Positions 1-64,000 of a stretch of 64,000 nucleotides of DNA are shown piece by piece; the stretch's first letter is position 1, and each line of letters begins with the position of its first letter. The stretch is from Candidatus Binatia bacterium (lineage in GTDB: Bacteria > Vulcanimicrobiota > Vulcanimicrobiia > Vulcanimicrobiales > Vulcanimicrobiaceae): assembly GCA_035541935.1 (NCBI GenBank), contig DATKMJ010000069.1, forward strand, positions 1-64,000, given 5' to 3'. Under the pieces are notes generated by a model. The model worked only from the letters and a program-made list of their open reading frames with translations, was not told where the DNA came from and ran no database searches. The position numbers and the translations under genes are program-made.

Positions 1-110
1 AGAAGGTGCGCGAGGACGGCGACCGCGACCGTCGCGGCGCCGATGAAGACGAACGAGACCAGCGCTCGCGTGAGCATTACTACGTCGTGGACGTTGTCGA
101 TACGCTGCAT
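1..110 (-). CDS. N-terminal fragment of a small membrane protein (cut by window edge)
   Basis: An ATG at 110-108 follows a good ribosome-binding site (AGGAGGG, 7 nt spacing). It opens a frame that runs off the left edge; 36 residues are visible. They start with a short polar segment (MQRIDNVHDVV) followed by a hydrophobic stretch rich in V, A, I and F that is probably one transmembrane helix. It lies 86 bp downstream of gpmI on the same strand, so it may be the last gene of the glycolytic operon. A secG-type gene would be plausible there, but the visible residues do not show a SecG signature. Function not recognised. Confidence 0.5.
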   Translation of the reverse strand, partial: MQRIDNVHDVVMLTRALVSFVFIGAATVAVAVLAHL

Positions 111-196
111 GGGGATGCCCTCCTCTTGCGTCACTCTCTCATACGAGCCTGATAGGCAACGTAGAGGAGCCTGGGAGTCCCCTGAATTTTTGGCGG

Positions 197-1747
197 TTAC
201 GAGGGCGTGAAGAGGTTCTTTCCGGTCATCCGCTCCGGAATCGGCAGGCCGAGGATCGAGAGCAGCGTCGGGGCGACGTCGCCCAGCTTTCCCCCGCTCG
301 CAAGGCTTCCGCGCAAGCCGTTTGCGACGAGCGCGAACGGCACGCGGTTCGTCGTGTGGGCGGTGAGCGGGTTTCCGTCGGCGTCGATCTTCTCTTCAGC
401 GTTGCCGTGGTCGGCGGTGATCGCGAGGAGCGCGTTCGCGCGCAGCGCCGCGTCCGCGAGCCTGCCGAGGCACGCGTCGATCGTCTCGATCGCCTCGATC
501 GTCGGCTCCCACTTACCCGTGTGCCCGACCATGTCGGCGTTCGCGTAATTCATCACGATCGCGTCGTACGTGCCGCCCTCGATCGCCCGCACGGCCGCGT
601 CGGTTATCTCCGGCGCCCGCATCGCGGGTGCGAGATCGTAGGTCGGCACCGAGCGATCCGACGGAATCAGCACGCGGTCCTCGCCGTCGAATTGCTCTTC
701 GCGCCCGCCGTTGAAGAAGTAGGTGACGTGCGCGTACTTCTCCGTCTCCGCGAGGCGAAGCTGGCGCAGCCCTTCGCGCGCGAGAATTTCGCCGAACGTG
801 TCGTACTGCGGGCGAGGCCCGAAGAGCACCGGGTTCGTGTACGCCTCGTCGTATTTCGTCATCGTCGCGAAGAGCGGGTTTGCGTAGCGCTTCGATTCGA
901 AGACGCCGAAGCCGTCGTCGAAATAGATCGTCGTTCCGGCGTCGAAGGCGGTCGTGAGCTGGCGCGCGCGGTCCGGCCGGAAGTTGAAGAAGATGAAGGC
1001 GTCGCCGTCCTCGATCGGACGCGCGGCGCCGACGATGGTCGGCAGGACGAACTCGTCGTCCTCGCCGCGCGCGTACGCGTCGCGCACCGCGGTCGCCGCG
1101 TCGGCAGCGCGATGCTCGGCGTTGCCGTTCGCGAGTAGATCGTAGGCACGCTGCGTGCGCTCCCAGCGCCGGTCGCGATCCATCGCGTAGAAGCGCCCCG
1201 TGACGCTCGCGATCGCCCCGCTGCGCCCGGCATCGCGGAGTCGCTCTTCCAGCCGCTCGACGAACCCGAGCGCGGAGCGCGGCGGCGTGTCGCGCCCGTC
1301 GAGAAAGCAGTGGATCGCGATCGGCGCGCCTGCGGCGACCGCCGCGTCGATCAGCGCGAAGAGATGGAGGATCGAGCTGTGCACGCAGCCGTCCGAGAGC
1401 AAACCCATGAGATGGAGCGTCCCGCCCGTCTTGGCAACGTGCGCCATCGCGCGCGCCAGCGTCTCGTTCTTGGCGAACTCTCCGTCGGCGATCGCGGCGT
1501 CGATCACCGTCACGCCCTGGGGAACGACCCGTCCGCTGCCGAGGTTCATGTGGCCGACCTCGCTATTCCCCATCACGCCCTTCGGCAAGCCGACGGCTTC
1601 GCCCGATGCGGCGAGCGTCGCGTGCGGATAGCGCTGCAGCAGGCCGTCCCAATGCGGCGTGCGCGCGGCCTCGATCGCGTTACCGCGCGTCTCGTCGCGG
1701 CAGCCCCATCCGTCGAGCACCGCGAGGACGATCGGACGGTAGCGCAT
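197..1747 (-). CDS. gpmI: 2,3-bisphosphoglycerate-independent phosphoglycerate mutase
   Basis: Interconverts 3- and 2-phosphoglycerate in glycolysis; cytosolic, normally Mn-dependent. The 516-aa length is standard for the family. The N-terminal metal-binding motif LDGWG is at residues 11-15. The catalytic serine lies in GNSEVGHMNLGSGR (Ser62, same numbering as the Bacillus enzyme). The C-terminal ITADHGNAEE motif supplies further metal ligands of this alkaline-phosphatase-fold enzyme. The ATG start sits 2 bp after the tpiA stop, so the gene is the last clear member of the gap-pgk-tpiA-gpmI operon. No enolase gene is visible here. Confidence 0.97.
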   Translation of the reverse strand: MRYRPIVLAVLDGWGCRDETRGNAIEAARTPHWDGLLQRYPHATLAASGEAVGLPKGVMGNSEVGHMNLGSGRVVPQGVTVIDAAIADGEFAKNETLARAMAHVAKTGGTLHLMGLLSDGCVHSSILHLFALIDAAVAAGAPIAIHCFLDGRDTPPRSALGFVERLEERLRDAGRSGAIASVTGRFYAMDRDRRWERTQRAYDLLANGNAEHRAADAATAVRDAYARGEDDEFVLPTIVGAARPIEDGDAFIFFNFRPDRARQLTTAFDAGTTIYFDDGFGVFESKRYANPLFATMTKYDEAYTNPVLFGPRPQYDTFGEILAREGLRQLRLAETEKYAHVTYFFNGGREEQFDGEDRVLIPSDRSVPTYDLAPAMRAPEITDAAVRAIEGGTYDAIVMNYANADMVGHTGKWEPTIEAIETIDACLGRLADAALRANALLAITADHGNAEEKIDADGNPLTAHTTNRVPFALVANGLRGSLASGGKLGDVAPTLLSILGLPIPERMTGKNLFTPS

Positions 1748-1749
1748 GC

Positions 1750-2508
1750 TTACGCGAGCGCGGCGTTGGCGACGAGCGCCGCGAAGCCGTCGGGATCGAG
1801 CGAGGCGCCGCCGACGAGCCCGCCGTTGACGTTGGGCTGCGCCATGTAGGACGCGACGTTCCCCGCGTTCATGCTCCCGCCGTAGAGAATCGGGGTCGCG
1901 TCGAGACCGTCGAGGACGCCGCGAATCGCGGCCATCACGCGATCCGCCTCCGCCGGGTCGCAGTTCTCTCCGGTGCCGATCGCCCAGATCGGCTCGTATG
2001 CGATCGCGACGCGGCGCAGCTCGTCGCTCCGAACGCCCGCGAACGCCGCGCGAATCTGCGCGACGACGCGCTCGTCGGTGCGGCCGGCTTTGCGTTGCTC
2101 GAGCGTCTCTCCGACCGCGACGATCGGCGTCAGGCCTTGCTCGAGCGCGGTGCGCACCTTGCTGTTCACGCTTGCGTCGGTCTCGCCGCAGTGAGCGCGC
2201 CGCTCGGAGTGGCCGAGGATGACGTGCGTCACGCCGAATTCGATCAGCATCGGCGCGCTAACCTCGCCAGTGAACGCTCCCTGCAGCTCCCAATGCATCG
2301 TCTGTGCGCCGAGGCGCACGCGCGTGCCGCGGAGCATCACCTCTGCCGCAGGCAGCGACGGGAACGGCGGAGCGATCACGATCTCGATCTCGGCCGGAAG
2401 CGCGGGCGCTCTCACGAGGAAGCGTTCGAGATAGGCGACGGTATCCGCCGCCGTCTTGTGCATCTTCCAGTTGCCCGCCACGATCGTGCGGGGCCGCTTA
2501 TCGCTCAA
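1750..2508 (-). CDS. tpiA: triosephosphate isomerase
   Basis: Interconverts dihydroxyacetone phosphate and glyceraldehyde 3-phosphate. The protein is 252 aa, normal for the family. All active-site elements are present: Lys15 in GNWKMH, electrophile His100 in ILGHSERR, catalytic Glu172 in AYEPIWAIGTG, and the phosphate-binding LYGGSMNAGN near the C-terminus. The ATG start overlaps the end of pgk by 11 bp, and the stop is followed 2 bp later by gpmI, so translation is probably coupled along the operon. Confidence 0.97.
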   Translation of the reverse strand: MSDKRPRTIVAGNWKMHKTAADTVAYLERFLVRAPALPAEIEIVIAPPFPSLPAAEVMLRGTRVRLGAQTMHWELQGAFTGEVSAPMLIEFGVTHVILGHSERRAHCGETDASVNSKVRTALEQGLTPIVAVGETLEQRKAGRTDERVVAQIRAAFAGVRSDELRRVAIAYEPIWAIGTGENCDPAEADRVMAAIRGVLDGLDATPILYGGSMNAGNVASYMAQPNVNGGLVGGASLDPDGFAALVANAALA

Positions 2509-3679
2509 GCGCGGCGACCCCCGGCAGCGTCTTGCCTTCCAAGAACTCGAGCGTCGCGCCGCCGCCGGTCGAGACGAAGGTCGTCTTTGCGGCGAATCCG
2601 AGCAGATGCGCCGCGGCCGCCGCGTCTCCGCCGCCGACGACGCTCACCGCGCCGGCCGCGGTTGCCGCAGCGATCGCCTCGCCGACGACCTGCGTTCCGC
2701 GCCGGTACGCTTCGCGCTCGTAGACGCCCATCGGTCCGTTGAAGACAATCGTCTTTGCCCCTTCGATCGTGGCGGCGTACGCGGCCGCCGTCTGGGGACC
2801 GATATCGAGGATCATCTCGTCGCCGACCTCGCCGATCGAGACGACGCGGGCGGCGCTCTCGGCGTCGAACGAAGGTGCGACGACCGCATCGGTCGGAAGC
2901 GCGAGCGCGACGCCGCGCTCTTTCGTCAACGCGAGCACGCGGCGCGCCGGCTCGAGATCGTCGTCGCGGAGCGAGCGTCCGACGTTGACACCCGACGCCG
3001 CGAGAAACGTGTTCGCCATTCCGCCGCCGACGCAGAAGCCGTCGACGAGCTCGCTCAGCCGTTCGAGCAGCGCGATCTTATCTTTGACCTTCGCTCCGCC
3101 GATCGCGCAGACGAACGGCTTTGCCGGATGCTCGGTGAGGCGCGCGAGCGCGCTCAGCTCGGCTTCCATGAGAAATCCCGCAGCGCTCGGCAAGAGATGC
3201 GCGAGCCCTTCGGTCGAGGCGTGCGCGCGGTGCGCGGTCGCAAAGGCGTCGTTCACGTAGAGATCGCCGAGCGCGGCGAGACGACGCGCGAATGCGGGAT
3301 CGTTGCGCTCCTCTTCGGGATGGAATCGCACGTTTTCGAGCAGCAGCAGGTCGCCGTCGCGCATCGCGTTCGCGGCGCGCTCCGCGACGGCGCCGACGCA
3401 GTCGTCCGCGAATGCGACGGGGCGCTGCAGCCGCTCCGCAAGCGCTTGCGCGATGGGGCGGAGCGAGAGCGCCGGATCGGGCTTGCCGTCGGGGCGCCCG
3501 AGGTGCGAGAGCACGATCGTGCGCGCCCCGTTGTCGTGGAGCCAGCGCAGCGTCGGAAGCGCCGCGTCGATTCGCGCGTAGTCTAAAATCTTGCCGTCGC
3601 CGAGCGGTACGTTGAGGTCCTCGCGGACGAGCACCCGTTTGCCTCGAACGTCGAGGTCCGTCAGCCGTCGAAAGGGCAC
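2498..3679 (-). CDS. pgk: phosphoglycerate kinase
   Basis: Transfers phosphate from 1,3-bisphosphoglycerate to ADP in glycolysis. The start chosen is GTG at 3679, giving 393 aa, the usual PGK length. The open frame extends 29 codons further upstream, but that extension overlaps the end of gap and lacks family similarity. Visible motifs are VREDLNVPL near the N-terminus, SHLGRP (substrate-binding basic patch), GGAKVKDK in the hinge and nucleotide-domain region, and VVGGGDAAAA with VSTGGGATLEFLEGK at the C-terminus. Position 5 of the GGGD(S/T) motif is Ala where Ser or Thr is common. It lies 17 bp after gap and overlaps tpiA by 11 bp. Confidence 0.95.
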   Translation of the reverse strand: MPFRRLTDLDVRGKRVLVREDLNVPLGDGKILDYARIDAALPTLRWLHDNGARTIVLSHLGRPDGKPDPALSLRPIAQALAERLQRPVAFADDCVGAVAERAANAMRDGDLLLLENVRFHPEEERNDPAFARRLAALGDLYVNDAFATAHRAHASTEGLAHLLPSAAGFLMEAELSALARLTEHPAKPFVCAIGGAKVKDKIALLERLSELVDGFCVGGGMANTFLAASGVNVGRSLRDDDLEPARRVLALTKERGVALALPTDAVVAPSFDAESAARVVSIGEVGDEMILDIGPQTAAAYAATIEGAKTIVFNGPMGVYEREAYRRGTQVVGEAIAAATAAGAVSVVGGGDAAAAAHLLGFAAKTTFVSTGGGATLEFLEGKTLPGVAALER

Positions 3680-3696
3680 TCTGCGGTCGCGAACTC

Positions 3697-4710
3697 CTAG
3701 ACGCGCGCGGGGAGCGAGGCCAGCACCATCTCCGTGAGCTCGGCGAGGCGGCACGAGTAGCCCCATTCGTTGTCGTACCAGGCCGCGATCTGCACGAGGT
3801 CGCCGTTGGCGTTGGTGAGATGCGAGTCTACGATCGAGCTGTGCGGGTTCTTCTTGAAGTCGCTCGAGACCAGCTCGTCGTCGGTGTACGCGACGTACTT
3901 GCGCAGCTCGCCCTCGGCGGCGCGGCGCAGGATCTGATTGAGCTCGTCTTTCGTCGTGGGCCGCTTCGTCTGCGCGACGAGGTAGATCATCGAGACCGTC
4001 GGCGTCGGAACGCGAAGCGCGAATCCGTCGAAACTCCCTTCGACTTCCGGAATCGTCAAGAAGAGCGCCTTCGCCGCGCCCGTCGACGTCGGGATGATGT
4101 TCGTGGCGGCGTTGCGCGCGCGCCGGGGATCCTTGTGGGGCCCGTCGAGAACGTTCTGGTCGTTCGTGTACGAGTGAACCGTCGTCATGAATCCCTTCAC
4201 CCAGCCGAGCGCATCGACGACCGGTTTGACGGCCGTCGCGAGGCAGTTCGTCGTACAGGACGCATTCGAGATGACGTCGTGGCGCGCCGGGTCGTACCGC
4301 TTCTCGTTCACGCCGAGCACGATCGTGATGTCCTCGCCCTTGGCCGGCGCCGAGATGAGAACTTTTTTCGCGCCGCCGCCGTCAATGTGCGCGCGAGCCT
4401 TGGCCGCGTCGGTGAAGAGTCCGGTCGACTCGATCACGACGTCCACGCCGAGGTCCTTCCACGGCAACTTCCCCGGGTCGCGTTCGGCAAGGACGCGGAT
4501 CCGGCGGCCGTCGATCGTGAGCGTCGCGTCGCCGGAGCCGACCTCGCCCTCGTAAATTCCGTAGTTGCTGTCGTATTTGAAGAGCTGCGCGCACTGCCGC
4601 GCGTCGATGAGATCGTTGACCGCCGCTATCTCGATGGCCGGATGGCGTTCGACGATTGCTTTGGTGAAATTTCGTCCGATGCGGCCGAAGCCGTTGATCC
4701 CGATGCGCAT
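3697..4710 (-). CDS. gap: type I glyceraldehyde-3-phosphate dehydrogenase
   Basis: Oxidises glyceraldehyde 3-phosphate to 1,3-bisphosphoglycerate with NAD. The 337-aa protein has the Rossmann motif GINGFGRIGR at residues 4-13. The catalytic Cys152 lies in SNASCTTNCLA, and the partner His is in TTVHSYTNDQ at about residue 179. NDL at residues 32-34 suggests NAD preference. The C-terminal WYDNEWGYS motif is intact. It starts the glycolytic run and lies 29 bp downstream of whiA on the same strand. Confidence 0.97.
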   Translation of the reverse strand: MRIGINGFGRIGRNFTKAIVERHPAIEIAAVNDLIDARQCAQLFKYDSNYGIYEGEVGSGDATLTIDGRRIRVLAERDPGKLPWKDLGVDVVIESTGLFTDAAKARAHIDGGGAKKVLISAPAKGEDITIVLGVNEKRYDPARHDVISNASCTTNCLATAVKPVVDALGWVKGFMTTVHSYTNDQNVLDGPHKDPRRARNAATNIIPTSTGAAKALFLTIPEVEGSFDGFALRVPTPTVSMIYLVAQTKRPTTKDELNQILRRAAEGELRKYVAYTDDELVSSDFKKNPHSSIVDSHLTNANGDLVQIAAWYDNEWGYSCRLAELTEMVLASLPARV

Positions 4711-4739
4711 GAGGCGCGTTTACCGGGCCGCTTGCGCGC

Positions 4740-5591
4740 TCACCTGCCCGCCCCGAGCTGGTCGGCGAGGCGGCTGAGGGCGCCGAGGCGGCTGCTCACG
4801 GTTGGCTTGCCGATCGCGGGCTTGCAGCGCCGCCCCAACTCCGCGAGCGACTCGTCGGGATGCTTCAAACGAAGTTCGGCGATCTCGCGCAGCGCCGGCG
4901 TCAGCCGCGAGAGGCCGTAGGCGCTGCGCAGATACTCGATGACGCGGCGCTGCGCGGCCGCAGCCGCGGCGGTGCGTTCGAGATTCGCCGCTTCGGTGTT
5001 GACGAGCCGATGGATGCGATTCTTCGTCTCGCGCAGCGCCCGCACGTCCTCGAGCTGCAGGACCGCGGCGAACGCGCCGACGTGCGTCAGCAACTCGGCG
5101 ATCGCCTCGAAATCCTTGTAGTAGAGAACGAGCCGGCCTTTGCGCCGGGACTGCTTCGGGGGCACGCCGGTGCTGCGCAACATCCACTTCAGACGCTGCG
5201 CGGCCTCTTCGGTGCGCGCCACGAACTCCAGATGGTAGCCGTGCGCGCCCGCCGCGAGCGAGCCGCAGGCGAGAAAGGCCGCGCGCACTTCGATCAGCCG
5301 ATCGCACTTGCGCACGGGCTTGCGCGGAACGGTGCGCAGCCGCTCCGGCAACGCGATCGCGAACGTAGGGAGGCGCTGGAGACGCGTCGGCGCGCGGGTC
5401 TCGATCGGATGCGACTTGCGTTCGTCGAGCAGCGACCAGAAGAGCCGCGCGACGGCGTTGCGATGCGTGACGAACTCGCCGCCCTTACCGCCATAGAGAG
5501 CGAGCCCGGCGAGCAACGCCTCGCGGCAGTGGTCGGCGGCGGGCACGTCGCGCGCGAGCGCGTCCTTCGTGTCGGCGGAGATCACAGCCAA
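4740..5591 (-). CDS. whiA: WhiA-family DNA-binding regulator
   Basis: WhiA proteins combine a degenerate LAGLIDADG homing-endonuclease fold with a C-terminal helix-turn-helix and act in cell division, sporulation control or chromosome segregation in Actinobacteria and Firmicutes. The N-terminus (SADTKDALARDVP, then a Cys-containing helix and an L-A-G-L-x-L-Y-G segment) matches the family. The C-terminus RLKHPDESLAELGRRC followed by KPTVSSRLGALSRLA is the characteristic helix-turn-helix. At 283 aa it is slightly shorter than typical members (about 310-330 aa). It overlaps rqcP by 10 bp and precedes gap, a neighbourhood like that in Bacillus. Confidence 0.9.
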   Translation of the reverse strand: MAVISADTKDALARDVPAADHCREALLAGLALYGGKGGEFVTHRNAVARLFWSLLDERKSHPIETRAPTRLQRLPTFAIALPERLRTVPRKPVRKCDRLIEVRAAFLACGSLAAGAHGYHLEFVARTEEAAQRLKWMLRSTGVPPKQSRRKGRLVLYYKDFEAIAELLTHVGAFAAVLQLEDVRALRETKNRIHRLVNTEAANLERTAAAAAAQRRVIEYLRSAYGLSRLTPALREIAELRLKHPDESLAELGRRCKPAIGKPTVSSRLGALSRLADQLGAGR

Positions 5592-5854
5592 TCGTCGTCA
5601 TCGGCGCGCGAATTGAGAACCTCGTACATATCCGCCGGCTTGACGGCGGGCGTGACGCGCAGCGGCACTTCGCGCACGCGAACCGTGACGAACTTCGTCG
5701 CGTAATGAATCTCGAGGACGTCGCCGGGCTTCACCTGATACCCCGGCTTCAGCGGCCGGCCGTCTTTTGCGATCCGCCCGTGCTCCAGCGCCTCGTGCGC
5801 TTCGCTCCGCCGCTTGGCCAGCCGGGAGACCTTCATGAACTTATCGAGGCGCAC
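5582..5854 (-). CDS. rqcP: S4-domain RNA-binding protein of the RqcP/YabO (Hsp15-like) family
   Basis: RqcP binds stalled 50S-peptidyl-tRNA complexes and assists RqcH in alanine tailing during ribosome quality control. The GTG start at 5854 gives 90 aa beginning MRLDKFMKVSRLAKRR, the S4 signature at the very N-terminus as in YabO. The rest follows the family pattern: GRIAKDGRPLKPGYQVKPGD, then VRVREVP, then ADMYEVLNSR and an acidic DDDDW tail. Upstream in-frame sequence lacks family similarity and crosses the padR promoter region. The gene overlaps whiA by 10 bp and probably heads the rqcP-whiA-gap-pgk-tpiA-gpmI unit. It diverges from padR across 96 bp. Confidence 0.88.
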   Translation of the reverse strand: MRLDKFMKVSRLAKRRSEAHEALEHGRIAKDGRPLKPGYQVKPGDVLEIHYATKFVTVRVREVPLRVTPAVKPADMYEVLNSRADDDDWL

Positions 5855-5896
5855 GAGCCCAGAGTTCGCCGGGCGCCGCTCGAGGCCGCCCGCCTC

Positions 5897-5926
5897 TTGA
5901 CATAGTTTCGATATATCGAATACTAT
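5897..5926 (+). promoter_or_regulatory. sigma70-type promoter of padR
   Basis: A perfect -35 box TTGACA lies at 5897-5902. After an 18-nt spacer comes TACTAT at 5921-5926, which matches 4 of 6 bases of the -10 consensus. The predicted transcript would start around 5933, leaving a leader of about 18 nt with the AGGAGG ribosome-binding site. This is among the clearest promoters in the window. Confidence 0.7.
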
Positions 5927-5938
5927 CGGGAACGATAG
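5907..5938. promoter_or_regulatory. double palindromic operator overlapping the padR promoter
   Basis: Two perfect inverted repeats are adjacent. TTCGATATATCGAA (5907-5920) fills the -35/-10 spacer. CTATCG-GGAA-CGATAG (5923-5938) covers the -10 box and start point. Both share the half-site core ATCG/CGAT. The location fits autorepression by the PadR protein encoded just downstream, and the site could also affect the divergent rqcP operon. The second repeat could fold as an RNA hairpin with a GGAA loop just before the ribosome-binding site. Confidence 0.7.
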
Positions 5939-5950
5939 GAGGTTAGCGCT

Positions 5951-6475
5951 ATGGAGATGGGTTTCTGGGCTAAAGGTCCGCGTTCGGAGTGGTGGGGAGG
6001 GCATGGGCCTCATCACCGGCGCGGCCTGCGCCGCCTGCGGCGAGGAATTTTGAAGTTCGCGCTGCTCAAGCTGCTCTCCGAAGTCCCCCGGCACGGATAC
6101 GATTTGATCCGCGAGATTCGCGATAAGGGCTGGGGCGCCGGAGCCGGGTCGGTCTATCCGCTGCTCGCCGCGCTCGAGAGCGCGGGCCTGATCGCCGGAC
6201 GCGAAGAGGGCGATCGCCGCATCTACGAGATTACCGAACAGGGACGGCGGCTGCTCGGCGAACACGCCGCGGAGTTGGAGCGCCTGCTCAACGACGCCGG
6301 CGACGACGAAGAGGCGGAAGACGACCATCCGACGCAACTCCGCTCGTCGGCGGGACGGCTGATGCAGGCGGTCGCACAGCTCGGTCCGTCATCGAAACCC
6401 GAGACGATCGAACGCGTATCCCACGTGCTCGACACGGCCCGGAAAGAGATCTACAAACTGCTAGCCGAGGAGTAA
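5951..6475 (+). CDS. PadR-family transcriptional repressor
   Basis: The 174-aa protein has a Gly/His/Trp/Arg-rich N-terminal tail (residues 1-28). A PadR winged helix-turn-helix follows (about 29-100: FALLKLLSEVPRHGYDLI, then SVYPLLAALESAGLI, then the wing EGDRRIYEITEQG). A C-terminal acidic and helical dimerisation region completes it. The ATG is preceded by AGGAGG 8 nt upstream. It lies 10 bp before a MATE transporter on the same strand, the classic arrangement of a PadR drug sensor repressing its own efflux operon. The promoter carries two palindromes that are probable binding sites. The ligand is unknown. Confidence 0.9.
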   Translation: MEMGFWAKGPRSEWWGGHGPHHRRGLRRLRRGILKFALLKLLSEVPRHGYDLIREIRDKGWGAGAGSVYPLLAALESAGLIAGREEGDRRIYEITEQGRRLLGEHAAELERLLNDAGDDEEAEDDHPTQLRSSAGRLMQAVAQLGPSSKPETIERVSHVLDTARKEIYKLLAEE

Positions 6476-6485
6476 GCGTCGCCGC

Positions 6486-7871
6486 ATGGCACAGGCTCAA
6501 CCGCGTCGCCACGGAGTGAACATATTCGAGGAGGGGAAGCCGATGTGGCAGATCCTCCTCGTCTTTCTCGTGCCCTTGATGCTCAGCAACGTCCTGCAAT
6601 CGGCGTCGCAGACGATGGCGAGCATCTGGATCGGGCGGTTGATCTCGACCCAGGCGCTCGGCGCCGTCTCGGCGGTCTTCCCCGTGATATTCCTGTTGTT
6701 CTCGTTCGTCTTCGGCGTCTCGAGCGGCAGCAGCGTGCTGATCGGTCAAGCCTTCGGCGCGCGCGATCACCACAAGGTGAAGAAGATCGCCGGCACCGTG
6801 CTCGGCGCCGCGCTCTACCTCGGCATCGTCGTCGCCGTCGTCGGATCGCTCTGCTCCGCGACGATGCTCGGCTGGCTCGGAACGCCGCACGACATCGTCG
6901 GACAGGCCGACGCCTACGCGCGCGTGATCTTCCTCACGATGCCGATATTCTTCGTCTACTTCGTCTACGCGACGATCCTGCGCGGCACGGGCGACTCGAC
7001 GACGCCTTTCTACGCGCTGATCGTCTCGGCCGTGCTCGCGATCGCGATCACGCCGTTCTTCATCCTCGGGATCTTCGGCTTGCCCAAGCTCGGCGTCGTC
7101 AGCGCCGCCGTGGCCGGCGGCATCGCCAACTTGGCGGCGCTCGCGTGGCTCGTCTACTATCTCGACCGGCACGACCATCCGCTGAAGTTCGACCGCGAGA
7201 CGCTGCGCGATATGCTGCCGGACTGGAAGATCCTCGGATCCGTCGTCCGCATCGGGCTGCCGACCGGGCTGCAAGTGATCGTCGTCTCGCTCGCCGAGCT
7301 CGCGGTCATCTCGTTCGTCAATCGCTTCGGCTCGAGCGCGACGGCCGCGTACGGCGCCGTCAATCAAGTCGTGGGCTACGTCCAATTCCCCGCGATCTCG
7401 ATCGGCATCGCCGCCTCAATCTTCGGCGCGCAGTGCATCGGCGCGCGCCGCGAGGACAAGCTCGGCAGCGTGATTCGCTCGGCGGTCGGTCTCAACTACG
7501 CCGTCGGAGCGCTCATCATCGGCTCGTGCTACATCTTCGCCTGGGTGATCCTCGGATGGTTCATCACCGACCGGCACACCCTGCAGATCGCGCACGAACT
7601 GCTCATGATCACGCTCTGGAGCTACGCCGTCTTCGGCAACTCCGCCGTGCTCAGCGGCCTCATGCGCGGCAGCGGCGACGTGATCGTGCCGACGGCAAAC
7701 GGCATCTTCGCCATCGGCGTCGAGGTCGTCGCCGCCTACCTGCTCATGCACCGCTTCGGATTGGACGGCGTCTGGATGGGCTACCCGATCGCGTTCTGCA
7801 CCGCGCTCACGCTGCAGTTCTGCTACTACGAATTCGTCTGGAAGAAAAAGACGCACGAACGCCTCGCGTAG
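6486..7871 (+). CDS. MATE-family multidrug/Na+ (or H+) antiporter
   Basis: A 461-aa polytopic protein with about 12 predicted transmembrane helices in two related halves, typical of MATE exporters (NorM/DinF superfamily). Characteristic stretches are LVPLMLSNVLQSASQTMAS in helix 1, GQAFGARDHHKVKKI after helix 2, RGTGDSTTPFYALI, and in the second half GAQCIGARREDKLGSV and LMRGSGDVIVPT. It probably exports toxic cations or drugs. An alternative start at 6543 (MWQILLVF) has a better ribosome-binding site (GGAGGGG, 6 nt spacing) and begins exactly at helix 1; the given ATG at 6486 adds 19 residues. It is cotranscribed with padR and ends before a plus-strand terminator. Confidence 0.92.
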   Translation: MAQAQPRRHGVNIFEEGKPMWQILLVFLVPLMLSNVLQSASQTMASIWIGRLISTQALGAVSAVFPVIFLLFSFVFGVSSGSSVLIGQAFGARDHHKVKKIAGTVLGAALYLGIVVAVVGSLCSATMLGWLGTPHDIVGQADAYARVIFLTMPIFFVYFVYATILRGTGDSTTPFYALIVSAVLAIAITPFFILGIFGLPKLGVVSAAVAGGIANLAALAWLVYYLDRHDHPLKFDRETLRDMLPDWKILGSVVRIGLPTGLQVIVVSLAELAVISFVNRFGSSATAAYGAVNQVVGYVQFPAISIGIAASIFGAQCIGARREDKLGSVIRSAVGLNYAVGALIIGSCYIFAWVILGWFITDRHTLQIAHELLMITLWSYAVFGNSAVLSGLMRGSGDVIVPTANGIFAIGVEVVAAYLLMHRFGLDGVWMGYPIAFCTALTLQFCYYEFVWKKKTHERLA

Positions 7872-7890
7872 TCGCCGCGTTAGGCGCATC

Positions 7891-8152
7891 GCGCGCGGTG
7901 TGGGCTGCCTCGAAGACGCTCGTCGCGCCACCTCCTGTGGCGCTCCTGCTGCGCCACTTTTTCGGCAGAACGAAGTTTTGAAGATCACATCCTGTGATGG
8001 CCGAAAAAGTTGGAGCCTTCTCGGCAGCCCACACCCCGCGCGCTGATAACGGACGGCGGCGAGGCTCGACGTAATGCCGAGGAGGCCGCGCAGCAGGAGC
8101 GCAGCGGGATGCGGAGCGACGAGCGTTTCTGAGGCGTTACGTCGAGCCTCGC
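7891..8152. repeat. block of nested and tandem inverted repeats between convergent genes
   Basis: This region between the ends of the MATE gene and the kal-like gene has no convincing coding frame. Outer arms 7891-7909 and 8023-8043 pair over 19 bp with a 2-nt bulge. Inside them are an 11-bp pair (7956-7966 with 8000-8010) and a perfect 6-bp hairpin ATCACA-TCC-TGTGAT (7984-7998). A second element follows: arms 8059-8078 and 8133-8152 match at 19 of 20 positions, the odd one being a G-U pair in RNA, and enclose a 54-nt loop. The loop sequence CGCAGCAGGAGCGC (8089-8102) is complementary to 7942-7954 in the first element. It could be a dispersed intergenic repeat, a non-autonomous element or a structured RNA. 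Confidence 0.6.
7937..7962 (+). terminator. intrinsic terminator of the padR-MATE operon
   Basis: The 7-bp stem GTGGCGC (7937-7943) and GCGCCAC (7951-7957) encloses a 7-nt loop and is followed directly by TTTTT (7958-7962). It lies 66 bp after the MATE stop codon and is embedded in the larger inverted-repeat block. Confidence 0.65.
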
Positions 8153-8162
8153 GCGACGAGAA

Positions 8163-8543
8163 CTAGTTGCGTTTCTTGTCTTTGGGCGTGACGCACGTGC
8201 CGGTCGCGCGGCAGACGACGATCGGCGGATCGAGCACGTCGGCGGCGCTGTCGTTCATCTCGGGACGCGCGGCGATAACCTTGCGCGCTTCGAACTCCAT
8301 GTGCCGCGACGTCTTGCCGACCTTGACGATGCGCCCCTCGGCTTCGACGTAATCGCCCGCGTAGGTGGGAGCGAGAAACCGGATCTCGGAGTAGGCCGCG
8401 AAGAGCCCTTCGTCGCCGTCGAGCCGGATCAGCAGTTCGGTCGCGACGTCGCCGAAGAGCGCGAGGATGCGCGCTCCGTCCACGAGTCCGCCGCCGTAAT
8501 GGCCGTCCTGCGAGCTCATCCGCACGCGCAGGATCGACGTCAT
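8163..8543 (-). CDS. kal: hotdog-fold 3-aminobutyryl-CoA / beta-alanyl-CoA ammonia-lyase family protein
   Basis: The 126-aa protein starts at ATG 8543, overlapping the mazG stop as ATGA. Its sequence closely follows the Kal/Acl family: [20 protein letters not shown], then [20 protein letters not shown], then [17 protein letters not shown], then [16 protein letters not shown], ending [15 protein letters not shown]. In lysine fermentation Kal removes ammonia from L-3-aminobutyryl-CoA to give crotonyl-CoA; Acl does the same for beta-alanyl-CoA. Assignment to this family is strong from remembered signatures. The exact substrate is inferred from kamDE about 36 kb away. It ends a mazG operon rather than a catabolic one. 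No upstream extension is likely because the coding space belongs to mazG. Confidence 0.8.
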
Positions 8544-9724
8544 GCCTTCGCCAGTTGCCATAATTCCTCGAGTTCGTCGAGCGAGAGATCGGAGAGGCTC
8601 TTCCCGTTTGCGGCGGCGCGCTCTTCCATGAAGGCGAAACGCCGGTAAAATTTCTCGTTCGCCTCGCGCATCGCCGTCTCGGCGTCGATGCCGAGCGCCC
8701 GCGAGAGGTTGACGAGGGTGAAGAAGACGTCGCCGAGCTCTTCGCGCACGTGCGAGTCGTCCTGGCGCTCGCGTCGCGCCTGCGCCAGTTCCTCGAGCTC
8801 CTCCGAGAGCTTCTCGAGCACGCCGTCGATCGCGGGCCAGTCGAAGCCGACGCGCGCGGCCTTCTCCTGCATGCGCTGACCGCGTTGCAGCGCGCCGAGG
8901 TGCTTCGGGATTCCGTCGAGCCGGCTGCGGCGACCGCGTCCGGTTTTTTCGAGCGCTTTGAGGCGCTCCCAGCTGCGCCACTGCGCGTCGACGTCTTCGA
9001 TGACCGCGTCGGCGAAGACGTGCGGATGGCGCCGGACCATCTTGTTCGAGAGCGCGTCGACGACGTCGGCGATGCCGAACTTTCCGGTCTCGGTCGCTAG
9101 TTGCGCGTGAAAGACGACTTGCAGGAGCAGATCGCCGAGCTCTTCGCAGAGCCCCTCGAGATGCGAGATCTCGATCGCCTCGACGACTTCGAACGTCTCT
9201 TCGATGAGATACGGGACGAGGGTGCGATGCGTCTGCTCTCGATCCCACGGGCAGTCCATCCGCAAGCGGGCCATGATCTCGATCAAGTCGTCCCACGTGT
9301 AATGCGCCGATTGCGGCGGAAGCGGAACGAGCGGCATCGCGATCGCCGCGGATAACGTCGCGCGCGCAACGCCGGGCACGATCTCACAGCGAACGCCGCG
9401 TGCCTCGAGCGCTCGCAGCAGCGGCGGTAGTCCGGGGAAGTCGGAGAGCGGGTTGCCGAGCACGGCCAGCGCGAGCGCGCCCTCGGGCGCGGTGCCGATG
9501 CGCTCCGCGAAGCGCGCGACCTCATCGGCGCCGCCGCGCACGAAGAGCGCGGGGTCGTCGACCATGCCGCGCACGATCGCGACGCCGTTGCTCTCGAGAT
9601 ACGCGGTGAGGTTTTGCGGGGCGAGAGGCGCGACGGCGCTCCCGATCTCGCGCAGCGCGTCGAGGCCGCCGATGGTCAGGAGTCCGGGATTTCCCGGACC
9701 CAGACCAACGATGCGAACCAGCAC
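8540..9724 (-). CDS. mazG: MazG nucleoside triphosphate pyrophosphohydrolase with YabN-like N-terminal domain
   Basis: The 394-aa protein has an N-terminal tetrapyrrole-methylase-like domain (about 1-130; [33 protein letters not shown]). Two MazG repeats follow, starting near residue 145. The first carries [19 protein letters not shown] and [14 protein letters not shown]; the second carries [16 protein letters not shown] and [18 protein letters not shown]. The EExxE and ExxD residues bind Mg and hydrolyse NTPs to NMP and PPi, mainly for house-cleaning. The N-terminal domain is probably not catalytic. It lies between prsA (54 bp away) and the kal-like gene (4-bp overlap). The mfd-...-mazG order resembles that of Bacillus. 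Confidence 0.92.
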
Positions 9725-9778
9725 CCTACGCTGTTCGGGAGCCTTTCGCGGTTGCCCCCGCAGGGCCGCCGAGCGGCC

Positions 9779-10741
9779 TTACTTGGTCGAGGCGGGCGCC
9801 GGAGAGGCTGCCGAACTCGCTGCCGGTGCGGCTGAAGCCGGAGCCGGCGGAGGCGGCGGCGTGGCGAAGAGGCCGGCAAACTGCGGATCGTTCACGACGA
9901 TCGTCGCCTTCTGCTGCAGGCCTTGGAGGAACGGCTGGATCAGCGGTGCTTCCTGCTGCTGGCGAAGCGTCTCGGTGATCTGATCCGTCGCGCTCGCAAG
10001 CGTTGCCTTCGTTCCGGGAGTGCGCGACTCGACTTGGATGATGTGGTAGCCGAACGGCGATTTCACCGGCGCGCTGATCGCGCCGACCGGCGCCGAGAAG
10101 GCGACCTTGTCGAACGCCGGCGTCATCTGTCCGCGCCGGAACGAGCCGAGCTCGCCGCCCTTATCCTTGCTGCCCGGATCCGCCGAGTATTTCTTCGCCA
10201 GCGTTGCGAAGCTCTGACCCGACTTCAAGTCGGCTTCGACCATCGTCGCCATCGCCATGTTGGGTAAGAGGATGTGACGCGCGGTCACCTGTTCGGGCTT
10301 ATCGAACGAGGCGTGGTTCTTGTCGAAGTACTGCTTGACTTGCGCCGGCGTCACGGTGACGTCTTTCGCGAGCGCCTTGTCGAGGATGAGCTGCTCGCGC
10401 AGTGCGGAGCGTACGTCGGCTTCCGTGAGACCGCGCGCCTTGAGCATCTCGTCCCACGAACCCGTCGGGAAGTTTGCCTTGATCTGATCCTCACGCGCAG
10501 CGATCTCGGCGTCGCTGACCGTAATGTTGTTGCTCTTGGCGTACTGATCGATCAGCGTCTCTTGCACGAGTTGCTGCAGAACGGTCCGGCCCATCGGGCT
10601 CGCTTCGAGGCGATCATCGAAGGTTGACCGGCTGATCGCTTGGCCGTTCACCGTAGCGACGGCGCCCCCGCCCGAGCACGCCGCGAGCGACGCGGCGAGA
10701 AGGGCGGCGAGGCCCACGGTGATGCGTTGGGCTTTCGACAT
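9779..10741 (-). CDS. prsA: PrsA/SurA-like peptidyl-prolyl isomerase lipoprotein (parvulin)
   Basis: The 320-aa exported foldase has a lipoprotein signal peptide ending in the lipobox LAAC with Cys22. A SurA-N-like helical domain covers about 28-140 (VNGQAISRSTFDDRL; LVQETLIDQYAKSN). A parvulin rotamase domain covers about 150-245 (TARHILLPN, SFATLAKKYSADPGSKDKGGELG, SPFGYHIIQVE). The C-terminus is a Pro/Ala-rich tail. The ATG has a GGAG box 5 nt upstream. It probably assists folding of exported or outer-membrane proteins, fitting the barrels encoded elsewhere in the window. It lies between mfd and mazG. Confidence 0.9.
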   Translation of the reverse strand: MSKAQRITVGLAALLAASLAACSGGGAVATVNGQAISRSTFDDRLEASPMGRTVLQQLVQETLIDQYAKSNNITVSDAEIAAREDQIKANFPTGSWDEMLKARGLTEADVRSALREQLILDKALAKDVTVTPAQVKQYFDKNHASFDKPEQVTARHILLPNMAMATMVEADLKSGQSFATLAKKYSADPGSKDKGGELGSFRRGQMTPAFDKVAFSAPVGAISAPVKSPFGYHIIQVESRTPGTKATLASATDQITETLRQQQEAPLIQPFLQGLQQKATIVVNDPQFAGLFATPPPPPAPASAAPAASSAASPAPASTK

Positions 10742-10778
10742 CTTTGCTCCGTTAGGAAAGGTTGGTTAGGCGTAGTAA

Positions 10779-10797
10779 GCGGGGCCGATGGCCCCGC
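10779..10797 (-). terminator. possible weak terminator after mfd
   Basis: A perfect 8-bp GC-rich stem (GCGGGGCC / GGCCCCGC) with a GAT loop lies between the mfd stop and the prsA start. On the minus strand it is followed by TTACTACG, so the U tract is poor. It may attenuate rather than end transcription. Confidence 0.35.
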
Positions 10798-10851
10798 GTT
10801 ACGGCGCCGAGGTTCGAGCGCAATAGGTGACCTCCTCTCTCGGCGTCGGCG

Positions 10852-13800
10852 TCAGATGGCTTCGAGCAGCGCTCGCAAGAGGGGCATCCACCCCCCTGAG
10901 GCGGGGAGATCGACGAGAATGCGCCCCTCGCTGAAACGGAAGCGGTTCTTCGTGAGGGCCGCGAATTTCGGGACCGCGGCGGGGTCGAGTTCGAATCCCG
11001 AACCGACGCCGAGCGTGAGGCGGCGCTCGTCGACGACGACGCGCGTCACGCGCTTGCGCAGGGCGATCGCGCGCAGCTTGGTCAGCTCGACGAGGTTTGC
11101 CAACGGCTCGGGGAAGACGCCGAAGCGATCGCGCACGCCGGCGGCGACCTCTTCGACCTCCTCTTCCGTGCGGGCCCTTGCCAGCTGCTGGTAGACGGCG
11201 ATCTTCTGCGAGACCTGCGAGATGTAGCCGGTAGGAATGAAGGCGTCGATCTTTACGTCGATGACCGCCTCGCGCCGATCCTCGAGCGCCGCAGGCGTGC
11301 CGCGCCGTTCCGCGATCGCCTCCGCGAGCATCTCGCAGTACGCATCGAAGCCCACCGAAGCGATGAAGCCGGATTGCGCCGCACCGAGCAAGTTTCCGGC
11401 GCCGCGAATCTCGAGATCGCGCATCGCGATCTGCAGCCCGGAACCCAACTGCGCGAACTCCCGGATCGCTTCCAGGCGCGCCTTCGCCTCTTCGGTGAGC
11501 GCCTTATGCCCCTGATAGAGCAGATAGCAATAGGCTTGGTGATTCGACCGGCCGACGCGTCCGCGAAGTTGGTAGAGCTGCGCCAGGCCGAACCGATCGG
11601 CGTCGTTGACGATCATCGTGTTGACGTTTGGAATATCTATGCCGTTCTCGATGATCGTCGTCGCGACCAACACGTCGACCTCGCCGTCGATGAAGCGCTG
11701 CATCACCGGTTCGATCTCGGCCTCGCGCATCTGCCCGTGCCCGACCGCGATGCGGGCGCGCGGTACCAGCTGCTCGAGCGCGTTACGCACCGCGTAGATC
11801 GACTCGATGCGATTGTGGAGATAGTAGACCTGACCGCCGCGGTCGAGCTCGGCGGCGATCGCGCGCTGCACGACCGCATCGCTCGCCGGCACGACGAGCG
11901 TCTTGATCGACATGCGGTTCTTCGGCGCCGTCTGAATGAGCGAGAGGTCGCGCACGCCCATTAACGACATATGGAGCGTGCGCGGGATCGGGGTCGCCGA
12001 GAGCGTCAGCGCGTCGACGCTCGCGCGGTACTCCTTGAGGCGCTCCTTGTGCATGACGCCGAAGCGCTGCTCTTCGTCTACGATGATGAGACCGAGGTCC
12101 GCGAATGCCACGTCCTTCTGCAAGAGGCGGTGGGTCCCGATCACGACGTCCACCGTGCCTTGCGCGAGGTCGTGAAGGATGCGTCGCTGTTCGGCCCTCG
12201 GAGTGAAGCGCGTCAGCTCTTCGACGCGCACGGGAAACGCGCCGAAGCGCGCGCCGAACGTGCGGTAGTGCTGATCGGCCAAGAGCGTCGTCGGCACGAG
12301 CACCGCGACTTGCTTGCGGTCCGCTACGGCCTTGAACGCGGCGCGCATCGCAACCTCGGTCTTGCCGTAACCGACGTCGCCGCAGACCAGCCGATCCATC
12401 GGACGCGCCGCCTCCATGTCGCTCTTGGTCGCGTCGATCGCCTTCTGCTGGTCGGGCGTCGTTTCGTACGGGAAGGCCTCTTCCATCTCGGTCTGCCACG
12501 TCGTGTCCGGGCCGAAGGCAAAACCGGTTGCGAGCTCGCGTTCTGCGTAGAGCGCGACGAGTTCGTCGGCGATCTTACCGAGCGACTCCGAGACGCGCGT
12601 CTTCGTGCGCGCCCAATCCGCGCCGCCCATCTTGGAGAGACGCGGGCTCTGGCCTTCGGCCGCGGAGTATTTCGCGATCTGATGCATCTGCGTGACGGGC
12701 ACGAGCATCCGATCGCTGCCGGCGTAACGCAGATCGAGGTAATCTTGCGTCGCGCCGAGGATCGTCTCGGCGCGCAGCCCGAGGTACTGCCCGATCCCGT
12801 GAACGGCGTGGACGACGTAATCGCCGACGCGCAAATCGGCGAGCGTGACCGGCACGCCCTCTTTGATCGCGCGCATCTTGACGCGCTTGGGCGGCGCGCC
12901 GAAGATCTCGCGATCGCCGAGGACGCGCATCCGCGCGCCCGGCACGCGAAAGCCGGCTTCGATCGAACCTTGATCCACGAAGACGCCGCCGCGCTCGCGC
13001 GGTCCCACGTCCACGCCGGCGGCGTGGAGCAGATCGAGCGTGCGCGTCTTGGCGGCGCTGACGATGAAGAGACTCTCGCCGGCGGCGCTCCATTCGCGCA
13101 TCGCGCTCGAGAAGAGCTCGATCTGCCGGCTGAAATGCTCGACCGGAAGGCAGTGGAAGACGTGCGACTCCAGCACGGGCGGCAGCCAATCGCCATCGCC
13201 GCTCTCGATGCCGCCAGGAAGAACGAGCGCCGGTTCGCGCGCGATCGCCGCGCCGAGCTCGTGCAGCGAGACGGGAGTCGCGGTACTCTCCGCGAGGGCC
13301 TCCTCATCGTCGCGCTCGCCGAGGAGCGTGTGCCGCTCGCGCTCGCGCTCTTCATCGAGCGCGCGCGCGACCGCAGCGATCGTGGCGGGCTCGTCGAGCA
13401 CGACCGTCGCCCCGGCGCCGAGATAATCGAAGAGCGTTACGCCCGCGCTCCCGTTCGGCCGATCGGACCACGGCGCGACCGCCAGCGATTCGATCGCCCC
13501 GCTGCTGCGCTGCGACTCGATCGCGAAAGCGCGCAGAGATTCGATCGTGTCGCCGAAGAACTCGATGCGCACCGGCGTCTCGGCCGTTGCCGCGAAGAGA
13601 TCGATGATTCCGCCGCGCACCGCGTACTCGCCGACCGCGCTGACGACGTCGCAGCGCTCGTAGCCGAGCGCGAAGAGGCGCTCTTGCAGCCGCTCCCAGC
13701 CCGTCTCCTCGCCGGGCCGAAGGACGAAACGCCGCTCTTCGAACGCCGCGCGCGGCGCGAAGCGCTGTCTGACCGCGGCGATCGGCGCGAGAACGATGCG

Positions 13801-14172
13801 AGAGGTCGCATCGGCGAGATCGGCGAGCAGCGTCACGCGCGCGCTCCGCTCCGACGGACTCTCGATCGCGCCGACGGCTTCGTCGCGCGAGCGCAGCAGC
13901 GAGACGGCCTCGGCGCGATCCTCGAGATAGTAGAGCAGATCCGCGAAGGCGCGTTCGGCGGCATCCGGGGTCGGGACGATGACGAGCAGCGTTCCGCCGA
14001 GCGCGCGATAGAGCGCCGCGAGCATCGCCGGCCGCGCGGCGGCGATCGTCTCGTGCAGCGCGCAGAGCCCGGGTTTGACGCCATCGATCCGGCGCAGCGC
14101 GCGCAGGCGCCCGACGACGCTCTCCCAGGAGCGGCTCGATTGCGTCAGCGCGCCGAGCAGCTCGTCCTTCAC
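10852..14172 (-). CDS. mfd: transcription-repair coupling factor
   Basis: This 1106-aa SF2 translocase displaces RNA polymerase stalled at lesions and recruits UvrA. The GTG start at 14172 overlaps the upstream stop as GTGA; sequence before it belongs to the upstream gene. The N-terminal UvrB-like region covers about residues 1-330. The RNA-polymerase-interacting and translocase part carries [18 protein letters not shown], Walker [14 protein letters not shown] near residue 600, the DEEQ box near residue 697 ([15 protein letters not shown]), [15 protein letters not shown], and [20 protein letters not shown]. The C-terminal TRCF domain covers about 960-1106. Length and motifs are normal. Confidence 0.96.
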
Positions 14173-15398
14173 GAGCGCAGCGCTCCAAGCAGCGGCAGCG
14201 ACGCGGCGATGCCGAGAGCCGCCGCGAGCGGCGGGCTTGGCGTCGCTACCGCGTCGGGCACGTAGCGCAGCAACGACGTGAAGCCGAGCAACAGCGCTAC
14301 CGCGGCAGCCCGCGTGCGCGGCGCGCCGGCGGCGAGCGCCGTCAGCCAGAGCGCGTACCACGGATAGGGGTTCGGAATCAGCGCCCACGCCGCGATTCCT
14401 AGCCAGAGCCACCCGTCGGCTCGGGCCGAGCGCAGATGGGCGATGCCGCGAAACGCGAGCGCCGCGGCGACCGCGATTGCGAACAGCGATGCCGGAACGG
14501 CGCCGAGCGGCGCGAGTACCGCCGCTACGGAAGCCGCAGGCGCGTACGCCCCGTGCGGCGCGACCTGCGTCGCGACGGCGCGAAGCAGCGGCATGGAGAT
14601 CGCCGCCGCGATCGCGATTCCGACGGCGGCTCCGACTCGCGCGCGAGGGTTGACCGCCGCGAGCGCGATCGCCGCCCCCGCTCCGGGGAGTTTGATCAGC
14701 GACGAGAGCGCGACGACCGCGGCGCCGGCGGCGGCGCTGCGCGTGCGCGCGAGCGCGAAGCCCGCGAGAACGAAACAGAGCGCGAGCGCGTCGTTGTGGC
14801 CTTCAACCGCGCACCAGAGCGCGACGGGGTTCAATCCGATCGTTGCGGCGGCGAGCAGCCGCGCGGCCCGATCCCCGCGATAGGCGGCGTACGCGAGCGG
14901 GATGCACGCGAGCAGCGCGAGCACCGCGGTTACGCGCATTCCGTCGAGTTGCGCGAGCGTGCCGAACGGCGCGAGCGCGATCACGATCGCCTTCGCGAGC
15001 GCGACGAACGCCGGCCCGTAGACGCAGACCGGGAAGACCGAGCTCGTCCCGAGCGGCGTCGAGGGGGCCCACTGCCAGTTCGCATCGGCGAGCAGCGGAT
15101 CGCCGCGCGCGATCGCCGCGTGTACGTACGGATCGAGGCCGAGCCGTGCCAGCTCGCCGTAGGCCGCATACGCGTAGACGTCGCTCGAGAAGAGCACGGG
15201 TGAAAACCACGCGGCGAGCGACGCGAGCGCGGCGACCGACGCCGTCGTCGAGAGCGGGAGCGGCTGCGCGCGCAGGATCGCCCGCCGATAGAACGCGCCG
15301 GCTACGGCGATCGCGAGCAGCAACGCCGCGAGCGCGATCGCGCCGCGCACTCCCCACTCGGTGACGACGGCGAGAGGCTGCGCCTGGCCGGCGTTCAT
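14169..15398 (-). CDS. GT-C membrane glycosyltransferase, MptB/GT87-like
   Basis: The 409-aa protein has about 10-12 transmembrane helices. The first large loop contains SSDVYAYAAYGELARLGLDP, resembling the acidic D-x-Y loop of polyprenol-phosphomannose-dependent alpha-mannosyltransferases of the MptA/MptB and GT87 group. Further helices carry a GHNDALAL segment and PNPYPWYALW near the C-terminus. It probably adds a sugar from a lipid-linked donor on the outer face of the inner membrane. ATG 15398 overlaps the upstream stop as ATGA and its own stop overlaps the mfd start as GTGA. The donor could be made by the GT2 at 16692-17645. The sugar is unknown. Confidence 0.7.
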   Translation of the reverse strand: MNAGQAQPLAVVTEWGVRGAIALAALLLAIAVAGAFYRRAILRAQPLPLSTTASVAALASLAAWFSPVLFSSDVYAYAAYGELARLGLDPYVHAAIARGDPLLADANWQWAPSTPLGTSSVFPVCVYGPAFVALAKAIVIALAPFGTLAQLDGMRVTAVLALLACIPLAYAAYRGDRAARLLAAATIGLNPVALWCAVEGHNDALALCFVLAGFALARTRSAAAGAAVVALSSLIKLPGAGAAIALAAVNPRARVGAAVGIAIAAAISMPLLRAVATQVAPHGAYAPAASVAAVLAPLGAVPASLFAIAVAAALAFRGIAHLRSARADGWLWLGIAAWALIPNPYPWYALWLTALAAGAPRTRAAAVALLLGFTSLLRYVPDAVATPSPPLAAALGIAASLPLLGALRS

Positions 15399-16645
15399 GC
15401 GGCGCGCGCGAGCGCCGCTGCGGCGATGCCGAGCAGCACCCACCACGCGCCGCCTACCTTAGGATAGAAGACGAGGTAATCGACGACCTGATGGAGGGCG
15501 AGCGCGACGGTAGCCGCCAGCGCCGCCAGAACCCACGGCGACGCGCCGCGGAGACCGCGCGCAAGCGAGGTGACGATCGCGCCCAACAGCGCAAGCGTCG
15601 CCGCAAACAAGACGAGGCCTCCCTCGGCGAGCGATTGGAGATACCAACTGTTGGCGTGCGTTCGCACGCCGGCGACGCCGTAGGCGGGAAGCGCGAGCTC
15701 GAAGTTTCCCGCGCCGACGCCGAGCAGCGGCCGATCGCGCCACATGCGCCAAGCCGCGCCCCAAAGTTCGGAACGATTGCCGACGCCGCCGGCGTAGAGG
15801 CTCGGCTCGAGCGTCGCGCGGAGCACGCCCGGCGCGTGCGCGTAGATTGCCCACCATGCGGCGCCCGCGAGACCCGCTGCCAGACCGAGCGCCGCAGGAC
15901 GGAGCGCGCGCCATGCGGCACGGCCGCCGGCGAATGCAAGGATCGCCGCGACGACCGCGAGCCCGAAGAGGCCGGCGCGCGAAAACGTGAGGACGTCGGC
16001 GCACACGGCGAGCGCGAGCGCGATGGCGATCGGCGCGGATCGTCGCGCCGGCGCCCACGCTCCGAGCGTAGCGACGGCGATCTCACAGTAACCGGAGAGC
16101 TGGTTGGGACCTTCGAGAAGTCCGGCGACTCGCGGAACGATCGCCGCACCGATGTAGAGACCCGAAGGCGAGCCGATCGCCTCCTGCACGAGCGCGGAGA
16201 GCGATACGGCAATCGCTGCCGCCGCCACGGCGGTCAGCGGCGCGTCGTCGTCGCCGTCGAGATAATAACAAAGGAAGGCGGCGGCGAAGAACGCGCCATA
16301 CTCGACGACCTTGAGCGTCTCGCGCAGCGCGACGCCGCGGTTGATCGCGTCGAGCAGCGTCAGCGCGGTCGCGGCGAGATAGAGCGCCAGCGCGCCGAGG
16401 AGCAGGGGAGCCGGCGGCCTGCGCAGCGCTCGAATCGCGCCGCCGTACGTCGTCAGGCCGATCAGCACGCCGAGCAGCACCGCCTTCGGAATCGTGATCG
16501 TCGTGCCGAATAGGTCGTGGGCGAATGCTATCGGGGTCGTCAGCACGAGCGCGGCGAGACCGTACGCCGGACGCCGCGCGGTCAACAGCGCCGCCGCGAC
16601 GACGGCGAGGACGAAGAGCGCGGCCGCCGGCGGATCGAGCGGCAC
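15395..16645 (-). CDS. O-antigen ligase/polymerase-like membrane protein
   Basis: The 416-aa polytopic protein has about 11 hydrophobic segments. The O-antigen ligase (Wzy_C/WaaL) pattern is visible: a long extracytoplasmic loop in the second half with RSELWGAAWRMWRDRPLLG, then GVGAGNFELALPAYG, then THANSWYLQSLAEGGLVLF. The H-x-x-W/Y-L-q-x-l-x-E-x-G core is the hallmark of the ligase superfamily. It probably polymerises or transfers a polyprenol-linked glycan at the periplasmic face. It lies 46 bp after a GT2 gene and overlaps the next GT-C gene by 4 bp. Confidence 0.82.
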   Translation of the reverse strand: MPLDPPAAALFVLAVVAAALLTARRPAYGLAALVLTTPIAFAHDLFGTTITIPKAVLLGVLIGLTTYGGAIRALRRPPAPLLLGALALYLAATALTLLDAINRGVALRETLKVVEYGAFFAAAFLCYYLDGDDDAPLTAVAAAAIAVSLSALVQEAIGSPSGLYIGAAIVPRVAGLLEGPNQLSGYCEIAVATLGAWAPARRSAPIAIALALAVCADVLTFSRAGLFGLAVVAAILAFAGGRAAWRALRPAALGLAAGLAGAAWWAIYAHAPGVLRATLEPSLYAGGVGNRSELWGAAWRMWRDRPLLGVGAGNFELALPAYGVAGVRTHANSWYLQSLAEGGLVLFAATLALLGAIVTSLARGLRGASPWVLAALAATVALALHQVVDYLVFYPKVGGAWWVLLGIAAAALARAA

Positions 16646-16691
16646 CGGCAGCGCGAACCGGTCGACGACCGGATGGTACTTCAGAACTTCC

Positions 16692-17645
16692 TCAAGATCG
16701 CTCGATATCGCTGATCAGATAGAGCGGACGCCCCTTCACCTCGTCGTAGACGCGGCCGAGATACTCGCCGAGAATCCCCAGGCTCATCAGTTGCACGCCG
16801 CCGAGGAAGAGCACCGCGACGATCGTGGACGCCCATCCGGGCGTGTACGCGGGCGGTTTGAGGCTGAAGAGCTTGAAACCGATGACGACGAGCGCGTAGA
16901 CGAAAGCGACCGCGCTCACCGCGAATCCGAAGTAGGAAGCGAAGCGCAGCGGGATGTCGGAGAACGACGTTATCCCATCCATCGCGAAGCTCAGCATCTT
17001 CGTCAGCGGATACTTCGTCTTTCCGGAGTGGCGCACGTCGCGATCGTACTCGATCGCCGTTTGATTGAAGCCGACCCAGCTCACCATCCCGCGCAGAAAG
17101 CGATGGCGTTCCGGCGACCGGCGCAGCGCGTCCACGACGCGCCGGCTCATGAGGCGAAAATCCCCGGCGTCGAGCGGAATCGCGATCTTCGTCATCCGCT
17201 TGATCACGCGATAGAAGATGCGCGCGGTGACGAGCTTGAAGGAGCTCTCGCCGCGGCGCGTGCGGCGCACGGCGTAGACGACGTCGTAGCCTTGGCGCCA
17301 CTTGTGAAGGAAGGCCTCGATCAGTTCGGGCGGGTCTTGAAGATCGCCGTCCATCAGAACGACGGCGTCGCCCGTCGCGATCTCGATGCCCGCGGTCGCG
17401 GCGAGCTGGTGGCCGAAGTTGCGCGAGAGATTGACGAGCACGACGTTGCGCCGGTGATCCATTTCGCGCCGAACCGCCATCGCGGTGCCGTCGCTGCTGC
17501 CGTCGTTGACGAGCACGATCTCCGGCTCGAAATCCGGCCGAAGGCGTTCGACGACGCTCCCGATGCGTTCGAGCAGCGGCGGGACGTTCGCCGCCTCGTT
17601 GTAGAGCGGGACGACGATGCTGAGAACCGGACGCGAGCTCTTCAT
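16692..17645 (-). CDS. polyprenol-phosphate glycosyltransferase, GT2 (GtrB/DPM-like) with two C-terminal TM helices
   Basis: The 317-aa protein has a GT-A domain at about 1-225: LSIVVPLYNEAANVPPLLE, DxD-type VLMDGDLQDPPELI, and the RR-GESSFK segment. Two transmembrane helices follow near residues 230-260 and 265-295 (FAVSAVAFVYALVVIGFKLF; IVAVLFLGGVQLMSLGILGEY). This architecture transfers a hexose from a nucleotide sugar to undecaprenyl phosphate, providing donors for GT-C enzymes. Two predicted GT-C/ligase genes follow in the same operon, which supports that role. It diverges from the lipoprotein gene at 17689 across 43 bp. Confidence 0.88.
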   Translation of the reverse strand: MKSSRPVLSIVVPLYNEAANVPPLLERIGSVVERLRPDFEPEIVLVNDGSSDGTAMAVRREMDHRRNVVLVNLSRNFGHQLAATAGIEIATGDAVVLMDGDLQDPPELIEAFLHKWRQGYDVVYAVRRTRRGESSFKLVTARIFYRVIKRMTKIAIPLDAGDFRLMSRRVVDALRRSPERHRFLRGMVSWVGFNQTAIEYDRDVRHSGKTKYPLTKMLSFAMDGITSFSDIPLRFASYFGFAVSAVAFVYALVVIGFKLFSLKPPAYTPGWASTIVAVLFLGGVQLMSLGILGEYLGRVYDEVKGRPLYLISDIERS

Positions 17646-17669
17646 CGGCTAAAGGGTTTTCAACCTCAC

Positions 17670-17696
17670 GGGGGCAGAACCAGGCCTGATGCCCCC
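17670..17696 (+). promoter_or_regulatory. inverted repeat spanning the lipoprotein start codon
   Basis: GGGGGCA (17670-17676) and TGCCCCC (17690-17696) are perfectly complementary across a 13-nt loop. The second arm contains the last two bases of the ATG start. In the mRNA this would bury the start codon in a GC-rich hairpin, so it may limit translation, or it may be a DNA-level operator in the 43-bp divergent promoter region. Confidence 0.35.
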
Positions 17697-18267
17697 CAGC
17701 GTCCGCCCGCTCTTTTTCATTCTCTTGGCGCTCGCCCTCGCGAACTGCAGCCGCGGCCTCCGAACCCCGAGCGCGCAGCCGGCGACGTCGAAACCGATGA
17801 CGGCGGCAACGGCGCCAACGGCGCCGGCGGCGGCGCCGACGCCGGCCCCGCACGTCAAAGCGGCCGCCCCGTCCGCACAGCCGGTCGCCGCTGCAGCGCC
17901 CTCACCCTCGCCGTCGCCCTCGGCAAAGCAACTCGCCGCGATGCTTCCGCCCGAGCCGAAGGGCGTCGAGCGGCTGCCGCCCCAGGCCCCGCCGCAGATT
18001 ATCGAGATCGCCGTAAGCCAGACCGACGTCTCGCCGGGCGACCGCGTCTTCGGCCGCGTCGTGACGAGCTCGAACGTCGCGAGCGTCCAGGCGCGCATCG
18101 GGTCGTACTCCGTCTCGCTCGTAAAGGTCGGGGTCGGTCGGTTCGAGCTCACGTATACCGTCGGTCCTCTCCCGTGGTTCGTTCGCGGAAACTTTTCGAT
18201 GCAGGTGATCGCGCGCAACACGCGCGGCGACACCGTCACCCGCTCGGTGCCGTTGACCGTTCGCTAA
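17689..18267 (+). CDS. small lipoprotein with Ala/Pro-rich linker and Ig-like C-terminal domain
   Basis: The 192-aa protein has a lipoprotein signal peptide with lipobox LANC (Cys20). A low-complexity Ala/Pro/Ser linker spans about residues 25-85. A beta-rich domain at about 100-192 follows (IIEIAVSQTDVSPGDRVFG... PLPWFVRGNFSMQVIARNT... VTRSVPLTVR), resembling an Ig-like/E-set sandwich. No enzyme motif is seen. It is a probable envelope-anchored binding or structural protein. It is divergent from the GT2 gene and convergent with the starch-binding-like gene, whose stop overlaps this one by 4 nt. Confidence 0.72.
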   Translation: MPPSVRPLFFILLALALANCSRGLRTPSAQPATSKPMTAATAPTAPAAAPTPAPHVKAAAPSAQPVAAAAPSPSPSPSAKQLAAMLPPEPKGVERLPPQAPPQIIEIAVSQTDVSPGDRVFGRVVTSSNVASVQARIGSYSVSLVKVGVGRFELTYTVGPLPWFVRGNFSMQVIARNTRGDTVTRSVPLTVR

Positions 18268-19121
18268 CCCGGCGGTCTTCCCGGCGGGTGCGGCGGCTGC
18301 GGAGGGGGCACGCTCGTCGGTAGATTCGGGAACGGCGCCGGATTGTACGGCGTCGGCATGATCTGCGGCTGCACTTGATTGAGGGCGCCGGGCTGCGCGT
18401 CTTGCCAAGCATAGACGGTGTCGCGGACGACGCGCACGTCCGCGTCGGTCACGACGACGTTGCGCGGCGTGCGCGCCAGACCGTTCTGCGCGATCTCCTG
18501 CGACTGCAGGGAGCCGCGGTCGTAGAGATAGCGAAAGATCGTGCCGGAGTTAAAACGCCGGGTGATCTGGTAGTGCAGCGCGTCGACGCGATCCATCGGA
18601 ATCGCCTGCGCGTTCCACCCGCTCGCGTCGGTGGCGATGTAGACCGACGACGTGAAGGGCGTGTAGGGCGGAACCTGCACGATGAACGTGACGAGCACCG
18701 GTCGTCCGGAGAAACGCTGCGTCGGAACCGCGCTCTCGCCCGGAGCCGGCGTCTCGACGGCTTTGAGCAGATCGGGATTGGGGACCGGAGACGAAAGCGC
18801 CACGGCGAAACGCAGCACGTCGGCAAAGTTTCCCTGCGGCGGCAGCGGCGCGCGCGACAGATCGAGCTCCGTTACCGTGCCGGTCGAATCGAAGGTCGCG
18901 CGGGCCCAGATGCGCGGCGCGGGCCGCAGCGTCGTCGCGCCGCCGGTCTTCGCATCGCGAATGACGACGTCGTTTGCCACGTGGAAGCCGTCGCCGGTCG
19001 TGAAGAAGACGTAGCCGTCTTGGTAGGCGAGGAGCTGCCCGCTCACGACGATCGACGATCCGGCCGCGAGGAGGACGACGGCGAGCGCGAGCGCTCCCAG
19101 CGAGATCTTGGCGCGTCTCAT
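18264..19121 (-). CDS. secreted or membrane-anchored protein with CBM20/E-set-like domain
   Basis: The 285-aa protein starts at ATG 19121 (ATGA overlap with the upstream barrel gene). An N-terminal signal or anchor helix (MRRAKISLGALALAVVLL) is followed by a domain of unknown type. Residues about 140-240 resemble a starch-binding CBM20-type beta sandwich (LVTFIVQVPPYTPFTSSVYI, then an ASGWNAQAIPM segment, then FRYLYDRGS). The C-terminus is Pro-rich. Coupling to an LptD-like barrel suggests work at the outer membrane, perhaps binding a glycan. Function unproven. The open frame extends far upstream within the barrel gene, but this start marks the signal peptide. Confidence 0.62.
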   Translation of the reverse strand: MRRAKISLGALALAVVLLAAGSSIVVSGQLLAYQDGYVFFTTGDGFHVANDVVIRDAKTGGATTLRPAPRIWARATFDSTGTVTELDLSRAPLPPQGNFADVLRFAVALSSPVPNPDLLKAVETPAPGESAVPTQRFSGRPVLVTFIVQVPPYTPFTSSVYIATDASGWNAQAIPMDRVDALHYQITRRFNSGTIFRYLYDRGSLQSQEIAQNGLARTPRNVVVTDADVRVVRDTVYAWQDAQPGALNQVQPQIMPTPYNPAPFPNLPTSVPPPQPPHPPGRPPG

Positions 19122-21022
19122 ATCGGCAAGAGCTGCACGACGAAGGTCGGCTGCCAGAACTGGGTGCGATAGGGATTGCCGTACCAGTAGAAGGTGCGCG
19201 AGACGTCGAGCAGGGCGTGCGAGAGAATCTTCAATCGCACCTCGCCGGTCGCGTCGTACGGCGGCTGGCCGAGGTACGACGTGTAGAGCGGCTGTCCGAT
19301 GATGTTGTTCGGCGGGAGCGCGAAGACGCCGGGGACCGGTATCGGAAAGTCGTCGTGGTGTCGGACGAGCAGCGAGAAGTTGAACTCCGGCGTCGGCGCA
19401 TCGTTGAGGCCGAGGCTCGCCGTGCGCATCGTCGAGATGCCGCGGAACGACGAGAAGCTCTGCGGGCAGTAGAAGGTGTTGGGAGGCGAACACGGCTGGT
19501 AGCCGCCGTTCTCGTAGAAATCGCCGACGTTGAGAATCTGATAGCCGAGATACGCGTTGACACCCCGCGAGAACTGACGGTTGACGCTGAAGTTCTCCGA
19601 GCTGGTGTCGATGTAGTGCGGCAGCGAGTTCCACTGCCGCTGACGGTTCCAGCTGGCGTTGAAGTAGTAGGTCTGATACGGGCTCGCGGCGTCGTTCAGC
19701 TTGATCGACGGCGTAAAGAGGTTGAAGCCGAAGACCGTATTCCAGATCGTCGTGTAGACCGGGCAGTAATACTGCGGCGGATGCTTGACGTCGTGCTGGT
19801 CGGGACAGGGGGCGCCGTACGCCTGCAGTCCGGGCACGGTGATCGGCGCGCTCCCATTATTCCCTTGATTGTATTGAGCGGCGCCGACGGTATCGTGATT
19901 GAATCCGTATCCCTCGTAGATCTGCTCGAAGAGCGGCCAGTTCAGGATGCGATTCTGGAAGCTCGACGCCGTGATCTGCATCTGCGACGGGTGGGAAAGG
20001 TTGCCGGCGATCGTCCCGGGGCCCAGCGAACCGGGACCGAGGACGTTGTAGTTCGTGAGCTGGGAGGTCGCCGAGACGTACGAGTGCGCGAACGCATACG
20101 TCGCGTTGATGAACGTCGTCTGCTGGGCGGCCTTCGGCTCGCTCAGGAACGTCTGTTGCGCGTAGTACTGCGTAAACGTCTGAATCTGAAAGCGGCTGCC
20201 GAGCTTCTCGTAGAGCGCGAGATTCCACCACTTCTCGGCGCGGGTCGCCGGATTGACCGAGAAGATCGCGTATTCGTGCGAGCCGACCAGATGCTGCTCG
20301 ACCGAAAGATAGGTTTTATACGTCGGGTCGTAGCGAAGGTGGACGGCCGTCAGCGCGTTCGTGTTTCCCGCGACGTTCCACGTGAGATCGACGCTCGCGC
20401 CCGAGAGCGTGTTCTGCGCGAAGTACTGACTCGGCGAGAAATTCACGACGTAGGATCCGAGCGGCACGCCGGCATCGAGGAAGTACGTGTGCGCGTTCAC
20501 GAAGCGTACGTACGTTTTGGAGCCGATGATCGCCGCGTTCGCGGTGATGCTCGGGTGCTCGCCGATCCCCGGAAAGTAGAACGCGTCGTCCGGCATCGTG
20601 CGTCCTTTGACCGGATGGGCGAGGTCGCCGTCGAGGAAGGTCCAGCGATCCGGCTCGCTCGTCACCGGAATCAAATAGATTCGCCGGAAATCGAGAAAGT
20701 CTGAGATCGCCGCGCCGCTGACCGTTCCCGTCGCGTCGTGCAGCGTCACGTGGCCGGCGACCATGAAGCGGTTGAGCTTGAGATCCATCGAGAACGAATC
20801 GCCCGTCACCGTGAAGCCGTCGCTCGTGCGCACCCGCACCTTGCCGTCGCCCTCCAGCAGGAAGCGATTGTAGTAGAAGTCGATGCGCGTCGCGTTCAAG
20901 TAGATGAGCGTCGTCGGCGGAGCCGGGGTAGGGCTCGGCGGCGGCGCGGCGGTTCGAGCCGCAACGCACTCAAGGAGCAGCGTCAGCGTCGTGAGGACCG
21001 CCGAAAACGCGATTCGTGGCAC
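19118..21022 (-). CDS. outer-membrane LptD/OstA-like beta-barrel protein
   Basis: The 634-aa protein has a signal peptide followed by a short Pro/Ala/Thr linker. An OstA/LptA-like beta-jellyroll covers about residues 38-135 (YYNRFLLEGDGKVRVRTSDG, FSMDLKLNRFMVAGHVTLHD). A long region of alternating aromatic/polar strands follows and ends in an aromatic-hydrophobic C-terminus (FVVQLLPI) like a BAM beta-signal. LptD inserts lipopolysaccharide into the outer leaflet. This protein is shorter than proteobacterial LptD (about 780 aa), and no Cys pairs like those of E. coli LptD stand out. I therefore call it LptD-like, not lptD. It strongly suggests an outer membrane. It diverges from deoB across 69 bp. 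Confidence 0.68.
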   Translation of the reverse strand: MPRIAFSAVLTTLTLLLECVAARTAAPPPSPTPAPPTTLIYLNATRIDFYYNRFLLEGDGKVRVRTSDGFTVTGDSFSMDLKLNRFMVAGHVTLHDATGTVSGAAISDFLDFRRIYLIPVTSEPDRWTFLDGDLAHPVKGRTMPDDAFYFPGIGEHPSITANAAIIGSKTYVRFVNAHTYFLDAGVPLGSYVVNFSPSQYFAQNTLSGASVDLTWNVAGNTNALTAVHLRYDPTYKTYLSVEQHLVGSHEYAIFSVNPATRAEKWWNLALYEKLGSRFQIQTFTQYYAQQTFLSEPKAAQQTTFINATYAFAHSYVSATSQLTNYNVLGPGSLGPGTIAGNLSHPSQMQITASSFQNRILNWPLFEQIYEGYGFNHDTVGAAQYNQGNNGSAPITVPGLQAYGAPCPDQHDVKHPPQYYCPVYTTIWNTVFGFNLFTPSIKLNDAASPYQTYYFNASWNRQRQWNSLPHYIDTSSENFSVNRQFSRGVNAYLGYQILNVGDFYENGGYQPCSPPNTFYCPQSFSSFRGISTMRTASLGLNDAPTPEFNFSLLVRHHDDFPIPVPGVFALPPNNIIGQPLYTSYLGQPPYDATGEVRLKILSHALLDVSRTFYWYGNPYRTQFWQPTFVVQLLPI

Positions 21023-21091
21023 GGTCGCAACGCTTTCTTCCCTGAGGGAAGGCGCGCCTTGCGACGGCCCGAAACGAGGGTCGCTACCGTG

Positions 21092-22216
21092 ATGAAGCGC
21101 GTGGTCGCGATCGTGATCGACTCCGGCGGCGTCGGCGCACTCGCCGATGCGGCCGAGTACGGCGATTCGTCTGACGTGAATACGATCGGCAACGTCGCGC
21201 GACGGCTCGGATCGTTGCGCCTGCCGAACCTCGAGCGTTTGGGGTTGGGCCTATTAACGGAAGTGGCCGGCGTTGCAGCGGTCGCCGAGCCGCGCGCGCG
21301 CGTCGCGCGGTTGCGCGAACGAAGCCGGGGGAAAGACACGATAACCGGACACTGGGAGATGATGGGAATTCTCACGGCCGTGCCCTTCCCAACCTATCCT
21401 CACGGCTTTCCGTCCGAGGTGCTGGAAGCGTTCGAAAGCATCGTCGGAAAGCCGGCGCTCGGCAACCGCCCCGCCTCGGGCACCGAGATCATCGAAGAGC
21501 TCGGGCCGGCCCACCTGGAGAGCGGGCGGCCGATCCTCTACACCTCGGCCGACTCGGTCTTCCAAGTCGCCGCGCACGAGGAGGTCGTGCCCCTCGCGGA
21601 GCTCTACGAATGGTGCCGGCGGGCCCGCGAGATGCTCCGCCCGCCCCACGCCGTCAACCGGGTCATCGCTCGCCCGTTTGCCGGAAAACCGGGGGCTTTC
21701 CACCGGACGCCGAATCGACGGGACTATGCAATCGAGCCGCCCCCGAACTTGCTCGACGAACTCGGAACCGGAAACGTCGGGGTGCACGCGGTAGGAAAGA
21801 TTTGCGACATCTACTGCGGACGTGCCATAACCACGTCGGTCCGCGTCGCCGACAACCGTGACGCGATGGAGAGAACGTTCGAGTTGCTGGAACGCGTCGA
21901 CCACGGCTTCGTCTTTACGAATCTCAACGATTTCGATTCGAAGTTCGGCCATCGCAGGGACGTGCGCGGATATGGAAGCGCGCTCGAAGAACTCGACGCC
22001 ATGCTTCCCGGCATCGAGACGCGGCTGCGCCCCGGAGACGAAATGATTCTCACGGCCGATCACGGCTGCGATCCGACCGCGCCCGGCTCGGACCACACGC
22101 GCGAGTACGTGCCGTTCGTCCACCTCGGACCCCACCGCGGAGCCGAGCTCGGCGAACTCGAGGGCCTGGATCTCGTCGGCCGTACCGTCAAGCGCGCGCT
22201 GCTGGGAGCCGCATAG
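21092..22216 (+). CDS. deoB: phosphopentomutase
   Basis: Interconverts ribose/deoxyribose 1- and 5-phosphates in nucleoside salvage. The 374-aa protein begins MKRVVAIVIDSGGVGALADA (metal-binding Asp10). The catalytic threonine lies in GKDTITGHWEMMG (Thr83). C-terminal metal ligands are in TADHGCDPTAPGSDHTREYVP, characteristic of DeoB within the alkaline phosphatase superfamily. An open frame extends upstream, but that part is antisense to the barrel gene; ATG 21092 fits the family N-terminus. The sugar transferase gene begins 1 bp after its stop. Confidence 0.95.
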   Translation: MKRVVAIVIDSGGVGALADAAEYGDSSDVNTIGNVARRLGSLRLPNLERLGLGLLTEVAGVAAVAEPRARVARLRERSRGKDTITGHWEMMGILTAVPFPTYPHGFPSEVLEAFESIVGKPALGNRPASGTEIIEELGPAHLESGRPILYTSADSVFQVAAHEEVVPLAELYEWCRRAREMLRPPHAVNRVIARPFAGKPGAFHRTPNRRDYAIEPPPNLLDELGTGNVGVHAVGKICDIYCGRAITTSVRVADNRDAMERTFELLERVDHGFVFTNLNDFDSKFGHRRDVRGYGSALEELDAMLPGIETRLRPGDEMILTADHGCDPTAPGSDHTREYVPFVHLGPHRGAELGELEGLDLVGRTVKRALLGAA

Positions 22217-22217
22217 G

Positions 22218-22880
22218 GTGCGAGCGAGCAACGCGGTTCGCTTCGCGATCGGCGCCCCGGCGGAACGCGCGGTGCCCGAATCCTGGCCCGCTCTCAAGCG
22301 AGCGATCGACGTCGGGCTGGGCGCGGCGCTGCTCCTTCTCACCGCTCCGATCGTCGTGCTCGCGGCGGTCGCGATAACGTGCGTCACCGGCGGCACGCCC
22401 TTCTTCGCGCAGGAGCGGGTCGGGATGCACGGGCGGCGCTTTAAGATGTACAAGCTTCGCACGATGGTGAACGGCGCGCACGCGATGCGCCAGAGCGTCA
22501 TGCATCTCAACGAGGTGGACGGCCCGGTCTTCAAGATCCGCAACGATCCTCGCCTGCACCCGCTCGGGCGCTTTTTGCGCCGCACGAGCATCGACGAGCT
22601 GCCGAATCTCATCAACGTCGTCTTCGGAGAGATGTCGCTCGTCGGTCCGCGTCCCGCTCTGCCGAGCGAGGTCGAGGATTACGATGCGGTGGCGCTTCGG
22701 CGGCTGAGCGTGCCGCAGGGCGTCACCTGCCTCTGGCAGATCAACGGCCGCAGCGACGTTTCGTTCGAACACTGGATGGAGCTCGACAACCGGTACGTCG
22801 ACTCGTGGACGCCGCTGGGCGATCTGCTGATCGTCGCGAAGACGATACCGGCGGTGCTACGGAGGGACGGAGCGCATTAG
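22218..22880 (+). CDS. initiating sugar-phosphate transferase (bacterial sugar transferase, PglC/WcaJ C-terminal type)
   Basis: The 220-aa protein starts at GTG 22218, 1 bp after deoB. It has one N-terminal membrane helix (IDVGLGAALLLLTAPIVVL). The catalytic domain of monotopic phosphoglycosyl transferases follows: GTPFFAQERVGMHGRRF, KMYKLRTM, the ED-equivalent region, LGRFLRRTSIDELPNLINV, MSLVGPRPALPSEVEDY and LWQINGRSDVSFEHWMELD. It moves a sugar 1-phosphate from a nucleotide sugar to undecaprenyl phosphate to start a repeat unit. It lacks the N-terminal four-helix domain of full WcaJ/WbaP proteins. It opens the polysaccharide cluster. Confidence 0.92.
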   Translation: MRASNAVRFAIGAPAERAVPESWPALKRAIDVGLGAALLLLTAPIVVLAAVAITCVTGGTPFFAQERVGMHGRRFKMYKLRTMVNGAHAMRQSVMHLNEVDGPVFKIRNDPRLHPLGRFLRRTSIDELPNLINVVFGEMSLVGPRPALPSEVEDYDAVALRRLSVPQGVTCLWQINGRSDVSFEHWMELDNRYVDSWTPLGDLLIVAKTIPAVLRRDGAH

Positions 22881-22962
22881 GTCAACGCCGCACCTCAGAG
22901 TCGTCCCGCGTTCCCGCCGGCCGCGCCAACGCATCTCGATCGCCGGCTCCACGTTTTTCGTC

Positions 22963-24507
22963 ATGGGGGCGACGTTTGCGTCGACGCTGCTCGGCTTCAT
23001 GCGCGAGGTCGTCAGCGCGCGCTATTACGGTACGCGCTGGGAGATGGACACGTTTCTCGCGGCGGCGACGATCCCGACGATCCTTTTCGGCGTCTTCAAC
23101 GGCGCGCTCGTCAGCGCGCTCGTTCCGACCTTCTCGGAGTATCTCGCGCACCGCAAAGAAGAAGAGGCCTGGCGCCTGGCGAGCACGACGCTGAACATGC
23201 TCGCGATCGTGCTCACCGCCTGCGCCGTCGTCGGCTTCTTCACCGCGGGCTGGTACGTGCCGCTGATCGCCCACGGGTTCCCGGCGCCGCAGATGGGCGT
23301 GGCGATCCGCATGACGCGCTGGCTCATGCCGAGCATCGTCGCGGTGAGCCTCTCGGGCGTGCTCTCGGCGATGCTCAACGCCTACCATCGTTTCCGCTCG
23401 GCGGCGCTCGTCGGCGTCGCGGTCAACGTCGTGACGATCGCCTGCGTCGTGCTGCTCAGCCACGGCATGGGGATCTACGCTCTCGTGCTCGGGACGGTGC
23501 TCGGGTTGACGGCGCAATTGCTCGTGCAACTGCCGTCGTTTCTCTCGATCGGCAAGTATCGCCCGATCATCGATCTGCACCACCCCGGTCTGAAGAAGAT
23601 CTGGGTTCTGCTCGGTCCGATCATGGTCGGCTCGGCGGCGGGTCAGCTCGCGCTTTTCTTCGACCGGTTCTTCGCCTCGACGCTCGCGCCGGGCTACATC
23701 GCCGGCATGAACTACGCGACGAAACTCGTCAACTTTCCGCAGCAAATCTTCGCAGCGGCGATCGCGACCGTCATCTTTCCGCTCTTCGCAGCGCAGTTCG
23801 CGCACGAGAACCGTCGCGGCGTCGCGCGCAGCGTCGTCACCGGCCTGCGTCTCGTGAACTTTATCACGATTCCCTCCGCCTGCGCGCTGATCGTGCTCGC
23901 CCATCCGATGGTGCAGGCGCTCTTCGAGCGCGGAACGTTCCAAGCCAGCGCGACCGATCTTACGGCGAGCCTGCTGCCGTACGCCGCGCTCGGCCTGATC
24001 GCGCTCGCGGCCAACGTCGTCCTTACGCGATGCTGTTTTGCCTGCCGCGAAACGCTCTGGCCGGTGACGATCTCGGTCGTCACGGTCGTCGTCAACGTGT
24101 TGCTCTCGCTCGTCTGGCTCCCGACCTTGGGCGCGCGCGGCCTGCTGCTCGCCAACTCCTTGAGCCAGACGATGCAGGCGATTCTCTTGCTGATCGTCAC
24201 GGCTCGGCTCGTCTCCGGCATCGACTGGGGCGCGCTCTCGATCTCGGCCGGCAAGGTCATCCTCAGCTCGCTCGCGATGTTGGCGGCGCTCGGCTGGATC
24301 GGCGCGCTCGGCGTTACGCCGGAGGCAACGTTTGCCTCGCGCGGCTGGTTCCTCTTCGGTCAGATCGCGATCGGCGGCACCGTCTTCGTCGCCGTAGCGC
24401 GCATGCTCGGCGTCGAGGAACTGGATCTCGCGTGGCGGACGATCGTCGCCAAGTTCGAGCGTAATCTCGTCAGCCCGCCGGAGAACCGGGAGGCGCCGAT
24501 CGCCTAG
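22963..24507 (+). CDS. murJ: MurJ/MviN-type lipid flippase
   Basis: The 514-aa MOP-superfamily protein has about 14 transmembrane helices. MurJ signatures are STLLGFMREVVSARYYGTRWEMDTF cut across helices 1-2, FVPTFSEYL-like ALVPTFSEYLAHRKEEEAW, and the second-half AAQFAHENRRGVARSV. It exports lipid II or a polyprenol-linked repeat unit. The first canonical start (ATG 22963) removes half of helix 1. In-frame upstream sequence encodes the missing part (RISIAGSTFFV) back to an ATT codon at 22876 that has GGAGGG 9 nt upstream and overlaps the previous stop. The true start is therefore uncertain. Being inside a polysaccharide cluster, it may flip a polysaccharide intermediate. Confidence 0.85.
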   Translation: MGATFASTLLGFMREVVSARYYGTRWEMDTFLAAATIPTILFGVFNGALVSALVPTFSEYLAHRKEEEAWRLASTTLNMLAIVLTACAVVGFFTAGWYVPLIAHGFPAPQMGVAIRMTRWLMPSIVAVSLSGVLSAMLNAYHRFRSAALVGVAVNVVTIACVVLLSHGMGIYALVLGTVLGLTAQLLVQLPSFLSIGKYRPIIDLHHPGLKKIWVLLGPIMVGSAAGQLALFFDRFFASTLAPGYIAGMNYATKLVNFPQQIFAAAIATVIFPLFAAQFAHENRRGVARSVVTGLRLVNFITIPSACALIVLAHPMVQALFERGTFQASATDLTASLLPYAALGLIALAANVVLTRCCFACRETLWPVTISVVTVVVNVLLSLVWLPTLGARGLLLANSLSQTMQAILLLIVTARLVSGIDWGALSISAGKVILSSLAMLAALGWIGALGVTPEATFASRGWFLFGQIAIGGTVFVAVARMLGVEELDLAWRTIVAKFERNLVSPPENREAPIA

Positions 24508-24589
24508 CCCGGCGGCGCGCGATTAAGTGACTTTGGTCAATTTTCATCGGCAGGCTCGCTTTTCCCCGAGAGCCAACCTTGCCAGCGCC

Positions 24590-25384
24590 ATGCTTTCGAT
24601 CCTGATGCCCGCTTACAACGAGGCAAGTTCGATCGCCGACAACGTGTGCGAAACGGTCGAAACGATGCAAGCGACGGGCCTGGATTTCGAGATCATCGTC
24701 ATCGACGACGGCAGTCTGGACGGAACCCACGCCGCCGCGAGTCACGCGCTTCGAGCGTGGCCCGATCACGTGCGCGTGGTCCGCTGCTCGCGCAACGAAG
24801 GCAAAGGCAACGCGCTGATCTGCGGGGCGTCCTACGCACGCGGCGAGTACGTGGCCTTCCTCGACGCCGACATGGATCTCCACCCGGAGCAACTGGCGAG
24901 CTTTTTCGCGATCATGAACGACACCGGCACCGACGCGGTGATCGGATCGAAGTTTCATCCGGCGTCGAAGATCGACTATCCGGTGGAACGGCGGATCTAT
25001 AGTTTCTTCTATTACGTGCTCGTGCGCACGCTCTTCGGACTCCCGGTGCGCGACACGCAGACCGGCATCAAACTCTTCAAGCGTCCGGTTCTGGAGCACG
25101 TGATGCCGCGGATCCTAGTCAAGCGCTTCGCGTTCGATCTCGAGCTGCTCGCCAACGTCCACCACTTCGGCTACCGCATCGTCGAGGCTCCGGTGACGGT
25201 GAACTTCAAGCGCGTATGCAGCCGTCTGCGGCTGCCCGCGGTGTGGAACGTCTTCCTCGACACGCTGGCGATCTTCTACCGCATGCGGATCCTGCATTAT
25301 TACGACCGGCCCGACCGCGTGATGAACCACGACCGCGCAGCCGGGTCGCACGAAATCGTCGTACCGATCGTCATCGGGGAGTAG
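24590..25384 (+). CDS. GT2 glycosyltransferase (dolichyl-phosphate mannosyltransferase-like)
   Basis: The 264-aa protein starts at ATG 24590 with MLSILMPAYNEASSIADNV. GT-A features follow: EIIVIDDGSLDGT (nucleotide binding), VAFLDADMDLHPEQL (DxD metal site), RRIYSFFYYVLVRTLFGLPVRDTQTGIKLF and KRFAFDLELLANVHHFGY, the last typical of DPM1-type enzymes. No C-terminal transmembrane helices are obvious. It probably makes a polyprenol-phosphate sugar used by the GT-C proteins encoded downstream. A TTG 63 bp upstream would add 21 residues without similarity. Confidence 0.86.
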   Translation: MLSILMPAYNEASSIADNVCETVETMQATGLDFEIIVIDDGSLDGTHAAASHALRAWPDHVRVVRCSRNEGKGNALICGASYARGEYVAFLDADMDLHPEQLASFFAIMNDTGTDAVIGSKFHPASKIDYPVERRIYSFFYYVLVRTLFGLPVRDTQTGIKLFKRPVLEHVMPRILVKRFAFDLELLANVHHFGYRIVEAPVTVNFKRVCSRLRLPAVWNVFLDTLAIFYRMRILHYYDRPDRVMNHDRAAGSHEIVVPIVIGE

Positions 25385-25390
25385 CCGCAG

Positions 25391-26467
25391 GTGGCCGGTG
25401 ATACCGCGCTGGTGCTGTTGCTACCAGGGCTCGGCGATGCGCTGGCTGCGGGTCCGATCCTGCGAGGGCTCTCGCGCGACGGCTGGACCGTCGACGCGCT
25501 CACGATGCATCCGCCCGTTAGCGAGTATCTTCGCGGGCTCGGCGTCGTTCGCGACATACGCGAGATGCCGATCCGGCCGGGCGCGCGCGACGCGCTCGCC
25601 GCGATAGCGGCGTTTCGTCCGCGCCGCTACGACCTCAGCGTCCTCCCGTTTCCCGCGACCCGCTGGCAGTATACGCTGATCGCGCGCGGCGCCGGCGCTC
25701 GGCGGCTCGCCATGCACGCGTACGGCGGCGCTGCCGACGCAATCGCCAGCAGCACGCGCAACGTGCGGTTGCCGTTGGGCGGCGGGCACCGGCTGGCGGA
25801 GAACGTTCGGCTCGCGCACGCCCTCGCTCTCACCGCGGGAGACGACGATTTCGAGTACTGGGTGCCCGAGGCGTGGCGAGCGCCGCGAATTCCCGGCACG
25901 CTCGGCATCCACCCCGGCTCGATGGCGTGGAAAGGGAACGAGGCAAAGCGGTGGCCGTACGAGCGATTCGTTGCCTTGGCGCGCGACGCGGCCGCTCGAG
26001 GCCGCAGCGTGCGCGTCTTCTTCGGCCCGCACGAGCTGCGCGAGGCGGGGCGCGCCGAGGAAGATTTTCGAGGGGTCGCGGGAATCAGCATCATTCGCGA
26101 GCCGCTCGCGGAGGCCGCGCGGCGGTTGGCAGAGTGCGAAGTCTTCGTCGGAAACGATGCCGGTTTCAGCCATCTCGCCTCGGGGCTCGGCGTCAAGACT
26201 CTCGCGCTTTTCGGCATGACGAGCGAGGTGAGAGGGATCCCGATCGGTCCGGCCGTGGCGTTGCGCCCCTCGCTCTGCCCGGCTTGCCACGACGAGGGCT
26301 CGCGGGGTTTCGAATGCGTGAGGAGGCTCGAGTATCGGTGCATCCTGCGCGACATCGAATACGACGCGGTGCGCAAGCAAGTCGACGAACTCTTCGAAAC
26401 CTCGTCAGTCGAACAGCGCCTTAGCTTGGAAGGTCCCTACAGACTCTACGGAAAGGCTTACTCGTGA
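25391..26467 (+). CDS. GT9 glycosyltransferase (heptosyltransferase-like)
   Basis: The 358-aa GT-B protein starts at GTG 25391. N-terminal LLLPGLGDALAAGPILRGL matches the GT9 acceptor-domain start. The C-terminal donor domain contains GIHPGSMAWKGNEAKRWPYE, ECEVFVGNDAGFSHLASGLG and KTLALFGMTSE, the classic GT9 nucleotide-sugar motif. A Cys cluster follows (CPACHDEGSRGFECVRRLEYRC split over 30 residues), possibly a small metal site. GT9 enzymes add heptoses to lipid A core, but here it may act on a cytosolic lipid-linked repeat. Its stop overlaps the next gene as GTGA. Confidence 0.82.
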   Translation: MAGDTALVLLLPGLGDALAAGPILRGLSRDGWTVDALTMHPPVSEYLRGLGVVRDIREMPIRPGARDALAAIAAFRPRRYDLSVLPFPATRWQYTLIARGAGARRLAMHAYGGAADAIASSTRNVRLPLGGGHRLAENVRLAHALALTAGDDDFEYWVPEAWRAPRIPGTLGIHPGSMAWKGNEAKRWPYERFVALARDAAARGRSVRVFFGPHELREAGRAEEDFRGVAGISIIREPLAEAARRLAECEVFVGNDAGFSHLASGLGVKTLALFGMTSEVRGIPIGPAVALRPSLCPACHDEGSRGFECVRRLEYRCILRDIEYDAVRKQVDELFETSSVEQRLSLEGPYRLYGKAYS

Positions 26468-29400
26468 AAGAGCAGACGGCGCAAGGCAGAGCGCCAGGCG
26501 TTACGGCGGGGAAGACCGCCGGCCTACGCGCCCTCGGGCTCGATCGTGCGCTTCCCGCGGCCGTCCAGCGTTGGCTCGTTCCGCTGCTCTTCATCGCGCT
26601 CGCCTTGCTCGTCACCGCCTCGTACGGCAGCGGCGTGCAGCTCAACGACGGCCAGGCGTCGCTCCACATCAACCCGCTGCGTTTCCTGGGGCAGCTGCTG
26701 CACGCGTGGAACCCGGCGCTCTCGCTCGGGACGCATACCGGATTCTGGGTTCCCTATCAGATGCCGTATTCGTGGGTATACGGATTGGCCCAGGCCCTGC
26801 ACGTCTCGCAGGACTTCGCGCAGCACGGCGCCGTCTTTTTGGTCTACCTCGGCTGCCTCTGGTCGATGTACTACTGCTTGCGCGGCGTCGCTCCGTGGCT
26901 CGACGAAATCTCGAAGATCGCCGGATCCGTAGCGTACCTCTTCAATCTCTACGTCGCGCTCAACTCGCAAGCGCAGATCGTCTGGCTTCTGACGTACGGA
27001 ACGCTCCCCGCAATGGTCGGCGTTCTCGCGCGCGCCATGCGCGGCGAGATGAACGTCTGGCGCGCCTCCCTAGCGATCGCGCTGCTCGCGCTCGTCGGTG
27101 CCGGGGTCAACCCGCCGCTCGTCGCGATCAACGTCATCATCGTGGCGATCTTCGTCGTCGTAACGATCGCGGTCGATCCCAAGCCGGGCGTCGTCGCGAG
27201 CCGAACCCTCCCGATCGTCGTCGCGGCGTCGATTGCCGCGATTGCGATCAATCTCTACTGGGTCGTTCCGTTCGTCGATTACTTCAGGGGCGTCTGGCTC
27301 AACGGCGTGCTGAGCGAGGCGCCGTCGATGCACAACGCCGCGACCTCGTTCGCCAACGTCCTGCGCGGCCTCGGTCACTGGGCGACGTTCGTCTCCTTTG
27401 CCGGGCGCGCGTACTTCCCGTGGGCCGCGACGTATGCGGGCGGATTGTTCGGGGCGTTGCTCTGGTTCGTGCCGGTCGTCGCGCTCAGCGGCGTCGGCCT
27501 GCGGCGCAATCAGCGCCCCGCGACGCTGTTCTTTCTGCTCGTCGCGATCGTCTCGATCCCGATCGTCGTCGGTTACTATCACGACGAGCTCGGCGACGCC
27601 GTAACGACGCCGGTTTACGATCAGCTCTACCGGAATTTTCCCGGATTCCAGATGTTCCGCTTCTCGTACAAGTGGGTAGCCGGCGTGGAGTTCGGGCTCT
27701 GCGGCCTCTACGCGCTGTCGAGTTTTGCCTGCATCGCAACGCTGCGCGAGTATATCGCGAAGCTCAATCCGCTCGATCAAAAGAATTGGGCGTGGACCGT
27801 CTCGGCTGCGCGAACGCTCGTCATCGCGCTCCCGATCCTCGTCTTCGTTCCGGTTGTGGTCAACAAGACGAACTACCCGGGCCAGCCCATCCCGAGCTGG
27901 GAGTATCGCGAGAGCTCGCTCGTCGGAAAGGACCAGGGGCATCGCGTCGCGCTCTTCCCGACGCAGTTTCTCGAGCAATTCGATTGGGGGAATCCGCAGT
28001 TCTATATCGAGGACTCGCTGATCGATCGTCCGATGGTCTACGGATTGCTCGGCAGCGAACCGTCCGAGGGCAGCGACATGTGGGTGCGCCGCGCCTATCG
28101 CGCGACGCGCGAGGGCCTGCCGTTCGCTTCGGATCTCTTCCGCGTCATGGGCGTCGATACGATCTTGCAGCGCGACGACTTCATACCCGCAATCGATTTT
28201 AGTTCGCCGGGTGAGTGGCGCTTCAACACGACCACGCTGACCCACGACCTGCTCCACCGCGTCCTGCGCGTAACGCCGGAGCGCAGCGACGGCCCGCTGC
28301 ACGTCTACAAGCTTCCCCGGGCGCTGCCGCTGCTCTATGGCGTGACCCATCCGGTCATCAGCACGCTGCCGACCTTCTCCGACGCCTATCTCGGCGACGT
28401 CGAGGCGATGGCGAGCGGAAAGGCGGAGTTCGATCCGCCGACGCGATCCGAAGACGAATTCTCGTCGCTGATGCAGTCGCTCGCGCCGATCCTTCCCGCG
28501 ACGCCGGAGCAGGTGCGCGATCTCGCGCTCAAAGCGGCGCTCTCGCGCGGCATCAGAGTCCATCCGCCGTCGGCGGATGCGGCGTGGCTGACGCACTTCA
28601 CCATCGAGCACGGCGGCGACTACGCCGTCTTTGCGCTCGATCAGTCGCTGCTCTTCGACGTGCCGGCGCCGCAGACGCTCGAGATCGACGGCAGAGGCCT
28701 CTCGCTGCAGACCAGCGGCGGTGCGTGGACGCAGTACAGCAACATCGGTCTAACGCCCGGAACGCACTGGGTCTCGGATGGATACCTCGATCCGGATCTG
28801 GTCGTCGCGCTCGTAAGCGTCGACGATCTGCGTGCTTGGCAGGACAGAATCACGACGCTCACGCGCTCGATGCCGCAGAATCTCGCCTCGTCGGATCTCG
28901 TCTTCGCCCCGAAGACGACGGTGACGGTTCCGGCCTCCGGCAAGTATCGGCTGCGCGCGACGGCCGTCGGCCCGTTCGGACCCGACGGTCTCATCAATAC
29001 TCGGCTACGCTCGACCGGAGTCACCCGCGGCGCGTTCCCCGCCGACCTCTCGGGAACGCTGCCGTACGTCTTCGCGCACGGGGTCGTCGCTACGTCGGCG
29101 GTGTTGATGCCGCCGCAATGGTACCGCGACGACCCCTCGGCGTACGATTGGCAGCGCGGCGATCCGATCTCGTGGTTTCTCTTCGCGCGCGACTCGACGG
29201 TGCGGGTCTTCGTCCCCGGGGGACGCGCGGTGCACGCCCGCGTCTCGATGCGAGTCAGCCGTCTGCAAGTCTCCGATCTCTTAACGGCGAGCGTGAACGG
29301 CGGACCGCCGCAGTCCCTGACGCTCGGCGGACCGCCGGCAAAAGACCAGGCGTACGACTCGGTGGATAGCATCGACGGACCGGTGCCCGTGCCCGCCGGC

Positions 29401-30384
29401 TTTGCCATCGATCTCCATCCCGGCTGGAACGACGTCGCGTTCGACTTTCATTTGAAGAAGGGCGAGCCCTACGACCTCGGCCCCGACGTGATCTCGGCTG
29501 CGGTCGCGCCCGATCTCTCGTTCGAGGCGACCGGAACCATCGGCGGTACGGCGGCGGGCTCGTCCGACGCATCGTTCACCGCCTATCCGCTTCTCCCGCC
29601 GCCCGCCGGATTGACCGGAGATCCGGATATCGTCGGAAGCGTCTCCGGCAGCGGGAACGCCGGCGTCTCGCTCGCCGTCGCACTCGAGACGAACGGCAAG
29701 GTCGTCTACCGGCTCTTCCCGATCGGCAGCGACGGCGCGTTCGACATCAACTTCATGCACCCGTTCCCGAACGGCTGGGACGATTCGTCGGACCGCATCG
29801 TCGGCATGTGGTTCCTTTCGCGCACGCCTGGCGCGCAGGTAACCGACCTCTTCTACAACCTCCACGCGCTGCCGGGACGGGCGCTGCGCCATCCGCGATC
29901 TCTCGACGCGCTTCCGATCAAGATCGACGGCCGGCTCACCGCAGCCCGCACCGTCTTTCTAACGAAGGGACGGCACGTCGTGAGCAGCGGCGATCGGCAG
30001 GTGAAGATCGCTACGCTGGCCCTCGATCCGGTGACGCTGCCGCGCACGCGCGATTTCACCGTCGCGTGGCAGCGCCGCGCGCCGACGGCGATCGACGTGA
30101 CGGTGAGGACGACGAGCTCGCCGTTCCTTCTCGTCTTCGGCGAGGCGTTCCATCCCGAGTGGCGAGCGACGCTCGCCGGACAGCAGTTGCCGCACGTCAT
30201 CGTCGACGGCGTCTCGAACGGCTGGATCGTGCCGAGCCTGCCGTCGGGAGGAAAGATCGAGCTGACCTTTACCGGCCAGACCTACTACGTGTTCTCGGCC
30301 GCGATCTCGATCATCGCGCTCTTGATCATCATCGTTTTGGCGTGCTCGCCCGATCTCTGGCCGATTCACGGACAGAAGCGTTGA
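26464..30384 (+). CDS. giant AftD-like GT-C membrane protein (putative arabinofuranosyl- or glycosyltransferase)
   Basis: The 1306-aa protein starts at GTG 26464 in a GTGA overlap. About 12 transmembrane helices occupy residues 30-470, followed by a large extracytoplasmic beta-rich part (about 480-1270) and a final helix (AISIIALLIIIVLAC). The first loop LNDGQASLHINPLRFLGQLL plus a following AWNP segment resembles AftD/DUF3367 alpha-(1-3)-arabinofuranosyltransferases of mycobacterial arabinan synthesis. The beta domains have jelly-roll/CBM-like character (SGKYRLRATAVGPFGPDG). A C-terminal FGEAFHPEWRATLAG motif resembles YfhO-type proteins. It probably acts outside the membrane on a lipid-linked glycan; the substrate is unknown. 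Confidence 0.68.
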   Translation: MKEQTAQGRAPGVTAGKTAGLRALGLDRALPAAVQRWLVPLLFIALALLVTASYGSGVQLNDGQASLHINPLRFLGQLLHAWNPALSLGTHTGFWVPYQMPYSWVYGLAQALHVSQDFAQHGAVFLVYLGCLWSMYYCLRGVAPWLDEISKIAGSVAYLFNLYVALNSQAQIVWLLTYGTLPAMVGVLARAMRGEMNVWRASLAIALLALVGAGVNPPLVAINVIIVAIFVVVTIAVDPKPGVVASRTLPIVVAASIAAIAINLYWVVPFVDYFRGVWLNGVLSEAPSMHNAATSFANVLRGLGHWATFVSFAGRAYFPWAATYAGGLFGALLWFVPVVALSGVGLRRNQRPATLFFLLVAIVSIPIVVGYYHDELGDAVTTPVYDQLYRNFPGFQMFRFSYKWVAGVEFGLCGLYALSSFACIATLREYIAKLNPLDQKNWAWTVSAARTLVIALPILVFVPVVVNKTNYPGQPIPSWEYRESSLVGKDQGHRVALFPTQFLEQFDWGNPQFYIEDSLIDRPMVYGLLGSEPSEGSDMWVRRAYRATREGLPFASDLFRVMGVDTILQRDDFIPAIDFSSPGEWRFNTTTLTHDLLHRVLRVTPERSDGPLHVYKLPRALPLLYGVTHPVISTLPTFSDAYLGDVEAMASGKAEFDPPTRSEDEFSSLMQSLAPILPATPEQVRDLALKAALSRGIRVHPPSADAAWLTHFTIEHGGDYAVFALDQSLLFDVPAPQTLEIDGRGLSLQTSGGAWTQYSNIGLTPGTHWVSDGYLDPDLVVALVSVDDLRAWQDRITTLTRSMPQNLASSDLVFAPKTTVTVPASGKYRLRATAVGPFGPDGLINTRLRSTGVTRGAFPADLSGTLPYVFAHGVVATSAVLMPPQWYRDDPSAYDWQRGDPISWFLFARDSTVRVFVPGGRAVHARVSMRVSRLQVSDLLTASVNGGPPQSLTLGGPPAKDQAYDSVDSIDGPVPVPAGFAIDLHPGWNDVAFDFHLKKGEPYDLGPDVISAAVAPDLSFEATGTIGGTAAGSSDASFTAYPLLPPPAGLTGDPDIVGSVSGSGNAGVSLAVALETNGKVVYRLFPIGSDGAFDINFMHPFPNGWDDSSDRIVGMWFLSRTPGAQVTDLFYNLHALPGRALRHPRSLDALPIKIDGRLTAARTVFLTKGRHVVSSGDRQVKIATLALDPVTLPRTRDFTVAWQRRAPTAIDVTVRTTSSPFLLVFGEAFHPEWRATLAGQQLPHVIVDGVSNGWIVPSLPSGGKIELTFTGQTYYVFSAAISIIALLIIIVLACSPDLWPIHGQKR

Positions 30385-31187
30385 ACCGTAGGGACGTCGT
30401 CTGGGCGCTGCAGCGCGCCCTCCGCTTCTCGGTCGGCACCGCCGTCGTCGCTCTGATCTCCGCGTCGACCCTGACCGGCGTCGCGGCGGAGCGGCTCTCG
30501 ACGACGGCCTATCTCGCTGCGACGTTTGCCGCGATCGTTCTCGCGGTCTCGCTCTTCGTGCCGGCGCGCGAAGGCGACGAGCCCAAGCCGGCCCCGCACG
30601 CGTTTCCCGCGTTTCTCGCGTTGATGATCGGCGTGGCGATCTTCCTTGGTCTCAGCGCCGCCCTCGCATCGCAGCCGGGCGCGGAGCTGCTCCTGGTCGT
30701 CGCCTGCCTCAGCCTCGTCGTCGTATCGATTCTCTTCCGATCGGGAACGCTGCAGCGGGTCAACGCAGTGCTCGTGCGCGGGGGTTTTCTCGTCGCCGCA
30801 AGCCGCTACGCGGTCGCGGCCGGCGTTATCGCGCTCCTCCTCGCGGTCGTGCTACCCGGGGATGCGAGCGAGAGCGCGGCGGCGTTTGCGTATCGCTTCA
30901 TGCTCCTGGCGGCCGTCTTCGTCGCGGCATCGCTGCTCGCGCCGACGCGAGTCGGCACCTGGACGGCGAAGAGCTACGTGCTTGGGGTTCGCCTTCTCGA
31001 CCGCCAGGCGTACGAATTCGTCTTCGAGCGCACGGCGAGTTACGCCGCGATCGTCGCCGGCAGCGCGTTGATCGTCGCAAGCTTCTTTCTGCCGCCGTTC
31101 TCCGAGCCGTTTGCGATCGCGGCCTACGGTGCGGCGGTCTTGGCGACGTTCGGCGTCGCGATGGAGTGCCGGCGGCTACGCGGATAG
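30381..31187 (+). CDS. polytopic membrane protein of unknown function
   Basis: The start is TTG 30381, overlapping the previous stop as TTGA, giving 268 aa (MNRRDVVWALQRALRF). About seven hydrophobic helices alternate with short basic loops. I recognise no catalytic motif. It is sandwiched between two large GT-C-like genes with overlapping ends (22 bp with the next), so it probably belongs to the same complex or pathway. The open frame continues 570 bp upstream, but that stretch is out of frame within the AftD-like gene. Confidence 0.62.
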   Translation: MNRRDVVWALQRALRFSVGTAVVALISASTLTGVAAERLSTTAYLAATFAAIVLAVSLFVPAREGDEPKPAPHAFPAFLALMIGVAIFLGLSAALASQPGAELLLVVACLSLVVVSILFRSGTLQRVNAVLVRGGFLVAASRYAVAAGVIALLLAVVLPGDASESAAAFAYRFMLLAAVFVAASLLAPTRVGTWTAKSYVLGVRLLDRQAYEFVFERTASYAAIVAGSALIVASFFLPPFSEPFAIAAYGAAVLATFGVAMECRRLRG

Positions 31188-33409
31188 GCAAGCCGCTCGC
31201 AATCGCGGCTGCGCTGCTCTTTGCGGCGTTCGTCGTCGCCAAGGGCGTTCCGACGCTGCGCCACGACTGGACCTGGCCGATCGATCGCGCGGCGATCGCA
31301 CCGTTCCTGGGCGAGGCGACGTCGGGTTGGCTTTCGACCGGCTTCGGCACGCCCAATCCGCATCCGACGACCTATCTGATCGCGATCCCGATCGTCTTTT
31401 TCATGTGGCTCTTCGGTCCGCTCGCGGGTTTGGCGGCGCTCTCCGTCGCGATCGGTTACCTCTGCATGCGCGTCGCCGACGCCGCCGCGGCGCGCTGGAA
31501 CGGGCCGCCCGCCGGCGCGCTGGGGCTCGGGCTCTTCGCGCTCTTCAATCCGTGGGTTTACAACGAAGTCGTCGCCGGCCATCTCGTCATGGTGCTCGCG
31601 TACGGCGGTGCGATCGGTCTGATCGCCGAGATGCTGCGCGGCCGAGAGGCCTCGAGCGTGCGCCTCGCGCTCTGGATCGCTCTGATCGAAGCGCAGTTGC
31701 AGTTCTACCTCGTCGCGATGCTCGCGCTCGTCGTCTTCGCCGCGGCGACGAAGAAGTGGCTGCCGCCGCTTTTGGGGTTGCTCTTCGGGATGCCGTCGGT
31801 CATCGGGCTCGTCGCCGAACGGGGCGCGCTGCTTCGCATACCCTACGGCATGACGTGGCAGACGAACCAGTCGGTCGCGCCGCCGGCGCTCCTCGGGCTC
31901 GGCGGCTACTTTCCCGGCTACGCCGATCGGCTCGGAATAACGGCGTCGATCGCGGTCTGGCTCGTTCTCGCGCTCGCGCTGCTCGGCGCAGTCGCGGCGC
32001 GGCGCTCGCGCGCGACCGCGTGGGCGCTCGGCGCGGCCGTCGCGCTCTACGTCGTCATCCTCGGCGTGAACGGACCGCTCGCCGGCGCGTATGCGTGGAC
32101 CGTGCGAAACGTGCCCGAGAGCGGCGTCTTTCGCGAACTCTACGACCTCGCCGGACTCTTCGCGGCGCTCGCGCTGGCGCTCGCGTGCGCCGCGACGGCG
32201 AGATTCAAACGGCTCGGATACGTCGCATTGGCTGCGGGAGTCGCCCTTGCGGTCACGTGGATGGTGCACCCGCCGTCGGATCTGTGGGTCGGCGCGCGCT
32301 CCTATCCGCACCCGGTGGTCGCCGCTCCGCCGTTTTCGCGCGTGGCGCTGCTGCCCGCGTTCCAGCCGCTCGGTCTGCGCGACGGATCGGGCGACGGCGC
32401 CGATCCCGACGCGCGCGCCTATCCCGGCCACGTCGCGACGTTGAACGAGTACTATCCGACGTATCCGGTCGACATGGCGCTCGCGCGCTACGAGCAGGAA
32501 GGCGACGTCGCCGCGCTGCGCGCCTTGGGCGTCGTCGAGATCGTCGGAAGGCCGTGGATGGCCTCGCGTTCGCGCGGCGGGATCGGATTGGCGGCGACGT
32601 CGCTGCGTCCCACCGAGCCGCGCGCGGCGCCGGTCGCGGTGCGCTACCTTCCCGGCGCGACGCCGCTGATCTCGGAGTGCGATCGTCCGCGCGTCGTCGC
32701 GTTCGACGACGGCGAGAACGCGTGCGACATCTTCTTTGGCGACACCGGCGGCTACGCGCCGCTGCGTCCGGTGACCGGCGATGCCGATGAGATCGATCCC
32801 GGCAGGTCCTGGATCGACGCGCGCCTCGCCTTCGCGGAGTCTCCCGCGCTCGCGCAGCCGTTCGGCGGGGCGCTCACGCAATCGCGCGTCCCGCATCGGG
32901 TCGAGCCCGGATCGTGGCTGCTCGCCTACGTTCGCGGCCGGCTAACGGGCGGCGGACGAACGCTTCTTGCGAGCGGCGGATCGTTCGAATGGCTCCGGAT
33001 TGCGCCCGGCGTAACGTCGGTTGCGTGCGACGGTCTCTGCGAGCTCGTCGCGCAGACCGCCTCGCTTCCGAACCTCCCGCGCGCGCTCGCGCCTGCTCCG
33101 GCGAAGGCGCTGGCGTTCCATCGCTTCGCGCCGTGGATGTACGTCGTCGAACGCGAGGCCGATTCGGCCGCGCTCCTGCGACTGAACGAGCGCTACGACG
33201 CGGCGTGGATCGCGATCGCGGCGTGGCGAGTGCTGCCGCACGTACGCGTTGGTGCCGGTGCGAACGGGTGGTTCTTTGCCGAGCCGGCATCGCGCGTGAT
33301 TCTCATTCAGATGTCGTCGTTGTTGCAATCGATCGCCGAAGCGCTCGGCGTCCTCTGCGCGATCGGCCTGCTGAAGGCGCTGGCGAACGCGCCGACGAAG
33401 CGCGCGTGA
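31166..33409 (+). CDS. large membrane protein, GT-C/YfhO-like topology
   Basis: The 747-aa protein starts at GTG 31166. About ten transmembrane helices lie in residues 10-380. A soluble extracytoplasmic domain follows (about 385-710), and a final hydrophobic helix near the C-terminus (SIAEALGVLCAIGLLKALA) completes it. The layout parallels the 1306-aa protein two genes upstream on a smaller scale. The central LNGPLAGAYAW-like and ESGVFRELYDLAGLFA segments resemble AftD/YfhO-type proteins. No catalytic residues can be assigned with confidence. It overlaps the preceding gene by 22 bp and lies 2 bp before the aminotransferase start. Confidence 0.62.
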   Translation: MPAATRIGKPLAIAAALLFAAFVVAKGVPTLRHDWTWPIDRAAIAPFLGEATSGWLSTGFGTPNPHPTTYLIAIPIVFFMWLFGPLAGLAALSVAIGYLCMRVADAAAARWNGPPAGALGLGLFALFNPWVYNEVVAGHLVMVLAYGGAIGLIAEMLRGREASSVRLALWIALIEAQLQFYLVAMLALVVFAAATKKWLPPLLGLLFGMPSVIGLVAERGALLRIPYGMTWQTNQSVAPPALLGLGGYFPGYADRLGITASIAVWLVLALALLGAVAARRSRATAWALGAAVALYVVILGVNGPLAGAYAWTVRNVPESGVFRELYDLAGLFAALALALACAATARFKRLGYVALAAGVALAVTWMVHPPSDLWVGARSYPHPVVAAPPFSRVALLPAFQPLGLRDGSGDGADPDARAYPGHVATLNEYYPTYPVDMALARYEQEGDVAALRALGVVEIVGRPWMASRSRGGIGLAATSLRPTEPRAAPVAVRYLPGATPLISECDRPRVVAFDDGENACDIFFGDTGGYAPLRPVTGDADEIDPGRSWIDARLAFAESPALAQPFGGALTQSRVPHRVEPGSWLLAYVRGRLTGGGRTLLASGGSFEWLRIAPGVTSVACDGLCELVAQTASLPNLPRALAPAPAKALAFHRFAPWMYVVEREADSAALLRLNERYDAAWIAIAAWRVLPHVRVGAGANGWFFAEPASRVILIQMSSLLQSIAEALGVLCAIGLLKALANAPTKRA

Positions 33410-33411
33410 CG

Positions 33412-34524
33412 ATGGCGCACGTCCCGTTCGTCGATTTGAAGGCGCAGTTCGCGGCGTTGCGCGAGGAGATCGTTCCTCGCGTCACGCGCGTCATGGAGGA
33501 AGGCAGCTTCGTTCTCGGTCCCGACGTCGCTCGCTTCGAAGAGAACTTCGCGGCGTACGTCGGCGCGAGCCATTGCGTCGGCGTCGAGTCGGGCACGGCG
33601 GCGCTGCAGCTCGCCCTCGAGGCGAGCGAGATCGGGGAAGGCGACGAAGTCATCCTTCCCGCTAATACTTATATCGCATCGGCCATCGCAGTATCGGCCG
33701 TCGGCGCGCGGCCGGTGCTCGTCGACATCGATGCCGCGTATCTTATCGACGCGGAGCGTCTCGAAGCGGCGCTGACTCCGCGGACGAAAGCGATCATGCC
33801 GGTGCATCTCTACGGTCAGGCGGTCGCGATGGACGCAATCGAGGAGTTCGCGCGCGCGCACGGAGTCGCCGTCATCGAGGATGCATGTCAGGCGCACGGA
33901 GCCCGCTGGAAGGGGCGACGGGTCGGGACGTTCGGAGACGCGGGCTGCTTCAGCTTCTATCCCGGAAAGAACCTCGGCGCGTACGGCGACGGCGGCGCGA
34001 TCGTCACCGATGACGCGGAGCTCGCCGAGCGCCTGCGGATGCTGCGCGACTTCGGACAGCGCAAGAAGTACGAGCACGTCGTCAAGGCGGGCAACTGCCG
34101 GCTCGATTCGATTCAAGCGGCGGTGCTCGACGTCAAGCTCCGCCATCTCGACGCGTGGAACGAGCGGCGCCGGAGTCACGCCGACGCCTACGATGCAAAG
34201 CTTTCGAAGATCGGGATCAAGCCGCCGCTGCGGCGCACCGGTGAAGGCCACGTCTATCATCTCTACGTCATCGAGGTCGAGCAGCGCGACCGGGTCGCGG
34301 CGGCGTTGAAGGAGCGCGGCATCGCCACCGGCATCCACTATCCGATACCCATCCATCTGCAGGCGGCGTACGCGGATCTCGGCTTGGCGCGCGGCGCATT
34401 TCCGAAGACCGAGCGCAGCGCGGACCGGCTGCTCTCGCTGCCGATGTTCCCCGAGCTGACCGGCGAGCAGATCGACCTCGTCGCAGAGGCGCTCGCCAGC
34501 TCGCGGCCGCTCGCCGTCGCATAA
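33412..34524 (+). CDS. DegT/DnrJ/EryC1/StrS-family sugar aminotransferase (FdtB/WlbC-like)
   Basis: This 370-aa PLP enzyme installs an amino group on a nucleotide-linked keto-sugar. Family signs are PFVDLKAQFAALREEI at the N-terminus, GTAALQLALEA, PANTYIASAIAV, IEDACQAHGARWKGRRVGTF, and the PLP-lysine loop CFSFYPGKNLGAYGDGGAI (Lys in PGKN). The C-terminal HLYVIEVEQRDRV and GIATGIHYPIPIHLQ are also typical. The loop is of the type in 3-amino sugar transaminases (FdtB/QdtB). A GTG at 33406, overlapping the previous stop as GTGA, is an alternative start two codons upstream. It pairs with the Gfo/Idh oxidoreductase that follows. Confidence 0.9.
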   Translation: MAHVPFVDLKAQFAALREEIVPRVTRVMEEGSFVLGPDVARFEENFAAYVGASHCVGVESGTAALQLALEASEIGEGDEVILPANTYIASAIAVSAVGARPVLVDIDAAYLIDAERLEAALTPRTKAIMPVHLYGQAVAMDAIEEFARAHGVAVIEDACQAHGARWKGRRVGTFGDAGCFSFYPGKNLGAYGDGGAIVTDDAELAERLRMLRDFGQRKKYEHVVKAGNCRLDSIQAAVLDVKLRHLDAWNERRRSHADAYDAKLSKIGIKPPLRRTGEGHVYHLYVIEVEQRDRVAAALKERGIATGIHYPIPIHLQAAYADLGLARGAFPKTERSADRLLSLPMFPELTGEQIDLVAEALASSRPLAVA

Positions 34525-34541
34525 TCCTCACCAACAAGATC

Positions 34542-35558
34542 ATGACGGGAGAGCCGCTGGGCGTAGCGGTCGTCGGGGCGGGCTACTGGGGTCCCAACCT
34601 CGTTCGCAACTTTCACGCGTCGGAGGATTGGTCGGTCCGCTGCGTCGTCGAGCCGGACGCGGCGCGGCGCGAGCGGCTCTTGCGCCTCTATCCGACGATC
34701 GCAGGATTCGACGCGATCGACGCGGCGTTACGCGATCCGCAGATCGATGCGGTCGCGCTCGCCACGCCGCCGAGAACGCATCGGGAGCTGGCCATGCGCG
34801 CGATCGAGGCCGGCAAGCACGTGCTGGTGGAGAAGCCGCTTGCGGAGCGGTACGGCGATGCGCTGGAGATTTGCGATCGCGCTGCGAGCGCCGGCGTTCG
34901 ACTGATGACGGACCACACGTTTCTCTACACCGGCTCGGTCGAGAAGCTGCGCGCGCTGCGCGAGAGCGGCGAGCTCGGCAAGGTTTACTACATCGACTCG
35001 ATCCGCGTCAATCTCGGGCTCTTCCAGGAGAGCAACGTTCTGTGGGACCTCGCGCCGCACGACGTCTCGATCATCAACTACGTGCTCGACGAGATGCCGG
35101 CATCGGTCGCGCTGCAACTCGGTGCGTGCGTCCACGCCAAGACGCCGGACGTGGCGTTTCTGACGATGTGGTATCCGGGCGGAACGCTCGCGCACGTGCA
35201 TCTCAGCTGGCTCTCGCCGGTGAAGATCCGGCGCACGATGATATCGGGAAGCCTGAAGATGGCCGTCTGGGACGACGTAGAACCGACGGAAAAGGTCTAT
35301 ATCTACGATAAGGGCGTCGTCCTCGATCCGACGAGCTCGACGCTCGCGCAGCAGATGGTCGCGTATCGTTTGGGGGATCTGCACGTGCCGCTCGTCGACA
35401 ATCGCGAAGCGCTCGGGAAACTCGTCGCGGATTTCGCTTCGTCCATACGGAACGGCACGCCGACCCGCTGCGACGGCGCCTTCGGCGCGGGTGTCGTGGG
35501 CGTGATCGAAGCGGCGATGCGTTCCGCGGAGAGCGGCGGAGCGCGGACGAGCCTCTAG
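34542..35558 (+). CDS. Gfo/Idh/MocA-family sugar oxidoreductase
   Basis: The 338-aa NAD(P)-dependent protein has a Rossmann fold at the N-terminus (LGVAVVGAGYWGPNLVRNFH). The family EKPLA motif (HVLVEKPLAERYGDALEI, catalytic Lys) follows. The C-terminal alpha/beta domain contains TDHTFLYTGSVEKLRAL and NVLWDLAPHDVSIINYVL. Next to a DegT aminotransferase it probably oxidises a UDP- or dTDP-sugar at C3 before amination, as WlbA/WbpB do. No acetyltransferase (WlbB type) is adjacent, so the route may be incomplete here or end at the amine. Confidence 0.87.
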   Translation: MTGEPLGVAVVGAGYWGPNLVRNFHASEDWSVRCVVEPDAARRERLLRLYPTIAGFDAIDAALRDPQIDAVALATPPRTHRELAMRAIEAGKHVLVEKPLAERYGDALEICDRAASAGVRLMTDHTFLYTGSVEKLRALRESGELGKVYYIDSIRVNLGLFQESNVLWDLAPHDVSIINYVLDEMPASVALQLGACVHAKTPDVAFLTMWYPGGTLAHVHLSWLSPVKIRRTMISGSLKMAVWDDVEPTEKVYIYDKGVVLDPTSSTLAQQMVAYRLGDLHVPLVDNREALGKLVADFASSIRNGTPTRCDGAFGAGVVGVIEAAMRSAESGGARTSL

Positions 35559-35569
35559 CCGCAAGCGCC

Positions 35570-36559
35570 GTGACCGAGCCGAAGCCGGTGCGCTTCTCGC
35601 TGATCCTGCCGGTTCTCAACGAAGAGTCGCGGTTGCCGCTGCTGCTCGACTCGATCCGGCGCCAGCGTTACCCGGCCGATCTCGTCGAGCTTCTCGTCGC
35701 GGATGGCGGCTCGACCGATCGCACGGTCGCGGTCGCGGAGTCGTACGGGGCGCGCGTCTTTCCCAATCCGATTCGCCGCGCGGAACCGGGCGCGGGCATG
35801 CTGCTCGAGAAGGCGACCGGTGACGTCGGCGTGCTGCTCGCGGCCGACAACGTCTTCGGCGACGAATCGTTCTTGGAGCGGCTCGCGCGCCCGTTCGCCG
35901 ATCCGAGAGTCTTCGCCGCGTTTCCGAGCCTGACGAGCACGGCGCAGGACGGCGCCACCGCGCGCTACTTCAACGCCTTCAGCGATCCGTTCAACCACTT
36001 CATCTACGGCGGCGCCACCTCGCCGGCGTCGTACCACCGCACCTATCGGGCGAAGTGGCGAACGGACGATTACGTCGTCTACGATTTCGCCGCGGGCCCC
36101 AAGCCCCTGATCGCCCTCGCGCAGGCGTTCGCGATCCGGCTGCCCTACCGCAAGCCTGCTGGGACGGACGAAGACGACGTGGCGCCGGTCGAGATGCTTC
36201 TCGCGCAGGGCCGCGACATCGCATACGTCGAGCGCGCGGTGCTCGAGCATCACACCGTGCGCGACGTCGGCGATGCTCTCCGTAAGTTCGGCCCGCGCTT
36301 TCGAGCGCGATTGACCGACGGGGAGCAGCCGATGTGGGGGCGCCTTCGAACGCAGAGCCGCTCGCAGCGCTCGCGCGCCTACGTCTGGCCGTTCTACTCG
36401 GTCAGCTTCGTCGTTCCGGCGATCGCCGCGCTATACGGTCTTCTGCGCGACCGGCGCGCCGAGTGGCTCTACCACCCTTTCGTGAGCGCCGCGTTCGGCT
36501 TCGAGTTTTGGCGGCAGGCCGGCCTCGTCGCGCTCTCGCGCATCAAGGGGCGTGCCTGA
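35570..36559 (+). CDS. GT2 glycosyltransferase
   Basis: The 329-aa protein starts at GTG 35570. A GT-A domain at about 5-220 carries RFSLILPVLNEESRLPLLLD, ELLVADGGSTDRTVAVAES and GVLLAADNVFGDESFLERL (D-N-V in place of a strict DxD). The acidic TDEDDVAPVEMLLAQGRD follows. The C-terminal part has one or two hydrophobic helices (YSVSFVVPAIAALYGLL), suggesting membrane attachment. It is the last gene of the plus-strand cluster. Its last 129 bp are antisense to the 3' end of the ATP-grasp gene. Confidence 0.82.
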   Translation: MTEPKPVRFSLILPVLNEESRLPLLLDSIRRQRYPADLVELLVADGGSTDRTVAVAESYGARVFPNPIRRAEPGAGMLLEKATGDVGVLLAADNVFGDESFLERLARPFADPRVFAAFPSLTSTAQDGATARYFNAFSDPFNHFIYGGATSPASYHRTYRAKWRTDDYVVYDFAAGPKPLIALAQAFAIRLPYRKPAGTDEDDVAPVEMLLAQGRDIAYVERAVLEHHTVRDVGDALRKFGPRFRARLTDGEQPMWGRLRTQSRSQRSRAYVWPFYSVSFVVPAIAALYGLLRDRRAEWLYHPFVSAAFGFEFWRQAGLVALSRIKGRA

Positions 36560-37543
36560 TCGAATCGCTCCGCTTGCGTCTTCGAAGACCTCGCTCCAAT
36601 ACCGCATCATCGTCAGACCGTCCTCGTGCCGTCCGAGCAGATCGGGGATCGGCCTCCCTTCGATCAGATCGACGAGCAGCGAAGCGAAGTTAATGCCCGC
36701 TGCGGTCGTCAGCGCGAGCGTACCGGAGAATCGGGGATTCATCTCGATGATCTGAAAACCGCCGGCGCGCAACATGCCCTGAACGTTGGCGGGTCCCGTC
36801 AAGCCGCTGCGCTCGACGACGCTGCGCGCGATCGTTTCGATCGCCGGATTGCGGTGCGTGCGCCCTTTGACCGACACGCCCGCTTTGATCGCGATTCGCT
36901 CGCGCGGAACGGCCGCGACGACGCGTCCCGGCGCGGCGGCGAAGCAATCGACGGTGAACTCGGTCCCGTCGATCGCCTCTTGAACGATGAGGTCGTTGCG
37001 GCCGCGCGCCGCTTCGTGAAGCGAGTGCAGGCTCTCGATGCGCGCGGTGCCGACCGAGCCCGAGCCGCGGCGCGGTTTGAGATAGACGGGGAAACGTTCG
37101 ATCGCGATCGAGGGCGAGTAGGCTTGCGTCTGCGGACCAGCGACGCCGATCTCGCGCAAGAAGGCGGCGAACTCCAATTTATCGCCGGTGCGCAGGACGA
37201 TCTCGCGCGGCGGCAGCGCGAGCCGGCATCCGATCGAGTCGAAGAGCGCGCGCGCGGCGTCGAGAGGAAGAAACTCGCTCTCGACGATCAACGGCACGAG
37301 CAGATCGATCTCGAAGCGGCGCGCCGCTTCGAAGCACGCGCGAGCGAAGTCGTCGTTGCCGGCGGCCGGAAGCAGCGCGAACGCGTCGACGAAGGCGCGC
37401 GTCGCGTTGAGCGCGCTCATGTCGCCGGCCGCGACGAACTCGGCTCGCCCGTCTTCGCGAAGTGCCTTCACGAGCGACTGGGCGGTAACGGTCCCGGCCG
37501 CGGTGATCATCACCCGGCGGACGGGGCGGCGGTTATCGCGCAT
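36431..37543 (-). CDS. ATP-grasp family protein (CarB/PylC-like carboxylate-amine ligase)
   Basis: The 370-aa protein begins with a pre-ATP-grasp Rossmann-like domain (RRVMITAAGTVTAQSLVKAL; AGDMSALNATRAFVDAFALL). The ATP-grasp core follows at about 110-310: LRTGDKLEFAAFLREIGV, FPVYLKPRRGSGSVGTARI, EFTVDCFAAA and the metal-binding QIIEMNPRFSGTLALTTAAG. It probably ligates a carboxylate to an amine via an acyl-phosphate, perhaps decorating a glycan or small peptide. MITAAG at residue 12 is an alternative start. Residues after about 327 are encoded opposite the GT2 gene and look like tail rather than domain. Its start overlaps the upstream lipoprotein-like frame by 11 bp. Confidence 0.8.
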   Translation of the reverse strand: MRDNRRPVRRVMITAAGTVTAQSLVKALREDGRAEFVAAGDMSALNATRAFVDAFALLPAAGNDDFARACFEAARRFEIDLLVPLIVESEFLPLDAARALFDSIGCRLALPPREIVLRTGDKLEFAAFLREIGVAGPQTQAYSPSIAIERFPVYLKPRRGSGSVGTARIESLHSLHEAARGRNDLIVQEAIDGTEFTVDCFAAAPGRVVAAVPRERIAIKAGVSVKGRTHRNPAIETIARSVVERSGLTGPANVQGMLRAGGFQIIEMNPRFSGTLALTTAAGINFASLLVDLIEGRPIPDLLGRHEDGLTMMRYWSEVFEDASGAIRSGTPLDARERDEAGLPPKLEAERGAHERVVEPLGAPVAQKTV

Positions 37544-37805
37544 CGTGCGGCTGCCAGTGTTGCGTCATATCTTTCGGCCCGATCGGCCCGGGATGGTGGT
37601 AGACGAAGAATCGGCTATCCGGCCCGACGTAGACCGTCTCTTCGGTAAGCGGGTCGCGGCCGTAGAAGACGATCGTGTTCGTCTGCGGATCGTAGACGGC
37701 GCGCCAGTGATATCCGGACGGCAAGTGCGTGTAGTCGTACTGCGTGACCGGCGTGCAGCTTGCGAGCGCGAGCGCGCTCGCGAGAACGACGAGTAGCCTC
37801 GCCTT
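37533..37805 (-). CDS. small lipoprotein-like frame lacking a canonical start codon
   Basis: From 37805 the minus strand reads KARLLVVLASALALASC, a textbook lipoprotein signal peptide with lipobox LASC (Cys codon 37757-37755). It continues TPVTQYDYTHLPSGYHWRAV and ends TQHWQPHDAR, about 90 residues in all. No ATG, GTG or TTG precedes the signal sequence before the in-frame stop further upstream; the first canonical start, TTG 37724, would lose the signal. The mature part (RAVYDPQTNTIVFYGRDP; ETVYVGPDSRFFVYHHPG) looks like a real beta-rich domain. Either an unusual start, a sequencing error near 37800, or decay explains it. It overlaps the upstream stop by 2 nt. Confidence 0.5.
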   Translation of the reverse strand, partial: KARLLVVLASALALASCTPVTQYDYTHLPSGYHWRAVYDPQTNTIVFYGRDPLTEETVYVGPDSRFFVYHHPGPIGPKDMTQHWQPHDAR

Positions 37806-38271
37806 AGTAGGCCCGCACGTTGCGCAAGCCCGCGGCCTTGAAGGCGTCCGCGACGGCCTGCGCGTCGGAACCGGCGCCGAGGTAGAGGACGACGGCTCGT
37901 CCTTCCGCTACCGCGTCGTCGAAGTTGTCCACCTCGTCGTCGGGTATCGCGAAGCCGGAGAGGTAACGCTTCGACGGACTCTCGTCGACGGAGAACGTCT
38001 CGAGCGTCGGCGTCGGGCTGTTGATGCCGGGAACGCCCGTACCGCCGGCGTCGCCCATGATGCCTAAGCCCTTCATCATGTCGTCAGAGAACGAGTTGTC
38101 CTCCATGTCGTTTATGACGTCGACGAAGTCCAACTGAGAAGACTCGGCGTCGTCCGCGCTCCCGCTGACGACCTTGATCTTGCTCAAATCGAGTCTCTGC
38201 GCCAAGAGCGCGCTCTCGAGCGCCTTTGCGTTCGAGTCTGGAAAGATGCCGACGATCAAACCTGCTGCCAC
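37804..38271 (-). CDS. acidic hypothetical protein
   Basis: The 155-aa protein starts at GTG 38271. The first part (AAGLIVGIFPDSNAKALESA) resembles the opening strand-helix of small alpha/beta ferredoxin-like or general-stress-type domains that read variable VGVF motifs. A central acidic stretch (DVINDMEDNSFSDDMM) and a C-terminal AVVLYLGAGSDAQAVADAF with AAGLRNVRAY follow. No signal peptide or catalytic motif is seen. It lies 15 bp after the aminotransferase gene and may be cotranscribed with it. Function unknown. Confidence 0.65.
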   Translation of the reverse strand: MAAGLIVGIFPDSNAKALESALLAQRLDLSKIKVVSGSADDAESSQLDFVDVINDMEDNSFSDDMMKGLGIMGDAGGTGVPGINSPTPTLETFSVDESPSKRYLSGFAIPDDEVDNFDDAVAEGRAVVLYLGAGSDAQAVADAFKAAGLRNVRAY

Positions 38272-38286
38272 GCGTGCGGACCCCTC

Positions 38287-39495
38287 TTAGCCGTTGTACT
38301 GCCTGATGGCGTGGCCAAGCCGTTCGACGCCCACCCGGATACTCTTTTCGGAGGCGTTCGAAAAATTGAGGCGCATCCCGTCGTGCACGTTGCGTCCCGG
38401 ATAGAAGTTGACGCCCGGCACGAAGACGACTTTCGATTCGGCGGAGATGCGCAGGAGCTCGGTCGTGTCGACGCCGGGAATCGTGGCCCAGAGAAACATC
38501 CCGCCAGCCGGTCGCGTGAAGCGAACGCCGTCGGGCATGCACTCCGACAGCGCCTCCGCCATGACGTCGCGGCGCCGCGCGTAGGTCTGCGCGATTCGCC
38601 GCACGTGCGAGCCGAAAGCGTCGCGGTCGCTCGCATACTGGTGAAAGACGTACTGCGCGAACGTGCCGCTGTGGAGATCCGCTCCTTGCTTTGCGAGAAC
38701 GATCTTCTCGCGAATCTCCTCATCGGGTATGACGAGCCACGCGATCCGCATGCCGGGGGCCATGATCTTGCTCCCCGTGCCGGAGTAGATGATCGGCGCC
38801 GTCGTCTCGAGCGAGATGAGAGAGGGCAGATCGCTTCCTTCAAATCGCAGTTCGCCGTACGGATCGTCTTCGACGATCGGCAGGCCGAAGTGCTCGCAGA
38901 TTCGGACGACCGTCTCGCGGCGGCGCGCGGAGAGCGTGCGACCGGTGGGATTCTGAAAATTCGGAACGAGATAGAGAAACTTCGGGAAGGGGTCGGCGTG
39001 ACGAAGCACGCGTTCGAGCGATTCGGGAACGAGGCCGTCCTCATCGGTGTCGACCGTGACGTAACGCGTTTGGTACGCGTCGAACGCCTGAATCGCGCCG
39101 AGATACGACGGATCCTCCAGCACGACGTGATCGCCGGGATCGAGAAAGATCTTGCCGACGAGATCGAGGCCCTGTTGCGATCCGTTGACGATCGTGACGG
39201 CGTCGGCATGCACGGTGCGGCCGAATCGGCGCGTGAGCCTCGCCGCAACCCAGGCGCGCATCTCCGGAATTCCTTCGGTCACGCTGTACTGCAGCGCCGC
39301 GGCGCCGTAGCGCTCCATCACCGTCTGCGCGGCCGCTGCGATCGCCGCGGTCGGGAAGAGTTCGGGCGCCGGAAGGCCGCCGCCGAACGAGATTACGTCG
39401 GGTTGCTGCGTGACCTTGAGCATCTCGCGAATCGTCGAGGCCCGCAGGTGGGCCGTGCGCTCGGCGAACGCAGCGGCTCGCGAGATCGTAGACAT
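38287..39495 (-). CDS. PLP-dependent class I aminotransferase (LysN/MocR-like)
   Basis: The 402-aa fold-type I PLP enzyme contains SFGGGLPAPELFP, YSVTEGIPEMRAWVAARL, IVNGSQQGLDLVGKIFLDPG, EDPSYLGAI, LVPNFQNPTGRT, VEDDPYGELRF and the PLP-lysine motif SGTGSKIMAPGMRIAW. These match the 2-aminoadipate / aromatic aminotransferase group (LysN, ARO8-like) that shares its fold with MocR regulators but lacks the helix-turn-helix. Substrate not assignable; a lysine or branched-chain link is possible. An open frame in another register is a shadow. Confidence 0.88.
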   Translation of the reverse strand: MSTISRAAAFAERTAHLRASTIREMLKVTQQPDVISFGGGLPAPELFPTAAIAAAAQTVMERYGAAALQYSVTEGIPEMRAWVAARLTRRFGRTVHADAVTIVNGSQQGLDLVGKIFLDPGDHVVLEDPSYLGAIQAFDAYQTRYVTVDTDEDGLVPESLERVLRHADPFPKFLYLVPNFQNPTGRTLSARRRETVVRICEHFGLPIVEDDPYGELRFEGSDLPSLISLETTAPIIYSGTGSKIMAPGMRIAWLVIPDEEIREKIVLAKQGADLHSGTFAQYVFHQYASDRDAFGSHVRRIAQTYARRRDVMAEALSECMPDGVRFTRPAGGMFLWATIPGVDTTELLRISAESKVVFVPGVNFYPGRNVHDGMRLNFSNASEKSIRVGVERLGHAIRQYNG

Positions 39496-39505
39496 CTCCG
39501 CCCTC

Positions 39506-40333
39506 TTATCCGGCGGGCATCGGGGGTCCGCTTATCTCCCGCAGGGAGTCGCCGGCGAACGAAAGGAGCGTCGCTCCCAGCCCGATCAGGCCGACCAGAA
39601 TGAGCACGAGCGTGCCGACGACGGGAACGAGTTCGGCCGCGGTGATCAGCCCGATGCCGACGAGAAACGCGAGGAGCGGCGACGGCGTCGTCGCCGGGCT
39701 GACGAGCTCGCAGAGACGGCGCCCGATCAGCAGCGAGAGCGCGGCGGTTCCCAAGAAGATGCTCGCGAGGACGAAGACGAATTCGAGCAAGATCAACGGG
39801 ATCAAAACGATCGTGATCGCGAGGAGCACGGCGAGCGGGATGATGGCGACGCATCCGAAGAGCCCGGCGGTGACGCTGAGACCCGGATGGCGCTCGAGCC
39901 GGTCGAGAACCATCCGCGTGCGCAGCGGGAAGATCAAAAAGACGAGCAGCGCCAGCAGATTCCATGAGAGCCGCCAGAGCAGACGATGATCGGGCACGAG
40001 CGGGTTGTACGCGGACTCGCTCGGGGCCCACGGAACGACCGCCTGCGTCAACGCGCCGCCGACCTGCGTGACCCCGCCGGTGACGACGCCTCCCGGACGC
40101 GGATCGTAGTTGCCGCCGATGACCGTGACGTCGCCTTCGATGACGCCGGCGTTCGTTGCGTCGCCCAAGATCACGGTGAGGTCGCCGTCGACGACCTGGC
40201 CCGGCTCGACGACGACCGAGCCGAAGTACGTTCCGCCGTGGTAGATCGCTTGCGTCTCCGCGCGAGCCGGCGCGGCGGCGAACGCGATCGTAACGGCGCA
40301 GAGGCTCAAGATCGTAGCGGCCCTTCGGTTCAC
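39506..40333 (-). CDS. membrane protein with bactofilin-like beta-repeat N-terminal domain
   Basis: The 275-aa protein starts at GTG 40333 (GTGA overlap; AAGGA 8 nt upstream). A signal peptide ends near APARA. Residues about 28-85 hold short repeats with Gly turns (VVVEPGQVVDGDLTVILGDA; GVIEGDVTVIGGNY; GGVVTGGVTQVGG), the pattern of polymer-forming bactofilins. Four hydrophobic helices follow (LLALLVFLIFPL onward) with a short C-terminal tail. It is encoded directly after an anti-sigma factor gene, so it is probably a member or target of the same ECF regulon. A cytoskeletal or envelope-stress role is inferred. Confidence 0.7.
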   Translation of the reverse strand: MNRRAATILSLCAVTIAFAAAPARAETQAIYHGGTYFGSVVVEPGQVVDGDLTVILGDATNAGVIEGDVTVIGGNYDPRPGGVVTGGVTQVGGALTQAVVPWAPSESAYNPLVPDHRLLWRLSWNLLALLVFLIFPLRTRMVLDRLERHPGLSVTAGLFGCVAIIPLAVLLAITIVLIPLILLEFVFVLASIFLGTAALSLLIGRRLCELVSPATTPSPLLAFLVGIGLITAAELVPVVGTLVLILVGLIGLGATLLSFAGDSLREISGPPMPAG

Positions 40334-40872
40334 GAACGCGATCCTTTCGTAAAATAGGTTGCGATGATCGGCCGAATGCGGCGGTAGCCGTAGAAGATCG
40401 CACAGAGCACGAGGATGTCGAGCATCAAGACGACGGTCACGACCGCGGCCGCGAACGGCGTCGCCGGAGCGAACGACCGCAGCACCGCGCCGAGCGCGAC
40501 GAGGTTGCGTTCCTCGAGCGCGAGCGATGCGGCGGCGATGCGAGCCATCCCGCGGGACTGGAAGACGATCGTGGCGGTGATCGTCCAGGCCGCGGCGAGG
40601 TAGAGGACGAGCGGCAGGACGAGCGGGACGCGCCGCGGCAGCGCCGGGGCGGTTTCGCGCGTTGCGGAGAGGACGCTCTCGGTGAAATCGGAGGAGACGC
40701 CGCCGGGCGCGTGGGCCGTGGTCAGCAACGCATCGATGACTCGCAGTTCGTCCAAGAAAGCCGTGCAGCTCGTGCATCCGCGCAGGTGCTCCGCTACTTC
40801 GAGCGACTGTCGCCCGCGAAGCGCCGATTCGAGATAGGCGGAGAGCAGCGGCTCACACGAGGAGCAGCGCAC
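40330..40872 (-). CDS. anti-sigma factor with zinc-binding (ZAS) domain
   Basis: The 180-aa protein has an N-terminal zinc-binding anti-sigma domain with His-x3-Cys-x2-Cys (EVAEHLRGCTSCTAF). Further cysteines sit at residues 3 and 6 (MRCSSCEPLLSAYLESALRG). A linker with a TM helix follows (PLVLYLAAAWTITATIVF), plus a second helix (FAAAVVTVVLMLDILVLCAI). It should sequester the ECF sigma factor encoded just upstream (20-bp overlap) and release it on a redox or envelope signal. Confidence 0.86.
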   Translation of the reverse strand: MRCSSCEPLLSAYLESALRGRQSLEVAEHLRGCTSCTAFLDELRVIDALLTTAHAPGGVSSDFTESVLSATRETAPALPRRVPLVLPLVLYLAAAWTITATIVFQSRGMARIAAASLALEERNLVALGAVLRSFAPATPFAAAVVTVVLMLDILVLCAIFYGYRRIRPIIATYFTKGSRS

Positions 40873-41494
40873 GCTTGCCTCCTTTCGGTCTCGGTTCGGC
40901 GACGGCGTCGGCCGCGCGGCGTTCGCGTTCGCGCATCCGCTTCGTCAGGGCGATCTTCCCGCGATGGATCAGCGTCTTCACGTTGCCGAGCGATAATCCG
41001 AGCGTGCTCGCGATCGTTTGATACTCCATGTTGTCGAAGTATCGCAGCGCCAGGACGGTTCGCGTGCGCTCGGGGAGATCGGCGAGCGCCGCGCGCAGTT
41101 CGCGCTCCGCCTCTTCGCGCAGAACTCCGCCGGCGGGATCGGCGTGCGGCGAGGGATCGGGCAGCGCGCTTTCGAGCGACTGATCCTCGGGAAACTCTTG
41201 CAACTGCGGGGCGCGCAGCGACTTGGCGAGATGCGTGCGGATCACGTTTCGGGCGATCTGATAGATCCAGGTCGAGAATTTGCCGAGCTGCGGGTTGAAG
41301 GTGCCGACGTGGGCGTAGGCTCGCAGAAACGTCTCTTGTGAAAGGTCGGCGGTCTCGGACGAATTGCGCACGGTCGCGCCGATAAAGTTCGCAATCCCGC
41401 GCTTGTAGCGATCCACGAGTACGCCGAAGACCTCCCTTTCTCCGGAACGCACTCGATGCACCAGAGCTTCGTCGCTCTGATCATGGAATGCCAT
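40853..41494 (-). CDS. ECF-subfamily RNA polymerase sigma factor
   Basis: The 213-aa protein has sigma region 2 at about 12-90 (REVFGVLVDRYKRGIANFIG; SQETFLRAYAHVGTFNPQ; FSTWIYQIARNVIRTHLAKS) and region 4 at about 135-190 (LPERTRTVLALRYFDNMEYQ; IASTLGLSLGNVKTLIHRGK). A linker of about 40 residues separates them. ATG 41494 is preceded by GAGGGGGG. A TGTAACAAA box about 55 nt upstream could be part of an autoregulated ECF promoter, but this is weak. It is cotranscribed with its anti-sigma factor and the bactofilin-like gene. Confidence 0.9.
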   Translation of the reverse strand: MAFHDQSDEALVHRVRSGEREVFGVLVDRYKRGIANFIGATVRNSSETADLSQETFLRAYAHVGTFNPQLGKFSTWIYQIARNVIRTHLAKSLRAPQLQEFPEDQSLESALPDPSPHADPAGGVLREEAERELRAALADLPERTRTVLALRYFDNMEYQTIASTLGLSLGNVKTLIHRGKIALTKRMRERERRAADAVAEPRPKGGKRALLLV

Positions 41495-41547
41495 CCCCCC
41501 TCGATTCGGTTTCTCTGGCGGCTCTTACCTAGGCTCGGTCGGCTTTG

Positions 41548-42084
41548 TTACACCTGGGGAAGGGAGCGCAGGCCCGGAGCCGCGGCGTCGCGGGGCGAGA
41601 GGATCGGGGGGCGGCCGCGCAGCGGCCACGCGATCCCGAGATCGGCGTCGTTCCAGGCGATCGCGTACTCCGAGGCGGGATCGTACGCGGCGCTTTGCTT
41701 GTATGCGACGATCGTCTCGTCCACCAAAGCGAGAAATCCGTGGAGGAAGCCGCGCGGGACGTAGACTTGGCGGGCTTGCTCGGCCGTCAGCGTTGCGCCC
41801 CACCACCGCCCGTAGGTCGGGCTCTCGCGGCGCACGTCGGCGATCGCGTCAAAGACGCTGCCGCGCAGAACGCAGACGAGTTTGGCCAAGCGCGCGTCGC
41901 CGTGCAGGCCGCGCAAGACGCCGCCGCGCGAGAGGGAAACGTTATCTTGAACGAAGGTTTCCTTAATGCCGCACGCGCGATAGCGGTCGAGCGAATAGGT
42001 CTCTTCGAAGAATCCTCGTTCGTCGCGATGGACGCTCGGCGAGAGTAACAACGCCCCCGCGAGAGGTAATTGCTCGATCTCCAT
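41548..42084 (-). CDS. rfbC: dTDP-4-dehydrorhamnose 3,5-epimerase
   Basis: This 178-aa cupin enzyme of dTDP-L-rhamnose synthesis starts at ATG 42084 (MEIEQLPLAGALLLSPSVHR). Family marks are DERGFFEETYSLDRYRACGI, QDNVSLSRGGVLRGLHG (catalytic His), KLVCVLRGSVFDAIADVRR, YVPRGFLHGFLAL and the terminal LGIAWPLRGRPPILSPRD. The open frame runs over 1 kb upstream, but that part is antisense to the flippase gene. The start is only 15 bp from the divergent flippase start. rfbD follows on the other strand; rfbA and rfbB are not in the window. Confidence 0.93.
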   Translation of the reverse strand: MEIEQLPLAGALLLSPSVHRDERGFFEETYSLDRYRACGIKETFVQDNVSLSRGGVLRGLHGDARLAKLVCVLRGSVFDAIADVRRESPTYGRWWGATLTAEQARQVYVPRGFLHGFLALVDETIVAYKQSAAYDPASEYAIAWNDADLGIAWPLRGRPPILSPRDAAAPGLRSLPQV

Positions 42085-42099
42085 GAGAACGAGGGTACT

Positions 42100-43410
42100 A
42101 TGAACGGTAGCGTGAGTCCGCCCGGCACGCTCGTGCTGCGGCGCGGGCTCGAGCGCCTTCGCACCAGCGCCATGCTCAAGCAGAGCCTCCTCGTTTTCTC
42201 CGCCAGCATGGTCGTCAATCTCTGTGGATTCATCGCGCACGCGGTGGCGAGCCGCGAGCTCGGCGTCGTCGTTTACGGCGGGCTCTACGCCTTGATCAAC
42301 GCCGCGCTCATCGCCGCGTTGCCGGCGGCCTTCATGGCGCCGGTCGTTGCGCAACTCGCGGCCGAGTTCCGCGCGCTGCACGACGACGGTCATCTGCGCG
42401 GCCTCACCGACGGCATCGCTTCGGGCTTCGCCAAGCTTGGAGTCGTCTATTTCGTCGTCGCGATCGCCGGCGCCGTTCCGTTCGCTTCGTTCCTGCACGT
42501 GCCGGTCTGGTCGCTGCCGATCGTCGGCCTGCTCGCCGGCGTCACGCTCTTCCTCGGCGCGATACGCGCGGTCGCGCAAGGCACGCAGGACTTCGTGGGA
42601 TACTCGATCTCCAACGCGATCGAAGGCATCGCCAAAGTCCTCGGCATCGTCGTCCTCATTGCGATCGGGTTGCGTCTCGGCGGCGGCATCATCGGATTCG
42701 CGCTCGGGCCGCTCTGCGCGCTGCTCTACCTCGGCGTGCGTTTGAAGCGGCGCTACGCCGCCTGCGACGTGCAACGCGTGCGCTACGATTGGCGCCGCAT
42801 TCTCAACGCGGGGGCGGGCGCCGCGGCGGCGACGATCTCGGTCACGCTGATGGGCTCGGCCGACGTCGTCCTCGTGAAGCACTTCTTCGATCCGCACTCC
42901 GCCGGACTCTATGCGGCCGCCTCGCTCGGCGGGAAGATGCTGCTCTATCTCGTCGGCTTCGTCCCGACGGTGCTGCTCCCGCAGGCGGCCGACCGTCACG
43001 CGCGCGGGGCGCAGACCCGCGAGGTCCTCGCGCTGAGCCTGCTGATGTTCTTCGCGGTCGCGCTCTGCGGGCTGTTCTTCTTTAAGTATTTCGGCACCGA
43101 CGTGCTCCACGCGCTCGTCGGGCGCGCGTTCGACGCCGCCTCGCCGCTGCTCGTCTCGTACGGCCTTGCGATGGTCCTGCTCGCCCTTACGAACGCGCTG
43201 ACGTTCTACGGAATCGCGACGCACCGCCTGGCGTTCACCGTGCCGCTGCTGCTCTGCACGCTCGGAACGCTGGCGGCGATCGTCGCGGTCCATCCGAACC
43301 TCGCGACCGTCGTCGCGATCGTCGTCGTGGGTAACGCCGCGGCTGCCCTCGCGGTCATCGTCTCGCTGATCGGCCAGCGCAACACGGCGGGCCGCCGGTC
43401 GACGGTGTGA
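42100..43410 (+). CDS. polysaccharide flippase (Wzx/MOP-like)
   Basis: The 436-aa protein has about 12 transmembrane helices. The N-terminal part LKQSLLVFSASMVVNLCGFI and SRELGVVVYGGLYALINA is typical of O-antigen/polysaccharide flippases. ADVVLVKHFFDPHSAGLYAA in the second half is the conserved loop of this family. ATG 42100 has GAGGG 4 nt upstream. A later ATG at 42172 (MLKQSLLV) begins directly at helix 1 and would leave 87 bp for a promoter. It probably moves an undecaprenyl-linked deoxyhexose-containing unit. Its stop overlaps rfbD as GTGA. Confidence 0.87.
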   Translation: MNGSVSPPGTLVLRRGLERLRTSAMLKQSLLVFSASMVVNLCGFIAHAVASRELGVVVYGGLYALINAALIAALPAAFMAPVVAQLAAEFRALHDDGHLRGLTDGIASGFAKLGVVYFVVAIAGAVPFASFLHVPVWSLPIVGLLAGVTLFLGAIRAVAQGTQDFVGYSISNAIEGIAKVLGIVVLIAIGLRLGGGIIGFALGPLCALLYLGVRLKRRYAACDVQRVRYDWRRILNAGAGAAAATISVTLMGSADVVLVKHFFDPHSAGLYAAASLGGKMLLYLVGFVPTVLLPQAADRHARGAQTREVLALSLLMFFAVALCGLFFFKYFGTDVLHALVGRAFDAASPLLVSYGLAMVLLALTNALTFYGIATHRLAFTVPLLLCTLGTLAAIVAVHPNLATVVAIVVVGNAAAALAVIVSLIGQRNTAGRRSTV

Positions 43411-44264
43411 AGCGCGTCCTCCTCATCGGAGGGTCCGGTCAGCTAGGCACGGAGATAACGAAGCGGTGGCGAGATTGCGAGATCGTCGCGCCCCCGCACG
43501 CCGAGTTGGATCTCGCCGCGAGCGAACGCGTGCGCGAAGAGCTCGACCGCCTGCACCCGGACGTCGTCGTCAATGCCGCGGCCTTTCACGACGTCGACCG
43601 TTGCGAGGTCGAGCCCGAGCGGGCGTTCGCGATCAACGCGGTCGCGGTCGGCGAGGCGGCTCGGCTCGCGCGAGAGCGCGAGATCGTCTTCGTGACGATC
43701 AGCACCGATTATATTTTCGACGGCGCGGCGTCGCGCCCGTACGCCGAGAGCGACGCGCCCAACCCCCTCTCGGTCTATGGCGCGTCGAAGCTCGCCGGCG
43801 AGCGGCTCGTCGCCGGGCTCGATGCGCGCGCGTTCGTCGTTCGCACGTGCGGACTCTACGGCGATGCGAGAGAGAGCCGGCGTCCGCCGTTGATACGGCG
43901 CGTTCTCTCGCACCCGTCCGGCGCGCAGCCGCTACGCGTCGTCGCCGACGTCGTGGCGTCGCCGACGTTCGCCGGAGATTTGGCGGTCGCGTTGCGCCGC
44001 TTGATCGAGAGCGATGCCTACGGCCTCTACCACGCCGTCAATGCGGGCCCGGTCAGTTGGTACGACTTTGCCCGCGAGGCGATCGCGCGAGCCGGCGTCG
44101 CGGTCGCGGTCGAGCCGATCGAGGCCGCGGAGTGGAAAGCGACGGCGGTGCGCCCCCGGTTTTCGGCGCTGGCGAACGAAAAACTCGGCCGCTTGGGCAT
44201 AGAAATGCCCTCGTGGCGCGACGGAATCGCCGCGTTCCTGGGAAGTTCGCGCACCTTCAACTAA
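43407..44264 (+). CDS. rfbD: dTDP-4-dehydrorhamnose reductase
   Basis: This 285-aa SDR performs the last step to dTDP-L-rhamnose. It starts at GTG 43407 (MKRVLLIGGSGQLGTEITKRW, NADPH-binding GGxGxxG). Other marks are VVNAAAFHDVDRCEVEPERAF, STDYIFDG, the catalytic Y-x3-K in NPLSVYGASKLAGE, RTCGLYG, and VNAGPVSWYDFAREA near the end. Ala replaces Tyr in the usual NAAAYT motif (NAAAFH). It sits between the flippase and kamD. Confidence 0.92.
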   Translation: MKRVLLIGGSGQLGTEITKRWRDCEIVAPPHAELDLAASERVREELDRLHPDVVVNAAAFHDVDRCEVEPERAFAINAVAVGEAARLAREREIVFVTISTDYIFDGAASRPYAESDAPNPLSVYGASKLAGERLVAGLDARAFVVRTCGLYGDARESRRPPLIRRVLSHPSGAQPLRVVADVVASPTFAGDLAVALRRLIESDAYGLYHAVNAGPVSWYDFAREAIARAGVAVAVEPIEAAEWKATAVRPRFSALANEKLGRLGIEMPSWRDGIAAFLGSSRTFN

Positions 44265-44277
44265 GATAGACGGCGTT

Positions 44278-45827
44278 ATGGACCTGCGAATCGATCGGGA
44301 ATGCGTCGATCGGTGCCGAGCGCTGGCCGCCGCAATCGTGGCGCCGGTCGAGACGTTCATCGGCGCGCACTCGACCGTCGCGGTCGAACGCGCGGTGCTG
44401 CGGCTTTTGGGCGTGGACGGCATCACGCCCGAGGAGGTTCCGCTCCCCAACGCCGTGGTCGACGCGTTGGAACCGGCGGATCGCGATCGCGGCGTCGCGC
44501 TCGCGTTCGGCAAGGCCCTGGCCGAAACGGGCCTCGAGCCGAGCGTGCTCGCGGCCGAGATCGCCCGCGGAGCCCTCTCGCTCGCGCGCTTCCGCGACAC
44601 GCACGAATCCGCGGCGCGCGGAGCGCTGCGCCCGCACGTCGATCGAGCGCTCGCGCGGATCGCCGCGCAGCGCGGGGAGCGCGAGGCGCGGCTCGCCCGC
44701 CTTCCGCAACTGCCGCCGCCGCTGCTCTACGTCATCGTCGCGAGCGGCAACATCTACGAGGACCGCACCGCCGCCGTCGCGGCCGCAGAAGCCGGCGCGC
44801 AAGTCATCGCCGTGATCCGCTCGACCGGTCAGTCGCTGCTCGATTTCGTTCCCTACGGTCCGACGACCGAAGGCTTCGGCGGCACGTACGCCACGCAGGC
44901 AAACTTTGCGATCATGCGCGAGGCGCTCGACGAGGCGAGCGAACGGCTCGGGCGCTACGTCATGCTCACCAACTACGCGAGCGGCCTGTGCATGCCCGAG
45001 ATCGCGGCGATGGCGGCGATCGAGCGGCTCGACATGCTGCTCAACGACTCGATGTACGGCATCCTCTTCCGCGACATCAACATGAAGCGCACGTTCGTGG
45101 ATCAGCATTTCAGCCGCGCGATCAACGCGTACGCCGGTATCGTCATCAATACCGGCGAGGACAACTATCTGACGACCGCCGATGCGGTCGATCAGGCGCC
45201 GGCCGTCTTGGCGTCGCAGTTCATCAACGAAGAGTTCGCGCACCGCGCCGGACTGCCCGACCGTCAGATCGGGCTTGGGGATGCCTACGAGATCAACCCC
45301 GACCTCGAGGATAGCTTCCTCTTCCAAGTGGCGCAGGCGCAGCTCGCGCGCGAGATCTTCCCAGACGCCCCGCTGAAGTATATGCCGCCGACGAAACACA
45401 TGACCGGCGATGTCTTCAAAGGGCACCTGATCGACGCGATGTTCAACCTGACGTCCGTGCTTACCGGGCAGACGATCCATCTCTGCGGGATGCTTACCGA
45501 GGCGATTCATACGCCGTTCTTGGGCGATCGCGCCCTCGCCCTGGAGAACGCGCGCTACGTGATGGGCACCGCGCGCCATCTCGGCGACGAGATCGTCCTC
45601 CGCCCCGGCGGTACGATCGAGCGCCGGGCGCAGGCGGTCCTGGCGGGATGCGAAGAGCTGCTCGGGCGCGTTGCCGCGATGGGCCTGATGCGGGCGATCG
45701 AATCCGCCGTCTTTGCCGACGTCTCGCGCGCACCCGACGGCGGACGCGGGTTCGACGGCGTCTTCCCGCGCGCCGCCGATTACTATAATCCGTTCGAAGA
45801 GGCGCTTCGCCCGGCGGTCGCGCCGGC

Positions 45828-45831
<4 letters not shown>
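44278..45831 (+). CDS. kamD: D-lysine 5,6-aminomutase, alpha subunit
   Basis: This 517-aa subunit of the adenosylcobalamin- and PLP-dependent 5,6-aminomutase converts D-lysine to 2,5-diaminohexanoate, and beta-lysine to 3,5-diaminohexanoate in lysine fermentation. Near-invariant family stretches are visible: VIRSTGQSLLDFVPYGPTTE, EGFGGTYATQANFAIMREAL, LCMPEIAAMAAIERLDMLLN, YGILFRDINMKRTFVDQHFS, INTGEDNYLTTADAVDQA, PLKYMPPTKHMTGDVFKGH and MLTEAIHTPFLGDRALALEN. ATG 44278 lies 13 bp after rfbD. The stop overlaps kamE as ATGA. Finding it among deoxysugar genes is unexpected. Confidence 0.95.
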
Positions 45832-47560
<1,729 letters not shown>

Positions 47561-47570
47561 AGGAGCGGGG

Positions 47571-48503
47571 ATGCGCGCGCTGGTGACGGGCGCGAGCGGG
47601 TTCGTCGGCGGCTATCTTCTCGACGCGCTGCGGGCGGAGGGCGCGGAGGTTTTTGGCTGCTGCGGACCCGGCGATCGCGACGAACGATACCGCACGATCG
47701 ACCTGAGCGACGGCGCGACGCTGCGCGACGCGCTCGAGCGGTTCCGTCCGACGGTCGTCTTCCATCTCGCGGCGCAGACGTACGTCCCCGACGCCCTGCG
47801 CTCGCCGATCGAGACCTACGAAACGAACGTGTTGGGAACCGCGCGTTTGGCCGAGGCCGTTCGCGCCTACGGCGGCGACCCGCCGCCGCGGATCGTCTTC
47901 GCGAGTTCCGCCGAGGTCTACGGCGCGCGCGACGCCGGCGAGTACCCGCTGCGCGAGACGCTCGACGTTCGGCCCGCAAACCCGTACGGGGCGAGCAAAG
48001 CCGCGGCCGAAGCGATCCTTGCCGGCGAGGCGCGCAGCTTCGGCACCGACGTCGTCATCGCGCGAGCGTTCAATCACATCGGGCCGGGCCAGCGCGAGAG
48101 CTTCGTCGTCGCATCGTTCGCCGCGCAGCTCGCGCGCATCGCCGCGGGCGGGGCCCCGCTGCTGCTCGTCGGCAACCTCGACGCCGCTCGCGACTTTCTC
48201 GACGTGCGCGACGTCGCGGCGGCGTACGTGGCGCTCGCCCGTCACGGCGAGCGCGGCGAGATCTACAACGTCTGCAGCGGCAAGGCGGTCGCGATACGCG
48301 ACGTGCTGCGCGAGTTGATCGGGATCGCGCGCGTCCCCGTCGAGGTGCGCGAGGATCCGGACCGGATGCGTCCCTCGGAGATACCGCTCTCGGTCGGAAG
48401 TCCCGAGAAGCTGCGCGCGCGCACGGAGTGGAAACCGCGAATCGCCGTACCGCGGTCGCTCGCGGAAATTTACGAAGCGGCCGTCGAAAAGGAGCCGCGA
48501 TGA
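47571..48503 (+). CDS. rmd: NAD-dependent epimerase/dehydratase, probable GDP-4-keto-6-deoxymannose reductase
   Basis: The 310-aa extended SDR has GASGFVGGYLLDAL at residues 7-20, VFHLAAQTYVPDALRSP, the SSAEVYG motif, the catalytic YGASKAAAEAIL, ARAFNHIGPGQRESFV and RDFLDVRDVAAAYVAL. These fit the Rmd group that reduces the Gmd product to GDP-D-rhamnose. ATG 47571 is preceded by GAGGAG. Adjacent gmd strongly supports the pathway. A different 4-keto reductase or epimerase activity remains possible. Its stop overlaps the next gene as ATGA. Confidence 0.82.
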   Translation: MRALVTGASGFVGGYLLDALRAEGAEVFGCCGPGDRDERYRTIDLSDGATLRDALERFRPTVVFHLAAQTYVPDALRSPIETYETNVLGTARLAEAVRAYGGDPPPRIVFASSAEVYGARDAGEYPLRETLDVRPANPYGASKAAAEAILAGEARSFGTDVVIARAFNHIGPGQRESFVVASFAAQLARIAAGGAPLLLVGNLDAARDFLDVRDVAAAYVALARHGERGEIYNVCSGKAVAIRDVLRELIGIARVPVEVREDPDRMRPSEIPLSVGSPEKLRARTEWKPRIAVPRSLAEIYEAAVEKEPR

Positions 48504-49081
48504 CCTTCGAGGCCTTCGTCTTCAAGAACCGGGGGCTCTTGCTCGCGCTGCCGGCCGCCGCGCTCGCCGTCTTCGGCCTGCCGAACGCGCCGAGCATCGC
48601 CGTCGGCCTGCCGCTCGCCGTCGCGGGCGAGCTGCTGCGGTGCTGGGCGGTCGGCTACTCGGGCGTAACGACGCGCCACGACGCGGTCACGGCTCCGCAA
48701 CTCGTGACGGCCGGACCCTACGCGCACGTTCGCAATCCGCTCTACATCGGCAACTTCATCACGGCGCTCGGCTTCGCGATCGCCTTCACCGGGAGGAACG
48801 CGCCGACGGCCAGGTTCGCGCTCGTCGCCGGATCGCTCGCGTTCATGGCGGCCGTCTACGCGGTCATCGTGCCGCACGAAGAGGCGTTTCTCCGGTCGAA
48901 GTTCGGCGGTGAGTTCGATCGCTATTGCGAGCGCGTGCCGCGCATCGTTCCCCGGGCTGCGCCGCTGCCCGGCGCAAACGGCAGTTGGCACGCTGGGGTC
49001 GTGACGTCGGCGGAGAGCAAGACGTTCGCGCTCTTCGCCGCGATGCTGCTCGTGCTGGCGCTCAAGGCTCGGATTCAGTAG
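48500..49081 (+). CDS. isoprenylcysteine carboxyl methyltransferase-like membrane protein
   Basis: The 193-aa protein starts at ATG 48500 (AAGGAG box upstream; ATGA overlap). About five hydrophobic helices are present. The ICMT/PEMT core is visible: TAGPYAHVRNPLYIGNFITA (SAM-binding region with H-x-R-N-P), then PHEEAFLRSKFGGEFDRYCE and RVPRIVPR. Bacterial members methylate lipids or unknown substrates. It closes the deoxysugar run and precedes the CDF gene by 4 bp; the substrate may be a polyprenol or lipid. An open frame extending 24 codons upstream lies inside rmd. Confidence 0.78.
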   Translation: MTFEAFVFKNRGLLLALPAAALAVFGLPNAPSIAVGLPLAVAGELLRCWAVGYSGVTTRHDAVTAPQLVTAGPYAHVRNPLYIGNFITALGFAIAFTGRNAPTARFALVAGSLAFMAAVYAVIVPHEEAFLRSKFGGEFDRYCERVPRIVPRAAPLPGANGSWHAGVVTSAESKTFALFAAMLLVLALKARIQ

Positions 49082-49085
49082 CGCC

Positions 49086-49949
49086 GTGCCGGTGCGCGCG
49101 CGGCTGCTCCTCGCGCTGATCGCCAGCGCGCTCGTCGCGCTCGTCGAGTTCTGGGGCGGCGCCGCTTCGCATAGCTTGGCGCTGACGAGCGACGCGGTGC
49201 ACGTCTGCACCGACGTGCTCGCGCTCGCCCTCGCGCTGCTCGCAACGATCGGCGCCGCGCGGCCGGCCGATCCGCGCCGCACGTTCGGATACGGGCGCAT
49301 CGAGGTGCTCGGCGCGCTCGTCAACGGCTCGCTGCTGCTGGTGGCGACGATCGCGATCGCCTTCGAGGCGGCGCGACGCTTCGCGATGCCGGTGCAGCCG
49401 CAGGCTGCGCTGATGTCGTACGTGGCTGCTGCCGGCCTCGCGGTCAACGCCGGCGTCGGTTCGATGCTGCGCCGCGGGGGCGAGCGCGATCTCAACGTGC
49501 GCGCCGCGCTCTTTCACGTCTTCGGCGACGCGCTCGGCGGGGCGGCCGTCGTCCTGGGCGGGATCGCGATCGCGCTGACGCGCGCGGCGTGGATCGATCC
49601 GCTGCTCTCGCTCTTCGTCGCCGCGATCATCGTCGCCGGCGTCCTGCGCGTGCTGCGCGACGCCACCGAAGTGCTGCTCGAAAGCGTCCCCCGCGACCTC
49701 GATGCCCGGGAGCTCGAGGCGCACATCGAGCGGATTGCGGGCGTGACGGGAGTTCACGACATGCACGTGTGGTCGATCGGCAGCGGCTCGCGCGCGCTCT
49801 CCGCGCACGTCTCGCTCGACGATCGGCGCCTGAGCGAGGCCGAGAACGTTCTGCGCGAGATCGACGAATGCGCGCGCGCTCACTTCGGCGTCGCTCACGT
49901 GACGATTCAGTTCGAATGCGAGAGCTGTCCCGTGGTCGTGCGGCATTGA
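49086..49949 (+). CDS. cation diffusion facilitator (CzcD/ZitB-like metal exporter)
   Basis: The 287-aa protein starts at GTG 49086. Six TM helices carry the two metal-site motifs H-x3-D: SDAVHVCTDVLALAL in helix 2 and RAALFHVFGDALGGAA in helix 5. FGYGRIEVLGALVNGSLLL is the family signature before helix 3. The C-terminal cytosolic domain (ESVPRDLDARELEAHI; VTGVHDMHVWSIGSGSRAL) is the usual ferredoxin-like metal sensor. It probably exports Zn, Co or Fe with proton exchange. The stop overlaps the next gene as TTGA. Confidence 0.92.
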   Translation: MPVRARLLLALIASALVALVEFWGGAASHSLALTSDAVHVCTDVLALALALLATIGAARPADPRRTFGYGRIEVLGALVNGSLLLVATIAIAFEAARRFAMPVQPQAALMSYVAAAGLAVNAGVGSMLRRGGERDLNVRAALFHVFGDALGGAAVVLGGIAIALTRAAWIDPLLSLFVAAIIVAGVLRVLRDATEVLLESVPRDLDARELEAHIERIAGVTGVHDMHVWSIGSGSRALSAHVSLDDRRLSEAENVLREIDECARAHFGVAHVTIQFECESCPVVVRH

Positions 49950-51322
49950 ACGAGCGCGCGCTGACGCTCGTCGCGCTCCTGATCGCCGCAGGTTGCGGCG
50001 GCGGCTCGGCAGGCTCCGTCGTGCCGCCGCCGATTCACGGTACCCCCGGTCCGCCGCCGCACGCGACGCCGCCGCCGCGCGTCGTGCGCGAGCACATCAA
50101 ACACGTCGTCGTCGTCGTGCAGGAGAACCGCAGCTTCGACAATTTCTTCCACGGCTTTCCGGGCGCGCGCTACTCGACCTACGGCTACGAGCACGACGGA
50201 ACCAAGGTGACGCTGCACGCGGCGAGCCTCAAAGGGCCGGAGATCTTCCACGGTTGGCACGAAGCGATCGAGGATTGGGACGGCGGCAAGATGGATGGCT
50301 TCGACCTCAATCGCGTTGCCGGCAAACGAGCCCGGACCTACGTCTATCAGTACGTCGCGCGCCGCTACATCGAGCCGTATTGGAGCATGGCGCGGCAGTA
50401 CGTGCTCGCCGACGAAATGTTCCCGACGGAGCTCGGCGGAAGCTTCACCGCGCACCTCGACCTGATCGCGGGGACGACGAACCTCCAGAGCAATCTCGCG
50501 GAGGCGGACAATCCGTTGAACCAGCCGTGGGGCTGCGACGCGCCGGACGGAACGAAGACGTCGGTCGTCAACGCGCAGCGCGATGAGACGTGGGGCGGCG
50601 GCCCGTTTCCGTGCTTCGATCAGTTCGATACGATGGCCGATCTGCTCGACGCGGCGAACGTTTCGTGGGCGTACTACGCGCCGAAAGTCGACGGTCCGGA
50701 CGTCGGCGGAAAAGTCTGGTCCGAGTTCGACGCGATCGACGCCGTGCGGCACGGCCCCGACTGGCAGAACGACGTGATCTCGCCCGCGAGCACGTTCTTG
50801 CTCGACGCATCCGGCGGCAGGCTCCGCGACGTCTCGTGGGTGATCCCCGACGCGAACGACTCCGATCATCCCGGCGAGCCAAAAGACGCGGGACCGTCGT
50901 GGGTCTCGAACGTCGTGAATGCCGTCGGCGAGAGCCCCGCGTGGAAGACGACGGCGATCGTCGTTCTCTGGGACGATTGGGGCGGCTTCTACGACGGCGA
51001 GCCGCCGCCGCAACTCGATTTTCGCGGGCTCGGGATCCGCGTGCCGTGCATCATCATCTCTCCATACGCGCGCAAAGGCTACGTTTCGCACACGGAGTAC
51101 GAATTCGGCAGCATCCTCCAGTTTATCGAGGAGGCGTTCGGCCTGCGCTCTCTCTCGTCGCTCGGCTACGGCAGCGGTTACACCGACGAGCGCGCCTACA
51201 GCATCAGCGACGGCTTCGATTTCAAGCAGAAGGCGCGGCCGTTCAAACCGATTACGTCGCCGCTGTCGCGCGAGTACTTTTTGACGGAAAAGCCCTCGAC
51301 GCAACCGCCCGACCGGCAGTAG
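49946..51322 (+). CDS. phospholipase C/AcpA-type phosphoesterase lipoprotein
   Basis: The 458-aa protein starts at TTG 49946 (TTGA overlap). The lipoprotein signal MNERALTLVALLIAAGC precedes a Gly/Pro-rich linker. The catalytic domain begins with the family hallmark HVVVVVQENRSFDNFFHGFP (ENRSFD). It continues DEMFPTELGGSFTAHLDLIA, WVIPDANDSDHPGEP, VVLWDDWGGFYD and VPCIIISPYARKGYVSHTEY. This superfamily includes bacterial phospholipase C and acid phosphatase AcpA. A surface enzyme releasing phosphate or phosphocholine is plausible. A paralogue is at 62376-63749. Confidence 0.86.
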   Translation: MNERALTLVALLIAAGCGGGSAGSVVPPPIHGTPGPPPHATPPPRVVREHIKHVVVVVQENRSFDNFFHGFPGARYSTYGYEHDGTKVTLHAASLKGPEIFHGWHEAIEDWDGGKMDGFDLNRVAGKRARTYVYQYVARRYIEPYWSMARQYVLADEMFPTELGGSFTAHLDLIAGTTNLQSNLAEADNPLNQPWGCDAPDGTKTSVVNAQRDETWGGGPFPCFDQFDTMADLLDAANVSWAYYAPKVDGPDVGGKVWSEFDAIDAVRHGPDWQNDVISPASTFLLDASGGRLRDVSWVIPDANDSDHPGEPKDAGPSWVSNVVNAVGESPAWKTTAIVVLWDDWGGFYDGEPPPQLDFRGLGIRVPCIIISPYARKGYVSHTEYEFGSILQFIEEAFGLRSLSSLGYGSGYTDERAYSISDGFDFKQKARPFKPITSPLSREYFLTEKPSTQPPDRQ

Positions 51323-51363
51323 CGCAGGGCGGACGGCCCGGGGCGCAAAAGTGGACCGGCCTT

Positions 51364-52698
51364 ATGAACATCAGCTCTAAAACCGTCGTACTCGCGGCGG
51401 CGCGCACCCCGTTCGGAAAGCTCGGCGGAGCGCTCGCGCCGCTCTCGGCGACGACGCTCGGCGCCGTCGCCCTGACCGCCGCCATCGAACGCGCGAAGAT
51501 CGATCCGTCGGAGATCGAGCACGTCAGTTTCGGCGAGGTGCTGCAGGCCGGCGTCGGACAGAATCCGGCGCGGCAGGTGCTCTTCAAATCGGGGCTCGCC
51601 AAGACCGTTACGGCCGACACCGTGAACAAGGTCTGCGCCTCGGGCATGCTCGCGATCGTCAACGCGATGCGCTCGATTAACGCAGGGGCCAATACGGTCG
51701 TCGCGGCCGGCGGGATGGAGTCGATGTCGAACGCGCCCTATCTCTTGCGCGACGCGCGCTTCGGCTATCGTTTCGGCGACGGCGCGCTGATCGACGCGAT
51801 GATCTACGACGGCCTCTGGGATCAGTACTTTCCGATGACGATGGCAACGCAGGGAAGCAAGGTCGCCAACGAGCTCGGACTGACGCGCGAAGAGCAGGAT
51901 CGCTTTGCGTACGAGAGCCACCGCCGCGCCGGAGCGGCGCACGCGCAGGGCGATTTCGCCGACGAGATCGTTCCGGTGAGGGTGGCGAGCAAGGCGAAGG
52001 ATAGGGTCGTCGTCGAGCGGCTGCCGCGGCGCGGCAGCGTTCGCGTTCCCGCGTCGGTCGGCGCGGGCAGCGACGTCTGGGAGCACGAGCCGTCGAGCGA
52101 GTTCACGCTCGAATACGAGAAGTACGGGCCCTTCATCACGGGCGACCATCCGCACGCCGTCGCCGATCGCGACGAAGCGGTCCGCGCCGACGCGAGCATC
52201 GAAGCGATGGCGAAGCTGCGCCCGCTCGAGCGCGACGGGACGGTCACCGCGGGCAACGCGCCCGGCGTCAACGACGGCGCCGCGGCGATGATCCTCGCCG
52301 ACGCCGAGTATGCGGCGCACCACAACTACGAACCGCTCGCGACGATCGTCGAGCACGCGACGGTCGCGTGGGACTCTCCGTACATCAGCCTGACGCCGGC
52401 GATGGCGGCGCGCAAGCTGCTCGACCGCGCGGGCCTCTCGGTGCGCGATATCGCCGTGTGGGAGATCAACGAGGCGTTTTCGGCGGTCGCGATCACCTCG
52501 GCGCGGCGCCTCGGACTCGACGAGGCCGAGGTCAACAAGTTCGGCGGCGCCGTCGCGATGGGGCATCCAATCGGCGCATCGGGAACGCGGATCGTCGGCA
52601 CCCTCATCAACCAGCTGCGCAAGCGCGGCGGCGGATTCGGGATCGCCGCGATCTGCTCGGGCGGCGGCCAAGGCGACGCGTTGCTCGTAGCGGTCTGA
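51364..52698 (+). CDS. thiolase (acetyl-CoA C-acyltransferase)
   Basis: The 444-aa protein starts at ATG 51364. It has catalytic Cys91 in NKVCASGMLAIVNAM, MESMSNAPYLL, the active-site His in GGAVAMGHPIGASGTRIVG and the second Cys in CSGGGQGDALL. Biosynthetic thiolases are about 393 aa. The extra length lies at about residues 215-275, between DEIVPVRVASKAKDR and the KLRPLERDGTVTAGN motif. It condenses or cleaves acyl-CoAs in beta-oxidation, butyrate or PHB metabolism. An acyl-CoA dehydrogenase follows after 13 bp, supporting an acyl-CoA pathway. Confidence 0.92.
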   Translation: MNISSKTVVLAAARTPFGKLGGALAPLSATTLGAVALTAAIERAKIDPSEIEHVSFGEVLQAGVGQNPARQVLFKSGLAKTVTADTVNKVCASGMLAIVNAMRSINAGANTVVAAGGMESMSNAPYLLRDARFGYRFGDGALIDAMIYDGLWDQYFPMTMATQGSKVANELGLTREEQDRFAYESHRRAGAAHAQGDFADEIVPVRVASKAKDRVVVERLPRRGSVRVPASVGAGSDVWEHEPSSEFTLEYEKYGPFITGDHPHAVADRDEAVRADASIEAMAKLRPLERDGTVTAGNAPGVNDGAAAMILADAEYAAHHNYEPLATIVEHATVAWDSPYISLTPAMAARKLLDRAGLSVRDIAVWEINEAFSAVAITSARRLGLDEAEVNKFGGAVAMGHPIGASGTRIVGTLINQLRKRGGGFGIAAICSGGGQGDALLVAV

Positions 52699-52711
52699 TC
52701 GCGGCAAACCG

Positions 52712-53857
52712 TTGTCGCAGTTCGAGCTAACCGGCGAGCAACGAGCGATCGGCGCGCTCGCGGCCGAGATCGCGCAGCGCGAGATCGCGCCGCACATCGC
52801 GGAGTGGGATCGCGGCCACGTCTTTCCGCGCGAACTCTACGGCAAACTCACGGCCGCCGGCCTCATGGGGATTTTGGTGGCGGAAGAGTACGGCGGAGCG
52901 GGCGCGGACTACCTTTCATACGCGCTTGCGATCGAGGAGCTCGCGCGGGTCGACGCCGGCACGGCGGTGACGCTCTCCGTTCACTCGATGATCTGCTCGG
53001 CGATCGGCAAGCTCGGCAGCGCGGCGCAGAAAGAACGATGGCTCCACGAGCTGGCGGCCGGCGACGTCATCGCGGGATTCGCGCTCACCGAGCCGGAGGC
53101 GGGTTCCGACGCCGCGGCGCTGCGCGCCACCGCAAAAACAACGGGTGCGGGCTACGTGCTCGACGGCAGAAAGCAGTGGTGCACCAACGGGAGCTACGCC
53201 GGCGTGATCATGGGAATGTTCCGCACGGGCGGTGCCGGCTCGCGCGGCGTCAGCGCCTTTCTCATCGACCCCAAGAGTCCGGGAGTGACCGTGGAGCGCG
53301 TCACCGAGAAGCTCGGCATCCACACGAGCAACACGTGCGACGTGGCCTTCGACGGGGTCGAGGTGGGCTCGGATGCGCTGCTCGGCGAGGAGGGCGCCGG
53401 TTTCGGCAACGCGATGACCGCGTTGACGGCCGGTCGCATCGGAATCGCGGCGCAGGCGATCGGCATTCTCGCCGCCTCTCTCGACGAATCGGTGAAGTTC
53501 GCGACCGAGCGCATCGCGTTCGGAAAGCCGATCGGTGCGTTCGAGGGCGTCTCGTTCAAGATCGCGCAGATGGCGACCGATCTCGACGCGGCGAGACTCC
53601 TCACCTACCGCGCGGCCGCGCTCGCCGACGCCGGCCGGCCATTCGCGCTCGAGGCGAGCAAAGCCAAGCTCTTTGCTTCGACCGCGGCGCGCAAACACGC
53701 TGCCGAGGCGCTGCAGATCCACGGCGGATACGGCTACACGACCGAGTTTCCGGTCGAGCGTCACTACCGCGACGCGAAGATCACCGAGATTTACGAAGGC
53801 ACGTCGGAGATCCAGCAGATTATCATTGGCCGCTCGCTTCTCGGCCGCCTCGACTAG
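52712..53857 (+). CDS. acyl-CoA dehydrogenase (short-chain/butyryl-CoA type)
   Basis: The 381-aa flavoprotein starts at TTG 52712 (MSQFELTGEQRAIGALAAEI). Domains run in order: N-terminal helices, the FAD-binding middle domain (GFALTEPEAGSDAAALRATA; QWCTNGSYAGVIMGMF), and the C-terminal helices. The latter carry GRIGIAAQAIGILAAS, QIHGGYGYTTEFPVERHYRD and the catalytic Glu in ITEIYEGTSEIQQIIIGRSL. It probably oxidises or reduces C4-type acyl-CoAs. It is cotranscribed with the thiolase. It could serve the crotonyl-CoA end of lysine breakdown, but that is inference. Confidence 0.93.
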   Translation: MSQFELTGEQRAIGALAAEIAQREIAPHIAEWDRGHVFPRELYGKLTAAGLMGILVAEEYGGAGADYLSYALAIEELARVDAGTAVTLSVHSMICSAIGKLGSAAQKERWLHELAAGDVIAGFALTEPEAGSDAAALRATAKTTGAGYVLDGRKQWCTNGSYAGVIMGMFRTGGAGSRGVSAFLIDPKSPGVTVERVTEKLGIHTSNTCDVAFDGVEVGSDALLGEEGAGFGNAMTALTAGRIGIAAQAIGILAASLDESVKFATERIAFGKPIGAFEGVSFKIAQMATDLDAARLLTYRAAALADAGRPFALEASKAKLFASTAARKHAAEALQIHGGYGYTTEFPVERHYRDAKITEIYEGTSEIQQIIIGRSLLGRLD

Positions 53858-53862
53858 GAAGC

Positions 53863-53907
53863 CTGATTTACCCGGACTCATCGTCGCCGAGATTCGGGCT
53901 AAATCAG
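53863..53907 (+). terminator. possible hairpin after acyl-CoA dehydrogenase
   Basis: CTGATTTACCCG (53863-53874) pairs with CGGGCTAAATCAG (53895-53907) with one bulged base and a 20-nt loop. It starts 5 bp after the acyl-CoA dehydrogenase stop. No U tract follows on the plus strand, so terminator function is uncertain. Confidence 0.4.
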
Positions 53908-53916
53908 ACCGTCCCT

Positions 53917-53953
53917 AAAAAATTGACGAGAGGCATCCATGGGATGCCTCTCG
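53917..53953 (-). terminator. strong intrinsic terminator on the minus strand with no complete gene upstream
   Basis: CGAGAGGCATCC (53927-53938) and GGATGCCTCTCG (53942-53953) form a perfect 12-bp stem with a 3-nt loop. Six A residues at 53917-53922 become a U6 tract on the minus strand. Reading minus, the transcript would come from 53954-54150, which has no complete gene. It may end an unannotated small RNA, a gene remnant, or antisense transcription of sucC. Confidence 0.75.
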
Positions 53954-54027
53954 CGATGTCAACGAGGAGCCGACAACTCACTCCCACTCTATCACATCGA
54001 TTGCGCGCGGCACAACGCCGACGCGAC

Positions 54028-54052
54028 TGGAGCGGACGGGAATCCAACCCGT
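54028..54052 (-). other. tRNA/tmRNA 3'-end-like sequence (T-arm plus acceptor), degenerate
   Basis: On the minus strand ACGGG-TTGGATT-CCCGT forms a T-arm with a 7-nt loop, followed by the 7-nt acceptor strand CCGCTCC and discriminator A. The loop has G where nearly all tRNAs have C56 (TTCGATT). No matching 5' acceptor strand (GGAGCGG) occurs within 100 nt upstream. It therefore looks like the 3' remnant of a tRNA or tmRNA, such as an old attachment site, not a working gene. The rest of the 294-bp gap (53858-54151) shows no gene. Confidence 0.35.
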
Positions 54053-54151
54053 AGCGCAGCATCGAACCGCCCCAGCGGATTGCCTTTTCACGAGGTGCGA
54101 CAGAGATAGCAAGGGGCGCCGCCCGATGATGCGCGAACCTGTCGGCCCGCT

Positions 54152-55321
54152 ATGAATCTGATGGAGTATCAGGGCAAGGAGCTCTTCAAGCGCTCCGGGA
54201 TCGAGGTGCCGCGCGGGCACCACGCGCGCACGCCCGACGAGGTTGCGGCGTTTCTCTCGGAGACGTCCGACGGCTGGGTCGTGAAGGCGCAAGTTCTGAT
54301 GGGCGGGCGCGGCAAGGCCGGCAAGATCAAGATGGCGACGGGCGCGTCGGAAGGGCGCAACGTGGCGCGCGAGATCATGGCGACGCCGATGCCGCCCAAT
54401 CGCCAGAATCCCGACGGCGAAACGATCAACTCTCTGCTCGTCGAAGAGCGGCTCGAGATCGCAAGAGAAGCCTACTGTGCGATCACGATCGATCGAACGG
54501 CGCGAAAGCCCGTCATCGTGGTCAGCCGATTCGGCGGAATGGATATCGAAGAGGTCGCCGAGCATCACCCCGAGTCGATCGCGAAATTTTACGTCGACGT
54601 CGCGATCGGATACTCGCCGTTCATCGGCCGCGAGCTCGCGTTCGCCGCGCAGCTCGATCCGGGATATCGGAAGCAGTTTCCGGCGATCGTCGGCGCGCTC
54701 TACGATCTCTTCTTCCGGTACGGCGCGCGCCTCGTCGAGATCAATCCGCTCGCGCTGACCGCGAACGGCCGCGTCGTCGCGTCGGACGCAAAGATCGAGC
54801 TCGATGACGACGCGCTCTTCCGCAATCCCGAGTTCGACGAGTGGCGCAAGGCGCTGCCGCTCGACGAGGACGAGCTGCTCGCGGCGAAGGCAGGCGTCGG
54901 GATTCGCAATTTTCGCCGTTTCGGCGGCGACGTCGGCACGATGGCAAACGGCGCCGGCCTCGCGATGGCGACGATGGACGCGGTGACGAACGCCGGCGGC
55001 GGCGTCGCCGATTTCCTCGACGTCGGCGGCGGCGCGAACGCGCAACGCGTACGCAACTGCTACGAGCTCGTCGTCAACAACACGGGCGCGAAGGCGTTCT
55101 TCATCAACATCTTCGGCGGAATCACGCGCGGCGACGAAGTCGCGCGCGGCATCGTCGAAGCGATGCGCGAGACGTCGTCGCGCAAGATTCCGCTCGTCAT
55201 TCGTCTGACCGGCACGAACGAAGAAGCGGGGCGGCGCATTTTGGCCGAGGCGGGGATGACCCCGGTCGAGACGATGGACGAAGGCGCGGCCGAGGCCGTG
55301 CGCATCGCGCGAGGAGCGTAG
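54152..55321 (+). CDS. sucC: succinyl-CoA synthetase beta subunit (ADP/GDP-forming)
   Basis: This 389-aa TCA-cycle enzyme subunit makes ATP or GTP from succinyl-CoA. The N-terminal ATP-grasp domain begins MNLMEYQGKELFKRSGIEVP, with VKAQVLMGGRGKAGKIKMA. EINPLALTANGRVVASDAKI is the metal and nucleotide region. The CoA-ligase domain carries GGGVADFLDVGGGANAQRV, FFINIFGGITRGDEVARGI and VIRLTGTNEEAGRRIL. Its start has no strong ribosome-binding site (the upstream sequence is CGGCCCGCT). sucD follows after 3 bp. Confidence 0.96.
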   Translation: MNLMEYQGKELFKRSGIEVPRGHHARTPDEVAAFLSETSDGWVVKAQVLMGGRGKAGKIKMATGASEGRNVAREIMATPMPPNRQNPDGETINSLLVEERLEIAREAYCAITIDRTARKPVIVVSRFGGMDIEEVAEHHPESIAKFYVDVAIGYSPFIGRELAFAAQLDPGYRKQFPAIVGALYDLFFRYGARLVEINPLALTANGRVVASDAKIELDDDALFRNPEFDEWRKALPLDEDELLAAKAGVGIRNFRRFGGDVGTMANGAGLAMATMDAVTNAGGGVADFLDVGGGANAQRVRNCYELVVNNTGAKAFFINIFGGITRGDEVARGIVEAMRETSSRKIPLVIRLTGTNEEAGRRILAEAGMTPVETMDEGAAEAVRIARGA

Positions 55322-55324
55322 ACG

Positions 55325-56203
55325 ATGGCGATCTTCTTGGACAAGAACAGCAAGGTCATCGTGCAGGGCATCACCGGCGCGGAAGGCTCCTACCACACCG
55401 AGCGGATGCATAAGTACGGCACGAACCTCGTCGGCGGCGTCACGCCGGGCAAGGGGGGACAGACGACGCCGCAAGGCCTGCCGGTCTTCGACACCGTGCG
55501 GGAAGCCGTCGAGGCGACCGGCGCGACGCACACGTGCATCTTCGTTCCGCCGCCCTTTGCCGCCGACGCGCTCTACGAGGCATACGATGCCGGCATCACG
55601 TTTGCGGTCTGCATCACCGAGGGCGTGCCGGTCAACGACACCCTCAAGGTCGTCGGGACGACCCCGGGCATGCGGATCATCGGCCCGAACTGCCCCGGCC
55701 TCGCCTCGCCGGGGAAGGCGCTCGTCGGCATCATGCCCGGGCACGTCTTCAAAGAGGGGGCAGTCGGGGTGGTCTCGCGGTCCGGGACCTTGACCTACGA
55801 GGTCGTCGACCTCCTGACCCGAGCCGGCCTCGGCCAGTCTACCTGCATCGGCATCGGGGGCGATCCGATCATCGGGACCACCTTCGTCGACTGCTTACGC
55901 GAGTTCAAGAACGACCCGGCCACCCAGGCGATCGTCCTCTGCGGCGAGATCGGCGGCTCGGACGAGGAGGACGCAGCCGCTTTCGTCGCCGAGCACATGC
56001 CGGAGACCCCGATCGTGGCCTTCATCGGGGGGCGAAACGCCCCCCCGGGCAAGTCCTTGGGCCATGCCGGAGCGATCATTTCGGGCAAATTCGGCACTCC
56101 CGAGTCCAAAATCGCCGCCTTCCGGGCGGCCGGGGTCCCGGTCGCCGACCGGCCCTCACAGATCCCCGGGATGGTCGCCGAGCGGCTCGCCGTTCGGGCC
56201 TAA
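55325..56203 (+). CDS. sucD: succinyl-CoA synthetase alpha subunit
   Basis: The 292-aa subunit binds CoA and carries the phosphohistidine. It shows [99 protein letters not shown] and [16 protein letters not shown]. The active His lies in [20 protein letters not shown], with [14 protein letters not shown] before it. It lies 3 bp after sucC in a two-gene operon whose end is followed by the structured region at 56227-56343. Confidence 0.96.
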
Positions 56204-56226
56204 AACCCCCTCCGAGCGCCCGTCTC

Positions 56227-56343
56227 CCTTTAAGGCTACCTAAAGGAACCAACCCATTCCTGAGCAAATGCTCGGAGCCAGTGGGTCACTCTGTGAAGCT
56301 CCTGAGGCCATGCGGCTGCGAGCGGCAGGGCGGCTCGCCTTTT
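56227..56343 (+). promoter_or_regulatory. structured leader region upstream of the TonB-receptor-like gene, ending in a terminator-like hairpin
   Basis: Four stems follow one another between sucD and the receptor gene: CCTTTA/TAAAGG (56227-56232 with 56241-56246); GAGC/GCTC with AAAT loop (56262-56273); GGAGC/GCTCC (56274-56278 with 56298-56302) enclosing AGTG/CACT; and GCGAGC/GCTCGC (56318-56323 with 56333-56338) followed by CTTTTG. The last resembles an intrinsic terminator about 35 nt before the receptor start. It may simply end sucCD transcription or be an attenuator or riboswitch-like platform. I do not recognise a known riboswitch class. Confidence 0.45.
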
Positions 56344-56378
56344 GATAACTCAACTCATCGATAGAGGGTAAGAGAACA

Positions 56379-59300
56379 ATGCGTTCACATAAAACCCTCC
56401 GTCAAGCGGTCGTAGCCGCGACGTTACTCGTAGCGTTCCTGAGCCAGGGAACATGGGCACTGGCAGGCGTTACCGGTAACATCACGGGTATCGTCAAAGA
56501 CTCGAATGGAGCTCCGGTTGCCGGCGTCACGGTACAGGCAGTCGCACCTTCGGAGAGTCGGACCGCAACGACGGACGCGGGAGGTCATTTTGTCCTGCTC
56601 GCGCTCGCCCCAGACACGTATACGATCAACCTGAACAAGGACGGATACCAGAGTATCTCGTTCCCCGGCGTCGTGATCTTTGCCGACCAGACGCAAACGG
56701 TTTCGTATACGATGACGAAGGCGCTCAAGACAATCGCGCACGTCACCTCGGCGGCCGGCGCATCGCTGGTGAGATCCGGCGTCGGCAGCGACCTGTACAG
56801 CGTCAACTCCGCTCAGGCTTCGGCCGCAGCGGCGCTTGGCGGCGGCGGTAACCTCAACAACACGTACTCGGCGATGGCGTCGGTCCCCGGCGTCCAGACC
56901 TCGATGGGCGGCGTTGGCTGGGACTTCAACGCTGCGTACGTACGCGGTCAGAACTCGTATTACACCGGCTTTGAGTACGACGGTATTCCGATCAACCGGG
57001 CCTTCGACAACTACAATGCCGGAACCGAGTCGAGCCTCGGCACGCAAGAGCTGCAGGTCTACACCGGCGGCGGTCCGTCATCGGTCGCCACCTCGGGCAC
57101 GGCCGGTTTCATCAACCAGGTCATCAAGACCGGTACGTATCCGGGTTTCGCCACGGCGAATCTCGGAATCGCCACCCCGAACTACTACCATCAGGCGCAG
57201 TTCGAGATCGGCGGTTCGACGCCCGATCGTACGTTTAGTTACTACGTCGGCGTCCTTGGTTACAACCAGACGTATCGCTTCATCGACAACAGCAACGGAG
57301 CCGGCTACGGAACGCCCGGCGGCATCTTCTCCGGTAACCCGGACGGCTTTGCCATCGGTTACGGCTTCGGCAGCAACCAGGTCCTCAACGTCGGATACAC
57401 CTGCCTCTTCACGACCTGCCAGGGCGTGAAGCCGGTCTGTCCGCTCTACGGGGCCAAATCGTTTAGCTTCCCGGATCAGGGATGCTGGCAGTACTACAGC
57501 GGCACCTCGGGCGACCCGCTCATGGTCAGCGATCGCGAAGACGTGATCAACCTGCACATGGGCATCCCGAAGGCCAACGGACTGCGCGACGACGTGCAGT
57601 TCTTATGGAGCGGGTCGGCGCTCAATAACTACGGTTATAGCAGCCTCGACAACATGGGCCCGGGTAACAACCAGCTCATCTACTCGTTCTACGGCACGCA
57701 CTATCACGCGCCGATTTGCGGACCGGAACAGGTCGCACCGTGGGCGGGTTTGACCGTCAACGGCTGCAGCAGCCCGACGGGACCTGCCGGGCAGATCTAC
57801 TCGTACCTCCAGCCCGAGCAGTATTTCTTCCAGCACTTCTACGGACTGCCGCCGGGCCCGTACACCTGCCCCAGCGTCTATCTGGGAACGACCCCTTGCG
57901 GCCCGACGTACGTCGGATACTCCGACGCGGTAACGTACAACGTTCCGTTCGGCACCCCGATTGCGAAGAGCCCGACCTCATTCACCAAGCCGGGCGTCTA
58001 CATGGCGCCTGGAGCGCCGCCCCACGCGTTCAACGGGCCGCTGCCGCTTTACGATAACAGCATCGACGTCAACCAGAACGATGCCGGCATCACGAAGCTG
58101 CAGTACACGTACTCGCTGAGCCAATCGGCGTATCTGCGAATCTACGGCTACACGTTCTACTCGGACTGGTATCTGAACAGTCCGACGTTCGGCGCCAGCG
58201 GTGAAGAGCTTCCGACCTTCCCGACGGCGGCCGAGTACCAGCTGATCACGCACACCTCAGGCGGCGCGCTCAGCTTCCAGGACCAGCTCAACGACCAGAA
58301 CCTGCTCAGCCTCGACGGTAACTACACGACCGCCGGCGTGATCCGGTTCAACAACTCGACGGCCTACGGCGGCACGTCCCCGATCGGCTACATGTCGAAG
58401 ACCGGCAGCGGCTTCACATGCTACGGCTTCCAAGGGAACAATCCGTCGTCCGGTAAGTTCGGCTACGCGGTGCCTTGCCTCAGCAGCAGCTACTACGACG
58501 TCGCTGCAGGCCATACGCTCCATCCGACCTGGACCGGCAACTCGGTCGGCGGCCCCAGCGGCTTCGCCGCAGCGGGAACGCCTGCCGCGAATGCAGGCGC
58601 GACCTGGGATAGTCTCTGGAACGGAAACGCTAATGGTTCGTACAACTCGGTGCGGCCGCGCTTCGTCAACGCCGCTCTGCAAGACCAGTTCCGTCCCAAC
58701 GACAAGTTCCTCATCAACGCCTCGATCCGGTACGACAACTACACGTACGTTCTGCCGGACTCGCTGAGCGAGGATACTCAGTTCTACGCCAACATGACGG
58801 CGAATTACACGTGTATCTTGGCATCGACGAACCAAGTGCTGACGACGCCGCTGGCGCCGGGTCAGCCGCCGCCGGCGGCCGCCCAGTACGTCAACGGCGA
58901 CTGCGACAAGGCAGCGGTGGCGCTGCATCCCTCCGGTCCGAAGACCGGCTGGGTGCATCCCAACGGTACGGTGCAGGACGGCGTAGCGTCTCCGAACTTC
59001 TCGGCGACGTCGCCGGGGCAGTACTCGCTCGACTACTGGCAGCCGCGATTCTCGGCGACGTGGACGGAGAATCCGAATACGGTCTTCCGTATCTCGGCCG
59101 GCCGCTTCACGCAGCCTCCGATCTCGGCATCGGTCCAGTACCTGGCTCTCGCCGGCGACGACCGCTCGGTATGGAACAATACGATGAACCTCGGGTTCTT
59201 CTCACCGTTCCATCCGATTCCGGGAATCTCGTCGGGTCAGTACGACCTCTCGTGGGAGCAGCACTTCAAGGGAACGGATATGAGCCTCAAGCTCACGCCG

Positions 59301-60425
59301 TTCTATACGTGGGTCTCGAACTGGCAGCAGCAGACGTTCATCGGCTCCGGTTTCGTCACGCAAGTCCCGGTCGGCGTGAACCGTAACCAAGGCGTCGAGC
59401 TCCAGTTCAACAAGGGCGACTTCACCCGCAACGGACTCTCGGGTCTCTTCGCCTTCACGTATACCGACTCGAAGGTCATGTTCCAGAACGTCGGTCTGAG
59501 CACCGGCGGCATCGTTCCGAACACGACCATCGCGCTGAACCAAGCGATCCAGCAGTACAACCAGCTCACGAAGGCCGGCGGCGGAAGCCCCTGCTACCAG
59601 GCTGGTACGCCGGTTCCGTGCTCGACGCCCAACGGCAAGGTCGCCTCGGGCTACGACACGATCGCGAACCCGTACTACAACAGGCCGTCGCAGGGACTGC
59701 TCGACGAAGGCGGCTGGTACAATCCGTACACGACGGCGATCGCGCCGAACCTCAACGGTGCGGTCAACACGTACATCTCGCCGATTACCTCGTCGCTCAT
59801 CCTCAACTGGCGCCACGATAAGCTCGCGATCACTCCGAGCTTCGGGTTCCAGACGGGCGGCTACTACGGAAGCCCGCTCGACGTCGAGGGCCTCGACCCG
59901 CGTACGTGCCAGAGTAACTCGCAGACCACCGGCATCACGAAGGTCTCGCCGAAGACCAATCCGCAGCAGTGCAACTACCTGACCGCGCTCGCTCCGGGCC
60001 TTGGCTCCTTCAGCTACCTCTACGTGCCGGACCCGCAAACCGGAACGTTTGCCTTCGGGACCTATCAGCAGCCGAGCCAGATCGTCGGAAACCTCCAGGT
60101 CTCCTACGACCTCAGCTCGCGCATCAAGCTGACCGTCCTGGGCGCGAACCTCTTCCATGCCTGCTTCGGCGGTTCGCAGGAACCGTGGACCTCGGCGAAT
60201 CCGCCGAGTTACGCGATCTGCGGATACGCGCCTGCAGGCGGTTCGCTCAACAGCACGCTCTACCCGAGTAACTTCTACAACGGTACGGGCATCAACGACT
60301 TCGCCGCCAACAAGGCGCGAACGCCGTTCCAGCAGAGCTACCAACCGAGCGCGCTCAACAACGGCGCGATCGGTGCGGGTACGCAGCCGATCAACGTCTA
60401 CTTCAACGCTCAGGTGAAGATCTAA
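56379..60425 (+). CDS. TonB-dependent-receptor-like outer-membrane protein with N-terminal carboxypeptidase-regulatory domain
   Basis: The 1348-aa protein has a signal peptide (MRSHKTLRQAVVAATLLVAF, cleavage near ALAG). A CarboxypepD_reg-like domain covers about 33-115 (GNITGIVKDSNGAPVAGVTV; DAGGHFVLLALAPDTYTINL). A plug-like segment covers about 130-250 (SVPGVQTSMGGVGWDFNAAY; VRGQNSYYTGFEYDGIPINR). A long Tyr/Asn/Gly-rich beta-barrel ends in INVYFNAQVKI. The layout resembles SusC/Oar-type receptors for glycans, peptides or siderophores. No TonB box is clear. GAGGG lies 10 nt before the ATG, and a strong terminator follows. Confidence 0.85.
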   Translation: MRSHKTLRQAVVAATLLVAFLSQGTWALAGVTGNITGIVKDSNGAPVAGVTVQAVAPSESRTATTDAGGHFVLLALAPDTYTINLNKDGYQSISFPGVVIFADQTQTVSYTMTKALKTIAHVTSAAGASLVRSGVGSDLYSVNSAQASAAAALGGGGNLNNTYSAMASVPGVQTSMGGVGWDFNAAYVRGQNSYYTGFEYDGIPINRAFDNYNAGTESSLGTQELQVYTGGGPSSVATSGTAGFINQVIKTGTYPGFATANLGIATPNYYHQAQFEIGGSTPDRTFSYYVGVLGYNQTYRFIDNSNGAGYGTPGGIFSGNPDGFAIGYGFGSNQVLNVGYTCLFTTCQGVKPVCPLYGAKSFSFPDQGCWQYYSGTSGDPLMVSDREDVINLHMGIPKANGLRDDVQFLWSGSALNNYGYSSLDNMGPGNNQLIYSFYGTHYHAPICGPEQVAPWAGLTVNGCSSPTGPAGQIYSYLQPEQYFFQHFYGLPPGPYTCPSVYLGTTPCGPTYVGYSDAVTYNVPFGTPIAKSPTSFTKPGVYMAPGAPPHAFNGPLPLYDNSIDVNQNDAGITKLQYTYSLSQSAYLRIYGYTFYSDWYLNSPTFGASGEELPTFPTAAEYQLITHTSGGALSFQDQLNDQNLLSLDGNYTTAGVIRFNNSTAYGGTSPIGYMSKTGSGFTCYGFQGNNPSSGKFGYAVPCLSSSYYDVAAGHTLHPTWTGNSVGGPSGFAAAGTPAANAGATWDSLWNGNANGSYNSVRPRFVNAALQDQFRPNDKFLINASIRYDNYTYVLPDSLSEDTQFYANMTANYTCILASTNQVLTTPLAPGQPPPAAAQYVNGDCDKAAVALHPSGPKTGWVHPNGTVQDGVASPNFSATSPGQYSLDYWQPRFSATWTENPNTVFRISAGRFTQPPISASVQYLALAGDDRSVWNNTMNLGFFSPFHPIPGISSGQYDLSWEQHFKGTDMSLKLTPFYTWVSNWQQQTFIGSGFVTQVPVGVNRNQGVELQFNKGDFTRNGLSGLFAFTYTDSKVMFQNVGLSTGGIVPNTTIALNQAIQQYNQLTKAGGGSPCYQAGTPVPCSTPNGKVASGYDTIANPYYNRPSQGLLDEGGWYNPYTTAIAPNLNGAVNTYISPITSSLILNWRHDKLAITPSFGFQTGGYYGSPLDVEGLDPRTCQSNSQTTGITKVSPKTNPQQCNYLTALAPGLGSFSYLYVPDPQTGTFAFGTYQQPSQIVGNLQVSYDLSSRIKLTVLGANLFHACFGGSQEPWTSANPPSYAICGYAPAGGSLNSTLYPSNFYNGTGINDFAANKARTPFQQSYQPSALNNGAIGAGTQPINVYFNAQVKI

Positions 60426-60462
60426 CGATCTCGGCCTTAGCGCCAACGTAGAAACAAGGCAA

Positions 60463-60486
60463 AGCGGGACCCTTCGGGGTCCCGCT
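60463..60486 (+). terminator. intrinsic terminator of the receptor gene
   Basis: A perfect 10-bp stem AGCGGGACCC / GGGTCCCGCT with a TTCG tetraloop is followed by TCTGCTT, 38 nt after the receptor stop codon. Confidence 0.9.
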
Positions 60487-60537
60487 TCTGCTTGTGCGGC
60501 AGGCGTCGGAAACGTGCGCGAGAAGAGTTTCGGCATT

Positions 60538-61380
60538 ATGCGCAGACTCGTTCTGCTCGCGGCATGCGCCGTAGCCGGCGCCGGTCTCCTGCCCCACGCG
60601 GCCCGATCGGACGCGACCGCCTCGGCGGCCGGCACGCCGCCTCCGCAGATCTACCGTCTCGTCACGACGGCGCTCTGCGCTCGCTTGCACGAGCGCGTCG
60701 CTCCCGCCGTCGCGATGATACTCCAGAACGACCAGAAGATCGCCAAGAGCCCGCCGCTTTTCAAGCGGTATCAACGGGGCACGCTGACGGCCCTCGACTC
60801 CACCAACCCGCAATACGGCAGCGCCGCGCCGCAGAACGGCGACTCGATGTACAACACCTCTCCCGAGACGAGCATGGCGCTGCAGCAGATGTCGTATCTC
60901 GTGATTCCGATCGCGCGCAATCTCATCGCCGCGCAGACCCTGCTCGACAGCGTCAAGCTGATCGAGCCGACCGGAAACGCCGAGGACGATGCGACGATCC
61001 AGCGGATGAAGGCGCAGTTGCTCGAGACGATCGCCTATCAGAGCGCAACCCTCGACCTCATCAACGGCTTCGTTCAGACGCAGCAGATGGGCGAGCTGCA
61101 GCACGTCGGCGAGGAGTACATCGGCGAGATCCAGGGCGGCGACATGACCACGCCGGTCGTCAAGAACACCCCCAACCCGTGGCAGGATCCCAACGCTCCG
61201 GGGCTTCCGCCCAACCCGTACGTGCTCGACCCCGCGCAGATTCCGGGCCTGGCGCTCGGGTACAATCCGCTCTCGAAAGTGATGGACGGCCTGCAATGGC
61301 TCATGACGGAGACGCAGAAGCGCGAGGACGTCGCGAGCAAGACGATTTCCGCGGTTGTAACCGCATGCAACGCCAAGTGA
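60538..61380 (+). CDS. secreted protein of unknown function
   Basis: The start chosen is ATG 60538 (MRRLVLLAACAVAGAGLLPH), giving 280 aa with a Sec signal peptide; GTG 60514 would add 8 residues. The mature protein is mostly helical, with PQIYRLVTTALCARLHERVA, an ALQQMSYLVIPIARNLIAAQ segment, a Pro-rich loop (NPWQDPNAPGLPPNPYVLDP) and a final helix ending TACNAK. Two Cys (one mid-N-terminal, one near the C-terminus) could form a disulfide. It lies between a receptor and another secreted protein. No known domain recognised. Confidence 0.7.
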   Translation: MRRLVLLAACAVAGAGLLPHAARSDATASAAGTPPPQIYRLVTTALCARLHERVAPAVAMILQNDQKIAKSPPLFKRYQRGTLTALDSTNPQYGSAAPQNGDSMYNTSPETSMALQQMSYLVIPIARNLIAAQTLLDSVKLIEPTGNAEDDATIQRMKAQLLETIAYQSATLDLINGFVQTQQMGELQHVGEEYIGEIQGGDMTTPVVKNTPNPWQDPNAPGLPPNPYVLDPAQIPGLALGYNPLSKVMDGLQWLMTETQKREDVASKTISAVVTACNAK

Positions 61381-61403
61381 TTTCCGCATCGGGGAGATTA
61401 GCG

Positions 61404-62159
61404 ATGGTTTACTTCAAAAGAAGCATCGCCGTTATCGTAGCTTCCTTCTCGCTCACGACGATTGCCGTGCGAGCCGACACGTCGCTCGGCACGCTCACGT
61501 ACAATTTCACGTATAGCGTCAACCAAAACACGACGACGCGCGATTCGTCCACGAACGTCGAGGGCGCGAACGCTCAGGGCCTCTCCGGCGAGCAATCGAA
61601 CGGGATGAGCCACTACGGCGGAAACCTCAACGACAAGGGAACGATGACCGTCCAGGTGATCAAGCAGCAGCCCGACGGAGCGCTGGTCGTGATGATCAGC
61701 GAGCAGGGGCAGGACGTGCGGCGGGCGCCGCCGGCCGAATGCGTCGTCTACGGCAACACGCACGTGATCTGCGACCCGAACAAGACGGTCTACACGGAAG
61801 AGTACACGCTGCTGCGCTTTCTCGGGGGAAACTTCGTCGATCCGAGCCAGCTCGACGCGCGCAAGCACTGGCAGATCGTCCAGGACAGCAACGGGCTCAA
61901 CATCAAGGCCGACTACACGATCGACAGCAACAATAACGGCAAGATGCAGATTAGCGAGACCCGCAGCCTGCGCCAGCCCGGCGGCGGCAGCTTGACGACC
62001 GACATCCAGACGAAGATCGGCTACGATTATCCGCGAGCGGTCCCGACCTCTGTGGACGAGTACGTGACGCAGCGCCACGACAACGGCGTGAGCGGAACGT
62101 CGACGACGATCTACCAGACGACGCTGGACTTGATCTCCGACACGATGGCGAAAACATAG
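61404..62159 (+). CDS. secreted protein of unknown function (beta-rich)
   Basis: The 251-aa protein starts at ATG 61404 with GGGGAG 7 nt upstream. A Sec signal (MVYFKRSIAVIVASFSLTTI) ends near VRADT. The mature part has alternating polar strands (TLTYNFTYSVNQNTTTRDSS; TMTVQVIKQQPDGALVVMIS; ADYTIDSNNNGKMQISETRS) and two Cys in AECVVYGNTHVICDPNK that may pair. It lies 23 bp after the preceding secreted protein gene and is probably cotranscribed. It may be periplasmic or surface exposed. Function unknown. Confidence 0.7.
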   Translation: MVYFKRSIAVIVASFSLTTIAVRADTSLGTLTYNFTYSVNQNTTTRDSSTNVEGANAQGLSGEQSNGMSHYGGNLNDKGTMTVQVIKQQPDGALVVMISEQGQDVRRAPPAECVVYGNTHVICDPNKTVYTEEYTLLRFLGGNFVDPSQLDARKHWQIVQDSNGLNIKADYTIDSNNNGKMQISETRSLRQPGGGSLTTDIQTKIGYDYPRAVPTSVDEYVTQRHDNGVSGTSTTIYQTTLDLISDTMAKT

Positions 62160-62365
62160 CGAAATCCGGCTATCGGTGCGAGGATTGTGAGGTCGAGATC
62201 TTTCCGACGACGACCCGCAGCGAGTTGACGTGGCTGCGCGATCGAATGCACGTCGTGCGTGAGGTCGCGCGCCATAGCGACGGCTTGGATTCTTGGATGA
62301 TGGAAGGCCTCTCGTTTCTCGACGAGCACGAGGGCCACGGGATCGTCGTCGTAGCGCGTCGCTGA
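62156..62365 (+). CDS. small C-x2-C protein without a canonical start codon
   Basis: In frame from 62156 the plus strand reads MAKSGYRCEDCEVEIFPTTT if ATA 62156 initiates, then RSELTWLRDRMHVVREVARH and finally DEHEGHGIVVVARR, 69 aa. The codon content, a C-x2-C pair (CEDC) and the ordered helix-forming composition look coding. Yet no ATG, GTG or TTG precedes the Cys pair. The ATA overlaps the preceding stop as ATAG. ATG 62241 or TTG 62214 would cut off the Cys motif. It may be a gene with an unusual start or a 5'-truncated remnant. It ends inside a terminator-like hairpin. Confidence 0.4.
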   Translation: MAKSGYRCEDCEVEIFPTTTRSELTWLRDRMHVVREVARHSDGLDSWMMEGLSFLDEHEGHGIVVVARR

Positions 62366-62373
62366 AGCGACGC
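62356..62373. terminator. hairpin between convergent genes
   Basis: GCGTCGC (62356-62362) and GCGACGC (62367-62373) form a 7-bp stem around TGAA, which includes the stop codon of the small plus-strand frame. TTCTAG follows on the plus strand, so it is a modest terminator. The convergent phosphoesterase gene stops 3 bp further on. Confidence 0.5.
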
Positions 62374-62375
62374 TT

Positions 62376-63749
62376 CTAGCCGCTGTCGGGCGGCCGCAGA
62401 TCGAGCGGCTGATGGAAGAAGTAGGACGGCTCCTTCGGCGCCTTGATCGGCACGAACGTGCGCGGCCGCTGGGTAAAGTCGAAGCAGTCGCCGGCAGGCG
62501 AGGTCGCGCGCCGGTCCGCGGCCGAGAGCTGAGCGAGGCCGAAGAGATCCTCGGCGAAGCGTAAGACGCTCGCCGTTTCGTACTGCACGTGCGAGACGTA
62601 ACCGGCCTTTGCGTAGGGCGAGATCACGAGCAGCGGCACGCGAAAGCCGAGGCTGTCGTAGTTCTTATACGGCGGGGGAACGTGATCGTAGAGCCCGCCC
62701 CAATCGTCCCACTGCACGAAGATCGCCGTGTCGTTCCAAAACTTGCTCTTTCCCACGGCATTCACGATCGACGTCACCCACGACGGTCCGTCGCCCCCGC
62801 CGCAATCGGGATGATCCGAGTTCATGCAGATCGGCGTGATCCACGTGAACGCCGCGAGTTTGCCTTTGCCCACGTCGGTGAGGAAGCGCTGCTGCGGCGT
62901 GACGACCTTTGCCCAATCCGGTCCGTCGTAGATATGCTCGACCGCCTGATATCCCGACCAGAGCGCTCCGCTCGACGGATCGCCGTATCGGCTCGTATAG
63001 AAACGCCAATCGAGCCCGGCCGCATCGAGCTCGTCGCCGAGCGTCTGATAGTCGAAGCAGGGCGGCTGATTGGGGCTCTGGACCTTTCGAGCCTGCGTGA
63101 TCGTCGCGACGAGGTCGTAGGAGTTTCCGCCGCAGCCCCACTGGCCGAGCGGCACGTTGACGCTCGAGTCCGCCTGCGCGGCGATGATGTATTGATGGGC
63201 CACGAAACTCTCGTCGAGCTGCGATGCGAAGGTGCGATCGGAGAGCACCCATTCGTGCGCCATGTCGAAGTACGGCTTCGTCTCGGAGTGCGGAACGTAG
63301 ACGTACATCGGATACTTGACGCCGCGCGGCCCGTCGAACACCTCTTCCTTGTCGAAGCCGTCCATCGCGCAGTGGCGTCCGGGCGTGGTGCCGTGGCAGT
63401 CTTCGAACATCGCGTGTGCCGAATGATCGAGCTCGTATTTCGTAGCGAGGCTCACGGAGCGCAGAACGATCTTGCCGCCCTTGGAGTCTTTTCCGCTCGA
63501 GACGGTGTCTGCGCCCGGGTAGCCCTGGAAGAGATCGTCGAAGCTCCGGTTCTCTTGAACGACGTAGACGACGTGTTTGATCTTTCCCGCGCCGGTCGCA
63601 TGGGATCGCGCGGCGCCGTCGCTCGCAGGGAGCGGGATCGGCGCGCGTACGTTCGGCGAGCATGCGGCGAAGAGAGACGCGAATGCGAAAATCGCCCACC
63701 GATGAGAGACGCAACTCGCCGCCACCCGTAGCGATTTCCGCGATTGCAA
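62376..63749 (-). CDS. phospholipase C/AcpA-type phosphoesterase lipoprotein (paralogue)
   Basis: The 457-aa protein has a lipoprotein signal ending in FAAC (about Cys30). The hallmark KHVVYVVQENRSFDDLFQGY follows, with AHEWVLSDRTFASQLDESFV, FTWITPICMNSDHPDCGGGD, FVQWDDWGGLYDHVPPPYKN and VPLLVISPYAKAGYVSHVQY. The architecture matches the protein at 49946-51322. It adds several Cys (EDCHGTTPGRHCAMDG; CGGN; CMNSDHPDCGG) that the other lacks, suggesting disulfides. It is probably a surface or periplasmic phosphoesterase. It is followed by a convergent hairpin and preceded by a strong terminator. Confidence 0.86.
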   Translation of the reverse strand: MQSRKSLRVAASCVSHRWAIFAFASLFAACSPNVRAPIPLPASDGAARSHATGAGKIKHVVYVVQENRSFDDLFQGYPGADTVSSGKDSKGGKIVLRSVSLATKYELDHSAHAMFEDCHGTTPGRHCAMDGFDKEEVFDGPRGVKYPMYVYVPHSETKPYFDMAHEWVLSDRTFASQLDESFVAHQYIIAAQADSSVNVPLGQWGCGGNSYDLVATITQARKVQSPNQPPCFDYQTLGDELDAAGLDWRFYTSRYGDPSSGALWSGYQAVEHIYDGPDWAKVVTPQQRFLTDVGKGKLAAFTWITPICMNSDHPDCGGGDGPSWVTSIVNAVGKSKFWNDTAIFVQWDDWGGLYDHVPPPYKNYDSLGFRVPLLVISPYAKAGYVSHVQYETASVLRFAEDLFGLAQLSAADRRATSPAGDCFDFTQRPRTFVPIKAPKEPSYFFHQPLDLRPPDSG

Positions 63750-63766
63750 ACCGGCGACCTGGACGA

Positions 63767-63792
63767 AAAAGCCGGCGCGTGCGCCGGCTTTT
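63767..63792. terminator. bidirectional intrinsic terminator
   Basis: AAAAGCCGGCGC and GCGCCGGCTTTT form a long perfect stem around GT. It has U tracts in both directions. On the minus strand it ends the LysM gene before the phosphoesterase gene begins 18 bp later. Confidence 0.85.
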
Positions 63793-63820
63793 CATCAAAG
63801 CGATGCTTGGGTTCGGCCGC

Positions 63821-64000
63821 TTACTCTGGTATTCGGAGGTGCTGGCCCGGCAGAATCGTCCCGCCCGACAGACGGTTCTCGTCGCTGATTCGATCGACGA
63901 TCTCTTGGACGTCCGCGCTCGGCCGCGAGTGGCTCGCCGCGATCGACCAGAGCGTGTCGCCCGGTTTGACCGTGACGGTGACGTACCGCTGCGTCGTCGC
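63821..64000 (-). CDS. C-terminal part of a LysM-domain protein (cut by window edge)
   Basis: The visible 59 residues end at TAA 63821. They read QRYVTVTVKPGDTLWSIAAS, then DVQEIVDRISDENRLSGGTI and LPGQHLRIPE, a complete LysM peptidoglycan-binding fold (GDTLWSIA start, PGQxLxIP end). The spacing with an extended DVQEIVDRI helix is like the YneA cell-division suppressor of Firmicutes, which lies beside lexA. The upstream part is outside the window, so this remains a suggestion. Confidence 0.75.
   Translation of the reverse strand, partial: ATTQRYVTVTVKPGDTLWSIAASHSRPSADVQEIVDRISDENRLSGGTILPGQHLRIPE

Follow-up and report, generated by a model that had tools for sequence, protein, structure and literature searches.

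The window, by which we mean the whole 64,000-nucleotide stretch of DNA that was analysed, carries a MATE gene (6486-7871, plus strand; checked by Pfam), the stop codon of which is separated by a 291-nt intergenic block (7872-8162) from that of a kal-like gene on the minus strand (8163-8543), assigned by Pfam to the thioesterase superfamily. Two hairpin elements lie within this block. Element A (7887-8045), which is of the CTTTTTCGG-stem type, is closed by outer arms located in a palindrome search (left arm 7887-7915, right arm 8017-8045) that form an imperfect pair over 29 nt at 86%. It encloses a second stem (7956-8010), in which 7956-7966 pairs with 8000-8010 (11 nt, 100%) around a further hairpin (7984-7998). 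Element B (8059-8152) is closed by 20-nt arms (8059-8078 and 8133-8152) pairing at 95%, in which T8075 and G8136 form a G-U pair and the remaining 19 pairs are Watson-Crick. The strand on which folding is predicted to be favoured is the minus strand for A and the plus strand for B.

Each element contains a conserved unit, P2, located on the plus strand in A (7911-7953) and on the minus strand in B (8089-8131). P2 of element A includes a small hairpin with a variable stem (GCGCCAC/GTGGCGC, 7925-7943). A terminator-like stem-loop followed by TTTTT, 3' of the MATE gene (7937-7957, plus strand; a consensus match only), is a pairing alternative to this small hairpin, and a scan confined to the window found six terminator-like sites between 7800 and 8250, with 0.4 expected from shuffles. 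The original prediction, which placed two long palindromes in the gap, the first with smaller stems and a terminator inside it and the second with one G-U pair in its arms, agrees with this arrangement, and the complementarity that it described between the two is longer than it stated: because A and B hold P2 in opposite orientation, 7907-7972 matches 8070-8135 in inverted form over 66 nt at 76%.

The prediction that the gap contains an excess of structure also held, with fold z-scores against dinucleotide shuffles of -8.35 on the plus strand and -6.92 on the minus strand and none of 200 shuffles equally stable. Taken with the arm-pairing scores across copies given below, these z-scores rule out chance palindromes in a GC-rich gap. 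No Rfam family scored above threshold between 7500 and 8600 of the window.

A conserved centre and locus-specific stems

The block is not single copy. Partial copies were found by DNA search elsewhere in the same genome (contigs C15, C37, C18, C65 and C62) and in relatives, with matches at E ≤ 0.001 in 24 of 41 relatives and in 17 of the 18 genomes within the genus; one short match outside P2 (28 nt) came from a more distant family (G033). Alignment of 32 copies defines P2 as a conserved unit of ∼43 nt that consists of GACGCTCGTCGC, the small hairpin and GCTCCTGCTGC. Genome searches with a covariance model built from this alignment located P2 in 17 of 18 genus genomes, with at least 155 matches at E ≤ 0.01, of which at least 18 are in the genome of the window. 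A phylum-wide search, run with stricter filters than the genus search, found P2 at E ≤ 1e-4 in at least 43 of 148 genomes; among the phylum matches listed, 40 carriers belong to the same family and three to one genus of a sister family. A sequence-pattern search of genome contigs gave matches in Eremiobacterota/Vulcanimicrobiota MAGs only (five stretches). Viral contigs gave no match to the A-centre pattern, and phages and plasmids gave none to 7885-8160 of the window. Covariation in the small hairpin of P2 is moderate (69% of cells paired), its score of 0.077 being lower than the 0.094 of one slid control.

Of the genomes searched, many are incomplete drafts, and contig ends hold several of the copies. 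Copies within a few hundred bases of a contig end or beside runs of N include those at loci L023, L025, L183 and L190, as well as L194, L195, L207 and L209; these hairpins may be points at which assemblies break, so that the copies may be undercounted.

Most P2 units stand singly. Five pairs of neighbouring units were found within 900 nt of each other, four in opposite orientation (A and B of the window, L090, L021 and L184) and one in the same orientation (L199). The two copies at L199 (G007, contig C55; positions 1001 and 1320) have identical arms and their compared flanks match at 100% (411 nt each); this pair is a recent tandem duplication. A short dispersed sequence (TCATCCTGAGC...GTCGAAGG) adjoins some copies, as in the flanks of L018, L210 and L221.

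The loci fetched contained 101 distinct units, nine of which were dropped for short flanks, leaving 92 that were testable. In 81 of these, the outer arms pair with each other and score higher than 99% of a control set of 2275 mismatched left-right pairs (the median being 21, compared with 7.5 in the mismatched pairs); the structure is kept among relatives. The other 11 copies gave no arm score over threshold and were left out of the tallies of arm length, whole-element folding, strand bias by distance, one copy per site, gene context and direct repeats. Arm lengths range from 16 to 67 nt, with a median of 32 nt. Farther than ∼20 nt from P2, arms are unrelated in sequence from one copy to another, their identity of 0.24-0.27 being at chance level.

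End-like arms, AGGAACCTCTGATTAATCCG or AGGAGCCTGTCGGGTTACG, are common to L175, L178, L179, L180, L181, L164 and L151, which belong to the subclade of G009, G014 and G003; these shared arms may represent IS-like ends. At the empty sites L226 and L227, as well as 3' of rimM in L123, a small AGGAGCCTG-type palindrome stands alone.

A MITE was among the identities originally suggested for the block. Movement by a DDE transposase would fit the inverted repeats as such, the end-like arms common to several G003/G009/G014 copies and a slight excess of flanking direct repeats of 2-5 nt (13 of 81 copies compared with ∼7.5 expected, p 0.03), but those direct repeats have no common length, 68 of the 81 copies have no flanking direct repeat, even one as short as 2 nt, that could represent a target-site duplication, and terminal inverted repeats common to copies are missing outside that subset. 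With no consistent target duplication and with arms generally unshared between copies, a DDE MITE was rejected as the identity of the repeat; only a small subset fits it well, and we consider it very unlikely for the family.

Occupied sites, empty sites and neighbouring genes

Presence or absence of the repeat at one site varies between species. At the window site, a MazG neighbour is present in 17 of 18 genomes and P2 was found solely in the window's own locus, several of the loci ending before the gap or having other neighbours. Both MATE and kal are present in eight loci, in which the gap between the last aligned codons is 297 nt in the window, 15, 17, 17 and 31 nt in four relatives, and 458-823 nt, of different sequence, in the other three. 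The gaps of L067 (G005) and L068 (G013) hold ∼800 nt of other sequence, that of L067 including a 256-codon open frame which is DJ-1/PfpI-like by eye.

The junction between nuoD and nuoE was compared in 17 loci. P2 is present there in five genomes (G000, G001, G009, G013 and G014); in three others (L089 of G004, L085 of G005 and L087 of G007) the palindromic inserts look related by eye, give no P2 match and are perhaps a sister type of repeat. G003 and G016 have apparent remnants, and the other loci comprise five with overlapping genes, one with a 37-nt gap and one that is uninformative. On the 3' side of an EF-G-like gene ('t46'), P2 is present in five of 16 genomes, G000 among them, with one apparent remnant, and at the rimM site it is present in one of 15. 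The identities of nuoD, rimM, MATE, MazG and EF-G were checked by Pfam, and nuoE and nuoK were named by eye. Same-site copies in two to five species form 14 sets, some of them judged from one flank only.

Gene ends were taken from a home-made codon-usage gene finder and some may be mispredicted. Relative to the orientation of P2, 33 of the 81 copies lie between tandem co-directional genes, 23 between convergent genes, ten between tandem genes that both run against P2 and four between divergent genes, three of these four lying outside the family; the remaining copies are incomplete or inside a predicted gene. Where the left gene points towards the element (62 copies), it ends within 20 nt of the arm in 47 cases and the arm overlaps the gene by 6 nt or more in 20, which shows that the repeat prefers sites just 3' of stop codons. 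At L022 (G012), an A-type copy (1470-1636) lies inside an open reading frame (125-3107, 994 aa) and is read through in frame; this frame joins an amino-oxidase/desaturase-like part to a squalene-hopene-cyclase part (Pfam).

Strand bias of the stems

The mismatches in the outer arms are distributed unevenly between complementary classes. On the strand that carries P2, A.C outnumbers G.T (83 versus 26), C.C outnumbers G.G (28 versus 6) and C.T outnumbers A.G (38 versus 13), a bias that the mismatched-pair controls do not have (2237 versus 2607, 1504 versus 1628 and 2619 versus 2349, respectively). The prevailing A.C, C.C and C.T mismatches read as G.T, G.G and G.A on the opposite strand, and these are the mismatches that disturb a hairpin least. 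The excess of fold-tolerated mismatches there shows that the fold is favoured on the strand opposite to P2. Thinning to one copy per shared site, which retains 61 of the 81 copies, leaves A.C 59 versus G.T 15, with 33 elements biased in this direction, three in the other and 25 ties (p 2.3e-7); in the same 61 copies, the arms-only duplex is more stable on the strand opposite to P2 in 49, less stable in six and equal in six. Folding of the whole element is also better on that strand, with RNA parameters for all 81 copies and with DNA parameters for 77 of 81, counts that are non-independent because the centre is common to the copies. The bias declines outward (43:6, 22:7, 13:10 and 4:3 per successive 10 nt), and beyond 28 nt the thinned bias is not significant (11:6, p 0.33).

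These observations bear on a structured RNA, another of the identities originally suggested, or a 3'-UTR or terminator hairpin that would be kept for the sake of the upstream gene. The closeness of gene ends to the arm (47 of 62), the rarity of divergent gaps (four of 81), the very stable fold and the excess of terminator-like matches in the window gap all speak for such a role. Against it, the favoured fold is opposite to the upstream gene at 33 of 43 tandem sites, compared with ten in the same direction, and its strand stays the same when gene direction changes; P2 is missing at the same site in other species, and Rfam gave no match above threshold over the interval searched. Since this fold opposes the upstream gene and ignores gene direction, a structured mRNA is disfavoured, and we regard a structured RNA or terminator hairpin as unlikely. 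Selection on the mRNA strand was likewise rejected as the source of the bias, which points the same way (10 versus 1) at sites with both genes oriented against P2.

Change of the arms and relation to known systems

One account of the stems is that the element inversely duplicates its target at each insertion, the arms then being copies of the host flank. In the register chosen by the alignment, at least nine of the last 12 gene nucleotides are matched by the inverted partner at 11 of 50 testable sites, compared with 0.45% in the mismatched-pair null, and the shift across the 50 sites together is a modest one (4.9 versus 3.2 of 12 on average, p 0.0016). The clearest inverted copy of a gene end is that of rimM in G016 (TTATTGGATTAG, 12 of 12 nt), and the ends of nuoK- and nuoD-like genes are also inverted in stems (by eye). 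In 11 relatives that lack P2 and keep the adjacent rimM gene pair, 7-10 of 12 nt match at the best of 289 offsets; the 10 of 12 case, at the empty rimM site of G005, lies six bases past the stop with no P2 and is a chance match. The account is contradicted by the long arms of L048, L206, L221 and L185, for which no source was found at empty sites by eye and by short-word BLAST (seven of 12 prepared flanks searched; one informative empty site only for L221), and by the long arms at the nuoD-nuoE junction, which are likewise absent from empty sites (by eye). Inverted target duplication was rejected as a general rule since the empty sites of the youngest copies lack the arm sequence, and we hold it to be improbable. 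Error-prone copying at the birth of an element was also rejected, because the most perfect arms are error-free (39 of 39 in L221, 25 of 25 in L022 and 29 of 29 in L185).

Comparison of same-site copies suggests that the arms change in concert. In one same-site set from the sister family (L038, L039 and L043), three paired changes and a single unpaired one separate the arms of L039 from those of L043, compared with two changes in the centre of ∼100 nt (by eye). The concerted change would be incomplete because single-side differences occur between same-site copies, as in L197 and L195 (one paired and ∼3 unpaired arm differences). Such concerted change is a known effect of template switching from one arm to the other, as set out in the available parts of three reports (PMC6649704; PMC8604942; PMC7202029). 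It would explain growth into the neighbouring stop codon. The strand bias is not explained by template switching and would need a folding constraint on one strand.

We propose that each of the two elements of the window is a unit of a palindromic repeat family, dispersed and non-autonomous, that belongs to a single order of the Vulcanimicrobiota (Eremiobacterota) and would spread rarely, through some enzyme. What is kept may be the stability of the folded single strand, DNA being likelier than RNA in view of a bias that is independent of gene direction. Template switching between the arms (quasi-palindrome conversion), selection via G-T/G-U intermediates, or both would make the arms drift together, and the same templating could push the stem outward over the final codons of an adjacent gene. 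The family is thus probably a REP/BIME-like non-autonomous repeat without a RAYT, the stems of which change in a concerted way while a folding constraint acts on one specific strand; an effect on the 3' end of the upstream gene is possible. A more tentative and, to our minds, doubtful alternative is a mobile hairpin without fixed ends, in which the shape of the folded strand, the one opposite to P2, would be read by an enzyme or replication process that moves the centre, the stem being re-templated at each site and growing into the neighbouring stop codon.

Of the original interpretation, the suggestion of a REP/BIME-like element holds. The repeat is a dispersed, multicopy, mostly intergenic short palindrome, with two oppositely oriented units in the window and a location just 3' of stop codons. 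The transposase speaks against that exact label: Y1_Tnp (RAYT) was found in none of the 18 genus genomes and in four of 99 family genomes, many of which are incomplete, and 38 of the 40 carrying family genomes have no match, those in the other two (G055 and G118) all being partial. Mobilization by RAYT was rejected on these counts. Ordinary REP/BIME (REPIN-like) repeats spread by this Y1 transposase would share the small palindromes, the opposite-orientation pairs, the 3'-end location and the folding constraint on one strand, and REPs of the CGTC type apparently without a dedicated transposase have been published (PMC3733652), so that the absence of a transposase alone is not unique. According to the available part of the same source, REP stems are 5-13 bp, compared with arms of 16-67 nt here, and the CGTC REP consensus has AT at stem positions 1-2, a stem of 8-9 bp and a CCA tail. 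CGTC occurs in P2, the consensus differs by eye, and a short conserved stem with a GTAG or CGTC tag was not found, the arms being unshared in sequence. An ordinary RAYT-borne repeat therefore appears distinctly improbable.

Integron attC sites lie after a stop codon and have ends of the form RYYYAAC/GTTRRRY. They resemble the repeat in outline, in that, as far as the available parts of two reports extend, a single folded strand matters and there is little sequence conservation (PMC2727003; PMC6393395), and in having a variable stem and a position 3' of a gene. Weak partial matches to the integron-integrase model occur in 90 of 99 family genomes and equally in all 14 control genomes, but none of the 99 passes the integrase cut-off, a threshold that no control genome passed either and that hence has no positive control. 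Only one of 81 copies has attC-like ends, there are no R boxes, the sites are scattered and single, and the conserved part is central. attC sites were rejected on the integrase result and the scarcity of attC-like ends, and this identity is extremely unlikely.

Palindromes of nematomorph mitochondria offer a second parallel: in the available part of the report, their arms change in concert by template switching and lie within coding sequence, and no mobile conserved centre is described (PMC6649704); the repeat described here has a strand bias in addition. Titles and opening parts of abstracts in the open-licence literature yielded no description of a repeat with a conserved centre and free stems.

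Palindromic repeats are usually recognized by their conserved sequence; here the stem sequence is free, pairing is held and the fold favours one of the strands, and the lineage mostly gives no match to the usual transposase. The 81 copies with arms and 14 same-site sets constitute a natural data set for telling selection on the folded strand apart from conversion by template switching and for investigating how palindromes that have no RAYT are moved. As far as the available descriptions extend, REP, BIME and REPIN elements are the closest in form and place, being dispersed small palindromes that form opposite-orientation pairs 3' of genes, while in the present family the centre is conserved, not the whole. 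What sets the family apart from REP/BIME is the free stems, locus-specific and self-pairing, around this conserved centre.
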